DNA from: Nodosilinea sp. LEGE 07298
Lineage (GTDB): Bacteria > Cyanobacteriota > Cyanobacteriia > Phormidesmidales > Phormidesmidaceae
Reading direction: 5' to 3'
Assembly: GCF_015207265.1 (NCBI RefSeq)
Contig: NZ_JADEXE010000004.1
Span: 1-60,399 of the forward strand
DNA: 60,399 nt
Positions 1 through 60,399 of the stretch are shown here, piece by piece. A program made the position numbers and the translations under genes. A model generated the notes under the pieces. The model was not told the DNA's origin, did not search any database, and saw only the letters and a program-made list of their open reading frames with translations. Numbering within the stretch: the stretch's first letter is position 1; each line of letters opens with the position of its first letter.

Positions 1-57
1 CCCCCTCTCCCCACAGACTCTCACCCACCGCCGCTAAAGACTGACCTGTAGATAGCC

Positions 58-2961
58 CTATTTCTCCACCAGCTCGCGGAACCAGTTATCGCTCCAGAGT
101 TCGTCGAAGGCGGGTTCGGTACGGGCCTCTTCGCGGTAGTCGGGGTCGAGGCGCACAGCTTGCTGCAGTGCGTCCATGGCATTGTCAAACTGGCGCTGGA
201 GGGCGTAGCAGAGGGCTTTGTTGTAGTGGGCCTTGGGATAGTCGGGGTCGATGGCAATGGCGCGATCGAAGCTCTTGATCGCGTCGTCGTCGCGGCCTAG
301 CTTGATTAGAGCCAGCCCTCGGTTGTCCCAGGCTTTGGGGGCGTCGGGGTTGAACCGGGTGGCCTTGTCAAAGCTGACCAGGGCGTCGTCGTAGCGCTCT
401 AGCTCGATTAGCGAGAGGCCTCGGTTGAGCCAGGCGATCGCATCGTTGGCCTGGTATTCGACCGCTTTGTCGAAGGAATTAAACGCCTCCTCGTGCTGCT
501 GCAAAATGCCGTAGGACACGCCGCGATTTACCCAGGCTTCGTGGTACTCGGGGTGAATTTCGAGGGCGCGGTCAAAGGCGGTAATGGCGTCTTCGCGGCG
601 CTTCAGGCGGCTCAGCACCATGCCTCGGTTGAGCCAGACTTTAGCATCGTCGGGGGTGACCTCGGTGAGCTGGTCGAATACGGTCAGGGCGTCTTCGTGA
701 CGGCGCAGCTCGCGTAGAATCAGGCCTTTTTGCATCAGCGCCCCGGTGTGTTTGGGCTCTAGCTCCAGAGCGTGGTCGAGGGAGTCGATCGCCCCTTCCA
801 GCTGCTCTAGGGCCTGCTGGGCCTGGGCGCGGTTGAGCCACACCTGGGTGTTGACGGGCTGAATGTCGAGGGCTTTGTCGTACTCGGCCACTGCCAGGGC
901 GTAGTCGTTGTCGGCCAGGTAGCGATCGCCCCGACCAATGTACTCATCGGCGGTGAGAAATAGCTGGGGCCGGTTGGTCTCCAGCCGACCAATCTTATCG
1001 GTAATGGTCTCAAACTGCTGTCGTGCCTCGCTCATAAACGAGTCGGCCAGGTACTGGGGAGCTACCTCGCCCAGGCGCTGCATAATCTCGTCTTTTTGGT
1101 GCTGGGCCTCGGCGGCGATCGCCTCTAGCCGCACCCGGTAGCCCTGCTGCAAATCCTCCAGCCGACCCAGGGATACCTCGCGCCCGGCCTGGATATCGGC
1201 CTCAAGACGGGCAAAGCGCTCGGCCATCTCGGCCATCAGACTGTCGAGCTGAGTGCGGGCGGCGGCTTCGCGCTCGGCGGTGGTGGTACCCAAGTTAGCC
1301 AAGTCTTCGCTGAGGCGGGCATCGAAGCTGTCAATTTTGTCGAGGACGCGATCGCGCTTGGTAAAGATTGCCCCCCGCACCTGGTTTAGCTGCTCGGTAA
1401 AAGCACCCTCCATCGCCCGCAGCCCATCGATGATCTGGATTTGCTGCTCCCCTGCCGCATCCTGTAGCACCCGCACCTGCTGGCGAAAGGCGCTGGCGGT
1501 AGCGTCGATATCGGCCAGCAGCGTCGATCGCTGAATTTCGGCCTCGGTTGCCATCTGGCCCAGCTGGCTCTGCAACGCCTGGGCAGAGCGCTGAAAGTCA
1601 TCGAGGGTGTTCTGCTGGCGAGCATCTACCTCGGTGCGGGTGGCGACAAAGCGCTCCAGAGCTTCGTCTGCGGCTTGGCGCAGATCGCCCAACAGCATAT
1701 CCTGCCGATTTTCGATATCGATCTTGAGGCCGCCAAACTGGGCCAAAAACTCGTCGGCCTGGCGGCGCAGATCGGCCAAAATGCGGCTGCGCTGGCCATC
1801 TACCTCGGTGCGCAGGTTGGCGAAGCGCTGGGTAAATTCGTCGATCGATCGCTGAATGGTTTGCAGAGCCAGATCGCGCTCGCCCAGGGCGCTGACTTGC
1901 AGATCGCCTAGCTGACGGCTGATATCGTCGGACTGGGTTTGCAGACGGCTGAGGCTGCTCTGGCGCAGGGCGTCGAGGGCTTCGGCAATGGCGGTAGTCT
2001 GGCGATCGACCTGGTCGCTGGCCTGGGTAGTCAGCTGCTGGCGCAGGTCGGCCAGTGCGACCATGACGCGATCGCGCTCCTCCTGCATGGCCTGGGTCAT
2101 GGTGCCCATCTGGTCGGCGAAGCTGGTTTCGGCATTGCCAATTTTTTGCAGCACCGCGTCCTGCTGCACTTCCACATCGCTGCGCAGGCGGTTGACATCG
2201 CGCAAAAAGCCGGTCTGGTTTTCTTCTAAGGTGCGAAACACCACGTCGCGCTGGAGCTGGGTGTCTTTGCGCAGGGTGGTAATTTCGTCGTCGGCAGTGG
2301 CCCGTAGCCCGGTCAGGTGGCCGACAAAGTTGGCCTCGGTGCTCTCTAGCTTGACCTGCAAATCGCTCAGGGTCGACTGCCAGTCGTTGATGGTACGGGC
2401 CTTAAATTCAGCCAGGTCATCCACCAGTCGGTTGAGCACCTGCTTTTTGGTCACGGCCTCTTCCTGAAAGCGATCGGTGCGGCTGTTGAGTTCGGTCGCC
2501 CGTTCTTTCGCCTGGGTCAAAATATAGTCGAGGTCGCGGGTAGCAGTCTGAATTTTGGTCTCTAAATCGGTGATGTCGTTGATTTGGTTGCGCACCACCA
2601 CCGAGACTTCTTGAATCACCGATCGCCGCATCAGCCACAGCATAACGACCCCTAGACCCAGCAGCAGCAGCAGGGTGCCCAGCATGACAAAAAATAGCGT
2701 GGTGGCGCGACGAAAGGCCAAATCGGCCTCGGTGCTGAGTCGCTCAATTTCGGCAGTGGTGGCCACCTGGGCCAGCAGCACGGGCTCTCGGACTGGGTCA
2801 GGCGTTGTGGCGATCGGCTGGGCCGTAATAGTTTGGCTTGTTTGCGCCGCAGCTTGTTCCGCCAGCACGGGCCGTGTCACCACCCCACCGCTGATCCACA
2901 TCAGCGCCAGCAACAACAGGGGACGGGGAACATCGGCCAGGGAACGCATGGGCTGCCTCAT
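58..2961 (-). CDS. Membrane-anchored coiled-coil protein with C-terminal TPR array
   Basis: A 967-residue protein in three parts. The N-terminus has a signal-like hydrophobic stretch (about residues 14-35). One strong membrane segment follows (about 86-112), ending in Arg-Arg. A very long Gln/Asp/Arg-rich coiled-coil region runs from about 115 to 650. The last 270 residues hold about eight consecutive TPR units with the usual W-x-N-R-G and A-x-x-x-F/Y-D-K-A-L pattern. TPR arrays bind proteins, and the coiled coil suggests an elongated scaffold. No enzymatic domain is visible. The start could also be Met5. The exact role is unknown, but a membrane-tethered scaffold is a fair inference. The gene reads away from its upstream neighbour and nothing suggests an operon. 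Confidence 0.85.
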   Translation of the reverse strand: MRQPMRSLADVPRPLLLLALMWISGGVVTRPVLAEQAAAQTSQTITAQPIATTPDPVREPVLLAQVATTAEIERLSTEADLAFRRATTLFFVMLGTLLLLLGLGVVMLWLMRRSVIQEVSVVVRNQINDITDLETKIQTATRDLDYILTQAKERATELNSRTDRFQEEAVTKKQVLNRLVDDLAEFKARTINDWQSTLSDLQVKLESTEANFVGHLTGLRATADDEITTLRKDTQLQRDVVFRTLEENQTGFLRDVNRLRSDVEVQQDAVLQKIGNAETSFADQMGTMTQAMQEERDRVMVALADLRQQLTTQASDQVDRQTTAIAEALDALRQSSLSRLQTQSDDISRQLGDLQVSALGERDLALQTIQRSIDEFTQRFANLRTEVDGQRSRILADLRRQADEFLAQFGGLKIDIENRQDMLLGDLRQAADEALERFVATRTEVDARQQNTLDDFQRSAQALQSQLGQMATEAEIQRSTLLADIDATASAFRQQVRVLQDAAGEQQIQIIDGLRAMEGAFTEQLNQVRGAIFTKRDRVLDKIDSFDARLSEDLANLGTTTAEREAAARTQLDSLMAEMAERFARLEADIQAGREVSLGRLEDLQQGYRVRLEAIAAEAQHQKDEIMQRLGEVAPQYLADSFMSEARQQFETITDKIGRLETNRPQLFLTADEYIGRGDRYLADNDYALAVAEYDKALDIQPVNTQVWLNRAQAQQALEQLEGAIDSLDHALELEPKHTGALMQKGLILRELRRHEDALTVFDQLTEVTPDDAKVWLNRGMVLSRLKRREDAITAFDRALEIHPEYHEAWVNRGVSYGILQQHEEAFNSFDKAVEYQANDAIAWLNRGLSLIELERYDDALVSFDKATRFNPDAPKAWDNRGLALIKLGRDDDAIKSFDRAIAIDPDYPKAHYNKALCYALQRQFDNAMDALQQAVRLDPDYREEARTEPAFDELWSDNWFRELVEK

Positions 2962-3064
2962 CAGGACTTTCCTAATGGAATATGCCTAGGATACCTGATA
3001 CTTCAGGGGGTTAGGACAGCGGCTGTCAACATTCACCCTTGGGATTAGCCCCTCTATTGGCCTA

Positions 3065-3598
3065 CTAGCGACCATAGTTGTGACCGCTGGGCAAGATGGT
3101 GGTGCGATCGCAGCAGCTCTGGTCTAGATCACCCCCCGTAGCGCGAAATAGATTGCAACGGCTGAGGCTGGCCTGGCTGAGGTCAGCTCCCTCTAGCTTC
3201 GCCCCGCAGAGATTGGCCCGCTCTAGATTAGCTCCCTGTAGGGTAGCCCCCCGCAAGTCGGCCCCGCTCAGGTTGGCCTCGACCAGGCTGGCTCCGGCTA
3301 AACTGGCCCCCTGCAAGTTGGCGCGAACTAAATCAGCACCGTTCAGTATGGCCTCAGCCAGGTCGGCTCCGTAGAGGTTGACATTGCCCAGGTGGGCTTT
3401 GATCAGGCTGGCCCCGGCCAGTTTGGCCATACTGAGGTTGCCGTAGGGAATGTAGCACTCATCTAGGCAGCTGTTCTGCAAATCAATCTGGCGCAGATCT
3501 ACCTCAAATAATTCAATACCGGTCAGATTGTGCATTGAGAAACATCGCTGACCGTTGTGATATGCCGTCAGCAAGGCATCTTTTGTAATTCGATCCAT
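3065..3598 (-). CDS. Pentapeptide-repeat protein
   Basis: About 177 residues from the ATG at 3598. The longer frame upstream to 3661 needs a TTG and has no better ribosome site. From about residue 45 the sequence is a run of A(D/N)LXX pentapeptides (for example ADLAEAILNGADLVRANLQG), which fold as a right-handed quadrilateral beta helix. Such proteins are very common in cyanobacteria and mostly have no assigned function. The N-terminal 40 residues are not repetitive and carry several Cys residues. No signal peptide or membrane segment is visible, so it is probably cytoplasmic or thylakoid-associated. Its neighbour downstream of the start is a broken gene, so it probably stands alone. Confidence 0.85.
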   Translation of the reverse strand: MDRITKDALLTAYHNGQRCFSMHNLTGIELFEVDLRQIDLQNSCLDECYIPYGNLSMAKLAGASLIKAHLGNVNLYGADLAEAILNGADLVRANLQGASLAGASLVEANLSGADLRGATLQGANLERANLCGAKLEGADLSQASLSRCNLFRATGGDLDQSCCDRTTILPSGHNYGR

Positions 3599-3670
3599 CG
3601 CAGTTGTTGAAGCCAGGTCGTAAACCTGAGTATTTATGCTCAACCAAAGGTCACCTGCCAATGTAATCGT

Positions 3671-4047
3671 TTACGTTTCGTAACGACGAAGCGTTAATGA
3701 TGTCTTCAGTTTTCGGCGGTTCCGGAAGGCAGACCTGGGGGTTAGGAATGAGGTGAGCAGGTTTAGCAGCAAGAACCGTTGAAGTGTAGATAGTGGGAGG
3801 TTCTCTTCGTTTTGCTCACAGCTGAGAGCAAGTTTGCCATAGCGGCCGTAGACACAACCAATATCTTGGGCGTTGTCCTTGAGGTGGCGACTGAGAATTT
3901 GCCTTAGCTTTACCCGAGCCACAACAAAGCGGTGGCGATCGCGCTCAAAGCGAAATCGTCCAGCCCAATCCTGCTCTGCCCCACCGAGCAGTGGATAGAG
4001 CTGATGGATTGTTGCTGCTTCCTCCTCTGAGCGCTCAGAGGAGGAAG
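3671..4047 (-). pseudogene. Remnant of a 4'-phosphopantetheinyl transferase (Sfp/HetI type), N-terminal part
   Basis: Read on the minus strand from about 4047, one frame encodes a segment typical of Sfp-type transferases: S-E-x-S-E-E followed by RFRFERDRHRFVVARVKLRQ, then ILSRHLKD and YGRYGKLAL. The family continues with an L-x-F-N-x-S-H-S motif. Here a shifted frame gives only LHFNGSCC and then a stop, and the main frame runs into low-similarity sequence and ends at 3671. The Mg-binding Asp and the WxxKE motif of the C-terminal half are missing. These enzymes attach phosphopantetheine to carrier proteins of NRPS and PKS. The piece is a truncated, frameshifted gene beside siderophore-uptake genes, which suggests loss of a siderophore synthesis locus. 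Assignment is by motif only. Confidence 0.6.
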
Positions 4048-4048
4048 C
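4017..4048. repeat. Perfect 32-bp palindrome at the junction of two gene remnants
   Basis: The 16 bases 4017-4032 are exactly reverse-complementary to 4033-4048, with no spacer. The sequence is GA/CT-rich (arm core CTTCCTCCTCTGAGC). It lies where the minus-strand phosphopantetheinyl transferase stub and the plus-strand exporter stub meet, and parts of it can be read in both reading frames. It may mark the deletion or inversion joint that fused the two fragments. It could also act as a transcription terminator, though there is no T-run. Confidence 0.85.
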
Positions 4049-4158
4049 TGGTGCCAGCCATCACCTGTGATGACAAGTATTTTCATTTGATCGATCGCAT
4101 TCTCAAGCTAGAGAATGGCCAAATCGTCGAGCATTCAATGGCTAAGATCTTTTCTTGA
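4048..4158 (+). pseudogene. C-terminal remnant of a cyclic-peptide/siderophore ABC exporter (SyrD/PvdE-like)
   Basis: The frame from 4048 reads LVPAITCDDKYFHLIDRILK and then a LENGQIVEH tail before the TGA at 4156. This matches the end of the nucleotide-binding domain of SyrD/PvdE-type exporters, where the usual text is (V/I)THDDxYFxxADRxxKLExGxIVE. The H-loop histidine needed for ATP hydrolysis is Cys here. Everything upstream (membrane domain, Walker A, signature, Walker B) is absent. The fragment is about 36 codons, so the call rests on one motif block. Its place directly before a ferric-siderophore binding protein supports the reading. Confidence 0.5.
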
Positions 4159-4263
4159 CAAGGTATAACAAGTTGTTTAAGGTGCAGAAGGCAACCTGCT
4201 TGTTGATATGTTTTCTCATCTAAACCATCCTGATTTACGGGGTTGGATCTGGGGGCAAAACCG

Positions 4264-5223
4264 ATGCTGAGGGAAATGCGGTACCTGAAAGGGGCGCTGC
4301 TGGCGATCGCCGCCCTGGTGCTGGTGCTGGTCGTCGCCTGCGGCGGGCCATCCCAGCAGGCTCCGTCGGCAAGTTTTGGAGGAGGACGCACCGTTGAAAC
4401 CGCACTGGGCGAGGTGGTTGTGCCTCAGTCGCCCCAGCGAGTGGTGGTGCTGGCCCAGAGTGCCCTCGACAACACGCTGGCCCTGGGGGTTAAGCCCATC
4501 GCCTCGACCTATGCCGGGTTCCCCCAGCGCTCCGACTACGGCAATTTCCCCGACTATCTCGCGAATAAAACCGAGGGCATTGCCAATATTGGCCACGCCT
4601 CTCAGTCCAATTTTGAGGCGATTCTGGCCCTCAATCCCGACCTGATTTTGAGCAATGTAGACGACCACGGCCAGTTCTACGATCGCCTCTCGCAGATTGC
4701 CCCCACCGTGCTGGTGGAAACCCGCGCCGATGCCCTCACCACCTACGCCGAGGCTCTGGGCAAAACCGAGCAAGCCGAGGCGCTAACCCAAGATTTTGAG
4801 GCCAGAATGCAGCAGTTTCGCCAGCAGATGGGCGCTGCCTTGCAAACCACTGAAGTTTCGGTGCTGCGCTTTCGCCCCAACCAGGTGCGCCTCTATATGA
4901 AAGATTCCTTCTGCGGCTACATTCTGGAGCAGGTGGGGCTGCCCCGCCCGCCAACCCAGGCCAAAGACAAATTTTTTGAAACCGTCAGTTTAGAGGCCGT
5001 TCCGGCGATGGACGGAGACGTGATTTTTTACTTTGAAGACAACCCTCAAGATTCTATGGCCCAGCAGGTGATGACCCACCCGCTCTGGCAACAGCTGCTG
5101 GCGGTGCAGCAGGAGCGGGTGTATCCGGTGTCGTTTGACACGTGGTTTTTAGGCAACGGCATTTTGGCCGCCAACGCCGTTCTAGACGATCTGTTTACCT
5201 ATTTAATTGATGCCCCCGCATGA
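4264..5223 (+). CDS. Iron-siderophore ABC transporter substrate-binding lipoprotein (FecB-like)
   Basis: About 319 residues from the ATG at 4264; an ATG at 4276 is equally possible. The N-terminus is Arg/Lys-containing, then a hydrophobic run ending in a lipobox (LVVAC-GG), so the mature protein is lipid-anchored on the periplasmic side. The body has the class III periplasmic binding protein pattern: PQRVVVLAQSALDNTLALGV, then the IxxLxPDLIL block, the IAPTV block and a long connecting helix. The family delivers ferric siderophores, heme or cobalamin to an inner-membrane ABC permease. The TonB-dependent receptor downstream points to a siderophore. Its stop overlaps the next start (ATGA), so the two are translationally coupled. 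The permease and ATPase genes are not in this window. Confidence 0.88.
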   Translation: MLREMRYLKGALLAIAALVLVLVVACGGPSQQAPSASFGGGRTVETALGEVVVPQSPQRVVVLAQSALDNTLALGVKPIASTYAGFPQRSDYGNFPDYLANKTEGIANIGHASQSNFEAILALNPDLILSNVDDHGQFYDRLSQIAPTVLVETRADALTTYAEALGKTEQAEALTQDFEARMQQFRQQMGAALQTTEVSVLRFRPNQVRLYMKDSFCGYILEQVGLPRPPTQAKDKFFETVSLEAVPAMDGDVIFYFEDNPQDSMAQQVMTHPLWQQLLAVQQERVYPVSFDTWFLGNGILAANAVLDDLFTYLIDAPA

Positions 5224-6200
5224 CCTCACCTCAGTCGATTACCGCCTGCCCCGATGTCGATCTCTGCGCCGTATTTTCTAAACGCAGTGGCGAAAACCCG
5301 ATTGGGTCGGCCCCGGAGTGCGATCGCTACTTGATTGTCGAAGTGCCTATGCCTTGGGGCCGCAATGTGCTACAGAGCAAAAACTTCCCTGCTGCGCTGC
5401 TGCCGGTGCTAGAGCAGGCGGCGGCCCGTAGTGCCAAGGGGCGTTGTCTGGCGATCGCCCCCGACCCTCGCTACAGCAAACTAGGCTATCGCCGCATTCT
5501 CTACTTTCAGCGCCCGGCTGCCCAGTTCGCCATCTATGACAAACAAGAATTTTGGGTGCCTGAAGACTTGGTCGTGCCGCTGGTGCAGGCCCTGCCCACC
5601 CCTGCCGCTCTGGCAGCGTTTGAGCCCTATCGTCAGCTCGCCCCAACGCGAGACTTCTTAGTTTGTGCCCACGCTGAGCTAGATATCTGCTGCGGTCGGT
5701 TCAGTCGGCCCGTGTACGACGCCCTCAAGACTTACCCCCAGCCCGTAAGGGTTTGGCGCACCAGCCACATCGGCAATCACCGCCTCGCCCCCACCCTAAT
5801 TGACTTTCCCGAAGGCCGCTACTGGGGCCATTTAGAACCCGACACGCCTCACCATCTGGTGCAGCGAGATGTACCCATGACCAACCTCAGGGCTTACTAC
5901 CGAGGCTGGGCCGGGCTACCGCCCCTGGCGCAGATAGTAGAAGGCGAAATCTTTGCCCAACTGGGCTGGAGCTGGTGCGACTATCGCCAGTCGGGGCAGG
6001 TGTTGAGCCTCGATGATGCCACGGGTGATGCTCAGGTGCAGATTGATTTCACCAGCCCAGAGGGTGAATCTGGAAGCTACCGCGCCACAGTGGCCGTCGG
6101 CGGCACGGTGATGACCCTCAATAATTCTGGCAAGGGCGATTTTAGAGAAGTGAAGCAGTACCGGGTTAGCGAACTGGAGCGGCAATCTAAAACGGCGTGA
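5220..6200 (+). CDS. Sucrase/ferredoxin-like family protein
   Basis: 326 residues starting at an ATG that overlaps the previous stop. It belongs to the sucrase/ferredoxin-like family with a thioredoxin-like ferredoxin fold. Visible markers are FLVCAHAELDICCGRFSRPV (Cys149, Cys157, Cys158) and an SHIGNHR block (His183, His187). In the family, the Cys and His residues probably hold a [2Fe-2S] cluster. An early cysteine block (residues 10-34) is also present. The tight coupling to a ferric-siderophore binding protein, followed by the receptor gene, suggests a job in reducing ferric siderophore after uptake. That role is inference from context. No signal peptide is seen, so the cytoplasm is likely. 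Confidence 0.8.
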   Translation: MTSPQSITACPDVDLCAVFSKRSGENPIGSAPECDRYLIVEVPMPWGRNVLQSKNFPAALLPVLEQAAARSAKGRCLAIAPDPRYSKLGYRRILYFQRPAAQFAIYDKQEFWVPEDLVVPLVQALPTPAALAAFEPYRQLAPTRDFLVCAHAELDICCGRFSRPVYDALKTYPQPVRVWRTSHIGNHRLAPTLIDFPEGRYWGHLEPDTPHHLVQRDVPMTNLRAYYRGWAGLPPLAQIVEGEIFAQLGWSWCDYRQSGQVLSLDDATGDAQVQIDFTSPEGESGSYRATVAVGGTVMTLNNSGKGDFREVKQYRVSELERQSKTA

Positions 6201-6574
6201 TCACTCCAGATTGCCGCAGATGCGCACAGAAATTTAGTCGGGGCAGCTAAGCTCTTCTCTCCTGCCAAAGCCAGGGTAAGCACCTCCTTAAAGACTCATT
6301 TTATTGATATCGAATGTCAATGAAAAACTCATCCAGAGTATTTGGCGGCGAGAAAATCACATACCCAGAAGCCAATCAACCAGTTGTTCTCTAGAGTCTA
6401 TAGGGGTTTTTTTGCGGGCTTGACCTAAAGCACAATCTCCTTGAGTACTTAAGAGCAATTCTCATCAATAGTTTTTTAATTTAACCTTATTGACTTAAGA
6501 TCTCATTAGCACGGCGATTGGTATCGTTTCGCCGCGCTCGTTTCAAGCTGTTTAATGGTGTGTGAGGACTTGCT
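6201..6574 (+). promoter_or_regulatory. Intergenic leader of the receptor gene with a possible Fur (iron) box
   Basis: This 374-base gap is AT-rich compared with its surroundings. At 6451-6475 it reads AAGAGCAATTCTCATCAATA and a few bases more, which resembles the AT-rich iron boxes bound by cyanobacterial FurA (core ATTCTCA). A second candidate AT-rich stretch with ATTGATATCGAATGTCAATG is at 6302-6321. Iron repression of a siderophore receptor is expected from family knowledge. The box itself is a weak match. Confidence 0.3.
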
Positions 6575-9136
6575 GTGAAGTTACTTTTAGGAACCTGCGC
6601 ATTGGGGATATCCGGCGCGATCGCCGCCGCGATCGCCCTGCCCGCCTATGCCCAGACCACCGCAATTACCGCCGTGCAGCTGGTGCAAACCGAAGCCGGG
6701 CTATCGCTGACCTTTGAGGCGGCCACCGACGCGCCCCTGCAAACCTTTATCAACCGCGATGGCAACACCGTAGTGGTCGATGTGGTCGATGCTCAGCTGC
6801 AAACCCCTGAGGGTGGCTCGTTTGAGCAGGCCAATCCGGCGGCAGGCATTGAGTCGATTGTGGTCAGGTCTCTGGCCACCAACCGCCTCCAGGTCACCAT
6901 CGTTGGCGCAACGGCGGCTCCAGAGGTCGCGATCGCTCAGCAAGCTACCAATTTAATCTTTGCCATCAGCGTTGAGGCCCCCGACTCTGCAACTGCCCCC
7001 GACAGCGAAGCACTGACGCCTGATTCCCCGGCATCCCCCGCCGCGCCTACATTAACCAGCGAAGGCGGAGTCCCCATTCGTGTAGTAGTCACCGCCACCC
7101 GCACCGAAGAAGCCCTGGAGGATCTGGGCCGCTCCGTCACCGTGATTGACCGTGAGCAAATTGAGCAGCAGTCGGCCCTCTCCCGCGATCTGGCCGATAT
7201 TTTGGGCAATTTGGTGCCGGGCTTTGGCCCCCCCAACCAGCTGCGCACCACGCGGGGCCAAAACCTGCGGGGCCGCGAGGCCGCCGTTTTGATTGATGGC
7301 GTGCCCCTCTCCACCAACTTTCGGGTCAATCGCCAGGAGTTGCGCAGCATCGACCCCTCGGCGATCGAGCGGGTTGAGGTGATTCGCGGCCCCAGCGCCA
7401 TCTATGGCGGCCAGAGCACTGGCGGCGTGATCAACATCATCACTCGCCCCCCTGCTGAAGGGGAGGTAGCGATCGAAACCCAGGTGGGCGGCAGCGCTTC
7501 TCTAGGCAGCCTGGAAGGGGATGGCTTCGGCAGTATTTTCTCCGTCGGAGCCTCCGGTAGCTTCGATCGCAGCGATTTTCGCCTCAGTCTCTCCCGCGAC
7601 CAGACTGGCAGCTTCTTCGACGCCCAGGGCAACCGCATCGTCTCGGAGGCCAGCCTCAGCGAGACCACCAGCTACAACCTGCTGGGCAAAGTTGGCTACG
7701 ACCTCAGCGACCAGCAGCGGCTCGATTTCACCATTAACTATTTCGATGCCGAACGCGACACCGAGTACGTCGCCGACCCCTCGACGCTGTTGATTCCTGG
7801 TCGACAGGTGGCCCAGTCCTTAAAACTTCCCGGCCTGCAGCGCGACAACAACCCCGGCGATCGCAACCTGCTGGTCAACCTCGGCTACACCCACGAAAAT
7901 CTGCTCGGCAGCCAGGTGCAGGGCCAGCTCTATTATCAGGATGCGATCGCTCGCGGCGAGTTTGCCGACGGTCGCCTGGGCGGCGAGTTCTTTCCCTTCC
8001 TGTTTCAGTCGCGGCTTGATGCCGAGCGCTGGGGCGGTCGCCTGCAAATTGAAACGCCCCTAAACACCGCTAAAACCCTCAACCTGCTCTGGGGCGCAGA
8101 CTACGAAAGCCAACAAAACCAGCAGATCACGGCCCAGTTTGACCCGGTGGCCTTTGACCGCGATCGCCGTCTCACCACCGTCCAAGAATTTGACTTTACC
8201 CCGCCCTACCGGCTCAACAGCCTGGGCCTCTTCACCCAACTCGACTGGGAAGCCAGCGAATCGCTGCTGCTGCGCGGCGGCCTGCGCTACGAAAACATCA
8301 ACCTCGACGTCGACGACTACTTTTCCGTCACCCGACGACGACCCATTCAGGGCGGTAGCCGCAGCTTCGACGATATCGTTTTTAACGCCAGCGCTGTCTA
8401 CAGCCCCATCGAAGACATTGTGCTCTTTGCCAGCGTGGCCCAGAGCTTCAGCGTGCCCGAGTTTAGCCGCATTTTAAGAACCCCCCCGGCTGGGTTTGTC
8501 AGCGTTGCCGACGACCTCGATGTCACTCAGCCGATCAAAGTTACCGAGTATGAGGTCGGGGTTCGCAGCAGTTGGCCAACGGTGCAGGCCAGCCTCAGCG
8601 GGTTCTACAACACTTCAGACCTGGGCGCTAGCCTGGTGCCCAGCGCCACTGGCCTGCTCAGCATTCAGCGCGCCCCCCAGCGCATCTACGGCGTCGAAGC
8701 CACCCTTGACTGGCAACCCGGCGATCGCTGGGGCCTCGGCAGCACCATCAGCTGGGCCGAAGGCGAAAACGACGTCAATCAAGACGGCGACTTTCTACCC
8801 CTCAACAGCGGTGAGATTGCCCCGCTTAAATTCACCGCCTACCTCGAAAACGAAACCCTGCCCGGCTGGAATAATCGTCTGCAAACCCTGATTGTCGGCA
8901 GCCGCAACCGAGCCGCAGCTGCGGGTGTAGAACCCTTAGCGATCGAGAGCTATGCCACTGTTGACTTTATTAGCAGCGTCGATGTTGGCTCGGGCACACT
9001 GCAAATTGGCGTCGAAAACCTGTTTGACAGCCAATACTTCCCAGCCGCGGCCCAGTTTCTCTCAGGCTTCGACGATCGCAACTACATCGGCGGTCGAGGC
9101 CGCACGGTGCGCATCCTGTATTCAACGACGTGGTAG
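6575..9136 (+). CDS. TonB-dependent siderophore receptor with N-terminal AMIN domain
   Basis: 853 residues from a GTG preceded by GAGG. There is a signal peptide (about 1-26, ending AYAQ), then an AMIN domain (about 32-130), then a Pro/Ala/Ser linker. The plug domain (about 165-290) includes VVTATRTEEALEDLGRSVTV, AVLIDGVPL and VEVIRGPSAIYGGQSTGGVI. The 22-strand barrel follows and ends with a C-terminal aromatic residue (STTW). It imports ferric siderophores across the outer membrane using TonB energy. The AMIN-plug-barrel arrangement is typical of cyanobacterial receptors, where AMIN probably contacts peptidoglycan. With the binding protein and sucrase/ferredoxin-like gene upstream it makes an uptake locus. 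The siderophore cannot be named from sequence. Confidence 0.93.
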   Translation: MKLLLGTCALGISGAIAAAIALPAYAQTTAITAVQLVQTEAGLSLTFEAATDAPLQTFINRDGNTVVVDVVDAQLQTPEGGSFEQANPAAGIESIVVRSLATNRLQVTIVGATAAPEVAIAQQATNLIFAISVEAPDSATAPDSEALTPDSPASPAAPTLTSEGGVPIRVVVTATRTEEALEDLGRSVTVIDREQIEQQSALSRDLADILGNLVPGFGPPNQLRTTRGQNLRGREAAVLIDGVPLSTNFRVNRQELRSIDPSAIERVEVIRGPSAIYGGQSTGGVINIITRPPAEGEVAIETQVGGSASLGSLEGDGFGSIFSVGASGSFDRSDFRLSLSRDQTGSFFDAQGNRIVSEASLSETTSYNLLGKVGYDLSDQQRLDFTINYFDAERDTEYVADPSTLLIPGRQVAQSLKLPGLQRDNNPGDRNLLVNLGYTHENLLGSQVQGQLYYQDAIARGEFADGRLGGEFFPFLFQSRLDAERWGGRLQIETPLNTAKTLNLLWGADYESQQNQQITAQFDPVAFDRDRRLTTVQEFDFTPPYRLNSLGLFTQLDWEASESLLLRGGLRYENINLDVDDYFSVTRRRPIQGGSRSFDDIVFNASAVYSPIEDIVLFASVAQSFSVPEFSRILRTPPAGFVSVADDLDVTQPIKVTEYEVGVRSSWPTVQASLSGFYNTSDLGASLVPSATGLLSIQRAPQRIYGVEATLDWQPGDRWGLGSTISWAEGENDVNQDGDFLPLNSGEIAPLKFTAYLENETLPGWNNRLQTLIVGSRNRAAAAGVEPLAIESYATVDFISSVDVGSGTLQIGVENLFDSQYFPAAAQFLSGFDDRNYIGGRGRTVRILYSTTW

Positions 9137-9354
9137 TTCAACCGGAGAAAATCCCTCTGAATAGGCCAGGCTCCATCCATTAGTTAGGATAGCTCCCAGC
9201 AACGGGAGCCAGGATTGCAGGTGCCTCAGTGGGCTGGATCTACTAATTTACAGAGTTCGTCCGGTTGATTGGTCAGCTTGCCGGTAGCGTCTGTTTTGGC
9301 TTCGCTGAGCATAGGCTTCAGCTTGTTGAGGGCAGTGTTTTCCCTCACTTTGCC

Positions 9355-9470
9355 GGACAAACCAGGTTGCCAAAGTTCATCGCGCAACTGGCACTTAAGG
9401 GGGTGGTGATTGCCTTTGATGCAATTAGCACCCAAAAAGCCGTGCAACCCCGCGCCGGTTTCCGGCGCTA
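9355..9470 (+). pseudogene. ISAs1-like transposase fragment
   Basis: The plus frame around 9355-9445 reads LPKFIAQLALKGVVIAFDAI followed by STQKAV. This matches the DDE region of ISAs1-type transposases, which read roughly LLDxLxLKGxVVxIDAxxxQK. Sequence on both sides does not continue the protein. A short GC hairpin (9452-9468) follows directly. No inverted repeats or target duplication could be found, so this is a small insertion-sequence relic. A minus-strand frame over the same DNA is also open for 73 codons, which lowers confidence. Confidence 0.4.
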
Positions 9471-10191
9471 GGAAACACGCACTAAGACAAAACCTGTCAA
9501 CTCATGATTGACACCAACCATCGTTACTTGGGTGCCCTTGAATTTAGCCCAGATACCCCCGAGACCATTTTTAGAATGAAATAGCCCTGTACCTACTTGC
9601 TGTGCTCGTGGATCAAAACATAGCTTAGCAGGGTAGTTTTGCCTGCCCAGGTCGCCCATTAGCTGGGTTAAGGAACAGAACGTTGTCCACGTCACCCTGA
9701 CCACAGCGCGATTACAGTCTCTGCGTAATCACTATGCACTATAAAATTTTGGGTAATCATTGAAAACCACAAAATTTTTTCCCTGCAGATAAACATACTT
9801 GAACTTATGTGTATGCTTTTTGAAGAAAATAGTTAGATAGTGACCGATAGATTTTATTGTTTAGGGGTAGTCAACCCACCGTTTTATTTGTTAATGGCAA
9901 ATAAAAAATGACCTAATCAGCCCAGCTAGTCAGGTTCTTGTAGACATTGAAATCGTGTCTAATCCGAGGCTTAAGACTAGGTATCGACTGACCTTTTTCA
10001 GGCTGGAAGCTTATCTGCTTTAGGCTAACTGGGGTTCAGATAGAGCCTGCATGAGCGCTATTTTTTTTGGCCGCTAATGGTCAATTTAAGTAGCCTTGAA
10101 TTGGAGTTGATCAGCTTGGAGCTGGTGAGGTGTTGACACGTCGCTGTTGGCAAAACTGATCCGGTTAATCCACTTAGGAGGATATTTAACG
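9471..10191 (+). promoter_or_regulatory. Long AT-rich region upstream of the ApcD-like gene
   Basis: About 720 bases with no convincing gene. A minus-strand frame at 9468-9704 is open for 78 codons but has no recognisable family. From 9720 the DNA becomes distinctly AT-rich and lacks HIP1 sites until the gene starts, as expected for a promoter and a long 5' leader. A strong Shine-Dalgarno (TAGGAGGA, 10175-10182) lies ten bases before the ATG at 10192 and fixes that start over the upstream TTG at 10147. Confidence 0.5.
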
Positions 10192-10665
10192 ATGAGTATT
10201 GTGGCTAAAGTTATTGCACAGTCAGATGAAGCCAATCGTTTTCTCAGTAGTGCTGAGCTAACGAAATTACAAGACTTTTTTGGCAACGGTACCACCCGCA
10301 TCAGCGCAGCACAGAAATTGGCTGCCAATGAGCAAAAAATTGTTGACGAGGGCAGCAAACGGTTTTGGGCAAAATGCCCCAATACACCAAGTAACAGCGG
10401 TAATCCACAGAAAACTGCCCTCTGCCAGCGAGATCAGGGCTGGTATATTCGATTGGTAAGCTATTGTGTGCTAGCAGGTAACGCTAAACCCTTAGAAGAT
10501 ATTGGCTTGGACGGCATGCGCGATATGTACGTCTCTTTAGGCGTTCCTCTCACCAATCTTAAGTTGGCAATGCGCTGCCTCAAAGAAGTTGCCATGGGCA
10601 CGTTAAGTTCAGAAGAAGGTGCACTGGCTGCTCCCTACTTTGATCAGCTGATTCGAGCTTTTTAG
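10192..10665 (+). CDS. apcD4: Allophycocyanin alpha-type subunit, ApcD4-like
   Basis: 157 residues, the normal length of a phycobiliprotein alpha subunit. The globin-like fold is recognisable from AELTKLQDFF, the chromophore region TALCQRDQGWYIRLV with Cys78 as bilin ligand and Asp81 below the ring, and the SLGVPLTNLKLAM block. Compared with ordinary ApcA (ATCLRDLDYYLRL) the pocket is altered (LDY replaced by QGW), and a Cys follows the helix (SYC). It is divergent from ApcA and ApcD. The neighbours, an ApcB paralog and a long CP43-like protein, match the LoLiP cluster apcD4-apcB3-isiX, in which ApcD4 makes far-red-absorbing allophycocyanin assemblies. The symbol is inferred from context plus divergence. 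Confidence 0.8.
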   Translation: MSIVAKVIAQSDEANRFLSSAELTKLQDFFGNGTTRISAAQKLAANEQKIVDEGSKRFWAKCPNTPSNSGNPQKTALCQRDQGWYIRLVSYCVLAGNAKPLEDIGLDGMRDMYVSLGVPLTNLKLAMRCLKEVAMGTLSSEEGALAAPYFDQLIRAF

Positions 10666-10728
10666 AGCTCCAGTTTTTGTAAATATAGCCGACGAACTGT
10701 TGATTTTACGCTTTAAGCGAGAGATACC

Positions 10729-11214
10729 ATGCAAGACACTATTACCGCCGTTATCAACCCTGCCGACGAAAAAGGCAGCTACTTAGAAGGTGCTGAGCTA
10801 GAGGCCCTGCAAAAATACTTCCAAAGTGGTACGCTGCGGGTAAAAGCGGCTACCCAAATTGGCGAAACTGCCGCCAGTATCATCAGCGAAACCGTGGCTA
10901 AGAGTCTGCTTTACGGAGATATCACTTGCCCTGGGGGCAATATGTATCCCACTCGCCGCTATGCCGCTTGCCTACGCGATTTGACCTACTTTCTGCGCTA
11001 CGCTACCTATGCCATGCTGGCAGCGGATGCTTCTATTTTGGATGAGCGAGTGCTAAATGGTTTGAGAGAAACCTATGGCTCTTTAGGCGTGCCCATCGAG
11101 CCAACTATTCAGGCCATTCAGGCGATGAAGGACGTGGTAACCCAGCGCGTTGGTGCTGATGCTGGGCAAGAAATGGATGTCTATTTAGACCACATTATTT
11201 CGGGTCTGAGCTAG
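10729..11214 (+). CDS. apcB3: Allophycocyanin beta subunit paralog, ApcB3-like
   Basis: 161 residues, the exact length of ApcB. It is close to canonical Apc[18 protein letters not shown] at the start, the bilin site [20 protein letters not shown] with Cys81, Asn71 where ApcB is usually N-methylated, and the [20 protein letters not shown] block. Differences from housekeeping ApcB include [11 protein letters not shown] before the bilin site and an unusual [13 protein letters not shown] end. It follows the ApcD-like gene by 63 bases on the same strand, and the two should form the alpha-beta protomer. It is probably co-transcribed with the CP43-like gene downstream. Confidence 0.85.
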
Positions 11215-11223
11215 GAAAAAGGG

Positions 11224-11308
11224 TTTGGATGTCAGCTTTACGGTACAGGGGCATAGGTTCATGGCCTGGTCTAGCACCTTGCACCCTGTACCTGCCTGAC
11301 ATCCCAAA
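11224..11308 (+). repeat. Long interrupted inverted repeat between apcB3-like and isiX-like genes
   Basis: Two arm pairs nest around a central loop. GGATGTCAG (11227-11235) pairs with CTGACATCC (11296-11304). GGTACAGGG (11242-11250) pairs with CCCTGTACC (11284-11292). The RNA would fold into a stem with one internal loop and a loop of 33 bases. There is no T-run directly after it. It may therefore be an mRNA-processing or partial termination stem that sets different levels of the phycobiliproteins and the chlorophyll protein. Confidence 0.7.
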
Positions 11309-11374
11309 TCCTTTCCCCGTTCCTTCCTGCTCTTTCCCTTTGTTGATCACTCCTATAACAGTCAAATCATTGCC

Positions 11375-12868
11375 ATGTACGCTGTTAACAAAACCCAGGA
11401 ACAATACCCCTGGTGGGCGGGTAACGCCCGATTTATTGACCTGTCGAACACGTTCATTGTGGCCCATGTGGCCCAAGCCGCTCTGATCATGCTTTGGGCT
11501 GGGGCTTTTACCCTATTTGAGTTGGCGGTTTATTCTCCTGATCTCCCTATGTACAGTCAGGGATTAATTTTGCTGCCTCACCTGGTGACCCAGGGTTGGG
11601 GGCTGAACTCTGGTGGAGTTATTCAAGACACATTTCCTCTATTTGCCATTGGGGTGATTCACATTGTGGCGGCTGGGGTACTAGCGGGTGGAGCCTATTT
11701 TCACCGGACCCGGCTGGCTCCCAGCTTGGCCAAAGAGAGCGGGCGGGCCGCCAAATTTCACTTTGAGTGGGATGACCCTAAACAACTGGGGCTCATTCTG
11801 GGGCACCACCTGGTATTTTTGGGCCTGGGTGCTCTACTGCTGGTGATTAAGGCCATGGCCTATGGCGGCCTCTACGATGCCAACATAGGTGAAGTGCGCT
11901 TGGTCACAGACCCCACCCTAGACGTTGGCACCCTGTTTAGCTATCGCACCCACTTATTTGATGTCAATAACCTAGAAGATTTGGTAGGTGGTCATATCTA
12001 TGTGGCGGTGTTGCTGGTGCTAGGGGGAGCTTGGCACATTTTGGTGCCACCCTTTAACTGGGTACGGCAGCGATTTTTGTTTTCGGGCGACGGCATTCTA
12101 GCCTATTCGCTGTTTGGCATTGCCATTGCTGGGTTTGCGGCTTCATACTACTGCGGCTTTAACACCCTGGCTTATCCCACCGAGTTTTACGGGCCTCCCC
12201 TGGCGCTGAAGTCGGCGTTCTTGCCCTCTTTTTATGACCCCAGCGGTGCTATGGCATCGGGATATTCCTCCCGCACCTGGCTGGCCAATGCCCATTTTTA
12301 CCTGGCCTTTTTCTTTGTACAAGGGGGGCTGTGGCACTATCAACGGGCTATGGGCTTTGACCTCAGCAAAGCCTTTGCTAACTGGCAACAAAATATCACC
12401 GCAGTCAGCGATAATCCTGTTTTGACATACCAAAACCTGGTGCACCCAGACCCTAAACCGCTGTTGCAGGTGCGATACGAAGCCCCTCAAATAGAGCCAC
12501 TTCCTTTACTGGCTATGGAGCAGGCATTTACTGATTTTATCTATCGCCCGTCTCAGGGCCTTGAGCAGCCTAGTTTGGCTACGGCAAGCGGCGTGCGGAC
12601 AACGCTGTATCAGACCACTTACCAGCCTCACAAACGAACGTTTTATCATCCTCCTGAAGCGGACAAAGGCAAGGCTATGTTTGGTTATGGGGGCCGCACC
12701 CCAGCGAGTTTGTACGAACAGCCGAAGCGGTCTCAGGCCGATCGCAAGTATCCTACCCCGATAGGTGCGGTGGTATACGAGCCTAGCCAAAATCATGCCA
12801 ATAGCGCTCAAACCCCTCACGCTGAAGCCGTTGTTTCTAGCAATGGCGCTAGTGCTGGGACTGGCTAG
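11375..12868 (+). CDS. isiX: CP43-like chlorophyll-binding antenna protein with long C-terminal tail (IsiX-like)
   Basis: 497 residues. The first 335 or so are a six-helix CP43/IsiA/Pcb antenna domain: NTFIVAHVAQAALIMLWAGA, HLVTQGWG, GVIHIVAAGVL, ILGHHLVFLGLGAL, GGHIYVAVLLVLGGAWH and FYLAFFFVQGGLWHYQRAMG. Many His residues sit where chlorophylls are ligated. The large lumenal loop of true CP43 (PsbC) is absent. IsiA proteins end near here, but this one adds about 160 residues of soluble, Pro/Tyr/Gln-rich sequence with repeated T-x-Y elements and no membrane helix. No PsaL-like domain is seen in the tail. The position after apcD4-apcB3 identifies it as IsiX of LoLiP strains. I cannot say whether the tail is normal for IsiX. 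Confidence 0.85.
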   Translation: MYAVNKTQEQYPWWAGNARFIDLSNTFIVAHVAQAALIMLWAGAFTLFELAVYSPDLPMYSQGLILLPHLVTQGWGLNSGGVIQDTFPLFAIGVIHIVAAGVLAGGAYFHRTRLAPSLAKESGRAAKFHFEWDDPKQLGLILGHHLVFLGLGALLLVIKAMAYGGLYDANIGEVRLVTDPTLDVGTLFSYRTHLFDVNNLEDLVGGHIYVAVLLVLGGAWHILVPPFNWVRQRFLFSGDGILAYSLFGIAIAGFAASYYCGFNTLAYPTEFYGPPLALKSAFLPSFYDPSGAMASGYSSRTWLANAHFYLAFFFVQGGLWHYQRAMGFDLSKAFANWQQNITAVSDNPVLTYQNLVHPDPKPLLQVRYEAPQIEPLPLLAMEQAFTDFIYRPSQGLEQPSLATASGVRTTLYQTTYQPHKRTFYHPPEADKGKAMFGYGGRTPASLYEQPKRSQADRKYPTPIGAVVYEPSQNHANSAQTPHAEAVVSSNGASAGTG

Positions 12869-12895
12869 ACTAGCCAAACTGCCAACTAGTCGATG

Positions 12896-12925
12896 GCGAA
12901 AGCGGCTGATAAGACCCGCTTTCGC
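12896..12925. terminator. Hairpin between the converging isiX-like and carotenoid-isomerase-like genes
   Basis: GCGAAAGCGG (12896-12905) pairs with CCGCTTTCGC (12916-12925) around a nine-base loop. It lies 28 bases after the stop of the CP43-like gene. No long T-run follows on either strand, so termination efficiency is uncertain. Confidence 0.55.
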
Positions 12926-13009
12926 TTTCGATTAGCTGGATTGCATTAATTCATGACGGGTAGGGGGGAGGCGCGATGGTCAAAGACCGATCCCTGAGAG
13001 CGATCGCAT

Positions 13010-14554
13010 CTACCCCAGCACCTCTCGCAGCATCTGGCGCTGCTGACTCACCGAGGCCAGCGTGTTGGCCGTAATCAGCCCGCAGGCGGCGACGGCGGGC
13101 AGGCCAATACCGGGAAAGGTCGAACCGCCCACGCAGAGTAATCCCTCCAGCGGCGTCTTTGGCCCAGGAAACAGACCATCTTGAGCTGAGATGGCCGGGC
13201 CATAGCTACCCCGGTGGCATCGCAAAAAGCGCTCGTGGGTGAGGGGCGTGCCCACCAGCTCAACCTCAACCCGCTGACGCACATCGGGAATGATGCGCTC
13301 TAGGGCACGCCAAAGCGGTTCTGCCCGCGTCTGCTTCAGCGCTGCGTACTCGGGGCTGCGCCGATCTAGCCCCTGCCACAGCTCGTAGGGTTCGGTCGCG
13401 GGGGTGTAGACGTGGATGGTGTGCTTGCCGGGTGGGGCCAGCGATGGGTCGAGCACCGAGGGAATCGACATCACAATCAGGTTTCGCGGGGCATCAATCC
13501 CCCGCGCCCAATCTTCGACGGTAATGTAGTGGCAGGCCAGGTCGGGGGGCAAATTTGCGCCGTCGATGCCCAGGTGCAGGTGCAAAAAGCTGGGGCACTC
13601 GGGGGTAGCCTGGCGTTCTTCTACAAAGGGCTTGGGCAATGCGCCGTCGGGTACCAGCTTCAGCGTGTCCCAAATTGAGGCGTTGGAAATAACCGTATCA
13701 GCGGGGAGAATTTCGCCCGATCGCAGCGCCACCCCAGTAGCCCGCCCACCTTCTACCAAAATTTGCTCTACGTGCGCCCCCAGCCGCAGGGTGCCGCCAA
13801 ATTTCTCCAGGCCGCGCACTAGGGCATCGACCATCGCCGCGCTGCCGCCGATGGGATAGTCGAGCGTCACGCCGGGACGGTACCATTCGGCAAACATGAA
13901 AGCCATTTCGGCGGTGCTGGTGCCCTCGGCAGGCAGGCCCGACAGCAAAAAGCAGAGCAGATTCATCCAGTTACGAATGAAGGGGTCGCGGGTAGTGCGA
14001 TCGAGCACGGTGCTGAAGGGTTTGCTCGATTGAGTCAGGGCCGGAGCATTGCGCAGCAAATCCCAGCCGTAGGAGGCGACGGTTTGCAGGGCACCCAAAT
14101 CTAGCCGCAGGGCAGCGGGGGGAAGGGCGGTGGCGGCTTTGCCCAGCGGCTCCATGGCCTTTTGTAGCCGCCGCCAATCTTGTACGGCGGCATCGCCCCG
14201 CAGGGATTGCAGCACCTCGGCAAACTGGTGATTGCCGACGGTGGTGTCAAAGTTGCCCTCGGGAATGCGCACGCCCCAGGTGTCGTAGTTGGCCCAGGTA
14301 ATGCTGTCGGCTTCGCCAATCGCATCGAGCACGTGGCGCAGCGGATTGGTCGAGCCCCGGTAGGACATACCCGAATAGAGAGATGGCCCTGAGTCGAAGG
14401 TATAGCCCTGGCGCTCAAAGCCGTGGGCTGCCCCGCCAGCAATCGTGTGGCTTTCGCAGACGGTGACGCTGTGACCGTAGCGAGCCAGCAGCGCCCCGCA
14501 GCACAGGCCACCAATGCCGCTGCCAATGACCAGAATGTTGGAGGAAGATGCCAT
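13010..14554 (-). CDS. FAD-dependent oxidoreductase of the carotenoid isomerase/phytoene desaturase family
   Basis: 514 residues. A Rossmann FAD motif starts the protein (ILVIGSGIGGLCCGALLARY then an ESH Glu at the end of strand two). GGAAHGFERQGYTFDSGPSL is the typical CrtISO/phytoene-desaturase block. A GGSAAMVDALVRGLEKFGGT block lies near residue 230, and the C-terminal FAD motif is GLLCVGGSTFPGIGLPAVAA. Members isomerise or desaturate carotenoids, and some act as retinol-saturase-like enzymes. The sequence resembles prolycopene isomerase CrtH, but cyanobacteria carry several paralogs, so I do not give a symbol. It converges on the LoLiP cluster with no sign of co-regulation. Confidence 0.8.
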   Translation of the reverse strand: MASSSNILVIGSGIGGLCCGALLARYGHSVTVCESHTIAGGAAHGFERQGYTFDSGPSLYSGMSYRGSTNPLRHVLDAIGEADSITWANYDTWGVRIPEGNFDTTVGNHQFAEVLQSLRGDAAVQDWRRLQKAMEPLGKAATALPPAALRLDLGALQTVASYGWDLLRNAPALTQSSKPFSTVLDRTTRDPFIRNWMNLLCFLLSGLPAEGTSTAEMAFMFAEWYRPGVTLDYPIGGSAAMVDALVRGLEKFGGTLRLGAHVEQILVEGGRATGVALRSGEILPADTVISNASIWDTLKLVPDGALPKPFVEERQATPECPSFLHLHLGIDGANLPPDLACHYITVEDWARGIDAPRNLIVMSIPSVLDPSLAPPGKHTIHVYTPATEPYELWQGLDRRSPEYAALKQTRAEPLWRALERIIPDVRQRVEVELVGTPLTHERFLRCHRGSYGPAISAQDGLFPGPKTPLEGLLCVGGSTFPGIGLPAVAACGLITANTLASVSQQRQMLREVLG

Positions 14555-14721
14555 GCTCGATCGCTGAGAACAACAGCGACTGACTGCGATCGCTGCCTCT
14601 TAATCTTGACGCTCTTGCCCTATTTTTGCAAAGCGAGTAAAAAAGGCCCCAGCTATTTCAACGGTTTCACTTTCTTCAACTGTTCCCTAGGCATTGTGTT
14701 TTAGGGGCTTGCTGACATAGG
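14555..14721. other. Intergenic stretch upstream of the oxidoreductase gene
   Basis: Promoter region for the minus-strand FAD oxidoreductase. A frame on the plus strand is open but shows no recognisable protein. I see no other element before the hairpin element at 14722. Confidence 0.4.
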
Positions 14722-14825
14722 TATAGCCATAGTCACGTTGGTTAGGACATCCAGAAACCCTATGAACGTTCAAATGTTTGAACGTTCATAGGAGACCTGT
14801 CTTAACCAAACTGGCCACAGCTATA
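14722..14825. mobile_element. MITE-like element, about 104 bp, with TA ends
   Basis: The element starts TATAGCCATAGTCACG and ends, on the reverse strand, TATAGCTGTGGCCAGT. Over the first 28 bases the two ends agree at 21 positions, including GTTGGTTAGGACA against TTTGGTTAAGACA. The centre (14759-14792) is a perfect 16-bp inverted repeat around TG (arm CCTATGAACGTTCAAA). The whole unit can fold into one hairpin. It has no coding capacity. TA at both borders is as expected for elements mobilised by IS630/Tc1-mariner transposases. That family assignment is an inference. Confidence 0.6.
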
Positions 14826-14849
14826 TGAATCAACAAGTCAACGTCCCTC

Positions 14850-14877
14850 GTAGGGGCAAACGACCGTTTGCCCCTAC
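14850..14877. repeat. Dispersed palindromic repeat (GTAGGGGCA type)
   Basis: GTAGGGGCAAACGA and CGTTTGCCCCTAC form a 28-base near-perfect palindrome. A second member of the same type, with CACAGC in place of AAACG, is at 50878-50903. Such palindromes are common as scattered intergenic elements in cyanobacteria. No function is evident here. Confidence 0.65.
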
Positions 14878-14929
14878 CCAAATTTATGCCTCAATTCAGC
14901 AACGCCGTATTTAGAAGGTTGCCTAGGGT

Positions 14930-15142
14930 TTAGTTGGACGGTTTTACCCAGGCTTTGAACTGCATGTAGGCCTCCTCTGGGGTGAGGGGTTCGCTGTGTT
15001 CGTCGGGGATGTAGAACTGGCGGCTGTCGGCAAAGTGGCGCACCACAAAACTGTGGACTAAGCCCTGCTGGAGGGCCTGGTTACCGAGGTCTTCGGCGGT
15101 ATCGGCCAAGCTTTGCTCGTCGTGGAAAGTAGGTTTACTCAT
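14930..15142 (-). CDS. Conserved small hypothetical protein
   Basis: 70 residues from the ATG at 15142, hydrophilic, with no signal or membrane segment. It contains a helix-like first half (LADTAEDLGNQALQQGLVHS) and an acidic Pro-containing end (PLTPEEAYMQFKAW). I do not recognise a domain. It starts 9 bases after the stop of the upstream PEBP gene on the same strand, so the two are probably one operon. The even composition and clear spacing make a real gene likely. Confidence 0.65.
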   Translation of the reverse strand: MSKPTFHDEQSLADTAEDLGNQALQQGLVHSFVVRHFADSRQFYIPDEHSEPLTPEEAYMQFKAWVKPSN

Positions 15143-15151
15143 GGTTCTTTT

Positions 15152-15610
15152 CTAAAATTCGGCTCTGCCATAAAGGCCCATTAGCTCTGCCGCCGCCAGG
15201 GTGCGATCGCGCATGGCCTGCAAGACCTCTTCCTCACTGGCTCCAGCCGCCACATCGAGCGGCTGGTCGAGGGCGTAGAGTTTGAAAAAATAGCGATGAG
15301 TGCCCTGGGGCGGGCAGGGGCCACCAAACCCAATTTGGTCAAAATCGTTTTTGCCCTGCTGCCCACCGTTGGGCAGGGTCTCTCGCTGGGGCAGCCCGGC
15401 GGGCAGTTCGCGCAGGTCGGCGGGCAGGTTGTAGAGCACCCAGTGGGTGAACTGGTTGGGAGCGTCGCGATCGCGCACAATCAGGGCAAAGCTGCGGGCT
15501 TCGGCTGGTGGGTCAGCCCAATTTAGCGGCGGCGACAGGTTTTCACCATCGCAGGTGTAACGGTAAGGAATCGAGGTACCGGTCAAAAATTCAGAACTGT
15601 AGAGATGCAT
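15152..15610 (-). CDS. YbhB/YbcL family PEBP-like protein (Raf kinase inhibitor-like)
   Basis: 152 residues. Family marks are IPYRYTCDGENLSPPLNWAD at the start, ALIVRDRDAP with the Asp and Pro of the ligand pocket, FTHWVLYNLP, and the FGGPCPPQGTHRYFFKLYAL block near the end. These proteins have the phosphatidylethanolamine-binding fold and bind small anions. Their role in bacteria is poorly known. No signal peptide is present, so it should be cytoplasmic. It is upstream of the 70-residue gene in a probable two-gene operon. Confidence 0.9.
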   Translation of the reverse strand: MHLYSSEFLTGTSIPYRYTCDGENLSPPLNWADPPAEARSFALIVRDRDAPNQFTHWVLYNLPADLRELPAGLPQRETLPNGGQQGKNDFDQIGFGGPCPPQGTHRYFFKLYALDQPLDVAAGASEEEVLQAMRDRTLAAAELMGLYGRAEF

Positions 15611-15648
15611 AGGCCTGCTGCGTAAATAACAATGAAATGAGTCCTGCC

Positions 15649-15951
15649 CTAGCTGTCTCCAGGACTGGCAGCATGAACAGGCTTCGGTGTTTTTGGGCTA
15701 GGGGGCTGAACCGTGATCAGCTCAGGGCCGGGGTGACGAGAATGATCCATCTGGTCGAGGGCGATGGGTTTAATCTGCTGAACTGACTGGTGCAGCGCCT
15801 GGATGATGCGGATATCGTTTAGCCCTTCTACCCCTGAGGGTTTTAAGTCTTCACCCTGCAAAATGCAGTTCGAGAAATAGGTAAACTCAGCCGCCAGCTG
15901 ACTATGCGGCTCAAACGTTTGCTCCTGGGTTTCACCATCGATAGCCAAGCC
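15649..15951 (-). pseudogene. C-terminal fragment of a Gfo/Idh/MocA-type oxidoreductase
   Basis: The frame of about 99 codons contains AAEFTYFSNCILQGEDLKPS, then GVEGLNDIRIIQALHQSV and PIALD. This is the C-terminal block of glucose-fructose-oxidoreductase-like dehydrogenases, where the usual text is EFxYFSDCILxxxxPEPSGxEGLxDVRIxxAL. An in-frame TAG lies just upstream of the first TTG, and no NAD-binding Rossmann domain is found in the preceding 500 bases. The fragment is a relic and is unlikely to be functional. Confidence 0.65.
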
Positions 15952-16494
15952 GATCTATGGGCAATAGACAATCAATTCTTGGGATCATTTTTGAAGACTA
16001 ATGCCATCACTCTAAGGGTCTGAGCAGTATGCCTCCTCTGGCAGGCGAAGCAAATTATCGATAACGACCCCTCAACCTTTAGTTAGAAATAGCGTAAACA
16101 TCCCTGCAATTATGCTGGCTGAGCGAATTCGTAAGCCTTTCGGCAGGCTCCGCCAAAGACTCCGCTCAGGGGACGGTTACAAAAAACAGCTGGCGTGGCG
16201 GCGATCGCATCAAGGCCTTCGTATTTGGCTTTCAGACGTAAGCTGTGAAACTATTTGAAAGCCGGACTAATGTAGTACTTCTTAATCTAGCTGAACATGC
16301 GATCGCAGTAGATTGGCCCTTTACTATACGCCTCGCTGGTCCAAAGCTGGCTATAGCTAGACCCTAAAACTTCAAGCTTTGAGCTAATAAAAAAGGTTAT
16401 GCCCCTGGGCCGATGAGGATTGTTGTGAAAACCAAAAGGATGAAGGAGAGCGCTATGTTAGCGCCTCACAACATCGGATATCGAGGAGACACCT
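15952..16494 (+). promoter_or_regulatory. Intergenic region and leader of the stress-protein gene
   Basis: About 540 bases without a recognisable gene. Near its end is a small hairpin, GAGCGCTA-TGT-TAGCGCCTC (16448-16467), followed by a strong Shine-Dalgarno GAGGAG at 16483-16488, seven bases before the ATG. The hairpin lies in the mRNA leader and could influence translation or stability. I see nothing else clear in the remainder. Confidence 0.45.
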
Positions 16495-17061
16495 ATGACA
16501 GAGCAATCCACGCACAGAGGCATCGGGTTTTTCCCTGAGGAAGCGCAGGCCGAAAAAGCGGTTCGAGTGTTAGAGTCCTCTGGCTTCCCGATGGATCAGG
16601 TGTCGATTGTAGCCAAGCAGCTAGAGAAAGATGAAGTAGCCGGCGGCGCTAAAACAGGGCATCAGGTTCAGGGACAGGATATTAATGCCTCTAAGCGACG
16701 GCCCGAACAGGCCAACACCGGAGCCCTTTGGGGCGGTTTGCTAGGGGGGTTGAGCGCTTTTGCCATTCCTGGCGGCCTGGGGGCTTTGTTGGCGGTAGGT
16801 TCTGCGGGTGCAGCGTTTGCTGGCGTGATGGCCGGGCAGGGGGCAGGGGCCTTAGCCACCCAAAATCTAAAAGAAGGGTTGAAATCTCTAGGTATTCCCG
16901 ATGAAAAAGTGGGGGGCTTCAGCGATCGCCTGATCAACCAAGACTTCATGGTGGTTATCGATGGCACCCAGCCCGAACTAGACCAGGCCAAGTCGGCTTT
17001 AGCCGATCACGATATTCAAGCCTGGAATATCTATCCTCTGCCTCAATCGTCTCAGGCTTGA
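16495..17061 (+). CDS. General stress protein 17M-like domain protein
   Basis: 188 residues. The N-terminal part has the GSP17M-like pattern (GIGFFPEEAQAEKAVRVLES, then FPMDQVSIVAK). A central Gly/Ala-rich stretch, about 80-120 (LLGGLSAFAIPGGLGALLAV and AGAAFAGVMAGQGAGA), looks like a glycine-zipper or paired membrane helices. A second small alpha-beta unit closes the protein (DFMVVIDGT, then ELDQAKSAL). The family is linked to general stress responses in bacilli and is widespread in cyanobacteria without a defined biochemical role. A strong ribosome site sets the start. Confidence 0.8.
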   Translation: MTEQSTHRGIGFFPEEAQAEKAVRVLESSGFPMDQVSIVAKQLEKDEVAGGAKTGHQVQGQDINASKRRPEQANTGALWGGLLGGLSAFAIPGGLGALLAVGSAGAAFAGVMAGQGAGALATQNLKEGLKSLGIPDEKVGGFSDRLINQDFMVVIDGTQPELDQAKSALADHDIQAWNIYPLPQSSQA

Positions 17062-17141
17062 TTGGCAGATTTTTTGCTGAAAGCCCTACGGGAAGATTTT
17101 TCTGAGTTGGTTTCCGCCGCTCCTGCTGAGTAACCTGACCT

Positions 17142-17624
17142 ATGGAAAGCCCCAAACCCTTCCCTTTACCCACGAAAGCATTCAAACTGGCAGGGTTTTT
17201 GCTCGGCTTTGGCCTGGGTGGATTCATAGATGCCATTGTTCTGCATATGCTGCTGCAGTGGCACCACATGATTTCAGGTCGGGTGTCGATGGATACCTTT
17301 ACGGGATTGCAGCGAAATGTAGTCGGCGATGGGGTCTTTAGCGCTGGCATGTGGCTGATTACAGTGACCGGTTTAGGGGTGCTGTGGCGCGGCATGCAGC
17401 GAACCCCAGTGGTGCCTCTCACCACATCCGCGTTTATCGGCTGGATTTTGATCGGCTGGGGCGGGTTTCACCTCTTCGACAGCATCGTTTTTCACGGCCT
17501 GCTGGGGCTGCACCACATTCGGCAAGTACCCAACTTTTTGGTGTACGACATTGCCTTTTTTCTGATTGGCTTTGGGCTGATCGGCGTTGGATATTTGATG
17601 ACACGTAAACAAGTTGATGCCTAA
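17142..17624 (+). CDS. DUF2243 four-helix membrane protein
   Basis: 160 residues with four hydrophobic segments (about 14-34, 66-85, 98-118, 130-150). Conserved-looking elements are GFGLGGFIDAIVLHMLLQWH early, GWGGFHLFDSIVFHGLLGLH in the middle, and a YDIAFFLIGFGL end. These repeated D-x-x-x-x-H features are typical of DUF2243. The His and Asp residues inside helices could bind a metal or heme, but this is unknown. The stop overlaps the start of the sterol-desaturase-like gene, so the two are translationally coupled and may act on the same membrane substrate. Confidence 0.85.
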   Translation: MESPKPFPLPTKAFKLAGFLLGFGLGGFIDAIVLHMLLQWHHMISGRVSMDTFTGLQRNVVGDGVFSAGMWLITVTGLGVLWRGMQRTPVVPLTTSAFIGWILIGWGGFHLFDSIVFHGLLGLHHIRQVPNFLVYDIAFFLIGFGLIGVGYLMTRKQVDA

Positions 17625-18516
17625 TCATCTTCCGATCGCAGCTGTTTTGGTTTTACCCGGTCTAGTCGGGGCTGTATTTCTCGCGTTGTTTTTAGCCGAG
17701 CGGGTGCGGCCCCTGCGGCAGCCCACCCGACCGCTGTGGCAGCGGCTAAAGGTAAATGCTGGGGTAACAGCGATCGCGATCATTTTCAACTTTGCCGTAG
17801 TGCAAACCGCCGCCTACTTCACCATTCAGGCATCAGCAGCGCAGTCCTTTGGGCTGGTGCGATGGCTGCCGGTGCCGCCTCCAGTGGCGGGGGCGATCGC
17901 CTTTTTGCTGCTCGATCTAACCTTTTACTACTGGCACCGGGCCAACCACGGCATTCCCTTGCTGTGGCGCTTTCACAACGCCCACCACATCGACCCCGAC
18001 CTCGATGTCTCAACCGGGTTTCGCTTCCACTTTGGCGAAATGGTGTTTTCGGCGGGGCTGCGGGCGGCCCAGGTGGGGCTAATTGGGGCATCGCTAGGAG
18101 CCTACCTGCTGTACGAGCTGGTTTACCAGGCAAATACTCTGTTTCACCACAGCAACTTGCGCCTGCCCTTGGCCCTGGAGCGGCGGATCAACTGGCTGTT
18201 GGTCACACCCCGCATGCACGGCATTCACCACTCCCAGGTGCGTGAAGAAACCAACTCCAACTACGGCATCATTTTTCCCTGGTGGGATCGACTTCACCAA
18301 ACCCTGCGGCTCAACGTGCCCCAGTCAGAAATTACCATCGGCGTGCCAGCCTACACCGACCCCGCTGACAACCAATTGATTCAGGTTCTGAAGCTGCCCT
18401 TTCAACCCCAGCGCGACTACTGGCTACAGCAGCAGCAGTTTCCCACCGCCCGCGACCCCGCTGTTTTGAGCCCAGACCGCACTCAGATGGCGAGCCTAAA
18501 GCAAGCCGTTGGATAA
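17617..18516 (+). CDS. Sterol desaturase / fatty acid hydroxylase superfamily protein
   Basis: About 299 residues from the ATG at 17617, inside the previous gene's end. It has N-terminal membrane segments and the histidine boxes of the di-iron fatty acid hydroxylase superfamily: YYWHRANHGIPLLWRFHNAH followed by H, then LFHHSNL, and MHGIHHSQ. Such enzymes hydroxylate or desaturate lipids, sterols or carotenoids in membranes. The substrate cannot be told from sequence. Translational coupling with the DUF2243 protein is the only functional hint. The C-terminal 60 residues are soluble and variable. Confidence 0.9.
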   Translation: MPNHLPIAAVLVLPGLVGAVFLALFLAERVRPLRQPTRPLWQRLKVNAGVTAIAIIFNFAVVQTAAYFTIQASAAQSFGLVRWLPVPPPVAGAIAFLLLDLTFYYWHRANHGIPLLWRFHNAHHIDPDLDVSTGFRFHFGEMVFSAGLRAAQVGLIGASLGAYLLYELVYQANTLFHHSNLRLPLALERRINWLLVTPRMHGIHHSQVREETNSNYGIIFPWWDRLHQTLRLNVPQSEITIGVPAYTDPADNQLIQVLKLPFQPQRDYWLQQQQFPTARDPAVLSPDRTQMASLKQAVG

Positions 18517-18569
18517 GTTTTTCCCGTTTCGAATGTCTACAACATAATCCCATTAAGGAGCTACTTCCC

Positions 18570-18791
18570 ATGATTCGTAAGTTTAATCTCATCGATCGTT
18601 TGACCTCCCCTAAAAGCGTAGGAGCTATTCTCCTCGCCCTCGGTGCTCTGGTACTGCCTGCCTGCGGGATAGGCCAAGAAGGAGGCTTAGGTGAAGACCA
18701 AGAACTCTATGAAGAAGAAGGCGAAGGCTTAGGCGACGAAGGCCTGGGCGAAGAAGAAGGTTTAGGAGAAGAGGAGTTAGGTGACGACTAA
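18570..18791 (+). CDS. Small acidic Gly/Glu-repeat lipoprotein
   Basis: 73 residues with a good Shine-Dalgarno (AAGGAG, 11 bases before the ATG). A basic N-terminus and hydrophobic stretch lead to LVLPAC-G, a lipobox. The mature chain is only about 36 residues and almost all Gly, Leu, Glu and Asp, in imperfect repeats of GLG(D/E)E. With so many acidic residues on a short lipid-anchored tail it may bind cations at the membrane surface. I know of no characterised family. The repeat DNA is GAA/GGC-rich and prone to slippage. Confidence 0.65.
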   Translation: MIRKFNLIDRLTSPKSVGAILLALGALVLPACGIGQEGGLGEDQELYEEEGEGLGDEGLGEEEGLGEEELGDD

Positions 18792-18851
18792 TTCCTAGTT
18801 GATTCCTCAGACTGATCCTCTCAGTAGGCAAGCGTAATTGAATATAAGTCG

Positions 18852-18920
18852 ATGTAGGTTGGGTTGAGGCACGAAACCCAACGCCCGCACGGGTTCCGCT
18901 ATCGCTAACCCATCCTACAT
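18852..18920. repeat. Dispersed inverted-repeat element (ATGTAGGTTGGGTT type)
   Basis: ATGTAGGTTGGGTT (18852-18865) pairs with AACCCATCCTACAT (18907-18920) with one mismatch, around a 41-base interior. Sequences of this type (GTAGGTTGGGTTGAGGCACG) recur between genes in many cyanobacteria. It is noncoding. The rest of the 18792-19238 gap holds a short frame reading NTNLEGLDPDGIRHGLQTLL, which looks like the tail of a lost gene, and then an AT-rich promoter region. Confidence 0.6.
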
Positions 18921-19238
18921 TTGAATTGGCCAACGCACTTACCTGCGCAACACCAACCTAGAAGGACTCGACCCCGACGGCATTCGCCACGGCCTGCAAA
19001 CGCTGCTGCGATCGCCATACCAGAGATAACCACGGCTTTTCGAAGCCTAACGGGGCAGTCTAGCCCAGCCCACTCATAGCCGGTAGGCCTACCGGCTAAT
19101 CAAGCCTGGCGCAGCTAGTTACCGCTAGCTGCGCACCCCCTCATAAAACTCTGTTTCTGCCTAAAGGTAGGTAGGAAAAGAACTTTTTAACATTATATTA
19201 AGTAAAAATTGAGTAAAGATATAGAAGGATACGGATCT

Positions 19239-20885
19239 ATGACCAGCTCAATCGAGTTCAAGCTATTTGCGCCTTATAACGAAGGCGCTATTTTATTTGG
19301 CTCTTTTTCTGACTGGCAAGATATTGCAATGAAAAAGGGGGAAGACGGCTACTTTCGTACCTCTGTAGATCTAGAAGATGGACGCTACGAATACAAGTTT
19401 AAGGTACAGTCAAAAAGCTTTTTCCTAGAACCCGATGAGTGGATTGAAGTCATTGATCCTAAAGCCAACCATATAGAAGATACTCATCAAAATACGATTA
19501 TCTATATTAAAGATGGTGAACCCATCGTCGATGACTACGTGTGGAGTCACGACGACAAGAGTTTGCCCCAAAACGAAGAACTCGTTATTTATGAAATTTT
19601 AGTTGGCGACTTTTCGGGTGGCGAAGATGACCCCCATCCTCGGGGAAAACTGCAGCACATTACCGAAAAGCTAGACTACCTCTGCGAGCTAGGCATCAAC
19701 GCTATTGAGCTAATGCCTGTTCAAGAATCTCCAGGTGATCAAGGATGGGGCTATAACACCCATCACTATTTTTGCGTTGAGACCAGCTATGGCACATCCA
19801 AAGATATGAAGCATCTTGTGGACGAGTGCCATGCCAGAGGTATTCGCGTCATTTTAGATGTTATTTTAAATCACTCTGGTTCTGAGGCTCCGCTAACCAA
19901 AATTGATTACACCTACTGGTATCGTCGCGACCCCAAAGATGCCGAATATAACTGGGGGCCAGAGTTTGACTACGACCACTACGACGAGCATCTCGATCTT
20001 TGCCCAGCCCAAGACTTTGTCAAAGACGTGGTTCGCTTTTGGATTTCGGAGTACCACATTGACGGCTATCGATTCGATGCCGTCAGTCAAATGGGCCACT
20101 TTGACTTTCTCAAGGAAATAGCCAGTCAAAATGCTCAAGATGCTCAGCCCAAACCCTTTTACAACATTGGCGAGCTTATTCCAGAGTCTCCCGATGCGAC
20201 CAATCTCGATGGCCCTCTCGATGGCTGCTGGCGCGATGGCTTTTTGCACAATCTTGTGCCCATGCTGTGGGGAGAAGAAACCGATATAGAGACTGTTAAG
20301 GACTTGGTTGACGCTAAGCGATCGGGCTATTTAGGCGCGGTCAATGCCATTACCTATCTCAGCAACCATGACCACGACCATTTAATGGTGCAGTTAGGCA
20401 ATCATGAAATACTTGATGACGCTGCCTTCAAGCGAGCCAAACTGGGCGCGGCCCTGGTCATGACATCGATGGGCGTGCCTTTAATCTGGATGGGCGAAGA
20501 ATTTGGTGCCTATAAACCAAAGTCTCTAGAACCGAATAAAACTGACTGGACTTTGCTGAAAAACGATCGCAACCACGACCTGTTTGAGTACTACAAAGGT
20601 CTTATCGCTCTGCGGAAGGAGAACCACGCCCTGCGCACCGAAAACGTCGAGTTTTTCTTTGAAGACCCAGACTCTAAGGTGCTGGCCTTCATTCGCTGGA
20701 ACGATGAAGGTTCTAGGGTTGTCGTCATAGTTAACTTTTCAGATAATTACCTGGCAGACTACAAAATTGACGGGTTTCCCCACAATGGCACCTGGCACGA
20801 ATGGACCAACAACTACGACGTAGAGATCAATGATGGGGTCTTGGTAACCGATCTGCCTGAATACGAAGCCAAGGTGCTGGTTTAG
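19239..20885 (+). CDS. Alpha-amylase family (GH13) glycosidase with N-terminal CBM48-like domain
   Basis: 548 residues from the ATG at 19239; the longer TTG start has no advantage and AGAAGGA precedes the ATG region. Residues 1-95 look like a CBM48/isoamylase N-domain (EFKLFAPYNEGAILFGSFSD). The catalytic barrel follows: INAIELMPVQES, VILDVILNHSG, DGYRFDAV with the nucleophile Asp near 279, YNIGEL with the general acid Glu near 312, and LSNHDHDH with the third acid near 376. The layout resembles trehalohydrolase-type or branching-type GH13 enzymes acting on alpha-1,4-glucans. The exact bond is unclear. Codon use is more AT-rich than in neighbouring genes. Confidence 0.88.
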   Translation: MTSSIEFKLFAPYNEGAILFGSFSDWQDIAMKKGEDGYFRTSVDLEDGRYEYKFKVQSKSFFLEPDEWIEVIDPKANHIEDTHQNTIIYIKDGEPIVDDYVWSHDDKSLPQNEELVIYEILVGDFSGGEDDPHPRGKLQHITEKLDYLCELGINAIELMPVQESPGDQGWGYNTHHYFCVETSYGTSKDMKHLVDECHARGIRVILDVILNHSGSEAPLTKIDYTYWYRRDPKDAEYNWGPEFDYDHYDEHLDLCPAQDFVKDVVRFWISEYHIDGYRFDAVSQMGHFDFLKEIASQNAQDAQPKPFYNIGELIPESPDATNLDGPLDGCWRDGFLHNLVPMLWGEETDIETVKDLVDAKRSGYLGAVNAITYLSNHDHDHLMVQLGNHEILDDAAFKRAKLGAALVMTSMGVPLIWMGEEFGAYKPKSLEPNKTDWTLLKNDRNHDLFEYYKGLIALRKENHALRTENVEFFFEDPDSKVLAFIRWNDEGSRVVVIVNFSDNYLADYKIDGFPHNGTWHEWTNNYDVEINDGVLVTDLPEYEAKVLV

Positions 20886-21129
20886 CGCTAGTACTCTGCG
20901 GCGCGAGTTTAGATACTATTCTCGGGGGCTAGGGAGCAGGGGGGCTAGGGAGCCAAGCAGGGATTGCGCCACGATACCTGCGATCGCGTCATTTACCTTG
21001 CTTTTACCGAGGAAATCGGGTCAGAATAAAGAGAATCCTTCCCTTCCTTGACTGGCGAGGCTCCGTTATCGGCACCGCTCAAAGGATAGTTGGATCTATA
21101 AGGTATAGCAACGGCCAGATTCTGCCCCT

Positions 21130-22419
21130 ATGACTGCCACAACGCCGCAATTTCGCTCGCTCTCCCCAGCGGATCACCCCCAGCTCAATCATGGTGAGGC
21201 AGAGTTAACGGTGGATGTGGCCATTGTCGGCGGCGGTATTGTCGGGCTAACCCTGGCGGCTGCCCTGGCCCCCTGTGGCATGAGCATTGTTGTGATTGAG
21301 GCTCAAACGGCGACAGCGGCAGCCTCGCGGCAGCGAGCCTATGCGTTCTCGCTAACGTCAGCAGATATTTTCAAAGGATTGGGGCTGTGGCCGCAAATTG
21401 GGCCGCATATCTGCCATTTCGACAAGGTGCAGCTCTCCGATGGCGACTACGGCAAGGTCGTGCAATTTTTGCCAGAAGATTTGGGCACTGAGGCGGTCTA
21501 CTACGGGGCCGAACACAAGGTGCTGATGGCGGCGCTACAGGGGGCGATCGCAGCTACCCCCAACATCCACTACCTCTGCTCTGCCAGCCTGGGCGAGATG
21601 CACGATCGCGGCGAATCGGTGATGGCTGAGGTGAGTACACCCGAGGGGATGGTTAGGGTGCGATCGCCGCTCATGGTGGCTGCCGATGGCAAAGGCTCAC
21701 TCCTGCGGCAGCGGGCCGGCATTGGCAGCGTTGGCTGGCGCTACCAACAGTCCTGTGTGACTACCGTGCTAGAGCCGGAGCATTCGCACCAAAATACCGC
21801 CTACGAGCGGTTTTGGCCCAGCGGCCCCTTTGCCATTCTGCCGCTGCCCGGCCAGCGCTGCCAGGTCGTTTGGACCGCTCCCCACGCCGAAGCCGAAGCT
21901 ATTCTAACCCTGCCCGAAGCAGACTTTATGGCTGAGCTAGAGCAGCGCTACGGTAGCCAAATGGGACGGCTGAGGCGACTAACGCCCCCGGCGATGTTTC
22001 CCGTACAGCTGATGCAGTGCGATCGCTACGTACAGCCCCGCCTAGCCCTGGTCGGAGACGCCGCCCACAGCTGCCATCCAGTCGGCGGACAGGGCCTCAA
22101 CATGGGCATTCGCGATGCGGCGGCGCTGGCCGAAGTGTTAACTCATGCCTACCAACAGGGGCAAAACCTGGGAGATGTAGCCGTGCTGCGCCGCTACGAA
22201 CGCTGGCGGCGATTAGAAAACTGGGTCATTCTCAGCTTTACCGATGTGCTGACCCGCACCTTCTCAAATCAGATTTTGCCGGTGGTGGTGCTGCGACGGG
22301 CCGGGCTGTGGACGCTGGGCTCGGTGCCGATTCTCAAGCGGTTGGCTCTGCGGCTGATGACGGGACGGTTGGGTCGCGTGCCCAAACTGGCACGCCTGGC
22401 CCAGCAAAGTAGGCATTAA
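21130..22419 (+). CDS. FAD-dependent hydroxylase, UbiH/UbiF/VisC family
   Basis: 429 residues. The FAD-binding GxGxxG motif is VDVAIVGGGIVGLTLAAALA (about 28-47). A VAADGKGS motif (the DG box) lies near 188. The second FAD motif is LALVGDAAHSCHPVGGQGLN followed by MGIRDAAAL. These mark the flavin monooxygenases that hydroxylate aromatic rings in quinone synthesis. Cyanobacteria make plastoquinone and phylloquinone, and one such enzyme is usually annotated simply as a FAD-dependent hydroxylase, so the substrate is left open. It is preceded by a 244-base gap and stands alone on its strand. Confidence 0.88.
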   Translation: MTATTPQFRSLSPADHPQLNHGEAELTVDVAIVGGGIVGLTLAAALAPCGMSIVVIEAQTATAAASRQRAYAFSLTSADIFKGLGLWPQIGPHICHFDKVQLSDGDYGKVVQFLPEDLGTEAVYYGAEHKVLMAALQGAIAATPNIHYLCSASLGEMHDRGESVMAEVSTPEGMVRVRSPLMVAADGKGSLLRQRAGIGSVGWRYQQSCVTTVLEPEHSHQNTAYERFWPSGPFAILPLPGQRCQVVWTAPHAEAEAILTLPEADFMAELEQRYGSQMGRLRRLTPPAMFPVQLMQCDRYVQPRLALVGDAAHSCHPVGGQGLNMGIRDAAALAEVLTHAYQQGQNLGDVAVLRRYERWRRLENWVILSFTDVLTRTFSNQILPVVVLRRAGLWTLGSVPILKRLALRLMTGRLGRVPKLARLAQQSRH

Positions 22420-22446
22420 GAGCCGATCCGAAAACCTCGGAGCCAA

Positions 22447-22893
22447 TCAATCTGTATAGATGCGCTCGATGGAAAAGTCGTTGATCGTGTCTTCAAAGCG
22501 ATTAAGGGTAACGCGCATTTCGTCGTAGGCGCGGGCCGTAGAAACGCCGCCTGGCGTGGGGCACTGCACCTGCAACAGGGTTTGAAACGACCCGTACGCG
22601 GCGTGGGTGTACAGCGCTTTTTCGCACACAGGGCTAATAAACCCTTCGATCGCCAGCTGATTTAGCGCGGCCACCCCCATCGGGCTTTGCAGCACAACGC
22701 GCCAAGTCTGCTCCTCATCCTCTGCGCTGGCGGGCTGCCAGACCTCGGGCAGGGCAGAGCTGGCTTCGGCCTGGGCCAGACCGTTTTCGGCTGGGCCAGC
22801 ATCGACGGCGGGCACCCACGCCCCACCCAAAACGACCAGACCGAGGCCAGCGGCCAGCCCTGTCCAACGTGGCCATAACGACGACTTGTTCAT
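22447..22893 (-). CDS. Secreted conserved hypothetical protein
   Basis: About 148 residues from the ATG at 22893; an upstream ATG at 22926 is in frame but gives an odd Gln-rich leader before the signal peptide. MNKSSLWPRW and a hydrophobic stretch end near AGPAENG, a likely signal peptide. The mature part contains EEQTWRVVLQSPMGVAALNQ, two Cys residues (PVCEKAL and QVQCPT) that could form a disulfide, and a short RFEDTINDFSIERIYTD end. I do not recognise a domain. It converges with the UbiH-family gene. Confidence 0.7.
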   Translation of the reverse strand: MNKSSLWPRWTGLAAGLGLVVLGGAWVPAVDAGPAENGLAQAEASSALPEVWQPASAEDEEQTWRVVLQSPMGVAALNQLAIEGFISPVCEKALYTHAAYGSFQTLLQVQCPTPGGVSTARAYDEMRVTLNRFEDTINDFSIERIYTD

Positions 22894-23112
22894 AATCGGT
22901 TCCTGTTTGTTTAACTGTTGCCCCATTTTAGAAAGCGGGCCTGTGTCTACAAGCGTGGGTTACGAGATTTGCAACAGAGAGCGCCAACCACCTCACCCCG
23001 TAGGGTCTACTGCTTATAAATATCTCGTTGCTGCGTGGGAGTCCCTGCAAGATCCCCCTAAATCTCCCTTAGAGGATGTTTGAACAGTCTTACTTCTTGT
23101 AGCGAAAGTGGA

Positions 23113-23187
23113 GATCCCCCTAAATCCCCCTTAAAAAGGGGGACTTTGATTCCGGTTCCCCCATTTTCAAAGGGGCTAGGGGGGATC
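23113..23187. repeat. Dispersed GATCCCCC inverted-repeat element
   Basis: The element opens GATCCCCCTAAATCCCCCTT and closes AGGGGCTAGGGGGGATC, so the ends are inverted copies. An inner stem CCCCCTTAAAAAGGGGG also forms. A partial copy (GATCCCCCTAAATCTCCCTT) lies just upstream at about 23050-23069. Such elements are frequent in cyanobacterial intergenic DNA. The surrounding 22894-23200 gap has no gene. Confidence 0.7.
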
Positions 23188-23200
23188 ATGCGCGATCGCC

Positions 23201-23488
23201 CTACCGGGCCAGTCTTCGACCATCGCGCTGGCTGTAGCGCAGCACATCACCCACATCGGGGCGAATGATCAGGCCGCTGGCGGGAATGTCGATCGCATGG
23301 CTCCAGCTAATGCGCTCTAGGTAGCCGAGCAGGTGCAGGCGATCGATGGCGTGCTGGGTGTCGTCGGGGGAGCCGACCAGGTAGTGCCGCAGGCGGCGAT
23401 CGCGCACTACGGCGATCGGGTTTCTGAGCAGCAGAGCCGGGGCCGCCTCGGTTGCCGGGGGCGACACAAAAGATTGAGTTTGCAACAT
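23201..23488 (-). CDS. Conserved hypothetical protein
   Basis: 95 residues without signal or membrane segment. It contains an Arg-rich middle (NPIAVVRDRRLRHYLVGSPD), a helix IDRLHLLGYLERISWS and RPDVGDVLRYSQRD. Codon use and HIP1 content are native. I do not recognise a family. The DNA before its start carries a repeat of the GTAGGGTGGGC type, so it probably has its own promoter within 23489-23550. The gene is likely real but of unknown function. Confidence 0.6.
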   Translation of the reverse strand: MLQTQSFVSPPATEAAPALLLRNPIAVVRDRRLRHYLVGSPDDTQHAIDRLHLLGYLERISWSHAIDIPASGLIIRPDVGDVLRYSQRDGRRLAR

Positions 23489-23549
23489 TTCAAAACGTCC
23501 TCAACAGCAAATTTTCAAATGAACGCTACCCACCAACCAGAGATGACAG

Positions 23550-23580
23550 CATCCCGTAGGGTGGGCATTGCCCACCACCC
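23550..23580 (+). repeat. GTAGGGTGGGC dispersed repeat, left copy
   Basis: CATCCCGTAGGGTGGGCATT followed by GCCCACCACCC. It contains an internal palindrome (GGTGGGCATTGCCCACC). The same unit occurs in opposite orientation at 24074-24104, so the pair brackets the small XRE regulator gene. Confidence 0.7.
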
Positions 23581-23747
23581 ACCTCCAGCTTGTTGGCAGC
23601 CTATGGACGGCAAAAACTGGCCCCTGCGATCGCAGATGGCAAAAGAACATGATCGGTAACGGTAGAATGGGGCACGACAGCAGGAACCCCGCAAACCTCC
23701 GGCAATGGGGAATTTAGGCTTCTCTGCTAATCGCTAACTAGACACAT

Positions 23748-23786
23748 TGTCTAGACAGTTAGTCTATTTGTCAACCTGTCTAGACA
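23748..23786 (+). promoter_or_regulatory. Two TGTCTAGACA palindromes, candidate operators of the XRE regulator
   Basis: The perfect 10-bp palindrome TGTCTAGACA occurs at 23748-23757 and at 23777-23786, 29 bases apart centre to centre. Further half-sites (GTCTA, TAGACA, TTGTC) fill the DNA between and beside them. The pair ends about 20 bases before the regulator's likely ATG. Paired palindromes at this spacing sit on nearly the same helix face and are typical of an autoregulated repressor. Confidence 0.6.
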
Positions 23787-23808
23787 GCTTGTCTTGTTTC
23801 TCTCACGG

Positions 23809-24051
23809 ATGACAAGGCAAATTACGGCTGATATGGAAGAATCGCCACTGAAGAAATTGCGGGAAGAGATGAGCATGTCTCAGGAAGACTTTGCCCGTAG
23901 AATCGGTACCTCAGCCCGCACCATTAGCCGATGGGAGACTGGGGAGAGTGTGCCATCGTTTACCATCGCTCAGATGAAGGCGCTAGATGCTTTGCTGGCT
24001 GAGCAGGGGAAGTCGATTAAAGAATTGCCTGATAGCTTTGCAGCAGGGTAG
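23809..24051 (+). CDS. Small XRE-family helix-turn-helix regulator
   Basis: About 80 residues from the ATG at 23809. A second ATG at 23833 would give 72 residues and a cleaner start at the HTH domain. The HTH is LREEMSMSQEDFARRIGTSA followed by RTISRWETGESVPSF, with the standard W-E-x-G turn of Cro/CI-type proteins. There is no C-terminal sensory domain. The palindrome pair just upstream suggests that it represses itself. It could control the TIR and NACHT genes downstream, or be a solitary antitoxin-like protein. No toxin partner is visible. Confidence 0.8.
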   Translation: MTRQITADMEESPLKKLREEMSMSQEDFARRIGTSARTISRWETGESVPSFTIAQMKALDALLAEQGKSIKELPDSFAAG

Positions 24052-24073
24052 GTTGGCTGTTTGAGGCGGGGTT

Positions 24074-24104
24074 GGATGGTGGGCGGTGCCCACCCTACGG
24101 GATG
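24074..24104 (-). repeat. GTAGGGTGGGC dispersed repeat, right copy (inverted)
   Basis: This is the reverse complement of the unit at 23550-23580 (here GGTGGGCGGTGCCCACCCTA and then CGGGATG). A GTG inside it opens the long frame that runs into the TIR gene, but this GTG belongs to the repeat and is unlikely to be the true start. Confidence 0.7.
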
Positions 24105-24115
24105 TTTTTAGGGCG

Positions 24116-24225
24116 TTTCGAGAAAAGTACTCGGTGTTTCGAGAAAATAACTCGGCGTTTGGAGAAATCTGCTCGGCGTGCCGAGAAAATTACTCGAAAC
24201 CTGGAGCAAACCGCTCGGAATCTCG
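24116..24225 (+). repeat. Five-copy 21-bp tandem repeat upstream of the TIR gene
   Basis: Units begin at 24116, 24137, 24158, 24179 and 24200, with a final partial TCTCG. The best conserved core is CGAGAAAA(N)TACTCGGCG, so each unit also holds a CGAG/CTCG half-palindrome. Divergence grows from left to right. It is open in the TIR frame, because 21 is a multiple of three, but it is more likely noncoding DNA. Confidence 0.75.
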
Positions 24226-24301
24226 CCCTTTGGGGCTGAAGACTGAGGTTAAGATTGACCAAACCGCCCCTTCACCGCCACTGTCGCCAGCCCCGCCACC
24301 G

Positions 24302-25290
24302 ATGCCCAGTATTTCTATCTCCTACCGCATCAGCGACAGCGCCGATATCACCGGGCGCATCCGCGAACGGCTGGTGGATTACTTTGGGGCTGAGCAAATT
24401 TTTCGCGATGTGCAGTCTATCCCTCTAGGTATCGACTTTCGAGACAACATCAACACCGAGCTAGACAATTGCCAGGTAATGGTGGTGGTAATTGGCCCCA
24501 CGTGGCTCAGCGTTGAAGATACTGATGGCGATCGCCGTCTTGAGCACCCCGATGACTGGGTGCGGCGAGAAATTGAGACTGCCCTCAACCGTGGGATTCC
24601 GGTTATTCCTGTGCTGCTGGGCAACGCCCGTCTACCCAAGGCCGAAGAACTGCCCGAAAGCTTGCAGGCACTGGCCTACCGCAACAGTACCACCGCCAGG
24701 GCCGACCCTGATTTCGACCCCGATATGGCGCGACTGATTAAGAGTCTAGAGGCGGTGCTGGCTGAGCCTTCGTCCACGGCCTCTACCCCTAACAACCTGC
24801 CTCGCAGCGGTGCGGTGGAGTTTGTGGGCCGCGAAACCGACCTCAACAACCTTCATACCCAACTTCATCAATCGGATTGCGTTGCCATTACTGCCCTGGG
24901 CGGCATGGGGCATTGGTAAGACCGAGCTGGCCCTGAAATATGCCTTGCACGACCGCGCCCAGGGCACCTATCCCGGCGGTATCTACTGGCTGCAAGCTAA
25001 AGAGCTAGCTATCGGCATCGAGATCGTTAACTTTACCCTTGTCTACCTATGGTCATAGACGACGTAAGCGGCCCCGGCGACAACGCAGTCTATGCTGCTA
25101 TCAAGCCCTACCTGCCACACTCAAAAAACGCTTTCGGGTGGTGAGCAGCACCCGCCTGCAACTAGACACATCTAAACGATGGTGCAGATCGACGTACTGA
25201 GCAAGACTGCGATCGCCTTAGACTTTATCGTGCCGCTTAATGGAAAGAGTTTGCTTACTTTGCAAAGTATGGGCTGGGCTATCTTCTGCC
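24302..25290 (+). pseudogene. Frameshifted TIR-NB-ARC (STAND) gene
   Basis: The TIR domain starts at the ATG at 24302 (SISISYRISDSADITGRI, then IFRDVQSIPLGIDF, VVVIGPTW, RREIETAL and IPVIPVLLG). This is the pattern of toll/interleukin-receptor domains, and a Glu in RREIETAL could be catalytic for NAD cleavage. An NB-ARC begins near 24820 (VEFVGRETDLNNLHTQLHQS). The P-loop is split: the frame stops at 24917, while the +1 frame reads GIGKTELALKYALHD. One extra G in the run 24907-24910 explains this. Further on, VIDDVSGPGDNAVY and KKRFRVVSSTRLQLD are in yet other frames, and the spacer between them and the P-loop is too short. The gene is dead unless the TIR half alone is used. Confidence 0.75.
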
Positions 25291-25350
25291 AGTTACGGCC
25301 AAAATTAGCGTTGCGAATACTATGAGGTAATGTGATTCTACATTTTATCT

Positions 25351-27765
25351 ATGGTTGATGAACCCGGAAACCAACCTGCCCTGGTCAATCAACTAGCTAG
25401 TGCAGCCATCAAAGTCCTTAAACCTGGAGGGGTGGGGGTTGGAAGCCTTTTGGGGCTGTGGTACTTAGTGATAGAAAGCAAAGTGGCGGAGGCGATCGCC
25501 GCTACCCTAATCGGTTTTTGCCTCTCTTACGTTAGCAAGCTGTGGGAACCCATCCACCAGGGCAACCAAACTAGGGCAAAAAACACGGGTGAGACTATCA
25601 ACATCGCCATTAACGAAACTATTGAGCAACTCTTTGCCAAAGCTACTGGAGCCGAAGATATCTATCTGCTGTGCCAAGCCCTTGACTGCCGCGACTACAA
25701 ACCGGAGGGCATGGGCGCACGGGATCGTATCTTTATTCCTATGCTACAAGAAGTCTTTGTGCCCCTAGAGCTAGACAGTAGCTCCATTGCTCCAGGACTA
25801 AACCGCCACGGGCAATCGCCAGAAGACTGGCAAGAACTGCGGATTTGGACATTTTTAGCTCAGGCCCAACAAGAACCTGCCTATCGACAACTGGCCGTTG
25901 TGGCTTGGGGTGGATTTGGCAAAACAACTCTGCTTAAACATCTGGCTTATATCTACAGTATGCGGCAGCATGAGCAGTATGGCGTACCACCGTTGGTGCC
26001 CATACTGCTTCCCTTACGTAAATACCGCACCCAGCTCACCAGCGCACAACCACCCACCCTGCCTGAACTGGTCATGAAGCACCACCTCAAGCACCTGGCA
26101 GAGCTTGACCCACACATTCAACGTCTACCAAATAACTGGGCTGCAACACTATTGCTCAGTGGCAAAGCCCTGACGATGATGGACGGGTTTGACGAAATTC
26201 CAGAAGCCGATCGCCCTGCCCTTAGCCGATGGATCAGCGATCAGATGCGCCGCTTCGACCGTTCAGTGTTCATCCTCACTTCGCGCCCCACTGCCTACAG
26301 AGACAATTTTGCTGAACCCCTACGTACCAAACTGTGGGTGCGCCCCTTTAAACCTAAGCAGCAGCATGACTTTGTGCAGCAGTGGTATCTGTGCCAAGAG
26401 CGGCTTGACCGGGGTGGGCGCGACACCCCTGAGGTGCAGCGCGAAGCCAAGCGCAACGCAAACAACCTGCTAAGACAACTCAACGACACTAATCGCCCAG
26501 AACTCGCTGATTTAGCCAAAAATCCACTGTTGCTCAACCTGCTCGCCACCTACCACCGCAGCAACCCCGGCGTAGAGCTACCCCGCCAGCGGGCTGAGCT
26601 TTACCAAGATATTTGCACCCTGCAACTGCGCAAACGCCCGGATGCCCGCAGTATCGAGTTGCCCCTATCGCCCAGTCAACGCCAAAGTGTACTTCAGGCT
26701 GTGGCTCTGACAATGATGCAGCGCAACCTTAGGCTCATTCCAGAGCACGAGCTAGTGCAGCAAATTGCCTTGATCTTTCAGGCTCAAGGCCATACCGTTG
26801 ACCCAAAAGTCTTCCTGAGGCAAATTATCGATGTCAGCGAACTCGTTGTGCGCCAAGGGTTAGAGGGCTGTGAGTTTGCACACCTTAGCTTCCAAGAATT
26901 TTTGGCTGCCGCCCAAATTAGTGCCCTCAACCAAGAGGCGCTGCTTTATCCCCACCTGGCCAATGCCAACACACAAGGCGACGACCTTGCTTGGTGGCGA
27001 CAGACCATTTTGCTTTACGCTGCCCAAACCAATCCCACTGGTCTGATCAAAGAAGTCCTGCGCCAGGGTGCCCACGATCTAGCCTACGCCTGTTGGCAAG
27101 AAAGCCAGCGCACCCTAGATGCTAATATTGCCGCCGAGCTAGAAGCGCTTAAACTTACATTGCAAACCTCTCGCTATGCGAAGCTAGAAGAACTGCTAAA
27201 AACCCAGCAGTGGTGTAAAGCGGATGAAGAAACCTATAGGCTGATGATTACCACCGTAGGCAAAGAAGAAGGTCAGGAGTTTGACCCAGAGGACCTGCTC
27301 AGTTTTCCCTGTGACGATTTAAAGACTATTGATGAGCTATGGGTGACCTGTAGCGATGGCAAATTTGGCTTTAGCGTACAAAAGCAAATCTATGTAAAGT
27401 GTGGTGCTAAGCTGGACAGCAAATACCCAGGTGATACGATTTGGGAAAATTTTTGCGATCGCCTAGGCTGGCTCAAAGCAGGCAAGTATCTGGGCTACAA
27501 CGACCTGAAAGCAGACCCATCTATATCTCCCACCGGAGAATTTCCGATTGCGAGAATCTTTTGGGGGTGGGGACAATTTTCCTTTGGTGAAGGTGGTGGA
27601 GCGAGCAGGAAAGAAAAGGAAAGTGGATGGAGCTTGGAGGAAGAGATCGAGCGCAGAAGGAATAAATCAAGGGGATCAATGGGATGGACAGTCGAAAGAG
27701 AACAAATGAAAATGAAGGAAAACCTTAGGAGGATTGTCCATCTTCTCTCACATCAAGACTTATAA
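25351..27765 (+). CDS. NACHT NTPase fused to a C-terminal GUN4 domain
   Basis: 804 residues. Two N-terminal hydrophobic stretches (about 27-65) may anchor it in a membrane. The NACHT domain has a Walker A (WGGFGKTTLL, near 187), Walker B (LTMMDGFDEIPE, near 275), FILTSRPTAYRD and NPLLLNLLATYHRSN. After a helical region with LSFQEFLAA, residues about 608-730 match GUN4: KLEELLKTQQWCKADEETYR, FPCDDLKTIDELW, DGKFGFSVQKQIY and WENFCDRLGWL. GUN4 binds Mg-porphyrins or bilins and stimulates Mg-chelatase. Fused to NACHT it may act as a tetrapyrrole sensor for a STAND switch. The last 70 residues are charged and unassigned. The adjacent broken TIR-NB-ARC gene supports a signalling or defence role. 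Confidence 0.88.
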   Translation: MVDEPGNQPALVNQLASAAIKVLKPGGVGVGSLLGLWYLVIESKVAEAIAATLIGFCLSYVSKLWEPIHQGNQTRAKNTGETINIAINETIEQLFAKATGAEDIYLLCQALDCRDYKPEGMGARDRIFIPMLQEVFVPLELDSSSIAPGLNRHGQSPEDWQELRIWTFLAQAQQEPAYRQLAVVAWGGFGKTTLLKHLAYIYSMRQHEQYGVPPLVPILLPLRKYRTQLTSAQPPTLPELVMKHHLKHLAELDPHIQRLPNNWAATLLLSGKALTMMDGFDEIPEADRPALSRWISDQMRRFDRSVFILTSRPTAYRDNFAEPLRTKLWVRPFKPKQQHDFVQQWYLCQERLDRGGRDTPEVQREAKRNANNLLRQLNDTNRPELADLAKNPLLLNLLATYHRSNPGVELPRQRAELYQDICTLQLRKRPDARSIELPLSPSQRQSVLQAVALTMMQRNLRLIPEHELVQQIALIFQAQGHTVDPKVFLRQIIDVSELVVRQGLEGCEFAHLSFQEFLAAAQISALNQEALLYPHLANANTQGDDLAWWRQTILLYAAQTNPTGLIKEVLRQGAHDLAYACWQESQRTLDANIAAELEALKLTLQTSRYAKLEELLKTQQWCKADEETYRLMITTVGKEEGQEFDPEDLLSFPCDDLKTIDELWVTCSDGKFGFSVQKQIYVKCGAKLDSKYPGDTIWENFCDRLGWLKAGKYLGYNDLKADPSISPTGEFPIARIFWGWGQFSFGEGGGASRKEKESGWSLEEEIERRRNKSRGSMGWTVEREQMKMKENLRRIVHLLSHQDL

Positions 27766-27947
27766 GGTCAATATCTGTTGATGCTGCGATTATTTAGAAA
27801 CGTGAAGTCTGTCTCCCCGACTCAGTTCTTAAATGCCGTGGGTCAGCCGTAGGATCAGGTGCATAAATAAAAAAAATGCGATCTTTGTAAAGATTTTATA
27901 TTCGCGGTTGGGAATCCTTCTAGAAACCCTCTAGGAGGCATCTGACC

Positions 27948-28424
27948 ATGACCAGCAACTACATTAGCGCCACCCTCTCCCTGCAAGACCGCGACGAGAT
28001 CATGGCGGCCATTGCCACCATTCGCGACCGACTCCCCTTCGTCATCGACGTAGCACCCAAAGTCAAACGCTCCATGCCCAAAATGGGCGACAAGAGCCGC
28101 GCCTTTGTGCAAAAAGCCCTCGACGTCGCCATCCAAAACCCCGACTTTTTGCCCCGCTCCTTTGATATCGCCGAACTCCAGCGCGATGTAGAGCTGTTCG
28201 AGAAGATCTATCCCCTAGCCATGGCCCTCACCCAGCTCCAGGCCGACCTCGACGACACCCTCGCCGCCGTTGGCAGCGACGCCTTTACCGCCGCCCTTCA
28301 GGTTTACCGCCACGCCAAAGCCCACGGCGACGGCAGCGGCCTCGACACCCTGGTCGAAGAACTGGGCCAGCGCTTCGATCGCCAGCCCCGCAAAAAAGCT
28401 GTCGCCGTCGAGCCAGCAATGTAG
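27948..28424 (+). CDS. Conserved hypothetical helical protein
   Basis: 158 residues, nearly all predicted helix, with no signal or membrane segment. Blocks include DRDEIMAAIATIRDRLPFVI, KMGDKSRAFVQKALDVAIQN and LTQLQADLDDTLAAVGSDAF. A Shine-Dalgarno (AGGAGG, 27930-27935) sits about 12 bases before the ATG. The gene stands alone and is closed by a strong hairpin terminator. Proteins of this kind are found in various bacteria as uncharacterised four-helix proteins, and no function is claimed. Codon use is strongly biased to C-ending codons, suggesting good expression. Confidence 0.75.
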   Translation: MTSNYISATLSLQDRDEIMAAIATIRDRLPFVIDVAPKVKRSMPKMGDKSRAFVQKALDVAIQNPDFLPRSFDIAELQRDVELFEKIYPLAMALTQLQADLDDTLAAVGSDAFTAALQVYRHAKAHGDGSGLDTLVEELGQRFDRQPRKKAVAVEPAM

Positions 28425-28448
28425 GCCCTTGATGTAGGCAATTACAGA

Positions 28449-28491
28449 GCAATCCCCCCTGTCCGCGGATGGCGTGGACAGGGGGGATTGC
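28449..28491. terminator. Bidirectional hairpin terminator between a hypothetical gene and msrB
   Basis: A perfect 16-bp stem, GCAATCCCCCCTGTCC (28449-28464) with GGACAGGGGGGATTGC (28476-28491), around an 11-base loop. It lies between two converging genes, 25 bases after one stop and 16 bases after the other. There is no long T-run, but the stem is very stable. Confidence 0.75.
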
Positions 28492-28506
28492 TTCATCTAC
28501 CTAGAA

Positions 28507-29037
28507 TTAGGCCTCCTCGGGCACAAACTCTAGCGAGACGCCATTCATGCAGTAGCGCTGGCCGGTGGGTTCAGGCCCATCAGGGAATACGTGGCCCAGG
28601 TGACCACCGCAGGTGGCACAGTGCACTTCAACGCGGGTCATAAAGAAGGAGCGATCGGTAGTGGTTGCGATCGCGCCCTCAATCGGCTTGTAAAAGCTGG
28701 GCCAACCGGTGCCGCTGTTGAACTTGGTGTCGGAGGTAAACAGCGGCGTGCCGCAGGCTGAGCACTTAAATACGCCGGGTTCATACACCTTGTCGAGGGG
28801 GCTAGAGCCAGCCCGCTCTGTGCCGTGCTTACGCAGCACTCGAAACTGCTCGGGGGTCAGCTGCTCGCGCCACTGCTCTTCGGTCTTGTTGACGGTAAAT
28901 TGCTCGTTGGAGGTTGCCATAGTCTCTACTAATTTGGAATCGACTTGTTTGGAAAGAAGTTCAGCGGTGAAATTGTTCAACAGCCAGGTGCCGCCAACCA
29001 CGGCGGTACCGGCTTCTAGGAGCTTACGTCGCTTCAT
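28507..29037 (-). CDS. msrB: Peptide-methionine (R)-S-oxide reductase, exported form
   Basis: 176 residues. The N-terminus is [20 protein letters not shown], a Tat-like twin-Arg signal or membrane anchor. The MsrB domain follows: [20 protein letters not shown], the zinc pairs CSACGTPLF and [20 protein letters not shown], and the catalytic [11 protein letters not shown]. It reduces methionine-R-sulfoxide in damaged proteins using thiol donors. The leader suggests that it acts in the periplasm or at the membrane. All four zinc Cys and the catalytic Cys are present. It is a single gene with its own promoter. Confidence 0.93.
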
Positions 29038-29244
29038 GGCGAGGTCAAACCATCGGTGGGTAGGTGAATGGAGGCGGGCGATCGCCCTGCGGCTCGTTTT
29101 ATTTAACTTAACGTATCTGCCCAGCTCACCGCTGATAGCCCGGTGAGAATTTGCCCCAGCTCCCCTGAACCCCCGGTTCTTTAGTAGGCTATGACTACTA
29201 TTGATACCGTCTGATCACCCTCCAGGGATTGCCGCTCCGCCCCT

Positions 29245-30498
29245 ATGTCAGCTATCGCTTCTGCCCCGTCTAAACGTCGCGACCACGCCTGGCCCTTTTG
29301 GCCTGTAGTGCCCCTCTACCCCTACGGCCAGCGGCCAACCCTGCGAGTCGAGGTGGTCAAAGACCAGGTCTGGACCTTTGAGCAGTTTCAGGGCATTTTC
29401 TACGTGGTGGTGCCCATTCGCATGACGGTGGTGCGGCTAGAGCCGACGGGGCTGCTGGTGTATTCGCCCGTTGCCCCCACGCCAGAATGCATCGCCCTGG
29501 TGCGCGAGCTAGAGGAGCGCTACGGCCCGGTCAAGTACATCATTATGTCTACGGTGACGGGCATTGAGCACAAGGTGTTTGTCGGCCCCTTTGCCCGCCG
29601 CTTTGCCCAGGCCCAGGTCTACGTCACCCCCAACCAGTGGAGCTTTCCGTTCAACTTGCCGCTGCCCTGGCTGGGGCTGCCGCGCGATCGCACTCACATG
29701 CTGCCCGCCGATAGCTCCCAGGCCCCCTTTGCCGACCAGGTTGACTACGCCCTGCTGCCCCCGATTGACCTGGGCCTGGGGCCATTTGGCGAAACCGCCT
29801 GCTTCCACCGGGCCAGCCGCACCCTGCTGCTAACCGATGCGATCGTGGCGGTGCCAGAGGAACCTCCCGCGATCGTGCAGATCGACCCCTTCCCGCTGCT
29901 GTTCCACGCCCGCGACAGCGCCACCGAGGCGATAGTTGATACGCCCGCTAATCGGCGCAAAGGGTGGCAGCGCATTGCCCTGTTTGCCTTTTATTTTTGC
30001 CCCAGCACCCTGGAGGTAGCCACCACCGGGGAAATGTTCAAAGAGGCGAAGCAGGCTCCAGTGCGATCGCGCCGCCACTACTTTGGCTTCTACCCCTTTC
30101 GCTGGCGGCCCGACTGGCCCCAGTCGTTTCAGGCTCTGCACAACCACGGTCAGCTCCAGGTGGCCCCCATTCTGCAAACGCTAATCTTTAACCGTGGCCC
30201 TCAGGAGGTTTTAGACTGGGCCAAAAACGTGGCTAGCTGGCAGTTTGAGCGTATCATTCCGGCCCATCTGGCCGCGCCCATTACCGCTACGCCAAAGCAG
30301 TTTTTGGCGGCATTCGAGTTTTTGTATACCGAGCAAACCTCAGCGGCCCCACAGAGCTTGCCCCAGGCCGATTTCGACCTGCTGCGCCAGATCGAGGGGC
30401 TCTTGCTAAGCCGAGGAATTTCTCGGCCGCGCCAGTCTGCGCCCGCGATCGGCACAACCATCGGCCAAAAAACAGACGACAAAAAAACAGAGGCCTAA
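29245..30498 (+). CDS. DUF4336 domain protein (metallo-hydrolase-like)
   Basis: 417 residues. The central part, about 50-270, has the DUF4336 pattern: FYVVVPIRMTVVRLEPTGLL, PVKYIIMSTVTGIEHKVFVG, FARRFAQAQVYVTPNQWSFP and ACFHRASRTLLLTDAIV. DUF4336 is related in shape to metallo-beta-lactamase-fold hydrolases but keeps only some of the His ligands (H in IEHK, H in CFHR). The C-terminal third is extra and cyanobacteria-specific. No reaction is known. The protein has no signal peptide. It stands alone between msrB (divergent) and a converging gene. Confidence 0.8.
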   Translation: MSAIASAPSKRRDHAWPFWPVVPLYPYGQRPTLRVEVVKDQVWTFEQFQGIFYVVVPIRMTVVRLEPTGLLVYSPVAPTPECIALVRELEERYGPVKYIIMSTVTGIEHKVFVGPFARRFAQAQVYVTPNQWSFPFNLPLPWLGLPRDRTHMLPADSSQAPFADQVDYALLPPIDLGLGPFGETACFHRASRTLLLTDAIVAVPEEPPAIVQIDPFPLLFHARDSATEAIVDTPANRRKGWQRIALFAFYFCPSTLEVATTGEMFKEAKQAPVRSRRHYFGFYPFRWRPDWPQSFQALHNHGQLQVAPILQTLIFNRGPQEVLDWAKNVASWQFERIIPAHLAAPITATPKQFLAAFEFLYTEQTSAAPQSLPQADFDLLRQIEGLLLSRGISRPRQSAPAIGTTIGQKTDDKKTEA

Positions 30499-30508
30499 GC
30501 GGCCTCTG
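30481..30508 (-). terminator. Rho-independent terminator of the minus-strand secreted protein gene
   Basis: CAGAGGCC (30488-30495) pairs with GGCCTCTG (30501-30508). Read on the minus strand the stem is followed by a run of seven T, the classic intrinsic terminator form. The stop codon of the DUF4336 gene lies in the loop, so the DNA is shared by both converging genes. Confidence 0.7.
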
Positions 30509-30550
30509 CGGCGGAAAAAAGGGCGGAAACCGATGCCGTCTAGAGCAAAC

Positions 30551-31156
30551 CTACTCGGCCATAGCCTCCATTTTGGCGGAAATTTTTTCTTTGATTTCTT
30601 CAATGCTGGGCATAAATGCTTTCTTCTTCTCAAAGCCTAGCTTGATTTTTTCGGCAATTTCTTCGGGGGTAGGAGCCATTTCACCGTCAACGGCATCGGG
30701 GGCAAACGACGCTTTACTTTCCATACCCAGCTTGATTTTTTCAGCAATTTCATCCGGAGTCGGCATGAACATTTCCTTCTTGTTCATAAAGACCTCTTTT
30801 TTCTGCTCCGGAGTTAGCGCCGCAAACAGCTGGCCCTTGGGAACAGTCTTGATGATGGAGGCCAGTTCACCCTTTTGTTCGAGAGTTAGCGCCATGCGTC
30901 TAAATGCTTTACGCAGGCTATAGCCCTCCTGAATGGCCTGCTCAAACTTTTCGCGTTGTTCAGGAAAGAGAATATTCTCAATTTCAGGCACGTATTTTGA
31001 CTGCAAATCCTCGATTAGAGTTGCCTGCTCAGAGGTAAGATCAACGTCATTAAAGAACGGCAGCGAAAAGGGAAACGGCTTGGCACTGGCTGGGCTGACG
31101 GCCAGGGTTAGTGAAACCAAAGTGCAAAACACAACGGCGAGAAGCTTTCTCAACAT
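30551..31156 (-). CDS. Secreted helical protein with repeated EEIAEKIK units
   Basis: 201 residues. There is a clear signal peptide (MLRKLLAVVFCTLVSLTLAV, cleavage after ASA). The mature protein has LTSEQATLIEDLQSKYVPEI and LTLEQKGELASII and LTPEQKKEVF elements like the LTxxQ repeats of periplasmic Spy/CpxP proteins. The C-terminal third repeats a unit: MPTPDEIAEKIKLGMESKAS, then APTPEEIAEKIKLGFEKKKA, then MPSIEEIKEKISAKMEAM. A periplasmic chaperone-like or envelope-stress role is plausible but unproven. The gene has its own intrinsic terminator. Confidence 0.75.
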   Translation of the reverse strand: MLRKLLAVVFCTLVSLTLAVSPASAKPFPFSLPFFNDVDLTSEQATLIEDLQSKYVPEIENILFPEQREKFEQAIQEGYSLRKAFRRMALTLEQKGELASIIKTVPKGQLFAALTPEQKKEVFMNKKEMFMPTPDEIAEKIKLGMESKASFAPDAVDGEMAPTPEEIAEKIKLGFEKKKAFMPSIEEIKEKISAKMEAMAE

Positions 31157-31229
31157 ACTAATTCTCCGTACTAGTTAACTAACACAACGCTAACGTAAAC
31201 CAACTGTAGCCGCCCTTTAAAGGAGTGAC

Positions 31230-32021
31230 CTAGCTCTCGTCGCTCACCGTCTTAAAATGTTCAGAGAAGGCTACAACTGCCATGAACGATATTACAATGA
31301 CCGGTATCACCAGGCTCCACCAGGTTTCAGAAATTAGCACAAAGTAAGTAGCCCCCAAGCCTCCCAGCGCGAAACCAGCCATAATGGGTAAAATTCGTCC
31401 CATCCGTTCTATAGATTCGGCAGCGGCGAGGGAGGCCTTTTCGTCGCCTGACGGGGCAAGTTTTGATACAGCCACCTGCACCAAATCGATTGTGAGCTGG
31501 GTCGTATTGCCGGTCATGACAGTGGTGGGTATGTAGCTTTTAAACACCCCTTTGGCCTCCTTCATTAGGGCATTTTGAATTCCCATAGCCACTACTCCAG
31601 TAATGCCAATAGGCAGAATGTACTCTTCTTGAATGCTAAAGATAAGCGCCGGGGATAAGTTGACGCCAACAATCAAAAAAGTCGTTAAGGCCACGGCCTC
31701 AGCGGCCAGTAAGATCGCAAAAACAGGCCACTTTTTCTTGCGAGCATAGCGGGCCAGCAGCGACGTGCCCGCCACCGACACCATGAAGGCTGGAATCATC
31801 AGCAGGTGGGTAATGACAGACTCTTCGTCGGCCATCACAAACTCGTACCCGGCCAGGGCAATATTGCCGGTAACGTGGGCCGTGAAAATGCCAAACAAAA
31901 TAATAAAGGCAGAGGTATCGACAAACCCCGCCACCCAGCTCAGCATAAACCCGGCTGGGCCATCGCTAAGTAGGTAGCTGCCCAGGCTAAACTCAGATTT
32001 AGTCGGAGAACTCGCAACCAT
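31230..32021 (-). CDS. DUF1275 (YoaK-like) membrane protein
   Basis: 263 residues with about six hydrophobic segments. The DUF1275 marks are SWVAGFVDTSAFIILFGIFT followed by AHVTGNIALAG near the start, and AMGIQNALMKEAKGV, TTVMTGNTTQLTIDLVQ in the middle. The repeated H/M-T-G-N motifs suggest an internal duplication. The function of the family is unknown, although transport is often guessed. It is followed on the same strand by no close gene; the ABM-like secreted protein upstream lies 128 bases away and could share its promoter. Confidence 0.88.
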   Translation of the reverse strand: MVASSPTKSEFSLGSYLLSDGPAGFMLSWVAGFVDTSAFIILFGIFTAHVTGNIALAGYEFVMADEESVITHLLMIPAFMVSVAGTSLLARYARKKKWPVFAILLAAEAVALTTFLIVGVNLSPALIFSIQEEYILPIGITGVVAMGIQNALMKEAKGVFKSYIPTTVMTGNTTQLTIDLVQVAVSKLAPSGDEKASLAAAESIERMGRILPIMAGFALGGLGATYFVLISETWWSLVIPVIVISFMAVVAFSEHFKTVSDES

Positions 32022-32149
32022 GGTAACTATCTAAACTGTGCAGCGGTAAACCAAAAGATGACCGACCTTAAAACTACTTGGAGCATTAGAACTACTTGGG
32101 GCTATCATGGGCGGTTGTCCGCTCGTCGTCGGTAGCAGACATAACGGTA

Positions 32150-33007
32150 TTACCCCTTGCCATCGGTTTCGGCTTTGGGGGCAATGATTTTAATCGCCTG
32201 GTACAGGTGGCTATCGGTTGTAAACGCTACCGTTTCGGCGGCCTCGTCCTCTTCAAAATCATCTTCAGATTGGGCAGTAGCTAGCGCGATCTGGGGCACC
32301 TGGCTGGGGTCGCTAAACTCAGCGGCGCTGCCCCAGTAAGTCAGCAGGGCAATATGAGGCGTATCAATACCCTTGAGCAGTACGGCGGTGCGGGGGGCAG
32401 GATAGAGCTGGGGAATAGTCTCAAGGGCTGCTCGGGCAAACACCAGGAGTTTGGCCTGATGCTCAGCGGTGTCGGTGGTCATATCGCTAATTTGCACCAG
32501 GGCCGTGCTGCCAGGGATACTCGCTACCATACCGGGCGGCGCTACTACCTGGTCGATGGCAAACGAAGTTGTCAACAGGGGGTCGCCCAGGTCAGTACTT
32601 TCTTTGTCTTTACCCTTGCCCTTGCCGCCCTTACTGTATTGCGCATAGTACGTTTCGTAATCTTTGCCGTCGCTGGTCAGCGAGCTTTGAAAGGCGTTGT
32701 AGCTAGCCTGGTCGGCCCACTGGCTCAGCTCTACAGCCCTGAGTCCATCGGTACTAGAGAAAAGTGCTAGCCCATAAAAGCCAGGAATGGTTTTGTAAAA
32801 GGATTTAGTGGTCTTGTAAAAGGATTTAACGGCATCGGCTTGGGTGGCAGGGTTGGTTTCGTAGAGGGAAATTACCGCGATCGCATCGTCGCCCGCCTTA
32901 AACACCATGGGTTCAACAGTCTTGTCCGCTAAGGCAGGGTTGCTGGGCAGCAGCAGCAACAGACCCAGTAGGCACACACCCAAAAATTTTCCCAAACCCT
33001 TCGTCAT
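32150..33007 (-). CDS. Secreted protein with two ABM-like (dimeric alpha-beta barrel) domains
   Basis: 285 residues. A signal peptide (about 1-27, ending PALA) is followed by a first domain with AIAVISLYETNPATQADAVK, SFYKTIPGFYGLALFSSTDG and VELSQWADQASYNAFQ. This is the pattern of antibiotic-biosynthesis-monooxygenase-like domains. A second related unit follows a Lys/Gly spacer (STALVQISDMTTDTAEHQAK, then VLLKGIDTPHIALLTYWGSA). A local duplication KSFYKT-TKSFYKT is visible. ABM folds act as monooxygenases, heme degraders or simple binding proteins. The export signal is unusual for the family. Catalytic residues are not obvious. Confidence 0.7.
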   Translation of the reverse strand: MTKGLGKFLGVCLLGLLLLLPSNPALADKTVEPMVFKAGDDAIAVISLYETNPATQADAVKSFYKTTKSFYKTIPGFYGLALFSSTDGLRAVELSQWADQASYNAFQSSLTSDGKDYETYYAQYSKGGKGKGKDKESTDLGDPLLTTSFAIDQVVAPPGMVASIPGSTALVQISDMTTDTAEHQAKLLVFARAALETIPQLYPAPRTAVLLKGIDTPHIALLTYWGSAAEFSDPSQVPQIALATAQSEDDFEEDEAAETVAFTTDSHLYQAIKIIAPKAETDGKG

Positions 33008-33514
33008 GACTCTTCTAACACCTCATTAGGGGTGATCGGGGGCAGATTTAGGATCCTGACGACCGACTCAACGCCCCATCCTAGCGGCAGGGACATGGGC
33101 ATTTTGTTAGTTTCAATACCGTTTCTCAGCATCCTTTAGGGGCATAACGTAAAGCACACCTCTCCTAGGAGAGATTTTTCAGTGATTTTCGATAAATTTA
33201 ACCCCGCGTCCAACAGGAGCATGGTGTCCTGTGCTCTTCACTACAGAACGGCCTGAGCCTTTCTCTTATAACTTCCTTGAGCATGTGTATACAGTACACC
33301 GTATTCAACTTGCTTTTGTCGGTTTAGAGAAAGTGCCGGGTGCTGTAGGGGGTTTACCAGAGGATTGGACGGTCAAATTGGCTGAAGTTTTACCACATGA
33401 ATCTCTCAAAGCTTTTTGTTTGTATCTCAGTGAACAAAAAAACTTGTTCTTGGTTGTAATCCTTTGTTAGGTCGCAAAGCCCAGGCATTTTAAGAAACAT
33501 TTTTGGGAGGGTAT
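33008..33514 (+). promoter_or_regulatory. Intergenic region upstream of the NCS2 permease
   Basis: About 500 bases between divergent genes. A 79-codon frame at 33231-33470 is open but has no recognisable family and no ribosome site, so I do not call it. The DNA just before the permease is AT-rich, and GGGAGGG (33504-33510) precedes the ATG at 33515. No purine or guanidine riboswitch could be recognised by eye. Confidence 0.4.
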
Positions 33515-34948
33515 ATGACACAGGCAGACCGTGAAAGCGCCATTGAACAAGAGATGGGCGGCGACAGAATTAGTTTTCAGTCTGAATTGCTCTACGGCTT
33601 AAACGATAAACCGCCGGTTGGGGAGTCAATATTTGTCGCTATTCAGCACGTTCTAGCGTCGTTTGTCGGTATTATCACCCCAGGTTTAATCATCTGTGGT
33701 GCGCTGGGGGTCAGTCCCGCAGATACGGGTATTATCGTCAGCATGTCCTTGTTTTCTAGCGGACTTTGCACGTTTATTCAGTGTCGAAAGTTTGGGCCGA
33801 TTGGGTCTGGTCTACTGAGTTTACAAGGCACTAGTTTTGCTTTTTTAGGGCCGGTGATTGGGGTGGGCTCAGCAGCGATCGCTACCGGAAGTACGCCTGA
33901 GCAGGCGCTGGCGCTGATTTTTGGCGTCTGCTTTTTTGGCTCTGCGATCGAGATTATCTTGAGCCGATTTCTGCACCTGCTCCAGCAGATTATTACTCCA
34001 GTGGTGACGGGCACCGTAGTAATGATCATTGGTTTGAGCTTGATCAAAACCGGGTTTTTTAGCTTGGCTGGCGGCGCACCGGCTCTGGCAAGCGAAACCT
34101 TTGGCAGTACTCAGAATCTGACTTTGGGTGGGTTCGTCTTGGCGATCGTGGTCTTTCTTACCCTCTCGCAAAATCGATTTTTGAGAATGGGGGCGATCGC
34201 GATTGGGTTAGTAATCGGCTATATTATTGCGATCGTTTTAGGCCTAGTAGACTTCAGTTCTCTCAGCACGCTGCCGCTGATTCGCCTGCCTCTTCCCCTG
34301 CGCTACGGCCTAGACTTCAACTTTGCGGCCTTTGCTCCCTTTGCAATTCTCTACGTGATTACCGCCATTGAAACTATCGGTGATCTGACCGCAACCTCTG
34401 CGGTTTCGGGTGAGCCGGTTTCGGGGCCTATCTACTTTCGTCGGATTAAGGGCGGTGTACTAGGCGATGGGGTTAACTCAGCGATTGCGGCCGTTCTAAA
34501 CACCTTTCCCAATACAACCTTTAGCCAAAACAACGGCGTAATTCAAATGACCGGTGTAGGCAGCCGTTATGTGGGTTTCTACGTAGCCGGTATCTTCGCG
34601 ATTCTCGGTCTAATCCCCATTGTTGGCGGTATCTTTCAGGTCATTCCTCAGCCGGTTTTAGGCGGGGCTACCCTGGTTATGTTTGGTTCAATCGCGGTGG
34701 CAGGCTTGAACATTGTGGCGTCTACCGGGCTCGATCGCCGCACTGCCGTTATCGTTGCGGTTTCTCTAGCCTTGGGTTTAGGGGTGGTTTACTCTCCCGA
34801 TATCTTTGCTGATAAGCCTGCGCTGATTAAGAACATTTTTTCATCTGGTATTTCTACTGGCGGTCTAACGGCCATTCTTTTGAATATTGTTCTGCCCGGT
34901 CGTCCCAAGGCCAGGGTTGAAGCCAGTCCTGGGTTGTCAGAAGCCTAG
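33515..34948 (+). CDS. NCS2-family nucleobase permease (uracil/xanthine type)
   Basis: About 477 residues from the ATG at 33515, which has a good Shine-Dalgarno. It has 12-14 membrane segments. The family marks are FVAIQHVLASFVGIITPGLI early, then ITPVVTGTVVMIIGLSLIKT and FAPFAILYVITAIETIGDLT with the conserved Glu of helix 8, then TFPNTTFSQNNGVIQMTGVG and SRYVGFYVAG. These identify nucleobase:cation symporters of the UraA/XanQ group. The QNNGVIQMTGVGSR motif is closer to purine than uracil transporters. An RraA/ring-opening-amidohydrolase operon at 51.7 kb could use a related substrate, but they are not linked. Confidence 0.92.
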   Translation: MTQADRESAIEQEMGGDRISFQSELLYGLNDKPPVGESIFVAIQHVLASFVGIITPGLIICGALGVSPADTGIIVSMSLFSSGLCTFIQCRKFGPIGSGLLSLQGTSFAFLGPVIGVGSAAIATGSTPEQALALIFGVCFFGSAIEIILSRFLHLLQQIITPVVTGTVVMIIGLSLIKTGFFSLAGGAPALASETFGSTQNLTLGGFVLAIVVFLTLSQNRFLRMGAIAIGLVIGYIIAIVLGLVDFSSLSTLPLIRLPLPLRYGLDFNFAAFAPFAILYVITAIETIGDLTATSAVSGEPVSGPIYFRRIKGGVLGDGVNSAIAAVLNTFPNTTFSQNNGVIQMTGVGSRYVGFYVAGIFAILGLIPIVGGIFQVIPQPVLGGATLVMFGSIAVAGLNIVASTGLDRRTAVIVAVSLALGLGVVYSPDIFADKPALIKNIFSSGISTGGLTAILLNIVLPGRPKARVEASPGLSEA

Positions 34949-35340
34949 GAAATCTCTAGCGAGTCATCTGGGGAGAACGTTGAGTGTTTCAGGGGGGGGG
35001 CATGATCATTGGCTGGTTTTAGCTAATGCCTCAGCCTGGTTGTAGTCGTAGCCAATGCCCGTAGCTACGACCGCAGCAGATTTGAAGTAAACGCCGATGA
35101 GGTGGAACAAGCTCTCGTTGGTGGTCTGTCAGGTCAGCCCCGAAGTACTGGGGCCATTGCATTGGGTTGAGTGCGATCGGCCAGGGAAAAGACTACTGAG
35201 TGGCTCTGTCGGAGATACGGTCTTGACCTGGTTTCTTAACCCCTTGGGAGTGATGAGTCTAAAGTTATCGACTAGCTTTCGCTCATTGAGTTCCCAGAGA
35301 TCGACGGATGTGAGGATGTGTTTTGGTGTGAGGAAAATCG
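34949..35340 (+). promoter_or_regulatory. Intergenic region upstream of the SLH-porin gene
   Basis: Nearly 400 bases without a gene call. It holds a G8 run (34994-35001) and reads as leader DNA. A plus frame at 35097-35468 overlaps the porin start and is a shadow. The region is presumably a long promoter and leader. Confidence 0.35.
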
Positions 35341-37287
35341 ATGGTGAATGTTTTGTCTTGGCAGGCTATGGCCCGCTTATGTTTGGGCGGCTGCGAGCGC
35401 AGCCTGGTAGCGACAGCGGTGCTGCTGCTATCGGCGACGGCGGCAGTAGCGAGTGCGCCCGATGCTGAAGGCGTAGATCGGGGCGGTGGGGCTGCGATCG
35501 CGGCCGCTACGGTCGAAAATGTAGCGCTACCCCCAAATGAAGCACCCGTAGCGCTAGCCGTGGTGCCAACGGCTCAAACCGCTGCACTGGCAGCACCAAC
35601 CGATAATTTGATCGCTGCTGAGCCGCTAGAAACGACCGAGCCAGACGCTACCGGCATATTTCGGGTTGACGACCTGGAAGCCAGCTTAAATGACGAGGCC
35701 ACGGTACAGCCAGTCCTCACCGATGACCTGGCTCAGGTCACTCGTGTTACTGATTTTTCCGATGTATCGCCCTCCGATTGGGCCTTTCAGGCGCTGAGCA
35801 ACCTGGTCGAAAGCTATGGCTGCATTCAGGGCTACCCCGACAGCACCTTTCGGGGGCAGCGCTCTCTCACCCGCTTTGAGTTTGCCGCTGGCCTCAACGC
35901 CTGTCTAGATGTGATTGTTAGTACCCTAGGCACCGACGTTTCAGAAGAAGATCTGGCTACCATTCGTCGCCTTCAAGAGGAGTTTGCAGCCGAGATAGCG
36001 TCTCTGGGCGGTCGAGTCGACCAGCTAGAGGCCGAAACCGCTCAGTTGCAGGCGCAGCAGTTCTCCACGGTTACCAAACTGCGGGGCCAGGTTTTTTCCA
36101 GCCTGGGCGGCGGTTTCACGAACGGAGATATCTTAGCTGAGGGGCGCAGTATATTCGATCAAAATCCCCGTGGTATTGTGCGTACGGTCACCGGCAACCC
36201 GGCGATCAGCACCACCAATCTGCTCTGGCTCAACCTAGATACCTCCTTCAGCGGGGCCGATCGCCTCAAGCTACAGCTGTTGACCGGTGCTGGTAGTGGC
36301 CCTGCCAACCTCTATGGCTCGGCGGGTCTGTTTAATACCTTTGGGACAACCTTTGTCAATCAGGGTGGCGTACCTGCCGGGCGAGACTTTAGCGTCTTTA
36401 TCCGAGAGCTGAGCTATGCCTTCCCGGTGGGAGACAGCTTGACCATTGACATTGGCCCCCGAATTAACTGGTACGCCTACTTCGACAACAACCGCTACAC
36501 CTTCTTTTTGACTGGGGCTAACAGCTTTAACTCCAGCGGTGGCACTCAGGTCAACACAGTTGACCGGGGTACGGGCGCGATCGCGGTTTGGAACGTAGCC
36601 GACTGGCTCGATGTGCGAGTTGGCTATCTGGCCGAAAACACCGAATTTGTCGGCGGCAACAAGGCCCCAAGCGACCCCAGTATCGGCTTGTTTGGCGGCA
36701 CCAGCACCCTCACGGGTCAGATTGGCATCAGGCCCTTTGATAACTTAAACCTGCGGTTTTTGTACACCCGCTCCAACCTAATGCCCAACGGTTTTGGGCT
36801 GATCGGCGGTACCTTTGGCGAACCGATCTACGGCTTTGCCGACGATGGGGCTGGCGGCCCGTTGACCAATGCTCCGGCTGACACTTTTCTAGTTAACTTC
36901 GACTGGACGCCGGTGAGCTGGCTCGGTCTCTTTGGCCGCTATAGCTACGGGAGTGTCGATCTAACCTCTGCCATTAGCCGGGCTGGTATAGGCAGTGTCG
37001 ATTCCCAGTCTTTCCAGGTTGGGCTGGCCTTTCCCAACTTGTTTAAGGAAGGAGCACTGGCGACAGTCTCCTACCTAGTTCCCTTTAGCGTTCTCAACGG
37101 AGAGCAGTTTTTGGCCTCAGGGTATGGCGATGGTGGTCGACAGCAGGAGATAGAGCTGTCCTACCGCTATCCACTTAGCCGAAACATTGCTGTCATGCCC
37201 TCGGTCTACTGGATCCAACAAGCTAACAACTTCAGCAGTAACCCCGACATCTTCATCTTCAATATGTTGGCCCAGCTGAGCTTCTAA
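35341..37287 (+). CDS. SLH-domain OprB-type porin (iron-uptake porin family)
   Basis: 648 residues. A signal segment is followed by a Pro/Ala-rich stretch. One SLH domain covers about 135-195 (VTDFSDVSPSDWAFQALSNL, then YGCIQGYPDSTFRGQRSLTR). A coiled-coil linker follows (LASLGGRVDQLEAETAQLQA), then an OprB-like barrel ending with F (MLAQLSF). This is the standard cyanobacterial major outer-membrane porin. The SLH domain binds pyruvylated peptidoglycan-linked polymer and the barrel passes ions and small solutes. Some members take part in inorganic iron uptake. A strong terminator follows. Confidence 0.92.
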   Translation: MVNVLSWQAMARLCLGGCERSLVATAVLLLSATAAVASAPDAEGVDRGGGAAIAAATVENVALPPNEAPVALAVVPTAQTAALAAPTDNLIAAEPLETTEPDATGIFRVDDLEASLNDEATVQPVLTDDLAQVTRVTDFSDVSPSDWAFQALSNLVESYGCIQGYPDSTFRGQRSLTRFEFAAGLNACLDVIVSTLGTDVSEEDLATIRRLQEEFAAEIASLGGRVDQLEAETAQLQAQQFSTVTKLRGQVFSSLGGGFTNGDILAEGRSIFDQNPRGIVRTVTGNPAISTTNLLWLNLDTSFSGADRLKLQLLTGAGSGPANLYGSAGLFNTFGTTFVNQGGVPAGRDFSVFIRELSYAFPVGDSLTIDIGPRINWYAYFDNNRYTFFLTGANSFNSSGGTQVNTVDRGTGAIAVWNVADWLDVRVGYLAENTEFVGGNKAPSDPSIGLFGGTSTLTGQIGIRPFDNLNLRFLYTRSNLMPNGFGLIGGTFGEPIYGFADDGAGGPLTNAPADTFLVNFDWTPVSWLGLFGRYSYGSVDLTSAISRAGIGSVDSQSFQVGLAFPNLFKEGALATVSYLVPFSVLNGEQFLASGYGDGGRQQEIELSYRYPLSRNIAVMPSVYWIQQANNFSSNPDIFIFNMLAQLSF

Positions 37288-37325
37288 GGCCAGCCGTTCT
37301 GTTCAGCAGACCAGCCTATCGCTTT

Positions 37326-37356
37326 GCCCCGTTTGCTAGCAGACGGGGCTTTTTTA
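37326..37356 (+). terminator. Intrinsic terminator after the porin gene
   Basis: GCCCCGT (37326-37332) pairs with ACGGGGC (37343-37349), followed immediately by TTTTTTA. It ends 70 bases downstream of the porin stop. Confidence 0.9.
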
Positions 37357-37457
37357 GTCTTCAACAATAACCGGCATTTTGCGGGCGGTGACCCCCAGCT
37401 GACCTTTGTGGGCCAGGCGATAATTAGCAGTAGTTCTCACACCAAAAATTGCTGGCG

Positions 37458-37646
37458 CTATTCCACATAGTCGGTGGCAATATCAATGTCTAGCGAAACA
37501 TCGTCTACTGTGATGTAGAGCTGGTTGGGACGACAGCACACCTGGCAGTCTTCAATGTAGGTCTGTGTCAGCCCAGCAGAGAGATCAATAAATGTAGTGT
37601 TGGGTTCGCCGCAAAAGGCACAGATATACTCAGCAGTAGATTGCAT
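37458..37646 (-). CDS. CPXCG-motif cysteine-rich protein
   Basis: 62 residues, a complete member of the small CPXCG family. It has ICAFCGEPNTTFIDLSAG with the first CxxC and EDCQVCCRPNQLYI with the second, so it should bind one zinc or an iron centre. The acidic C-terminus (VDDVSLDIDIATDY) is typical. The function of the family is unknown. It is a single gene with 180 bases of free DNA on each side. Confidence 0.85.
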   Translation of the reverse strand: MQSTAEYICAFCGEPNTTFIDLSAGLTQTYIEDCQVCCRPNQLYITVDDVSLDIDIATDYVE

Positions 37647-37843
37647 TAGCAGAGAGTTACGCGGGGTTAAGCAGGAACATTTGAAGGAGCAGCGCGTCCT
37701 CTAGCTTGAGAGGTCGTTTTGAGCGATCGCGGGCCGTATGGGCTTAACTAACCTATCATTCCCACTGACTCTGTGCCCGCTTTCTGGAACCGCTTCATGA
37801 TCAAGGCACCTCTACAGTTTCAACCCCGTTTCTGGAGATTGCG

Positions 37844-38395
37844 ATGAAAGTAAGTCATCTAGCCGCTCTTACCCTGGCAATAATGCCCGTTGGCGCTCTG
37901 GTGCAGACCTCCGTTGCCCAGGCTCAGCTGTTTGTGTCATCGCCCATTCAAGCTGTTACCCCCAACAGCGAAACCCTCTATCTCAACACCGATGCAACCG
38001 TCGAACAAACCCTCCAGGTGGGGGCAGCCACCAATCTAAACGGCCGCAACATTCCGGCTGGTTCTATCGTTCGAGGGCGGTTTGAGCCTGCCGAGGGTGG
38101 GGTCCGCTACGTCGCTACTGCCGTCGAAGTGGGCAACCAGGTTTACCCCGTCAACGCTGTTTCTGAGCTGCTGCGCGATATCAAAGACCCCAGGGAAACC
38201 AGCACGGGTGCCATTTTGACCGATGCCGGTATTGGGGCAGCGGGCGGGGCGGCTGTTGGCGGTATTCTCAGCGGTCGGCTTTCTGTTGGCAGCATTCTCG
38301 GCGGGGCCGCTGCCGGGGCCGTTATTGGCAATACCACTGCCCAGAGGGTGGTCGTGGTCGAGCCCAACCAAACCCTGACGCTGACGAGCAAGTAG
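37844..38395 (+). CDS. Secreted protein with C-terminal glycine zipper
   Basis: 183 residues. A signal peptide (MKVSHLAALTLAIMPVGALV, cleaved near AQAQ) precedes a beta-rich middle (RNIPAGSIVRGRFEPAEGGV, then EVGNQVYPVNA). The last 60 residues are a glycine zipper (GIGAAGGAAVGGILSGRLSV, then GGAAAGAVIGNTTAQ), a motif that packs in membranes. I do not recognise a named family, but similar exported proteins are common in cyanobacteria. The last base of its stop codon is also the first base of a tandem repeat. Confidence 0.75.
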   Translation: MKVSHLAALTLAIMPVGALVQTSVAQAQLFVSSPIQAVTPNSETLYLNTDATVEQTLQVGAATNLNGRNIPAGSIVRGRFEPAEGGVRYVATAVEVGNQVYPVNAVSELLRDIKDPRETSTGAILTDAGIGAAGGAAVGGILSGRLSVGSILGGAAAGAVIGNTTAQRVVVVEPNQTLTLTSK

Positions 38396-38490
38396 TTTCG
38401 ACTGCGCTCAACTACCAAGTTTCGACTGCGCTCAACTACCAAGTTTCGACTGCGCTCAACTACCAAGTTTCGACTGCGCTCAACTACCAA
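38395..38490 (+). repeat. Four perfect copies of a 24-bp tandem repeat
   Basis: The unit GTTTCGACTGCGCTCAACTA plus CCAA occurs exactly four times, at 38395, 38419, 38443 and 38467, then breaks into a partial GTTTTGCTCAA. There is no spacer, so this is not a CRISPR. The reverse complement reads GTTGAGCGCAGTCGAAAC, a word found scattered in many bacterial genomes. The minus strand is open as VVERSRNL repeats, a known source of spurious ORFs. Confidence 0.9.
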
Positions 38491-38532
38491 GTTTTGCTCA
38501 ATTCCTGGAGGTTAGCGCCGTATCTCCTTGGC

Positions 38533-38937
38533 TTAGGCTTTGGGGCGGCGGCACTTGGCGTCAATATCGGCTAGCTCGGCCTCGATCGCTCGGGTGCTGA
38601 TAGCAATTTCGTAGAGCGAGGTCAACAGCGAGGCCACCAGCAGCAGCAGGCTGAGGCCAAATAGAACTTCCGCCAGCCACTGCTGGTTGATGAATAAGCT
38701 CAGCATCGACAGGGTACAGACAATAAAGCTCGACACCCCCAGCGCCTGCATCAGGCGAATCAGAGCGATCCGCTGGCGCAGGTTAGAGATTTGGCGCTGC
38801 ACCATGCTTTCAAAGTAGTCGCGCTCAGAGCTGTGGAGCTGACGAATCAGCTGAGCCAGCACCAAAAAGCGGTTGGTATAGGCCAGCAGCAGCAGCGAAA
38901 TGGCCGGAAACAGCAGCGCCGGGGTAGTCAGTTCCAT
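38533..38937 (-). CDS. DUF2721 membrane protein
   Basis: About 134 residues from the ATG at 38937; a start nine codons earlier at 38964 is also open. There are three hydrophobic segments: ALLFPAISLLLLAYTNRFLV, then ALGVSSFIVCTLSMLSLFI and LFGLSLLLLVASLLTSLYEI. Between them is a charged helix with RDYFESMVQRQISNLRQRIA, the DUF2721 hallmark, and ISTRAIEAELADID at the end. Function is unknown. It is common in cyanobacteria and proteobacteria. Confidence 0.85.
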   Translation of the reverse strand: MELTTPALLFPAISLLLLAYTNRFLVLAQLIRQLHSSERDYFESMVQRQISNLRQRIALIRLMQALGVSSFIVCTLSMLSLFINQQWLAEVLFGLSLLLLVASLLTSLYEIAISTRAIEAELADIDAKCRRPKA

Positions 38938-39083
38938 AGCTAGCAAAAAGAGAGGACGTCCCAAGGGATATCCTCTCTCAATTTAGCCAGACAACAAATT
39001 AAATCAGACCGGTTTAAGATTCGAGGCATCAAGTGAAAGGGCAAGCCTTAAACCTTGAACCCGATACCCTCAACCTCTCTTAC

Positions 39084-40088
39084 CTAGGCCGTAGCGGCGA
39101 CTTCGCGATTGGCGGAAATCAGACGCTCGTAAGTGGCGCGCATTTTGAGACCCACCAGCACCTGGAACAGACCGCTACCGTTGGTAGAACCGGGATACTC
39201 ACGGTGCTTGAGCAGCAGCTCGGTCATTTCGCCGTAGTACTTGGTGGAGGTGTTGCTGAGGTGGCTCTCGATGTAGATCATCTCTTCGAGACGGTCGAAC
39301 TGACCATCAACCTCAAGCACCGAGACCTCATGACCGTAGTAGGAGTCGGGGCCGTAGTGCATGCGAATGCCCGGATAGGAGCAGGTAAGCTTGCGCCCGC
39401 AGGGAATCCAGTCGATGGTGGAGCCTTCGTCGAACAGGTAGACGGGGTCAAAGCCCTCAATGCCTTCGCGCTGCATGAGCCGTACCCGCAGCACCTTCTT
39501 CTCCTCGTCGTTGGGAATGAGCTGGGTAGGCAGGATTTGAATGACTACATCGGCATACTGCTTTTGAATGTCGACGTAGGCTTCAAAGTCGGGGCGGCGG
39601 GCATTGATGGAGGCCAGCACGTCTTCGTAGGTGTGACCGCGCTCGGCCATATCGCGCTGAATCTTCCAGGCAATTTTGACCTCGTCGCTGATGTCGAGGT
39701 AAACGCTGAAGTCGATTAGGTCGCGCACGCGCTCGTCGTAGAGGGGGTGCAGCCCTTCGATCACGACGATGCGGTTGGGGTCAACCCGCTCGGGGGGGTC
39801 GAGTTCGCCGGTCTCATGGTTGTAGATGGGCTTGTCAATGCTCTTGCCGTCTTTCAGCGCTTTGATCTGCTCGTACATGAGGTCAAAGTTGTTGGCCTTG
39901 GGGTTGAGGGCAGTAACCCCAGCGACTTTACGCTGCTTGCGATCGAGGCTGTGATAGTCATCTAGACAGATGACGGTCATGAATTCAGCGCCGAACAAAT
40001 CGCTCAGTCGTCGTAGAAACGTAGACTTGCCGCATCCAGAGTCGCCGGCGACACCAATTAGAACTACTTTGCCTGGCTTGCTGATCAT
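39084..40088 (-). CDS. prk: Phosphoribulokinase
   Basis: 334 residues. The P-loop is GVAGDSGCGKST (about 12-23). The substrate regions are CLDDYHSLDRKQRK and NNFDLMYEQI, and IVVIEGLHPLYDERVRDLID is the strand with the catalytic acid region. It phosphorylates ribulose-5-phosphate to RuBP in the Calvin cycle. The regulatory thiols are present: Cys19 in the P-loop and Cys41, plus the C-terminal pair in IPCGRKLTCSYPGI. It can therefore be switched off by thioredoxin oxidation and by the GapDH-CP12 complex. It is divergent from petH, with a 746-base shared upstream region. Confidence 0.97.
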   Translation of the reverse strand: MISKPGKVVLIGVAGDSGCGKSTFLRRLSDLFGAEFMTVICLDDYHSLDRKQRKVAGVTALNPKANNFDLMYEQIKALKDGKSIDKPIYNHETGELDPPERVDPNRIVVIEGLHPLYDERVRDLIDFSVYLDISDEVKIAWKIQRDMAERGHTYEDVLASINARRPDFEAYVDIQKQYADVVIQILPTQLIPNDEEKKVLRVRLMQREGIEGFDPVYLFDEGSTIDWIPCGRKLTCSYPGIRMHYGPDSYYGHEVSVLEVDGQFDRLEEMIYIESHLSNTSTKYYGEMTELLLKHREYPGSTNGSGLFQVLVGLKMRATYERLISANREVAATA

Positions 40089-42094
<2,006 letters not shown>

Positions 42095-42101
42095 GTCGCG
42101 G

Positions 42102-42152
42102 GCTAGCCAAAAAAAAGAAGGGCCGATTCGGCCCTTCTTTTTTTTGGCTAGC
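42102..42152. terminator. Very long intrinsic terminator after petH
   Basis: A perfect inverted repeat of 51 bases: GCTAGCCAAAAAAAAGAAGG pairs with the matching arm ending at 42152, around CCGATTCGG. It has A8 on one side and T8 on the other, so it works in both directions. It begins eight bases after the petH stop. Confidence 0.93.
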
Positions 42153-42203
42153 AACAATCCCTTTACAATTGGGCATAGCGATCGCGGTTAAGGAACTCAG
42201 GCT

Positions 42204-43514
42204 ATGCGTGTTGGGCTGCTAGGACTGGGAACGGTGGGGGCGGGAACGGCCAAGATTTTGCTCGACCCGGCCCACCGCCATCCCCTGGTGGGGCAGATTG
42301 AGCTGGCTAGGGTGGGGGTGCGAAGCCTGGATAAGCCCCGCTCGGTCACGATTGAGGGCGATCGCCTGACGACGGATTTAGAAAGCATTGTCAGCGACCC
42401 TACTATCGATGCGGTAGTGGAGGTGATGGGGGGGCTGGAACCGGCGCGATCGCTGATTTTGAAGGCCATTGCCCACGGTAAGCATGTGGTGACGGCCAAT
42501 AAAGCGGTGATTGCTCGCTACGGCGACGAGATCTTTACCGCTGCCAACGAGGCGGGGGTCTACGTGCTGCTAGAGGCGGCGGTGGCAGGCGGCATTCCGG
42601 TAATTCAGCCGCTGAAGCAGGCGCTGGGGGTGAACCGCATTCACGCCGTGACGGGGATTATTAACGGTACTACCAACTACATCCTCACTCGCATGCAGCG
42701 GGAGGGGGGCGACTTTGAGACGATTTTGGCCGATGCCCAGCGTTTGGGCTATGCCGAGGCCGACCCCACGGCGGATGTGGATGGGCTGGATGCCGCTGAT
42801 AAGATCGCGATTTTGGCGTCGTTGGCCTTTGGCGGGCGGATTAAGCTGTCGGAAGTTTATAGCGAGGGTATTCGCCAGGTGACGGCGGCGGATATTGCCT
42901 ACGCTGACCGATTAGGGTTTGTGATCAAGCTACTGGCGATCGCCCGTCGCGACGGCGAGTTTGATGAGACCTCTAAGCAGGCGCTCGATCAGCTTCAGCT
43001 GCGGGTGCATCCGACGCTGGTGCCGGTAGCTCACCCGCTGGCTTCGGTGAATGATGTCTATAACGCGATTCTGATCGAGGGCGACCCGATTGGGCAGGTA
43101 ATGTTTTTTGGCCCTGGGGCTGGGGAGGGGCCGACCGCCAGCGCGGTGGTATCGGACCTGCTGAACTTGGCGGCAAATTTAAGGGCGGGGACGACGCCTC
43201 AGCCTACTAACCCCCTGCTGGCCTGTAGTCATCAGCACTACTGTAAGGTCAGCCCGATGGCCGATATTATCAGCCGTTTTTATGTGCGGCTGCTGGCGGC
43301 AGACGCGCCGGGGGTGATTGGTAAGCTGGGAACTTGTTTTGGTCGTCACCAGGTGAGTTTGGAGTCGATTGTGCAGATTGGTCAGCACGAGACGCGGGCG
43401 GAGATTGTGATTGTGAGCCACGAGGTGACGGAGGCGAATTTTCAGACGGCGCTGGATGAGCTGCGGAATTACGCTGAGATTCACAGCGTAGCGAGTGTGC
43501 TGCGGGTGTTGTAG
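42204..43514 (+). CDS. hom: Homoserine dehydrogenase
   Basis: 436 residues. The NAD(P) motif is VGLLGLGTVGAGTAKIL (3-19). The central block is HVVTANKAVIARYGDEIFTA, VLLEAAVAGGIPVIQPL and GIINGTTNYILTRM, with the catalytic region GYAEADPTADVDGLDAADKI. The C-terminal 75 residues form an ACT domain (YVRLLAADAPGVIGKLGTCF), the site of threonine feedback inhibition. It reduces aspartate semialdehyde to homoserine for Thr, Met and Ile. The length is normal for the family. It is a single gene. Confidence 0.95.
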   Translation: MRVGLLGLGTVGAGTAKILLDPAHRHPLVGQIELARVGVRSLDKPRSVTIEGDRLTTDLESIVSDPTIDAVVEVMGGLEPARSLILKAIAHGKHVVTANKAVIARYGDEIFTAANEAGVYVLLEAAVAGGIPVIQPLKQALGVNRIHAVTGIINGTTNYILTRMQREGGDFETILADAQRLGYAEADPTADVDGLDAADKIAILASLAFGGRIKLSEVYSEGIRQVTAADIAYADRLGFVIKLLAIARRDGEFDETSKQALDQLQLRVHPTLVPVAHPLASVNDVYNAILIEGDPIGQVMFFGPGAGEGPTASAVVSDLLNLAANLRAGTTPQPTNPLLACSHQHYCKVSPMADIISRFYVRLLAADAPGVIGKLGTCFGRHQVSLESIVQIGQHETRAEIVIVSHEVTEANFQTALDELRNYAEIHSVASVLRVL

Positions 43515-43644
43515 GGTGCATTCGCGGCTGGAATCCTGCTCAGGCGCTGACCTGAGATCTGGGGGCTGCAATGCATCGCCCACGGTATTGGGTATCTTGC
43601 TGGGCTGAGTGGCGCACAATTGGGGGTGAAAGCCAGATCTACTG

Positions 43645-43668
43645 CTGGGGCCATTTCGCTGGCCCCAG
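43645..43668 (+). terminator. Possible hairpin terminator downstream of hom
   Basis: CTGGGGCCA (43645-43653) pairs with TGGCCCCAG (43660-43668) around a six-base loop, 130 bases after the hom stop. No T-run follows, so it is only a candidate. The rest of 43515-43912 has no gene; a small palindrome GGAGGGCATTGCCCTCC lies at 43796-43812. Confidence 0.4.
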
Positions 43669-43912
43669 ACCCCCGTCGAGCATGACGTTCCGTCGTCCTG
43701 CACCTCACGGAAAGGATGAATCGATCATTGGTTTAAACGTCTGTTCTGCAGATTGATTGGTGGGCGGCTTTGGCGGAACGCCTGGTCGATAGTAGGGAGG
43801 GCATTGCCCTCCTTCTGCATTACAACGGCTGTCATTCTGACTTGGGGCAAATCCAAAATCCAAAACCGATCTTGGGTTGGTTACACTATTAGCCTTTGCA
43901 GCTGGGGCATCT

Positions 43913-45691
43913 ATGGCCAGTATTCAATCGAGGCGACACCCAGTACAGCGGCTGCTGCGCTACGGGCGCAACTATCGATCGCAGGTTTGGGGGGCGATCG
44001 CGAACTCCATTCTCAATACCATTTTCGACTTGGCTCCGCCCTACCTAATCGGTATCGCCATCGACGTGGTCACCAACCAAGAAAGCTCCCTAATTGCCCG
44101 TACGGGGATCACCAGCATTTCGGGCCAGCTGGCGGTGCTGTCGGGGCTGACGTTTTTGATCTGGACTCTGGAGTCGCTGAGCGAGTATGTTTACGCTACT
44201 CTGTGGCGCAACCTGGCCCAAAATCTTCAGCACGACTTGCGCATCGACACCTACAGCCACTTGCAAAGCCAGGATCTCAGCTACTTTGAAGACCGCAGCA
44301 CCGGCAGCCTGCTGTCGATTCTCAATGACGACATCAATCAGCTAGAGCGGTTTTTGAATACGGGTGCCCACAACCTGCTGCGGTTTTTGACTACGGTGAT
44401 TTGGGTGGGGGCCACGTTTTTAATCCTAGCGCCGGGGGTGTCGTGGATGGCAATGCTGCCGATTCCCTTTGTGCTGTGGGGGTCGATCGCCTTTCAGCGG
44501 CGGCTGGCTCCCCGCTATGCCGAGGTGCGTGACAAAGCAGGGCTGATTAGCGGGCGGTTGGCCAATAACCTGTCGGGCATTGCCACGATTAAGAGCTTTA
44601 CGGCGGAGGGGTACGAGCGCGATCGCGTGTGGCAGGACAGCGATACCTACCGCCACAGCAACCGGAAGGCGATCGCCCTCAGTGCCGCCTTCATTCCGCT
44701 GATTCGGATTGTGATTTTGGTGGGCTTTACAGCCATGCTGTATCTGGGCGGTATGGCGGTGGCCAACGGCACCCTGTCGGCGGGCACCTACGGCTTTATG
44801 GTGTTTATCGTGCAGCGGCTGCTCTGGCCCTTTACCCAGCTCAGCGAAATTATGGACGAATACCAGCGAGCGATGGCCTCGGTGCGGCGGGTGATGGGAA
44901 TACTCGATACCCCGGTGGAGCTAATTCCCGGTCGCAACCCGCTGCCGGTGGAGCAGGTGCGCGGCGACGTGCGCTTTGATCAGGTTACGTTTGCCTACCG
45001 CGATCGCCAGCCTGTGCTGAAAAATCTATCGCTGCACATTCCCGCCGGGCAGAGCATTGGGGTTGTGGGGGCCACGGGCTCGGGCAAGAGCACGCTGGTG
45101 AAGCTGCTGCTGCGCTTTTACGAACCTCAGCAGGGCCGTATTTTGGTGGATGGGCAGGAGATTCAGGACCTGCTGCCTCAGGATCTGCGCCGCTGCATTG
45201 GCCTGGTCAGCCAGGATGTGTTTTTGTTCTCGGGTACCGTGGCTGAGAATATTGCCTACGGCACCTTCGATGCCGCGTTTGAGCACGTTCTTCACGCCGC
45301 TAAGCTGGCGGAGGCCCACGAGTTTATTGTGCAGCTGCCCCAGGGCTACGACACCATTGTGGGCGAGCGGGGCCAAAAGCTCTCGGGCGGGCAGCGGCAA
45401 AGACTCGCGATCGCTCGCGCCATTCTCAAAGACCCGCCGATTTTGGTGCTCGATGAGGCGACCTCTGCGGTTGATAACGAGACCGAGGCGGCGATCCAGC
45501 GATCGCTAGCGGTGATTACCCAAAACCGGACTACCTTGGCGATCGCCCACCGCCTCTCTACCATTCGCCACTGCCATCGAATCTACGTAATGGCCCACGG
45601 TGAAATTGTCGAACAGGGCCGCCACGAAGACTTGCTGGAGCTAAACGGCATCTACGCCAGCCTGTGGCGGGTGCAGTCGGGTGTGCGGTAG
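43913..45691 (+). CDS. ABC exporter half-transporter (membrane domain plus ATPase)
   Basis: About 592 residues from the ATG at 43913; the open frame extends upstream to a TTG at 43877. Six membrane helices cover about 25-310. The ATPase has Walker A GATGSGKSTLVKLLLRFY, Q-loop LVSQDVFLFSG, signature LSGGQRQRLAIARAI, Walker B ILVLDEATSAVD with the catalytic Glu, and H-loop AHRLSTIRHC. All key residues are intact. It belongs to the MsbA-like group that exports lipids, peptides or drugs. A second half-transporter follows 166 bases downstream on the same strand, so the two may form a heterodimer. The substrate is unknown. Confidence 0.92.
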   Translation: MASIQSRRHPVQRLLRYGRNYRSQVWGAIANSILNTIFDLAPPYLIGIAIDVVTNQESSLIARTGITSISGQLAVLSGLTFLIWTLESLSEYVYATLWRNLAQNLQHDLRIDTYSHLQSQDLSYFEDRSTGSLLSILNDDINQLERFLNTGAHNLLRFLTTVIWVGATFLILAPGVSWMAMLPIPFVLWGSIAFQRRLAPRYAEVRDKAGLISGRLANNLSGIATIKSFTAEGYERDRVWQDSDTYRHSNRKAIALSAAFIPLIRIVILVGFTAMLYLGGMAVANGTLSAGTYGFMVFIVQRLLWPFTQLSEIMDEYQRAMASVRRVMGILDTPVELIPGRNPLPVEQVRGDVRFDQVTFAYRDRQPVLKNLSLHIPAGQSIGVVGATGSGKSTLVKLLLRFYEPQQGRILVDGQEIQDLLPQDLRRCIGLVSQDVFLFSGTVAENIAYGTFDAAFEHVLHAAKLAEAHEFIVQLPQGYDTIVGERGQKLSGGQRQRLAIARAILKDPPILVLDEATSAVDNETEAAIQRSLAVITQNRTTLAIAHRLSTIRHCHRIYVMAHGEIVEQGRHEDLLELNGIYASLWRVQSGVR

Positions 45692-45808
45692 TGCAGGTTT
45701 GCCCACCATAGCGGCACTATCCTCTGCTGGGGATGCTTTGAGCAACCCAAACACTGATCACTCTGGCAGCTCGTAAGCCCTACCGTCTTGCAAATTCCGT
45801 AATCCTGT

Positions 45809-45830
45809 GTTGTAGCATGTATACTACAAC
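45809..45830 (+). promoter_or_regulatory. GTTGTAG-N8-CTACAAC palindrome upstream of the second ABC gene
   Basis: A 22-base imperfect palindrome with perfect seven-base arms, ending 27 bases before the ATG. Its size and symmetry suit a dimeric repressor such as GntR or TetR types. No such regulator gene is adjacent, so the partner is unknown. It could give the second half-transporter its own control. Confidence 0.4.
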
Positions 45831-45857
45831 GTACTCGATCGCAGGACGGTTACCGTC

Positions 45858-47675
45858 ATGGCTTCCTTTCAACACGTCATTCGCTACTACAGTCGCTACC
45901 GCCGGGCGGCAATCTGGAGCATTGCCGCCAGCAGCCTGTTTCAGGTGGTGGACTTGGCGGTGCCCTACAGCATCGGTCAGTTGCTCAACGTGCTCTCGAA
46001 CCAGCCCATTGACCCTCTAAGTCAGGGTATGGTCGATCGGGTCGCCGCTACGGTGAGGTATCCGGCGGGGCCTGGTTTGGCGATCGCCCTTTTTCTGGCC
46101 GTTATCTTCTTCGCCACCGTAGTCCGCGCCCCCATTCAGCCCTGGGTGGCCGACTGGTTTCACTGGGATATCGCCCTGCGCACCCGGCGCGACCACACCC
46201 ACTCGGTGATTCGCAAACTGCTGACCCTGCCCCTGGGCTTCTACGACGTGAACAACCCCGGACGGATCTCAGGGCGGGTGGCGCGGGGGCTGTCAAACCA
46301 CACCTGGACCTACCCAGAAATTGCCAATCAACTGATCCCCAAGCTGGGGCGCATCACCGGCATAGTCGTTCTGATCTGGTGGATTGACTGGCGCATTGCC
46401 CTGGTCTTTTTGGTGTCATTCATCGGCATTCTCAGCTTCAGCCTGAAGGATCTAATTCGCCTGAACAAAAAGGAGCAGACCCTCGATACCTACATGGAAA
46501 ATACCGAGAGCCGCACTTCGGAGATCATCACCAACATCAAAACCGTAAAAGCGTTTGCCGCCGAGCGGGACGAGCTGCGGCGACAGAGCCAGCGGCTAGA
46601 GCGCGAGTTCGCTGTCGTCATCCGCGTCATTCACAAGGGTTACGTCATCCTCGGCACCTGGCAGGATTTAATCGTGCAGAGCTGTGTATTTGGTCTGCTG
46701 GTGATGACCCTGTTGGCCACGCTGCAGGGTCACATCTCGCTGGGGCACTTTATCACCACCCTGACGGTGTCGAGCATGGCCTACTCGGAGCTAGGGCCGA
46801 TCAGCGAAGTGGGCGAAGTCTTCGCCCGCCGCTACGCCTCGATGCTGCACTTCCACGAGTTTATGGAAGAGCCTCTGGGTACCGATGCCGTGAACCTGAC
46901 CGACGCTCCTGAGAGCCTGCCCACCTACCAGTTCACCGGCAAGGTGCACTTTGACCAGGTGAGCTTTGGCTACGATGACGAAAAGCCCGTACTACAAGCC
47001 ATCGATCTGCTAATCGAACCGTACCAAACGGTGGCGCTGGTGGGGCGATCGGGCTCGGGCAAGTCAACCTTGGTAAAACTGCTGTTTCGCTACTTCGACC
47101 CCCACAGCGGCCGCATTTTGATCGATGGCGAAGACATTCGTCAGCTAGATGTGACGGGGTACCGCAAGCGGCTGGCGATCGTACACCAGGAAGTGGACGT
47201 GTTTAACGGCACTCTGCTCGACAACCTCAAGTACGGCAACCCCACGGCATCGATGGAGCAGGTCAATGAAGCCTGCCGCATTGCTCGGGTCGACGAGTTC
47301 ATTCACCGCCTGCCCAAGGGATACTACACCGTAGTGGGCGAGCGGGGGGTGCGGCTCTCGGGTGGTCAGCGTCAGCGGTTGGGCATTGCCCGCGCCCTGC
47401 TGGTCAACCCCGACGTGCTGGTGTTTGACGAAGCCACCTCTAGCCTCGACTACGAATCGGAGCGGTCGATTCAGCTGGCGATGCGATCGATTCTCGGTAC
47501 CCGCACCACGATCATCATCGCGCACCGGCTCAGCACGGTGCGCGAGGCTGACAAGATTGTGGTGCTGGACGAGGGCCGCATTGCCGAAGTGGGTAACCAC
47601 GAGCAGCTATTGGCCCACGGCGGCATCTACCACCGCCTGCACGTGCTGCAAGAAACCGGCGAAATGGTGAGCTAA
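45858..47675 (+). CDS. ABC exporter half-transporter (membrane domain plus ATPase)
   Basis: 605 residues. The membrane domain has six helices over about 20-330. The ATPase has Walker A GRSGSGKSTLVKLLFRYF, signature LSGGQRQRLGIARALL, Walker B VLVFDEATSSLDYESE with the catalytic Glu, and H-loop AHRLSTVREA. A long first extracytoplasmic loop (SNQPIDPLSQGMVDRVAATV) is unusual. All catalytic residues are intact, so either subunit could work as a homodimer. It lies downstream of a similar half-transporter, and a perfect terminator ends the pair. The substrate cannot be named. Confidence 0.92.
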   Translation: MASFQHVIRYYSRYRRAAIWSIAASSLFQVVDLAVPYSIGQLLNVLSNQPIDPLSQGMVDRVAATVRYPAGPGLAIALFLAVIFFATVVRAPIQPWVADWFHWDIALRTRRDHTHSVIRKLLTLPLGFYDVNNPGRISGRVARGLSNHTWTYPEIANQLIPKLGRITGIVVLIWWIDWRIALVFLVSFIGILSFSLKDLIRLNKKEQTLDTYMENTESRTSEIITNIKTVKAFAAERDELRRQSQRLEREFAVVIRVIHKGYVILGTWQDLIVQSCVFGLLVMTLLATLQGHISLGHFITTLTVSSMAYSELGPISEVGEVFARRYASMLHFHEFMEEPLGTDAVNLTDAPESLPTYQFTGKVHFDQVSFGYDDEKPVLQAIDLLIEPYQTVALVGRSGSGKSTLVKLLFRYFDPHSGRILIDGEDIRQLDVTGYRKRLAIVHQEVDVFNGTLLDNLKYGNPTASMEQVNEACRIARVDEFIHRLPKGYYTVVGERGVRLSGGQRQRLGIARALLVNPDVLVFDEATSSLDYESERSIQLAMRSILGTRTTIIIAHRLSTVREADKIVVLDEGRIAEVGNHEQLLAHGGIYHRLHVLQETGEMVS

Positions 47676-47677
47676 GC

Positions 47678-47711
47678 AAAAGCCCGTGAATGAATTCATT
47701 CACGGGCTTTT
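47678..47711. terminator. Perfect palindromic terminator after the ABC gene pair
   Basis: A 34-base perfect palindrome centred on GAATTC, with the stem AAAAGCCCGTGAATGAA and its complement, begins two bases after the stop. T-runs on both strands make it bidirectional. Confidence 0.9.
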
Positions 47712-47997
47712 TGACTACATAGTTGACCTCTGGCAACGTTGCTGGCTCGTCAACAGCCGGGACGATACTCAGGGCGCACGGTAGTCGCGCGTCGGATTGA
47801 TTCTCCATTCCAATGGCACAATTTTGGCGGCGGCAGAACCGACTCGGCGCGGCGGCACGCGATAGTAGTAGCCCACTGAATCGTCAGGGTACCTGCGTAG
47901 GGCAATCTCGGTAATCACCTGAGCGGCGCGATCGGTGTGCTGGCCTTGTCTAACCCGTCGATGACTTACCCTTAACCCTGCTCAAATAATTACCGAA
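47712..47997 (-). other. Intergenic region with a short unassigned minus-strand frame
   Basis: On the minus strand an open frame of about 70 codons ends at about 47779. It reads HTDRAAQVITEIALRRYPDD then SVGYYYRVPPRR and ends INPTRDYRAP. It has no ATG start and could be the tail of a lost gene. No family is recognised. Confidence 0.3.
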
Positions 47998-48303
47998 CTA
48001 GGGCACAGAGGCCGTCGCCACCGTAGTTTCGGTTCCTATCGGGCGAATGACCAGCGTATTGAACAGGCTAATATCGGTACCCTCAGGTACCGATAGGTCA
48101 AAAGCACCGCTTGTTTGAGGCAGTGGCCCCAGGGCAATAGAGCGCTTAGCCATGTTGCCGTTAATGGTTAAAAACGCCTCCAGCATGTCGTCCTTGGCGG
48201 CGGTGGTGAAATCTTTGAGCGATAGCGTAATGCTGCTGCCCACAACGGCTGCCCCTACGTAGCCACTGGCGGTGTAGTTCTCGGTACCGGCAACGCTGCC
48301 CAT
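47998..48303 (-). CDS. Conserved hypothetical protein, Gly/Ser/Thr-rich
   Basis: 101 residues with no signal peptide or membrane helix. The composition is rich in Gly, Ala, Thr and Ser (VAGTENYTASGYVGAAVVGS, then ITLSLKDFTTAAKDDML), and it is probably all-beta in the second half (SVPEGTDISLFNTLVIRPIG). I do not recognise a domain. The clean ATG and native codon use support a real gene. It reads away from fusA and shares the upstream gap. Confidence 0.55.
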   Translation of the reverse strand: MGSVAGTENYTASGYVGAAVVGSSITLSLKDFTTAAKDDMLEAFLTINGNMAKRSIALGPLPQTSGAFDLSVPEGTDISLFNTLVIRPIGTETTVATASVP

Positions 48304-48779
48304 GATCTGTTCCCTCGGTAGTTTGTTTAAAACTGTGCGGCCTGCAAAACCACGGCCATCATTGTAGAAAAAATTGGCTATTTAACCGCCGTTCCGTCGC
48401 CCCCATGCTCAGCGAGTAGTTGGCTTCAGGGCAAGCCTTGCGCCGGATACCTTGAACCGCACACCGTGAACCATTCACCTCAAATCGCGCGATCGCTGTA
48501 GGCAAATGATGGGTTTTCACCACCCATTCACACCCCGATGGCAGCTATCCTTGGTAAAAGAACCTAGTAATAACTCTCCCCTCTTTCACGGATGTGTCAG
48601 GGGGTTTTACAATAGTTCATAATTAGGTGTTGTTGCCGCGGCCTTAGCTCAGACTCCCCGTCATGGTCTCGTGATAGAGTTTTCTGTTGTCAAGGCTACC
48701 AAGACAACCTAGATCCCGCTTGAGTTACCCATGCAGATGGTCACCAGCGGCCCATCGCCCAGAATCCGGAGAAGCAGTT
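48304..48779 (+). promoter_or_regulatory. Upstream region of the EF-G paralog
   Basis: 476 bases between divergent genes. No gene, tRNA or riboswitch is visible. The frame leading into EF-G is open from 48687, but the clear start is the ATG at 48780, preceded by CCGGAGAAGCAG. A short inverted repeat GTTGTC/GACAAC lies at about 48685-48707. Confidence 0.4.
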
Positions 48780-50873
48780 ATGGCTAAAGACATCACCCGT
48801 TATCGCAATATTGGTATCTTCGCCCACGTAGACGCAGGCAAGACTACCACCACCGAACGCATCCTCTCCCTCACCGGTAGAATCCACAAAATGGGTGAGG
48901 TGCACGATGGTGCCGCCACCACCGACTTTATGGAGCAGGAGCAAGAACGGGGGATCACGATTCAGTCGGCGGCCACCACCTGCTTTTGGAAAGAGCACCA
49001 GCTCAACATCATCGACACCCCCGGCCACGTTGACTTCACCATTGAGGTGTATCGCTCCCTCAAGGTACTCGATGGTGGCATTGGCGTGTTCTGCGGCTCG
49101 GGCGGGGTTGAGCCCCAGTCGGAGACCAACTGGCGCTACGCCAACGACTCCAAGGTGTCTCGCATTATCTATGTCAACAAGCTCGATCGCATTGGGGCCG
49201 ACTACTACCGCGTCATCAAGCAGGTCGAAAACGTGTTGGCGGCAACTCCGCTGGTGATGGTGCTGCCCGTCGGCACCGAAAACGACTTCGTAGGCGTCGT
49301 CGACCTGCTCACCCGCAAAGCCTGGATGTGGGATGAGTCGGGGCTGCCCGAAAACTACACGATCCAAGATGTCCCCGAAGACATGAAAGATCAGGTCGAA
49401 GAGTACCGCGAGGCAATGGTTGAGCTGGCCGTCGAGCAGGACGACGAAATTCTCAGTAAGTACCTTGAGGGTGAAGAGGTCACCATCGACGAGATTAAGG
49501 AGTGCATTCGCAAGGGCACTCGCGACCTAGCCTTCTTCCCCACCTACTGCGGTTCCTCCTTTAAAAACAAAGGGGTGCAGCTGGTGCTGGATGCGGTGGT
49601 CGATTACCTGCCCAACCCCCTCGAAGTGCCGCCACAGCCTGAGATCGATCTAGAGGGTCACCCCACCGGCAAGGTAGCCTACGCCGATGCCGACAAGCCG
49701 CTGCGGGCGCTAGCGTTCAAAATCATGGACGATCGCTTTGGGGCACTCACCTTTACCCGCCTCTACTCGGGACAGGTGAAGAAGGGCGACACCATTCTTG
49801 ACACCTTTACCGGCAAATCTGAGCGCGTTAGCCGATTAGTTGAGATGCATGCCAACGATCGCCAGGAAGTGGAATCGGCCCAGGCTGGCGACATCATCGC
49901 CCTAATCGGCATGAAAAACGTGCAGACCGGCCACACCCTCTGCGATCCTAAAGACCCCGCCACTCTGGAGCCCATGGTCTTTCCCGACCCGGTGATCTCC
50001 ATTGCTGTATCGCCCAAGAAGAAGGGCGACAACGAGAAAATGGGGATGGCAATTAGCAAGATGGTGCAAGAGGATCCCTCCTTCCAGGTGGAAACTGATG
50101 AAGAGAGCGGTGAGGTTATTCTCAAGGGCATGGGCGAGCTGCACCTCGATATCAAGGTGGACATTCTCAAGCGTACCCACGGCGTCGAAGTCGAAGTGGG
50201 CAAGCCCCAGGTGGCCTACCGCGAATCTGTAACCAAGCGCTTGGTGGATAGCTACACCCACAAGAAGCAGTCGGGTGGTTCGGGTCAGTACGGCAAGATC
50301 GACTACGTCATCGAGCCTGGCGAAACCGGCACCGGCTTCCAGTTTGAGTCGGCAGTGACCGGCGGTAACGTGCCTCGGGAATTTTGGCCTGCGGTACAGA
50401 AAGGTTTTGAGACCAGCGTTGACAAGGGGCCTCTGGCGGGTTATCCCGTGGTTGACCTCAAGGTGACCCTAACCGACGGTGCCTACCACGCGGTTGACTC
50501 GTCGGCGATCGCCTTCGAAATTGCCGCCCGTGCCGCCTACCGTCAATCGCTGCCCAAGGCTGGCCCTCAGCTGCTAGAGCCGATCATGAAAGTCGACGTG
50601 TTTACCCCCGACGACTACATGGGCGATGTGATTGGCGACCTCAACCGCCGCCGTGGCATGATCAAGTCTCAAGATCCCGGTGCTACCGGGGTACGGGTAA
50701 AGGCCGATGTGCCCCTGAGCGAAATGTTTGGCTACATTGGCGACCTGCGCACCATGACCTCCGGTCGGGGTCAGTTTTCCATGGAGTTCTCCCACTACGC
50801 CCCCTGCCCCAGCAATGTGGCCGAGGAAGTGATTAAAGAAGCCAAGGAACGCCAGGCTGCCGCCGCCAAGTAG
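48780..50873 (+). CDS. fusA: Elongation factor G paralog (EF-G2 type)
   Basis: 697 residues. G1 is [16 protein letters not shown]2 [12 protein letters not shown]3 DTPGHVDFT and G4 NKLD, all intact. Domains II-V follow, with [20 protein letters not shown] and [20 protein letters not shown]. It should drive ribosome translocation or recycling. It differs from the housekeeping cyanobacterial EF-G in [20 protein letters not shown] and in having no rpsL, rpsG or tuf neighbours, and resembles the second EF-G found in proteobacteria and cyanobacteria. So this is probably an extra copy rather than the str-operon gene. The symbol is the generic one. Confidence 0.9.
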
Positions 50874-50877
50874 GCCA

Positions 50878-50903
50878 TAGGGGCACAGCTTGCTGTGCCC
50901 CTA
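50878..50903. repeat. Dispersed palindromic repeat (TAGGGGCACAGC type)
   Basis: TAGGGGCACAGC and GCTGTGCCCCTA around TT form a perfect palindrome five bases after the EF-G stop. It belongs to the same class as the element at 14850-14877. It may help termination. Confidence 0.75.
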
Positions 50904-50923
50904 CTATTTCTTCGGATAGTAGA

Positions 50924-50956
50924 ATGCCCCGACAAGATACTTGCCGGGGCATTTTT
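50924..50956 (+). terminator. Intrinsic terminator after the EF-G gene
   Basis: ATGCCCCG (50924-50931) pairs with CGGGGCAT (50945-50952), with an inner CAAG/CTTG stem and one A-C mismatch, followed by TTTTTG. Confidence 0.85.
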
Positions 50957-51001
50957 GTATAGGTTGATGGGCAAGCCCTACATATCAAAGCTTTCGCCAT
51001 C

Positions 51002-51419
51002 TTAGGGAGTCAGGTCATCCTCGCGATCGCCGGTATTAAACGGGTCATCGTTGATATCGATATCATCCGCACTGTTGGTGTAGTTGCCGTCGGCGGGACC
51101 GGGCTGCTCGTCGTAAACAGTGGTTTCGTAATTCGGTGTTGATCACAAAGTCATCGGACTCAAAGACATCGTATTCGTCCTCAGACCAGATATTGAAGTT
51201 GCTCCGAGAGTCTTCTAATGCGGGAGGAATGCTTTCTTCAATTTCAGCTTCGATAGGTTCTAGCTCTTCTTCGGTGAACGGAGCTTCGGGTTGGGCGGGG
51301 GCTTGCGCCATGGCTGCGGTGGGCATACCGATACCCATCAGGGTAGCTAGGGGTAAGCCAAGCAGCAGACCAAAAAAGGTAGACCCAGCGGGTCGGAAAG
51401 GGGCGTTTTGAGTTTCCAA
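51002..51419 (-). pseudogene. Acidic secreted protein with a probable frameshift
   Basis: The annotated frame starts at 51419 with a signal peptide (about 1-38, ending AMAQ) and continues as a very acidic chain (FTEEELEPIEAEIEESIPPA, then WSEDEYDVFESDDFVIN). At about 51140 the chain changes abruptly to RNHCLRRAARSRRRQ and stops at 51063. The neighbouring frame from the same point reads PNYETTVYDEQPGPADGNYT and then DDIDINDDPFNTGDREDDLT, acidic like the rest, and stops at 51002. This is what a one-base indel produces. It is either a recent pseudogene or a sequencing error in an intact gene of about 139 codons. No family is recognised. Confidence 0.6.
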
Positions 51420-51672
51420 AACTAAATCACCTCCTGTTGAGATTTAAATATCGTTATGTAGTGATCCTAAAAACTTTGCCTTAAAGCCTCATCACTCAAA
51501 GGATCCATTTTTGTGAACCCAATGGAGGAGTGGCTGGGTTAGCTCCATAGGTGGTGTAAGCGCTGAACCGCTGACCTAGGGCGACCAGAAAAACTGAGGG
51601 CCAGCCCTGCGATCGCGGCGATCGCAGGTAGTATTTGAGCAATGTTTTGGGCCGAGATGGAGAAAAACGACG

Positions 51673-52302
51673 GTGAATGACGCTTCGAAATTTGCGGCCA
51701 TCTCTCCTACGGCCTACGCCGATGCTCTGGGGCAGGCGCAGGTTATGGATCTGAGCATTCGAGAGCTGTGGCCCCGCATTCCTCGGCTGGCTGGCCCGGC
51801 CTACACTGTGCGCTGTCCAGCGGGGGATAACCTGATGCTGCACGCCGCTATTTACCGAGCGGCCCCAGGTTCTGTAATTGTGGTGCAGGCAGGTGATGCT
51901 GACTACGCTATGGCGGGGGGGAATGTCTGCGCGATCGCCCAAAAACGCGGCATCGCTGGCTTTGTGATCGATGGCGTCATTCGCGACATTGCCGAAGTAC
52001 GCGAGGCCCGGTTTCCGGTATTTGCCCAAGGGGTCATACCGGTGCCGGGTCAAAAAAAGCAGTTGGGCACGCTCAATCAGCCGATTGTCTGCGGCGGGGT
52101 AAGAGTCAATCCTGGGGATATGGTGGTGGCTGATGAAGAGGGTATCGTCGTGATTCCCGCCGCTCAGCAGGAGGCGGTTTGGCAGTCGGCCCAGCAGCGC
52201 AGCGATGCCGATGCCGCCCAGTCGCTCACCGATTGGGAAGCTAACCACCGGGCCAAAGTAGAGCAGGCGTTGCGGTCTCTAGGCTTTACAGAAGCGGAAT
52301 AG
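51673..52302 (+). CDS. RraA-family protein
   Basis: 209 residues from a GTG at 51673. The RraA fold is recognisable: GPAYTVRCPAGDNLMLHAAI, VVQAGDADYAMAGGNVCAIA, GIAGFVIDGVIRDIAEVREA and VNPGDMVVADEEGIVVIPA. The GxxxRD and DGxxRD-type residues that hold a divalent metal and substrate in the aldolase members are present (DGVIRD). Family members are either oxaloacetate decarboxylase or HMG-aldolase enzymes, or inhibitors of RNase E. Because the next gene, six bases on, is a ring-opening amidohydrolase, an enzymatic job in the same pathway is more likely. Confidence 0.85.
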   Translation: MNDASKFAAISPTAYADALGQAQVMDLSIRELWPRIPRLAGPAYTVRCPAGDNLMLHAAIYRAAPGSVIVVQAGDADYAMAGGNVCAIAQKRGIAGFVIDGVIRDIAEVREARFPVFAQGVIPVPGQKKQLGTLNQPIVCGGVRVNPGDMVVADEEGIVVIPAAQQEAVWQSAQQRSDADAAQSLTDWEANHRAKVEQALRSLGFTEAE

Positions 52303-52308
52303 CACTCT

Positions 52309-53361
52309 ATGAAAGTTGACGTCTTTAAGATTGCCCAGAGCGGCCCCGACGACCTGAGCGGGCTGGCGGAACTGATTGCCCGGCAGCGGCTCGACCCCAA
52401 AACCATTGTGGCGGTGATGGGCAAAACCGAAGGCAACGGCTGCGTCAACGATTTTACCCGTGGCTTTGCCGTAGCCACCTTAAAGCGATACCTGCAAGAT
52501 CTCATCGGCGATGCCCTGGCCGATAAGATCGTGTTTGTCATGTCGGGAGGCACCGAGGGCGTGTTGAGCCCTCACCTGACCGTGTTTACTCGCCAAATCC
52601 AGGGATTAGCGGGGCCAACCCAGCCCGGTTTGGCGCTGGGCGTCAGCCACACCCGCGATTTTGCCATGGATGAAATTGGCACACTGACGATGGTGCAGGT
52701 GGTGGCGGCGGGGGTAAAAGACGCGATCGCCGCCGCTGGTCTCACCCCCGCAGCGGTTCACTTCGTCCAAATTAAGTGCCCGCTGATTACCGCTGCTCGC
52801 CATACCCAGGCCGCCGTTACCCAAGACAGCTACAAATCGATGGCTTACTCGCGTGGGGCCTCGGCCCTGGGGGTGGCTCTGGCCCTGGACGAAGTGCAGC
52901 TCGACCAGCTCACCAGTGCCGATATTTGCCACAACTACAGCCTCTATTCGGCGGTGGCTTCAACATCGGCGGGAGTAGAGCTACAAAACTGCGAAATTCT
53001 GGTGCTGGGCAACGCCTCCGACTCCCACAGCCACTACCGGATTGGCCACAGCGTTATGGCCCACGCCCTCGATGTGGCTGCTGTTAACCGGGCGATCGCC
53101 AGCGCCGGAGGGCAAGACAACGCTCAAATTGTGAATGTCTTTGCCAAGGCCGAGGCCGACCCATCGGGCCAGATACTTGGACACCGCCACACGATGCTCG
53201 ATGATTCTGATATCAACCATACCCGTATGGCCAGGGCGGTGGTAGGGGCCGCGATCGCCTCGGTGGTGCAAAACCCCATGATCTACGTATCCGGTGGCAG
53301 CGAGCACCAGGGACCACCGGGGGGTGGCCCGATCGCTGTCATCTTAGGCGATCGCAGCTAA
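52309..53361 (+). CDS. Ring-opening amidohydrolase (barbiturase/cyanuric acid hydrolase family)
   Basis: 350 residues, the usual length. The family has three repeated domains, each with a Ser and a Lys. Visible here are [83 protein letters not shown] and [20 protein letters not shown]. Known members open barbituric acid or cyanuric acid rings. This places it in pyrimidine or s-triazine breakdown, but the natural substrate of cyanobacterial members is unknown to me. It is tightly linked to an RraA-like gene. Confidence 0.88.
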
Positions 53362-53481
53362 TCAAGTGACAAGCCTTGTATTCTCTATCACTTCCATCCC
53401 TTCGACTGATGACAATATAGTGCAATTGAACTACAGTGGTTTCGATGGTGATGGCAGGCTTTGAGGTCACAAGCATCAGCC

Positions 53482-54720
53482 ATGAATGAGCCTAATCAGG
53501 TGCAAAAACAGGTAGATGCCGTTTACCGCTCCGAGTCGCGGCGAGTGTTTGCCACGCTAATTCGGCTGCTGGGCGACTTTGAGCTGGCCGAAGAGGCTCT
53601 GCACGAAGCCTTTGCCGTCGCCATAGAGCAGTGGCCCCGCGATGGTACTCCGGCCAATCCGCGCGCGTGGCTGGTTTCGGTGGGTCGGTTTAGGGCCATT
53701 GATACCATTCGGCGGCGCACCCGCTTCGACGCCTCTTTAGCCGAACTGGCCGAGCGGATCAATACCGCTGAACCCGATGTCAAAGCCGATGAAGATGTTG
53801 AAGACGATCGCCTGCGGCTGATCTTTACCTGCTGTCACCCCTCGCTGCCCCAAGAGGCCCAGGTGGCGCTCACCCTGCGAGAAGTCTGCGGCCTAAAAAC
53901 CGAAGAAATTGCCAGCGCCTTTCTGGTTGCGCCCCCCACCCTGGCCCAGCGGATTGTGCGGGCTAAGGCCAAAATTAGGGCGGCGGGCATTCCCTACCAG
54001 GTGCCGTCTATGGAGGATCTGCCCGATCGCTTAGATACCGTGCTTCAGGTCATCTATTTGGTGTTTAACGAAGGCTATGCGGCCTCCTCTGGCCCATCGC
54101 TGACTCGGGCCGATCTCTCAGGCGAAGCGATTCGATTGGGGCGACTGGTGATGGAGCTATTGCCCAACCCAGAGGTGCTGGGGCTGCTGGCGCTGATGCT
54201 GCTGCAAGAGTCGCGGCGGGCAGCCCGTACCTCCCCCCAGGGCGATTTGATTTTGCTGGCCGACCAGGACCGAAGCTTGTGGAACCAGGCCCAAATTGCT
54301 GAGGGGCGATCGCTGGTGGAGCAGGCGCTATCGTCGCAGCAGGTTGGCCCCTACTCGATCCAAGCGGCGATCGCCGCCGTTCATAGTTCGGCCCCCACCC
54401 CCGCCGCCACCGACTGGGCGCAGATTGTAGGCCTGTACAGCCTGCTGGTCCAGATCGAGCCATCCCCCGTAGTGCAGCTCAACCGGGCCGTAGCCGTGGC
54501 CATGCGCGATGGCCCCCAGGCGGGCCTGCAATTATTGGATCAGATTTTGGCCGAGGGCGGTTTAGCCGACTATCACCTGGCCCACGCGGCACGGGCTGAC
54601 CTGTGCCGACGGCTGGGAGAAACTGCCGAAGCTAAAGCGTCTTATCAACGGGCGCTAGAACTGGTCAAGCAGGAACCCGAGCGTCGATTTTTAGAAGGCC
54701 GCCTGCGCGAACTGGTCTGA
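53482..54720 (+). CDS. ECF RNA polymerase sigma factor with C-terminal TPR-like domain
   Basis: About 412 residues from the ATG at 53482. Sigma region 2 is FATLIRLLGDFELAEEALHE and then PRAWLVSVGRFRAIDTIRRR. Region 4 is LTLREVCGLKTEEIASAFLV and TLAQRIVRAKAKIR. The C-terminal 200 residues are a long helical DUF6596/TPR-like domain (VIYLVFNEGYAASSGPSLTR, then GLLALMLLQESRRAARTSPQ). This is the ECF42-like or SigJ-like group, normally next to a YCII (DGPF) domain gene. No such gene is adjacent here. There is no anti-sigma gene nearby; in this group the tail itself is thought to regulate. Confidence 0.88.
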   Translation: MNEPNQVQKQVDAVYRSESRRVFATLIRLLGDFELAEEALHEAFAVAIEQWPRDGTPANPRAWLVSVGRFRAIDTIRRRTRFDASLAELAERINTAEPDVKADEDVEDDRLRLIFTCCHPSLPQEAQVALTLREVCGLKTEEIASAFLVAPPTLAQRIVRAKAKIRAAGIPYQVPSMEDLPDRLDTVLQVIYLVFNEGYAASSGPSLTRADLSGEAIRLGRLVMELLPNPEVLGLLALMLLQESRRAARTSPQGDLILLADQDRSLWNQAQIAEGRSLVEQALSSQQVGPYSIQAAIAAVHSSAPTPAATDWAQIVGLYSLLVQIEPSPVVQLNRAVAVAMRDGPQAGLQLLDQILAEGGLADYHLAHAARADLCRRLGETAEAKASYQRALELVKQEPERRFLEGRLRELV

Positions 54721-54756
54721 CACAATAATTCTGTCGACCTAAATTCTGGCGACATA

Positions 54757-54802
54757 CCCCAAAGCAGGATATATCCGCGCAGCGATGTACCCTGCTTTGG
54801 GG
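54757..54802. repeat. Inverted repeat downstream of the sigma factor gene
   Basis: CCCCAAAGCAGG (54757-54768) pairs perfectly with CCTGCTTTGGGG (54791-54802) around 22 bases. The CCCCAAAGCAGG word appears again at 55392-55403. It may terminate the sigma gene transcript and that of exbD reading toward it, though no T-run is present. Confidence 0.65.
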
Positions 54803-54922
54803 CCAAATGTCACTGAAACAAGTTCTTAGAGATCGCCAAAAGACCTGATCTACCCTAGGACGGGCGCTGCCCCCCAGCCTTAATTCAGTGACATTCCTCT
54901 ATGGCCAGCTACTTTATGCCAG

Positions 54923-55345
54923 CTACTCTACGGCCAGCGATACCCGGTTGCCGCCGATCGCCCGCAGGTCGGTCAGCAGGCCAGATACTTCGCTGTAGGT
55001 TAGCTCGCGATCGGCTTTGAGCACCAGCTTGCCGTTGGGGTTTTGGGCAAAGTAGGTGCGCACCCGCTGGCTAAGCTGGTTAAAGGTAATCGGCTCGTTT
55101 TCAAGCACCAGGTTGCCGTCTTTATCTAGGCCCACCACCAGGGCATCGATCTGCATTACCTGGGGTTCTTCGACCTCATTGCCCGATACCGACTGAGGCA
55201 GGCGCACGTTGAGCAACTGCTGCCCAGTTAAACTCATCGAAATAATGATAAAAAAGGTTAACACCGTCATCAGCACGTCCATCATGGGGACGAGGTTGAC
55301 CTCGGGCACTTGAGAATTAACCTGACGGCGACGGCGAGAACGCAT
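54923..55345 (-). CDS. ExbD/TolR family biopolymer transport protein
   Basis: 140 residues. A basic start (MRSRRRRQVNSQVPEVNLVP) precedes one membrane helix (MMDVLMTVLTFFIIISMSLT) whose Asp23 is the proton-carrying residue. A periplasmic domain follows (LENEPITFNQLSQRVRTYFA, then KLVLKADRELTYSEVSGLL). ExbD works with ExbB to power TonB, which energises receptors such as the one at 6.6 kb. No exbB lies within the window next to it, so its partner must be elsewhere. The gene stands alone. Confidence 0.9.
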   Translation of the reverse strand: MRSRRRRQVNSQVPEVNLVPMMDVLMTVLTFFIIISMSLTGQQLLNVRLPQSVSGNEVEEPQVMQIDALVVGLDKDGNLVLENEPITFNQLSQRVRTYFAQNPNGKLVLKADRELTYSEVSGLLTDLRAIGGNRVSLAVE

Positions 55346-55711
55346 GGTTATTCAACCCAGACAGGGTACAGAAAACAGGCTCTGAGGTAGCCCCAAAGCA
55401 GGCCCCTTTAGGATTCCAAACGCCATCAATCCGGCTTTCGGGAATGTCACTAGTATAGGGCCAACCTGATAGCTAAGGGATGCGCCTCAAAACAAAGTAC
55501 TAGCTAGAGTAGCTACTCCATAGTGGATTCCCGCCTGCGCGGGAATGACGTTGGGACTTTATTAGTTTTCGAGTCCCTAACCTGACGGCGGCCCAGAGAT
55601 TAGGCTCAGGCTAACCAGGGCTGTGGTCGTGGGAAATGAGGCGAATTCAGCTCGTGGGCTGCTTGATAGAAATCCATTGAAACGATCGTTTCAGTGGATT
55701 TTGGACGAGAT
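55346..55711. other. Intergenic region with a hairpin and a REP-like word
   Basis: At 55670-55701, AAATCCATTGAAACG and CGTTTCAGTGGATTT form a nearly perfect stem that probably terminates the minus-strand TPR gene. The text GGATTCCCGCCTGCGCGGGA at about 55517-55536 is a palindromic word common in bacterial intergenic repeats. No gene is seen. Confidence 0.5.
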
Positions 55712-56107
55712 CTAGACCGTAGCAATTAGCTGTTTTTTCACCCAAATATCTGCCTTAGCGTGAAGGTAAATGGGGTCGGCGGCTAGGCCGATCGCGCGAT
55801 TGTAAGACTCTATCGCATTGCCATAGGCTCCCATGTCGGCCAGCAGCTTGCCCCGGTTAAACCAGGCCTGGTGATACTGTGGGTTGAGAGCCACCGCGCG
55901 ATCGTAGGCGGCCAGGGCATCGGCCTGCCGGTTGAGGCCGCAGAGGGCGTTGGCGCGGTTGTTCCAGGCGGTGCAGTAGGTGTTGTCGAGGGCCAAAGCC
56001 TGGTCAAAGCTGTCGAGGGCCTGGTCAAACTGGCTCTGTTCGCAGAGGGTACAGCCTCTGGCGTTTAGGGCAGCAGCGCTATGGTCGTGGTCGTGAAGAA
56101 GATTCAT
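55712..56107 (-). CDS. TPR-repeat protein
   Basis: About 131 residues from the ATG at 56107. A His/Asp-rich start (MNLLHDHDHSAAALNARGCT) leads into three TPR units: EQSQFDQALDSFDQALALDN, then LNRQADALAAYDRAVALNPQ, then DMGAYGNAIESYNRAIGLAA. It is a small adaptor that could bind a partner protein. The W-N-N-R-A and W-F-N-R-G signatures are intact. No signal peptide, so it is cytoplasmic. The partner is unknown. It is divergent from the threonylcarbamoyl-AMP synthase gene. Confidence 0.85.
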   Translation of the reverse strand: MNLLHDHDHSAAALNARGCTLCEQSQFDQALDSFDQALALDNTYCTAWNNRANALCGLNRQADALAAYDRAVALNPQYHQAWFNRGKLLADMGAYGNAIESYNRAIGLAADPIYLHAKADIWVKKQLIATV

Positions 56108-56232
56108 AGGGGCAGGCTCGGGGGGCAACAGTTCCCATTGTGGAGATGCGGCAAGCGATCGCTACAGGGGGGGTGTTACCCGCCGTTGGTACGGGTTACA
56201 GACCGGAGAGAATTTGTTTTATAGTGCACCCT

Positions 56233-56856
56233 ATGCCTCAAGTTTCTCTGACACAACTAGTTGCGGCGGTAGGCGCTGGTGAGCTGGTCAGTTTCCCCAC
56301 CGATACGGTGCCAGCGCTGGCGGCGCGGCCCGAGGCGGGCGATCGCATCTACACTGCCAAAGAGCGCAGCCCCGACAAGCCCCTGATTCTAATGGGGGCA
56401 GCCCTGGGCGATCTGCTGCCCTACGTTACGGGCAGTAAGGCCGAGCTGGCGCAGTGGACCGCGATCGTCGCCCAACACTGGCCCGGTGCCCTCACCCTGG
56501 TGCTGCCCGCCTCAGGTCGCCTCCCCGCCGCTATGAACCCACAAAATACCGGCACCATTGGTTTGCGGGTGCCCGATCATCCCCTGGCCCGGCACCTGCT
56601 GGCGCACACTGGCCCCCTGGCCACCACCAGCGCCAATCGCTCGGGTCAGCCCCCGCTCGAAACCATGAGCGCGATCGCGGCCAGTTTTCCCCAGGTCTGC
56701 ACCCTCTCCCCCGCCGCTCAGACCGAGATCTATGGGGCGATCGGCTGTGAGAGACCCTCCGACGACCAGCCCCAGGGCTCGGGGTTACCCTCCACTGTGG
56801 TTCGTTGGCAGGGGAGCCGTTGGGACGTCCTGCGAGAAGGCGCGGTGACGCTGTGA
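56233..56856 (+). CDS. L-threonylcarbamoyladenylate synthase (Sua5/YciO/YrdC family)
   Basis: 207 residues from the ATG at 56233. The frame upstream to 56140 lacks homologous sequence. Motifs are LVSFPTDTVPALAARPEAGD, IYTAKERSPDKPLILMGA, WPGALTLVLPAS, TIGLRVPDHPLARHLL and LATTSANRSGQP with the nucleotide-binding Ser-Ala-Asn. It makes threonylcarbamoyl-AMP for the t6A modification of ANN-reading tRNAs. The usual KxR and SxN active-site residues are present. It lacks the Sua5 C-terminal domain, so it is the short form. A moderately long leader precedes it. Confidence 0.9.
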   Translation: MPQVSLTQLVAAVGAGELVSFPTDTVPALAARPEAGDRIYTAKERSPDKPLILMGAALGDLLPYVTGSKAELAQWTAIVAQHWPGALTLVLPASGRLPAAMNPQNTGTIGLRVPDHPLARHLLAHTGPLATTSANRSGQPPLETMSAIAASFPQVCTLSPAAQTEIYGAIGCERPSDDQPQGSGLPSTVVRWQGSRWDVLREGAVTL

Positions 56857-57012
56857 TGATGCTACCGAAGCTCGATCCGAGAAGCTGCTCCGCCGCGAGA
56901 TCCCCTCACCCCAAACATTAAACCCTCAAAGCTACCCCAGTTGGCCCCAAAGGCTTAGGCTAGCAGTGGCGCACGTACCTACCGCTCTATCTCACCGCAT
57001 CTATTCAGTGCT

Positions 57013-57732
57013 ATGGACTACCCTCAGGGCAAAGACTTTACCGACCTGGCTACCCTGCAGTTGGCCTACGATCGCCTGCTGCACCAGGCCCAGCACCAGG
57101 CGGCCTTCTTAGGCACCGCCTCCCACGAACTCAGGTCTCCCATCAACCAAATCATCAGCCTGCACCAGCTCATTCTCGAAGACCTGTGCGAAGACCCCGC
57201 CGAAGAGCGCGAATTTATCGCTCAGGCCAACCAGGCTATTCAAGCGGTGCTCAAAAATCTCGACCTGCTGATTACGCTCTCCAAGCTCGACATTGGCACT
57301 CTGCAACCCCAGCTTCAGCCCACCCTACTAGAGCCACTCCTAACCCGAGTGCAACGCCTGGTCCAAATGCAGTGCGTCAACCGCCACTGCCGCTTTAGCC
57401 TGGGTCCGGTAGAAGCCAGCCTGAGCGTGCAGACCGATGCCGCCTGGCTAGAGCAGGTGCTAGTCATGCTAATAGAAGCTGCCCTCGCCCAGGGTAGCCC
57501 CCAAATTAGCCTCACCGTTGCTGATGATGCCGCCGCTAGCGCAGTCGTTCTTCACCTGGGGGCCAACCCCGGGGAAGCGACAGCCCCAGCGGTAGCGGCC
57601 CTATCGCCAGAGTTTCGCTACCAGCTAGCGGCCCGCCTGGTACCCCATTTGGGCGGTACTCTAGAGCTGCTGGGTCCCAGCCCCAACCCCACTGGCCACC
57701 TGGGCCTGCGGCTACCCCATGCCGCCGCCTAG
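57013..57732 (+). CDS. Short histidine kinase-like protein with a degenerate ATPase domain
   Basis: 239 residues with no membrane or sensor domain. HisKA is clear (AAFLGTASHELRSPINQIIS, phospho-acceptor His38). The following HATPase region keeps only an outline (AWLEQVLVMLIEAALAQGSP) and has no Asn in the N box, no DxGxG G1 box and no G2 box. The ends TLELLGPSP and GHLGLRLP resemble the last strands. It probably cannot bind ATP and may act as a phosphotransfer protein, like Spo0B, or as a dominant partner of another kinase. No response regulator gene is adjacent. Confidence 0.75.
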   Translation: MDYPQGKDFTDLATLQLAYDRLLHQAQHQAAFLGTASHELRSPINQIISLHQLILEDLCEDPAEEREFIAQANQAIQAVLKNLDLLITLSKLDIGTLQPQLQPTLLEPLLTRVQRLVQMQCVNRHCRFSLGPVEASLSVQTDAAWLEQVLVMLIEAALAQGSPQISLTVADDAAASAVVLHLGANPGEATAPAVAALSPEFRYQLAARLVPHLGGTLELLGPSPNPTGHLGLRLPHAAA

Positions 57733-58025
57733 AATTTATGTTTTAGTTAACGGTTCTGGCCATCGCTAAAATTGCCGCTTTACTTAAACGTGCAATTTCA
57801 GCGAAAAAATCATCCTGCCGTAGAGTAACGTCCAAAAAAATTGTCACTCCAGCGAAAAAATCGCCAAATTCGACGTTCCATTTCCAAATCTTTCGATATA
57901 GTTTGGGCAACTCATTTCCGGAACTGGCTGCTGCTTCCCTGTAGCTAAAGGTGTCTCAGTGCTCTGTAGATATTAAATCACAGCCTGTCAGATTGGATCC
58001 CTGAAACTAAGTCACAGCAATCACT
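57733..58025 (+). promoter_or_regulatory. AT-rich intergenic region
   Basis: About 290 AT-rich bases. The word CAGCGAAAAAATC occurs at about 57799-57811 and again at 57853-57864, giving a short direct repeat. It probably holds the promoter for the small gene that follows. No other feature is clear. Confidence 0.35.
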
Positions 58026-58181
58026 ATGGAACTTGCCATCGTTCTTATTTTGGTCTTCATTGCATGGACCAATGAGACTCTGTTTCCTAAAGAAGAAAAG
58101 AAGAAAACTGTTGACGAAAAACTGGCTGAAGCAATCAAAGACTATCTCAAAGAAGGCTTCAAAATTCGCAAGGATCCATAG
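58026..58181 (+). CDS. Small single-span membrane protein, 51 residues
   Basis: Not previously called because it is short. From the ATG at 58026 the frame gives a hydrophobic start (MELAIVLILVFIAWTNETLF) followed by a charged helix (PKEEKKKTVDEKLAEAIKDY, then LKEGFKIRKDP) and TAG at 58181. The N-terminal helix plus Lys/Glu-rich tail is typical of small membrane proteins of photosynthetic or stress complexes. No ribosome site is strong, and no family is recognised. The clean composition and AT-rich upstream DNA support it. Confidence 0.55.
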   Translation: MELAIVLILVFIAWTNETLFPKEEKKKTVDEKLAEAIKDYLKEGFKIRKDP

Positions 58182-58254
58182 GGGAAAGTCGTGGATGTAG
58201 AGATTTACAGGTAAAATTTCCATAAGGCTACTTATTGAAATTATCCAATTATCC

Positions 58255-58446
58255 ATGACCTCAGATCCTGCTTCCTCAGCTCAGCTCGACCCCAATCCGG
58301 CGGCAGCCGAACCTACCCCTGCCTTTGGCTGGACGCGCTATGCCGAGCGCATCAACGGGCGGTTTGCCATGGTGGGCTTTGTGGCCCTGCTGCTGCTAGA
58401 GCTAGTTACGGGCCAAACCTTTTTTAGCTGGTTAGGGCTGCGCTGA
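58255..58446 (+). CDS. High-light-inducible protein (HLIP)
   Basis: 63 residues. A Pro/Ala-rich N-terminus is followed by one chlorophyll-binding helix ([20 protein letters not shown], then LELVTGQ), the ExxNGRxAMxGF motif of the light-harvesting family. Such proteins bind chlorophyll and carotenoid and dissipate energy under light stress and during photosystem II assembly. The motif residues Glu, Asn and Arg are all present. It stands alone and is followed by a DUF3318 gene. Confidence 0.92.
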
Positions 58447-58523
58447 GTCTGGGGTTAGTCCCGGCTACGCTATCCGTTCTAGCCCTTAGAAATGGTAGGC
58501 TTAGGGGTGATTTTTGGGATGGT

Positions 58524-59138
58524 TTGACCGTGGTTAACCCCAACGCAGAAATTAGCCGACTGCGGGAGCTAATGCCCGCCTCGGCCCGGATGAAAACCAA
58601 GCTGATGCTCAACGATCGCCAGATCAAAGTGATCAAGGCTGAGTTTCCGCGCCCCTGGCAGCAGGCTCACACGGTCTCTATTAACCTCGATCTGTGGCAT
58701 CAGCTAGCGGTCAGCGATCGTGATCTGCTGTTTTTGCGCACCGTCTGCTGGGTCACTCTGGCCAACGTGCTCAAGCCCAACTGGTACCAGGCCGTGGCTG
58801 GGGCGGGGCTGGCCGGAGGCCTAGTCGAACTGCTTCAGGGCGATGCCGTGGGGATGGTTGCCGCCGCCGGGGTAACGGCTCTGGCCGGTTGGCAAATTTG
58901 GCGAGGGGTAACTGGCCCTCAAACCGACATTGCCGCCGACGATAAAGCGGTGCAGGTGGCACAGCGGCGGGGCTACGAGCAGGCCGAGGCTGCCGCCGCC
59001 CTGATTCGCGCCATTGAGGCCGTGCCACCGCTAGAAGGGCGGCAAGTCCTGACCGTTAACGAGCTGATTCGCTGCCAAAACCTGCGGGTGCAGACAGGGC
59101 GCTCAGAATTTCCAGTACCCGAGAGCTACCTGCGCTAG
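58524..59138 (+). CDS. DUF3318 domain protein
   Basis: 204 residues from a TTG at 58524, or from GTG at 58530. Blocks are AEISRLRELMPASARMKTKL, LNDRQIKVIKAEFPRPWQQA, INLDLWHQLAVSDRDLLFLR and TVCWVTLANVLKPNWYQAV. Two hydrophobic stretches near residues 92-125 (AGAGLAGGLVELLQG, VAAAGVTALAGWQIWRG) suggest a membrane hairpin. A C-terminal helical domain follows. Cyanobacteria-specific, function unknown. It stops six bases before the UreD start, so they are probably co-transcribed. Confidence 0.85.
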   Translation: MTVVNPNAEISRLRELMPASARMKTKLMLNDRQIKVIKAEFPRPWQQAHTVSINLDLWHQLAVSDRDLLFLRTVCWVTLANVLKPNWYQAVAGAGLAGGLVELLQGDAVGMVAAAGVTALAGWQIWRGVTGPQTDIAADDKAVQVAQRRGYEQAEAAAALIRAIEAVPPLEGRQVLTVNELIRCQNLRVQTGRSEFPVPESYLR

Positions 59139-59144
59139 ACCCCT

Positions 59145-60005
59145 ATGGTGCAGCTACCTTCCCCATCGCCGTCGGATCAGAAAGGCTGGCTAGGTATGGC
59201 GCAACTCAGCTATGCCGTCGAGTCGGGTCGGTGTATTCCCACCCAGACCTATACCCGTGCGCCTCTGCGGGTGCAGCGACCTTTGTATCCTGAGGGCGAG
59301 GGGTTATGCCATAGCGTGCTGGTGCACACTGCCGGAGGGCTGGTGGGGGGCGACGGCCTAGAGGTGCAGCTGGCTGCGTTACCGCAGGCCCAGGTGCTGG
59401 TAACTACGGCTGCCGCCAGCAAAGTCTACGGCAGCAGCGCCGAGGCTCCGTCTAGTCAGACGGTTGAGATTACCCTGGCCCCAGGCAGCTGTCTAGAATG
59501 GATGCCCCAGGAGACTATTGTATTCAACCAGGCCCACTACCGGCAGCAGCTGCGGGTAACCCTGGCCCCAGGGGCAATTTGGGGCGGCTGGGAGATTACC
59601 CGCTTTGGCCGTAGCGCCCGGGGTGAAACCTTTGAGCAAGGGCAGTGGCGATCGCAGCTAGAGGTCTGGCAAGATGGCCAACGGCTGTGGTGCGATCGCC
59701 AGCAGTTAGTCGGCGGCAGCCCCCCCCTACACAGCCCTAACGGCCTGGCCGGACACCCGGTAGTGGGCAGTTTTGCCCTGCTTGGGTATAGCCTCGATCA
59801 GGCTCAAGTAGAGGTTCTGCGTCAGCTCTGGCCCCAAGATCAACCGGGCGATGTGGGCGTCACGCGTCTGCAATTGGGTGTGCTCTGTCGCTACCGAGGC
59901 CCCTCCAGCCAGGCGGCGCGGCGCTGGTTTGTGTCGGTCTGGCAACACCTGCGCCCTTACTACCTGGGGCGGCCTGGGGCGGCCTCTCGGGTTTGGCCTC
60001 GCTAG
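59145..60005 (+). CDS. ureD: Urease accessory protein UreD
   Basis: 286 residues. The family pattern is present: APLRVQRPLYPEGEGLCHSV, LVHTAGGLVGGDGLEVQLAA, VLVTTAAASKVYGSS, CLEWMPQETIVFNQAHYRQQ and GGWEITRFGRSARGETFEQG. UreD (UreH) binds apo-urease and, with UreF and UreG, delivers nickel. No other urease gene lies in this window; ureABC and the rest may be downstream beyond the end. It directly follows the DUF3318 gene. Confidence 0.93.
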   Translation: MVQLPSPSPSDQKGWLGMAQLSYAVESGRCIPTQTYTRAPLRVQRPLYPEGEGLCHSVLVHTAGGLVGGDGLEVQLAALPQAQVLVTTAAASKVYGSSAEAPSSQTVEITLAPGSCLEWMPQETIVFNQAHYRQQLRVTLAPGAIWGGWEITRFGRSARGETFEQGQWRSQLEVWQDGQRLWCDRQQLVGGSPPLHSPNGLAGHPVVGSFALLGYSLDQAQVEVLRQLWPQDQPGDVGVTRLQLGVLCRYRGPSSQAARRWFVSVWQHLRPYYLGRPGAASRVWPR

Positions 60006-60129
60006 TGAGGTCGACTGCGCAATGAGGGTGCGATCGCGGCAACACCGACGAGAGAACTTTGACCACTCCTTCCGGACGAAGGGCTGCCCTCAACGAAAAG
60101 GTAGACCATAGAAACTCCCTGAAGATGCT

Positions 60130-60399
60130 ATGAAGACTCCTCAATTTTCTGGCTCTAAAGTGCCGCCCTCCTCAGAGTACGCTCTGATTTTGGGGGCAGG
60201 TGCAACGGCTGCTATATCGATAGCAGCTCAGCAGGTGGCGGTAGCAACTCTGCCGGTAACTACCCTGGTGGCCCTGGGCCTGCTTAACCGATACCGCCTC
60301 GACCAGCGCCTGCAAGATAGTGAGACTGAGGGCTTTACCCTAGAAGCGTCGACGCCTAGACCAGCCCCAGCCACCCCCCAGCGCGTCACCGCTCAACCT
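60130..60399 (+). CDS. Hypothetical protein, cut by the window end
   Basis: An open frame of 90 codons from the ATG at 60130 to the edge, too near the end to be tracked in full. It begins MKTPQFSGSKVPPSSEYALI, has one hydrophobic segment (VAVATLPVTTLVALGLLNRY) and continues as an acidic then Pro/Thr-rich chain (EGFTLEASTPRPAPATPQRV). A membrane anchor followed by a larger soluble part is likely. It is not a urease gene. No domain is recognisable in the visible part. Confidence 0.6.
   Translation, partial: MKTPQFSGSKVPPSSEYALILGAGATAAISIAAQQVAVATLPVTTLVALGLLNRYRLDQRLQDSETEGFTLEASTPRPAPATPQRVTAQP

Follow-up and report, generated by a model that had tools for sequence, protein, structure and literature searches.

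The window considered here, a stretch of 60,399 nucleotides from Nodosilinea sp. LEGE 07298, carries at 25351..27765 on the + strand an intact open reading frame for a protein of 804 amino acids. Relatives that match most of its length occur in eight named genome records at 39-68% identity over the best segment. In the order as a whole, 28 places in 23 of 63 genomes match the query from residue 112 or earlier through residue 707 or later, a tally counted by hand from the table with matches broken into two pieces left out. The first-pass annotation had described the gene as an intact NACHT NTPase with a GUN4 domain at its C-terminus, and both assignments are borne out by Pfam matches above cut-off: NACHT at residues 188-345 (25912..26385, + strand; E 6.8e-13) and GUN4 at residues 606-739 (27166..27567, + strand; E 5.3e-31). 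The Walker motifs are kept as had been claimed, GGFGKTT (Walker A) from residue 187 and LTMMDGFDE (the region of Walker B) at 274, and residues G187, G188, G190, K191, T193 and D278-E282 are invariant in nine of nine aligned relatives. An AlphaFold2 model of the protein is of moderate quality (mean pLDDT 64.7), and its best Foldseek match is NOD2 (E 2.4e-11), followed by NLRC4 and NLRP3. What remains of the membrane segments once placed at the N-terminus is a borderline hydrophobic stretch at residues 39-58, where hydropathy peaks at a 19-residue Kyte-Doolittle mean of 1.54. Model confidence is low across this putative stretch (block means 47-48), and a membrane anchor was rejected, the hydropathy being merely borderline. 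Judged by its sequence, the window gene is a real, intact gene for a STAND/NLR-type NACHT protein with a C-terminal GUN4 module. In common with other bacterial NACHT and NLR-like STAND proteins it has an NLR-like fold and a NACHT domain in which both Walker motifs are present. The usual sensors of NLR-like STAND proteins are LRR, TPR or WD repeats, whereas here the sensor end consists of GUN4 followed by a variable tail.

The tail itself begins where the GUN4 domain becomes unusual. The Pfam GUN4 match ends at profile position 130 of 141, short of the LxNxLR segment of true GUN4, and the C-terminal 65 codons (27547..27741, + strand) overlap the end of that match and lie mostly beyond it. They make up this gene's copy of a hypervariable region (VR) that recurs at comparable junctions in relatives; at 195 nt it is the longest among the 91 junctions compared. 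Its first third is G/T-like (G.40, T.28) and the remainder is A/G-rich. Directly after it, at 27742..27772 on the + strand, lies a decayed copy of a 3' element, with 7 mismatches in 31 positions, that gives the protein its stop codon (..HLLSHQDL, then stop). This copy is the best site in the 60 kb on both strands, the runner-up having 10 mismatches, and 300 shuffles of 1.5 kb never fell under 9 mismatches. A frameshift error in the tail was considered and dropped, as a three-frame check showed that all three frames occur in relatives. No RAYT, the transposase gene that recurs beside relatives and is described below, was found beside the window gene. Because the element has decayed and a RAYT is absent beside the gene, the window copy looks like a frozen member, inactive for diversification; the protein may still be working despite its frozen VR.

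Upstream of the gene, at 24086..25058 (+ strand), lies the relic that had been annotated as TIR-NB-ARC, frameshifted at its P-loop. Its TIR domain (TIR_2, E 8.6e-11) and its broken frame were confirmed; the NB-ARC part comes from a P-loop recognised by eye, and the scanned relic ORF has no NB-ARC profile match. The relic frame reads GGMG and then stops, while another frame continues GIGKTELALKYA... A functional link between this neighbour and the NACHT-GUN4 gene is unsupported. As for the defence island into which the relic had been fitted, five long flanks of NACHT-GUN4 relatives, read by eye, showed no recurrent defence gene and no such island. The gene that does recur beside relatives is the RAYT (L009, L010, L011, L013 and others). 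For an ORF of 158 amino acids on the other side of the window gene, at 27948-28424, Pfam, NCBIfam and PADLOC all gave nothing at E <= 1. The PADLOC model PDLC04062 (PD-T4-6) matches the window protein itself at E 8.9e-32, mainly via its GUN4 part; the match covers residues 566-734 only, against model positions 267-425 of 450, and identity with PD-T4-6 was rejected. Since this model chiefly matches the GUN4 part, GUN4 proteins of cyanobacteria may be wrongly labelled as defence proteins when annotation is automatic. Identity of the window gene with a cyanobactin precursor was also rejected: the leader and the AGDDAE end are absent, and the genome (G000) has 0 pattern matches.

Across relatives, the sequences are alike up to the GHLP or GEFP of GUN4 and divergent afterwards. 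Many of the divergent tails end in one of three ways, as SSLAQRLVNCS.., LFSRIETCKL or LLSHPDL, and these endings are the three reading frames of one DNA string, a conserved element of 31 bp. The VR border is written TCT/CTTCTCTCG. Whatever the frame, the element usually terminates the protein within about 8 to 17 codons; a few tails, such as those of L027 and L030, run on. It is present in 33 of 63 genomes of the order and in 47 of 386 of the phylum, a reversed control pattern being found in 0, and the hypervariable junction system occurs in 25 of the 143 genera sampled. At up to 2 mismatches there are 115 distinct element sites, and with five left out for having less than 400 nt upstream, 107 of the 110 follow a GUN4 domain. 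The three exceptions resemble decayed or truncated copies, and one of them is the second site of a genome (G305) with two element sites and one GUN4 gene. The element ends in GTAG or GTAA, and several of 12 folded copies give a small hairpin (e.g. TCTCG-CRT-CGAGA). The cognate REP of a RAYT system is a hairpin adjoined by GTAG or GTGG. A conserved hairpin was rejected as a description of the element, only part of the copies folding so. Its conservation weakens past the stops, where the reading frames end, so that coding selection in three frames could account for part of it.

The STAND-type switch architecture first suggested for the window protein stands as far as the NACHT and GUN4 domains are concerned, and fellow members of the class carry trypsin, kinase, TIR, caspase or NACHT domains. 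In a set of 35 GUN4 proteins hand-picked from loci with an element or a RAYT, Trypsin_2 was found 10 times, Pkinase 8, TIR_2 5, NACHT 4 and Peptidase_C14 3, with single instances of CHAT, NB-ARC and EAD1. In the accessible text of two papers, such fused domains are treated as effectors in conflict and cell-death systems (PMC7159879, PMC8195603), and membership of this class suits a role of the predicted protein in a system of that type. GUN4, the Mg-chelatase cofactor, and its cyanobacterial paralogues have in common with these proteins a GUN4 core above the Pfam cut-off; here, by contrast, hypervariable sequence replaces the LxNxLR segment and effector-type domains are fused. A phage collection gave no GUN4 matches.

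The properties of the VR were compared at 91 junctions, the window copy included, which were drawn from 106 element sites obtained at a laxer setting after 15 without a GHLP-like motif had been dropped. VR length ranges from 17 to 195 nt and leaves a remainder of 0, 1 or 2 on division by three in 27, 25 and 39 junctions. The composition is A.17, C.11, G.39 and T.33, and mean G+T is 0.739, whereas the 60 nt that precede the VR have 0.443; the VR has the higher value in 90 of 91 junctions. By codon position this composition is nearly flat (p 0.04), whereas the upstream GUN4 codons are strongly structured (p 9e-96). In-frame stops interrupt 2 of 91 VRs compared with 49.6 +/- 3.9 in shuffles; with HMM-defined domain ends the figures are 5 of 107 and 62.5 +/- 4.4. 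The lack of codon structure together with the scarcity of stops suggests that VR sequence arises largely irrespective of codons and that mainly translatable versions are then retained.

Close pairs sharpen the contrast between the VR and its surroundings. Pairs whose 330 nt of upstream sequence are 90% identical or more number 37, drawn from 13 junctions; their mean identity is 0.943 in the last 60 nt upstream, 0.961 in the element and 0.852 in the next 60 nt downstream. The VRs of the same pairs average 0.527, to be set against 0.486 for shuffled VRs. One close pair, L194 and L196, has an identical 63-nt VR, which indicates that VR change is not constant. In L205 and L207 the first 12 nucleotides of the VR are common and the rest divergent, and some VRs, such as those of L119 and L153, contain local duplications of flanks. 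Donor cassettes were rejected for one 84-nt VR, the only one tested for a donor, in a search of 15 genomes: it has a single occurrence in its own genome of two contigs, and the 14 congeners gave chance-level matches only (best E 0.035). A comparison of strains carrying three Tolypothrix/Fremyella plasmids was uninformative, the locus being identical but without a recognisable element. Overall, a targeted origin of the VR at the level of DNA appears highly probable. One alternative would be neutral drift of an unconstrained C-terminus, with the element kept since all three tail frames are useful, and the weaker conservation of the element beyond the stops accords with it. Drift would have to accommodate the strong G/T bias in nearly every VR, the scarcity of stops and downstream DNA that averages 85% identity in pairs with unlike VRs, and is considered improbable.

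The location of the VR bears directly on what the GUN4 module might sense. It had been proposed that the window protein is a tetrapyrrole-sensing STAND switch, in which a porphyrin or bilin on GUN4 gates the NACHT NTPase. The general idea of fused GUN4 domains as tetrapyrrole sensors is already published (Kaur 2020, PMC7159879, in its accessible part); moreover, the GUN4 core is retained, and the fused GUN4 is similar in sequence to a tetrapyrrole-binding GUN4 of solved structure. A check of the known bilin motif nonetheless showed that it is not retained. This motif, LxNxLR, is linked to bilin binding, and its Asn is found in no member of the paralogue clade as presented in the accessible text of PMC10156173. 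A scan of the first 30 residues of each fused tail found it in 0 of 91, the window copy included; the genome's own GUN4 orthologue (L001) reads GHLPLSNQLR, with LxNxLR directly after GHLP. Among the GUN4 matches listed, the 44 strongest, one per genome, reach profile position 140-141 and most others end at 124-138. The absence of LxNxLR and the shortened profile matches together indicate that the VR occupies the place of the known ligand segment of true GUN4. A segment that differs between near relatives is ill-suited to a fixed ligand, and the model of the window protein, with pLDDT below 50 over residues 670-698 and 704-783, is unusable for the GUN4 pocket. Tetrapyrrole sensing via GUN4 is thus left unsupported and the proposed switch is unlikely; tetrapyrroles may be bound by another mode than LxNxLR.

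A constant part followed by a variable part and a constant 3' end resembles the layout of a diversity-generating retroelement (DGR), which was therefore considered first. In its accessible text, PMC7517822 reports DGRs in cyanobacteria and GUN4-like domains in some DGR variable proteins, and an RVT_1 match is present in 18 of 22 element- or RAYT-bearing genomes, G000 included. No RVT_1 match was found in the other four (G034, G002, G447 and G406, the last two being single contigs), so a reverse transcriptase is not required in those four. One genome (G128) has an RVT_1 gene between two element-bearing GUN4 genes; this gene scores the same as four other copies in that genome and has the look of a mobile intron. 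DGR repeats keep their length, unlike the VRs, whose lengths vary over all three frames. No template repeat with the 3' end of a VR was found among the 110 element sites at a limit of two mismatches, under which a diverged template could escape, and the element copies outside GUN4, just 3 of 110, are not template-like. With lengths, template and RVT_1-less genomes all against it, a DGR was set aside as the source of the VRs, and one acting in trans is very unlikely. The resemblance to sensor-diversifying DGRs, as described in the accessible text of PMC10907252 and PMC7159879, is that a defined sensor part varies while the remainder is constant, and that the effector types overlap (TIR, trypsin-like and caspase-like peptidases); the GUN4 VRs differ from them in being free in length and frame and G/T-rich, besides the lack of a template repeat among the element sites searched and of an RVT_1 match in four of 22 genomes. 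As a separate observation, G023:C2:3253337-3256062 contains eight partial RVT_1 matches about 350 bp apart, a tandem array of reverse-transcriptase fragments.

The convergent gene beside L009, L010, L011 and L013 encodes a Y1 transposase, with Y1_Tnp above the Pfam cut-off in three of the four; the locus of Stenomitos frigidus ULC18 (L010) is an example with an intact RAYT. Among RAYTs of at least 200 amino acids, the HUH motif is present in 42 of 43 and the Tyr motif likewise in 42 of 43. In these respects the genes resemble RAYT (TnpA-REP); they differ in that NCBIfam REP_Tyr_transpos scores 72, 51 and 18 bits on three scanned RAYTs, under its cut-off of 80, and in that the clade here mostly faces the variable end of a protein gene. 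A RAYT query matches 44 of 386 genomes, 11 of these in an outlying family (f20). Outside f20, 29 places match over 200 positions or more, and every one of them was read: 20 face the end of a GUN4 gene, 4 that of a cyanobactin precursor, another lies 0.7-0.9 kb from a precursor, and the remaining 4 show neither target (L258 having little flank). A recognisable element is present at some, not all, of the 20 GUN4 ends faced by a RAYT. The element occurs in 24 of 33 RAYT genomes outside f20 compared with 47 of 386 overall (Fisher p 4e-18, uncorrected for kinship).

At many VR loci, however, a RAYT is missing. Leaving out five of the 91 junctions with too short a flank, 67 of 86 have no RAYT in the flank, 14 have an intact one and 5 a remnant. 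VR G+T is 0.784 with a RAYT and 0.731 without, a difference that is not significant (p 0.15). In the genus with the best close pairs (g27), a search at E <= 1e-8 gave no RAYT match for 8 of the 16 genomes; seven of these eight contain elements, and their VRs are different. The window's genome has, at the same threshold, two broken RAYT pieces only, one of which (G000:C205:11042-11678) has five stops and lies beside an intact element at a contig end. Given these gaps, RAYTs may act and then be lost, may act in trans, may have acted in the past, or may be passengers. If they are passengers, a host process such as replication slippage or break repair in G/T-rich DNA would vary the VRs, and the RAYT would do no more than recognise the 3' element, or the DNA around it, as a place to land. 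In favour of this are the numerous VR loci and whole genomes without a RAYT, the flank duplications inside VRs such as those of L119 and L153, and the association of RAYTs with short hairpin repeats (PMC6006769, accessible text). Harder to reconcile with a passenger are the retained catalytic motifs, the overlap of RAYT and element genomes (its p value, as above, uncorrected for kinship) and the finding that the same clade faces hypervariable ends of unrelated cyanobactin precursors. The passenger explanation is possible, at rather less than even odds; the chances that RAYTs have a role in VR diversification appear close to even.

The cyanobactin loci deserve a description of their own. At the four places where a RAYT faces a precursor, its stop lies 35 nt past the AGDDAE codons, and in a tree without support values the cyanobactin RAYTs are one clade nested within the GUN4 RAYTs. 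RAYTs face precursors with variable cores at L260, L261, L263, L267, L277, L279 and L283, each core being flanked by a constant leader on one side and, on the other, by some 90 nt of 3' DNA that is constant too. The likeness to the GUN4 junctions therefore consists of a hypervariable core, a constant leader and 3' end, and a RAYT of the same clade (4 of 29 places). The precursors differ from the GUN4 VRs in keeping their frame, in being without an evident strong G/T bias (by eye) and in that tandem copies occur. For sphaerocyclamide a transposase is mentioned that lies between the precursor gene and the prenyltransferase gene, and for arthrospiramide one between artE and artF; the accessible text of these papers makes no tie to core variation (PMC6162287, PMC4663559). 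Similarly, a link of GUN4 or cyanobactins with RAYT and hypervariation was not found in the accessible text of the open-access literature, which leaves subscription papers and preprints outside.

The reading preferred here, to which a probability of roughly 0.55 is assigned, is that the window protein would be an NLR-like NACHT protein whose sensor end derives from GUN4, lacks the bilin motif and carries a variable peptide tail, the tails of its relatives having been diversified at the DNA level without a template and without a reverse transcriptase. After the GHLP codons of GUN4, a new G/T-rich tract of any length would be set before the constant 3' element. Such a tract may be made template-free through opening and resynthesis at the element, where a RAYT, as a Y1 HUH nuclease, would initiate the opening if one is present, and selection would then retain open tails. 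The fused domain could then be the output of a sensor for immunity or cell death, with the variable tail as its recognition surface; the odds of an immune-recognition role for the tail are judged about even. The most complete version of this mechanism is a more tentative proposal. In it, a template-free system independent of reverse transcription would use a RAYT-type HUH nuclease to open target 3' ends at the element and add G/T-rich sequence of free length with few sense-frame stops, giving random GUN4 recognition tails, and a sister RAYT clade would do likewise for cyanobactin cores. Random joining without a template is a logic known from vertebrate antigen receptors, and the proposed writing of VRs is comparable to the junctional N-additions made there. 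If true, bacteria would create random tails for sensors of the defence or cell-death type with neither template nor reverse transcriptase. It could also account for the fusion of a single small domain of photosynthetic origin to many different cyanobacterial effectors, and it would offer an explanation, open to test, of cyanobactin cores that vary amid constant flanks.

Two further features of GUN4 loci were observed. The genes are clustered, with two to four per 20-25 kb at L240:3952-12839, L235:3935-13051, L238 and L239. On Tolypothrix plasmids (L232:1-8342), a MoxR ATPase, a VWA/CoxE-type protein and two GUN4 proteins are found together in an arrangement that resembles MoxR-vWA ternary systems.
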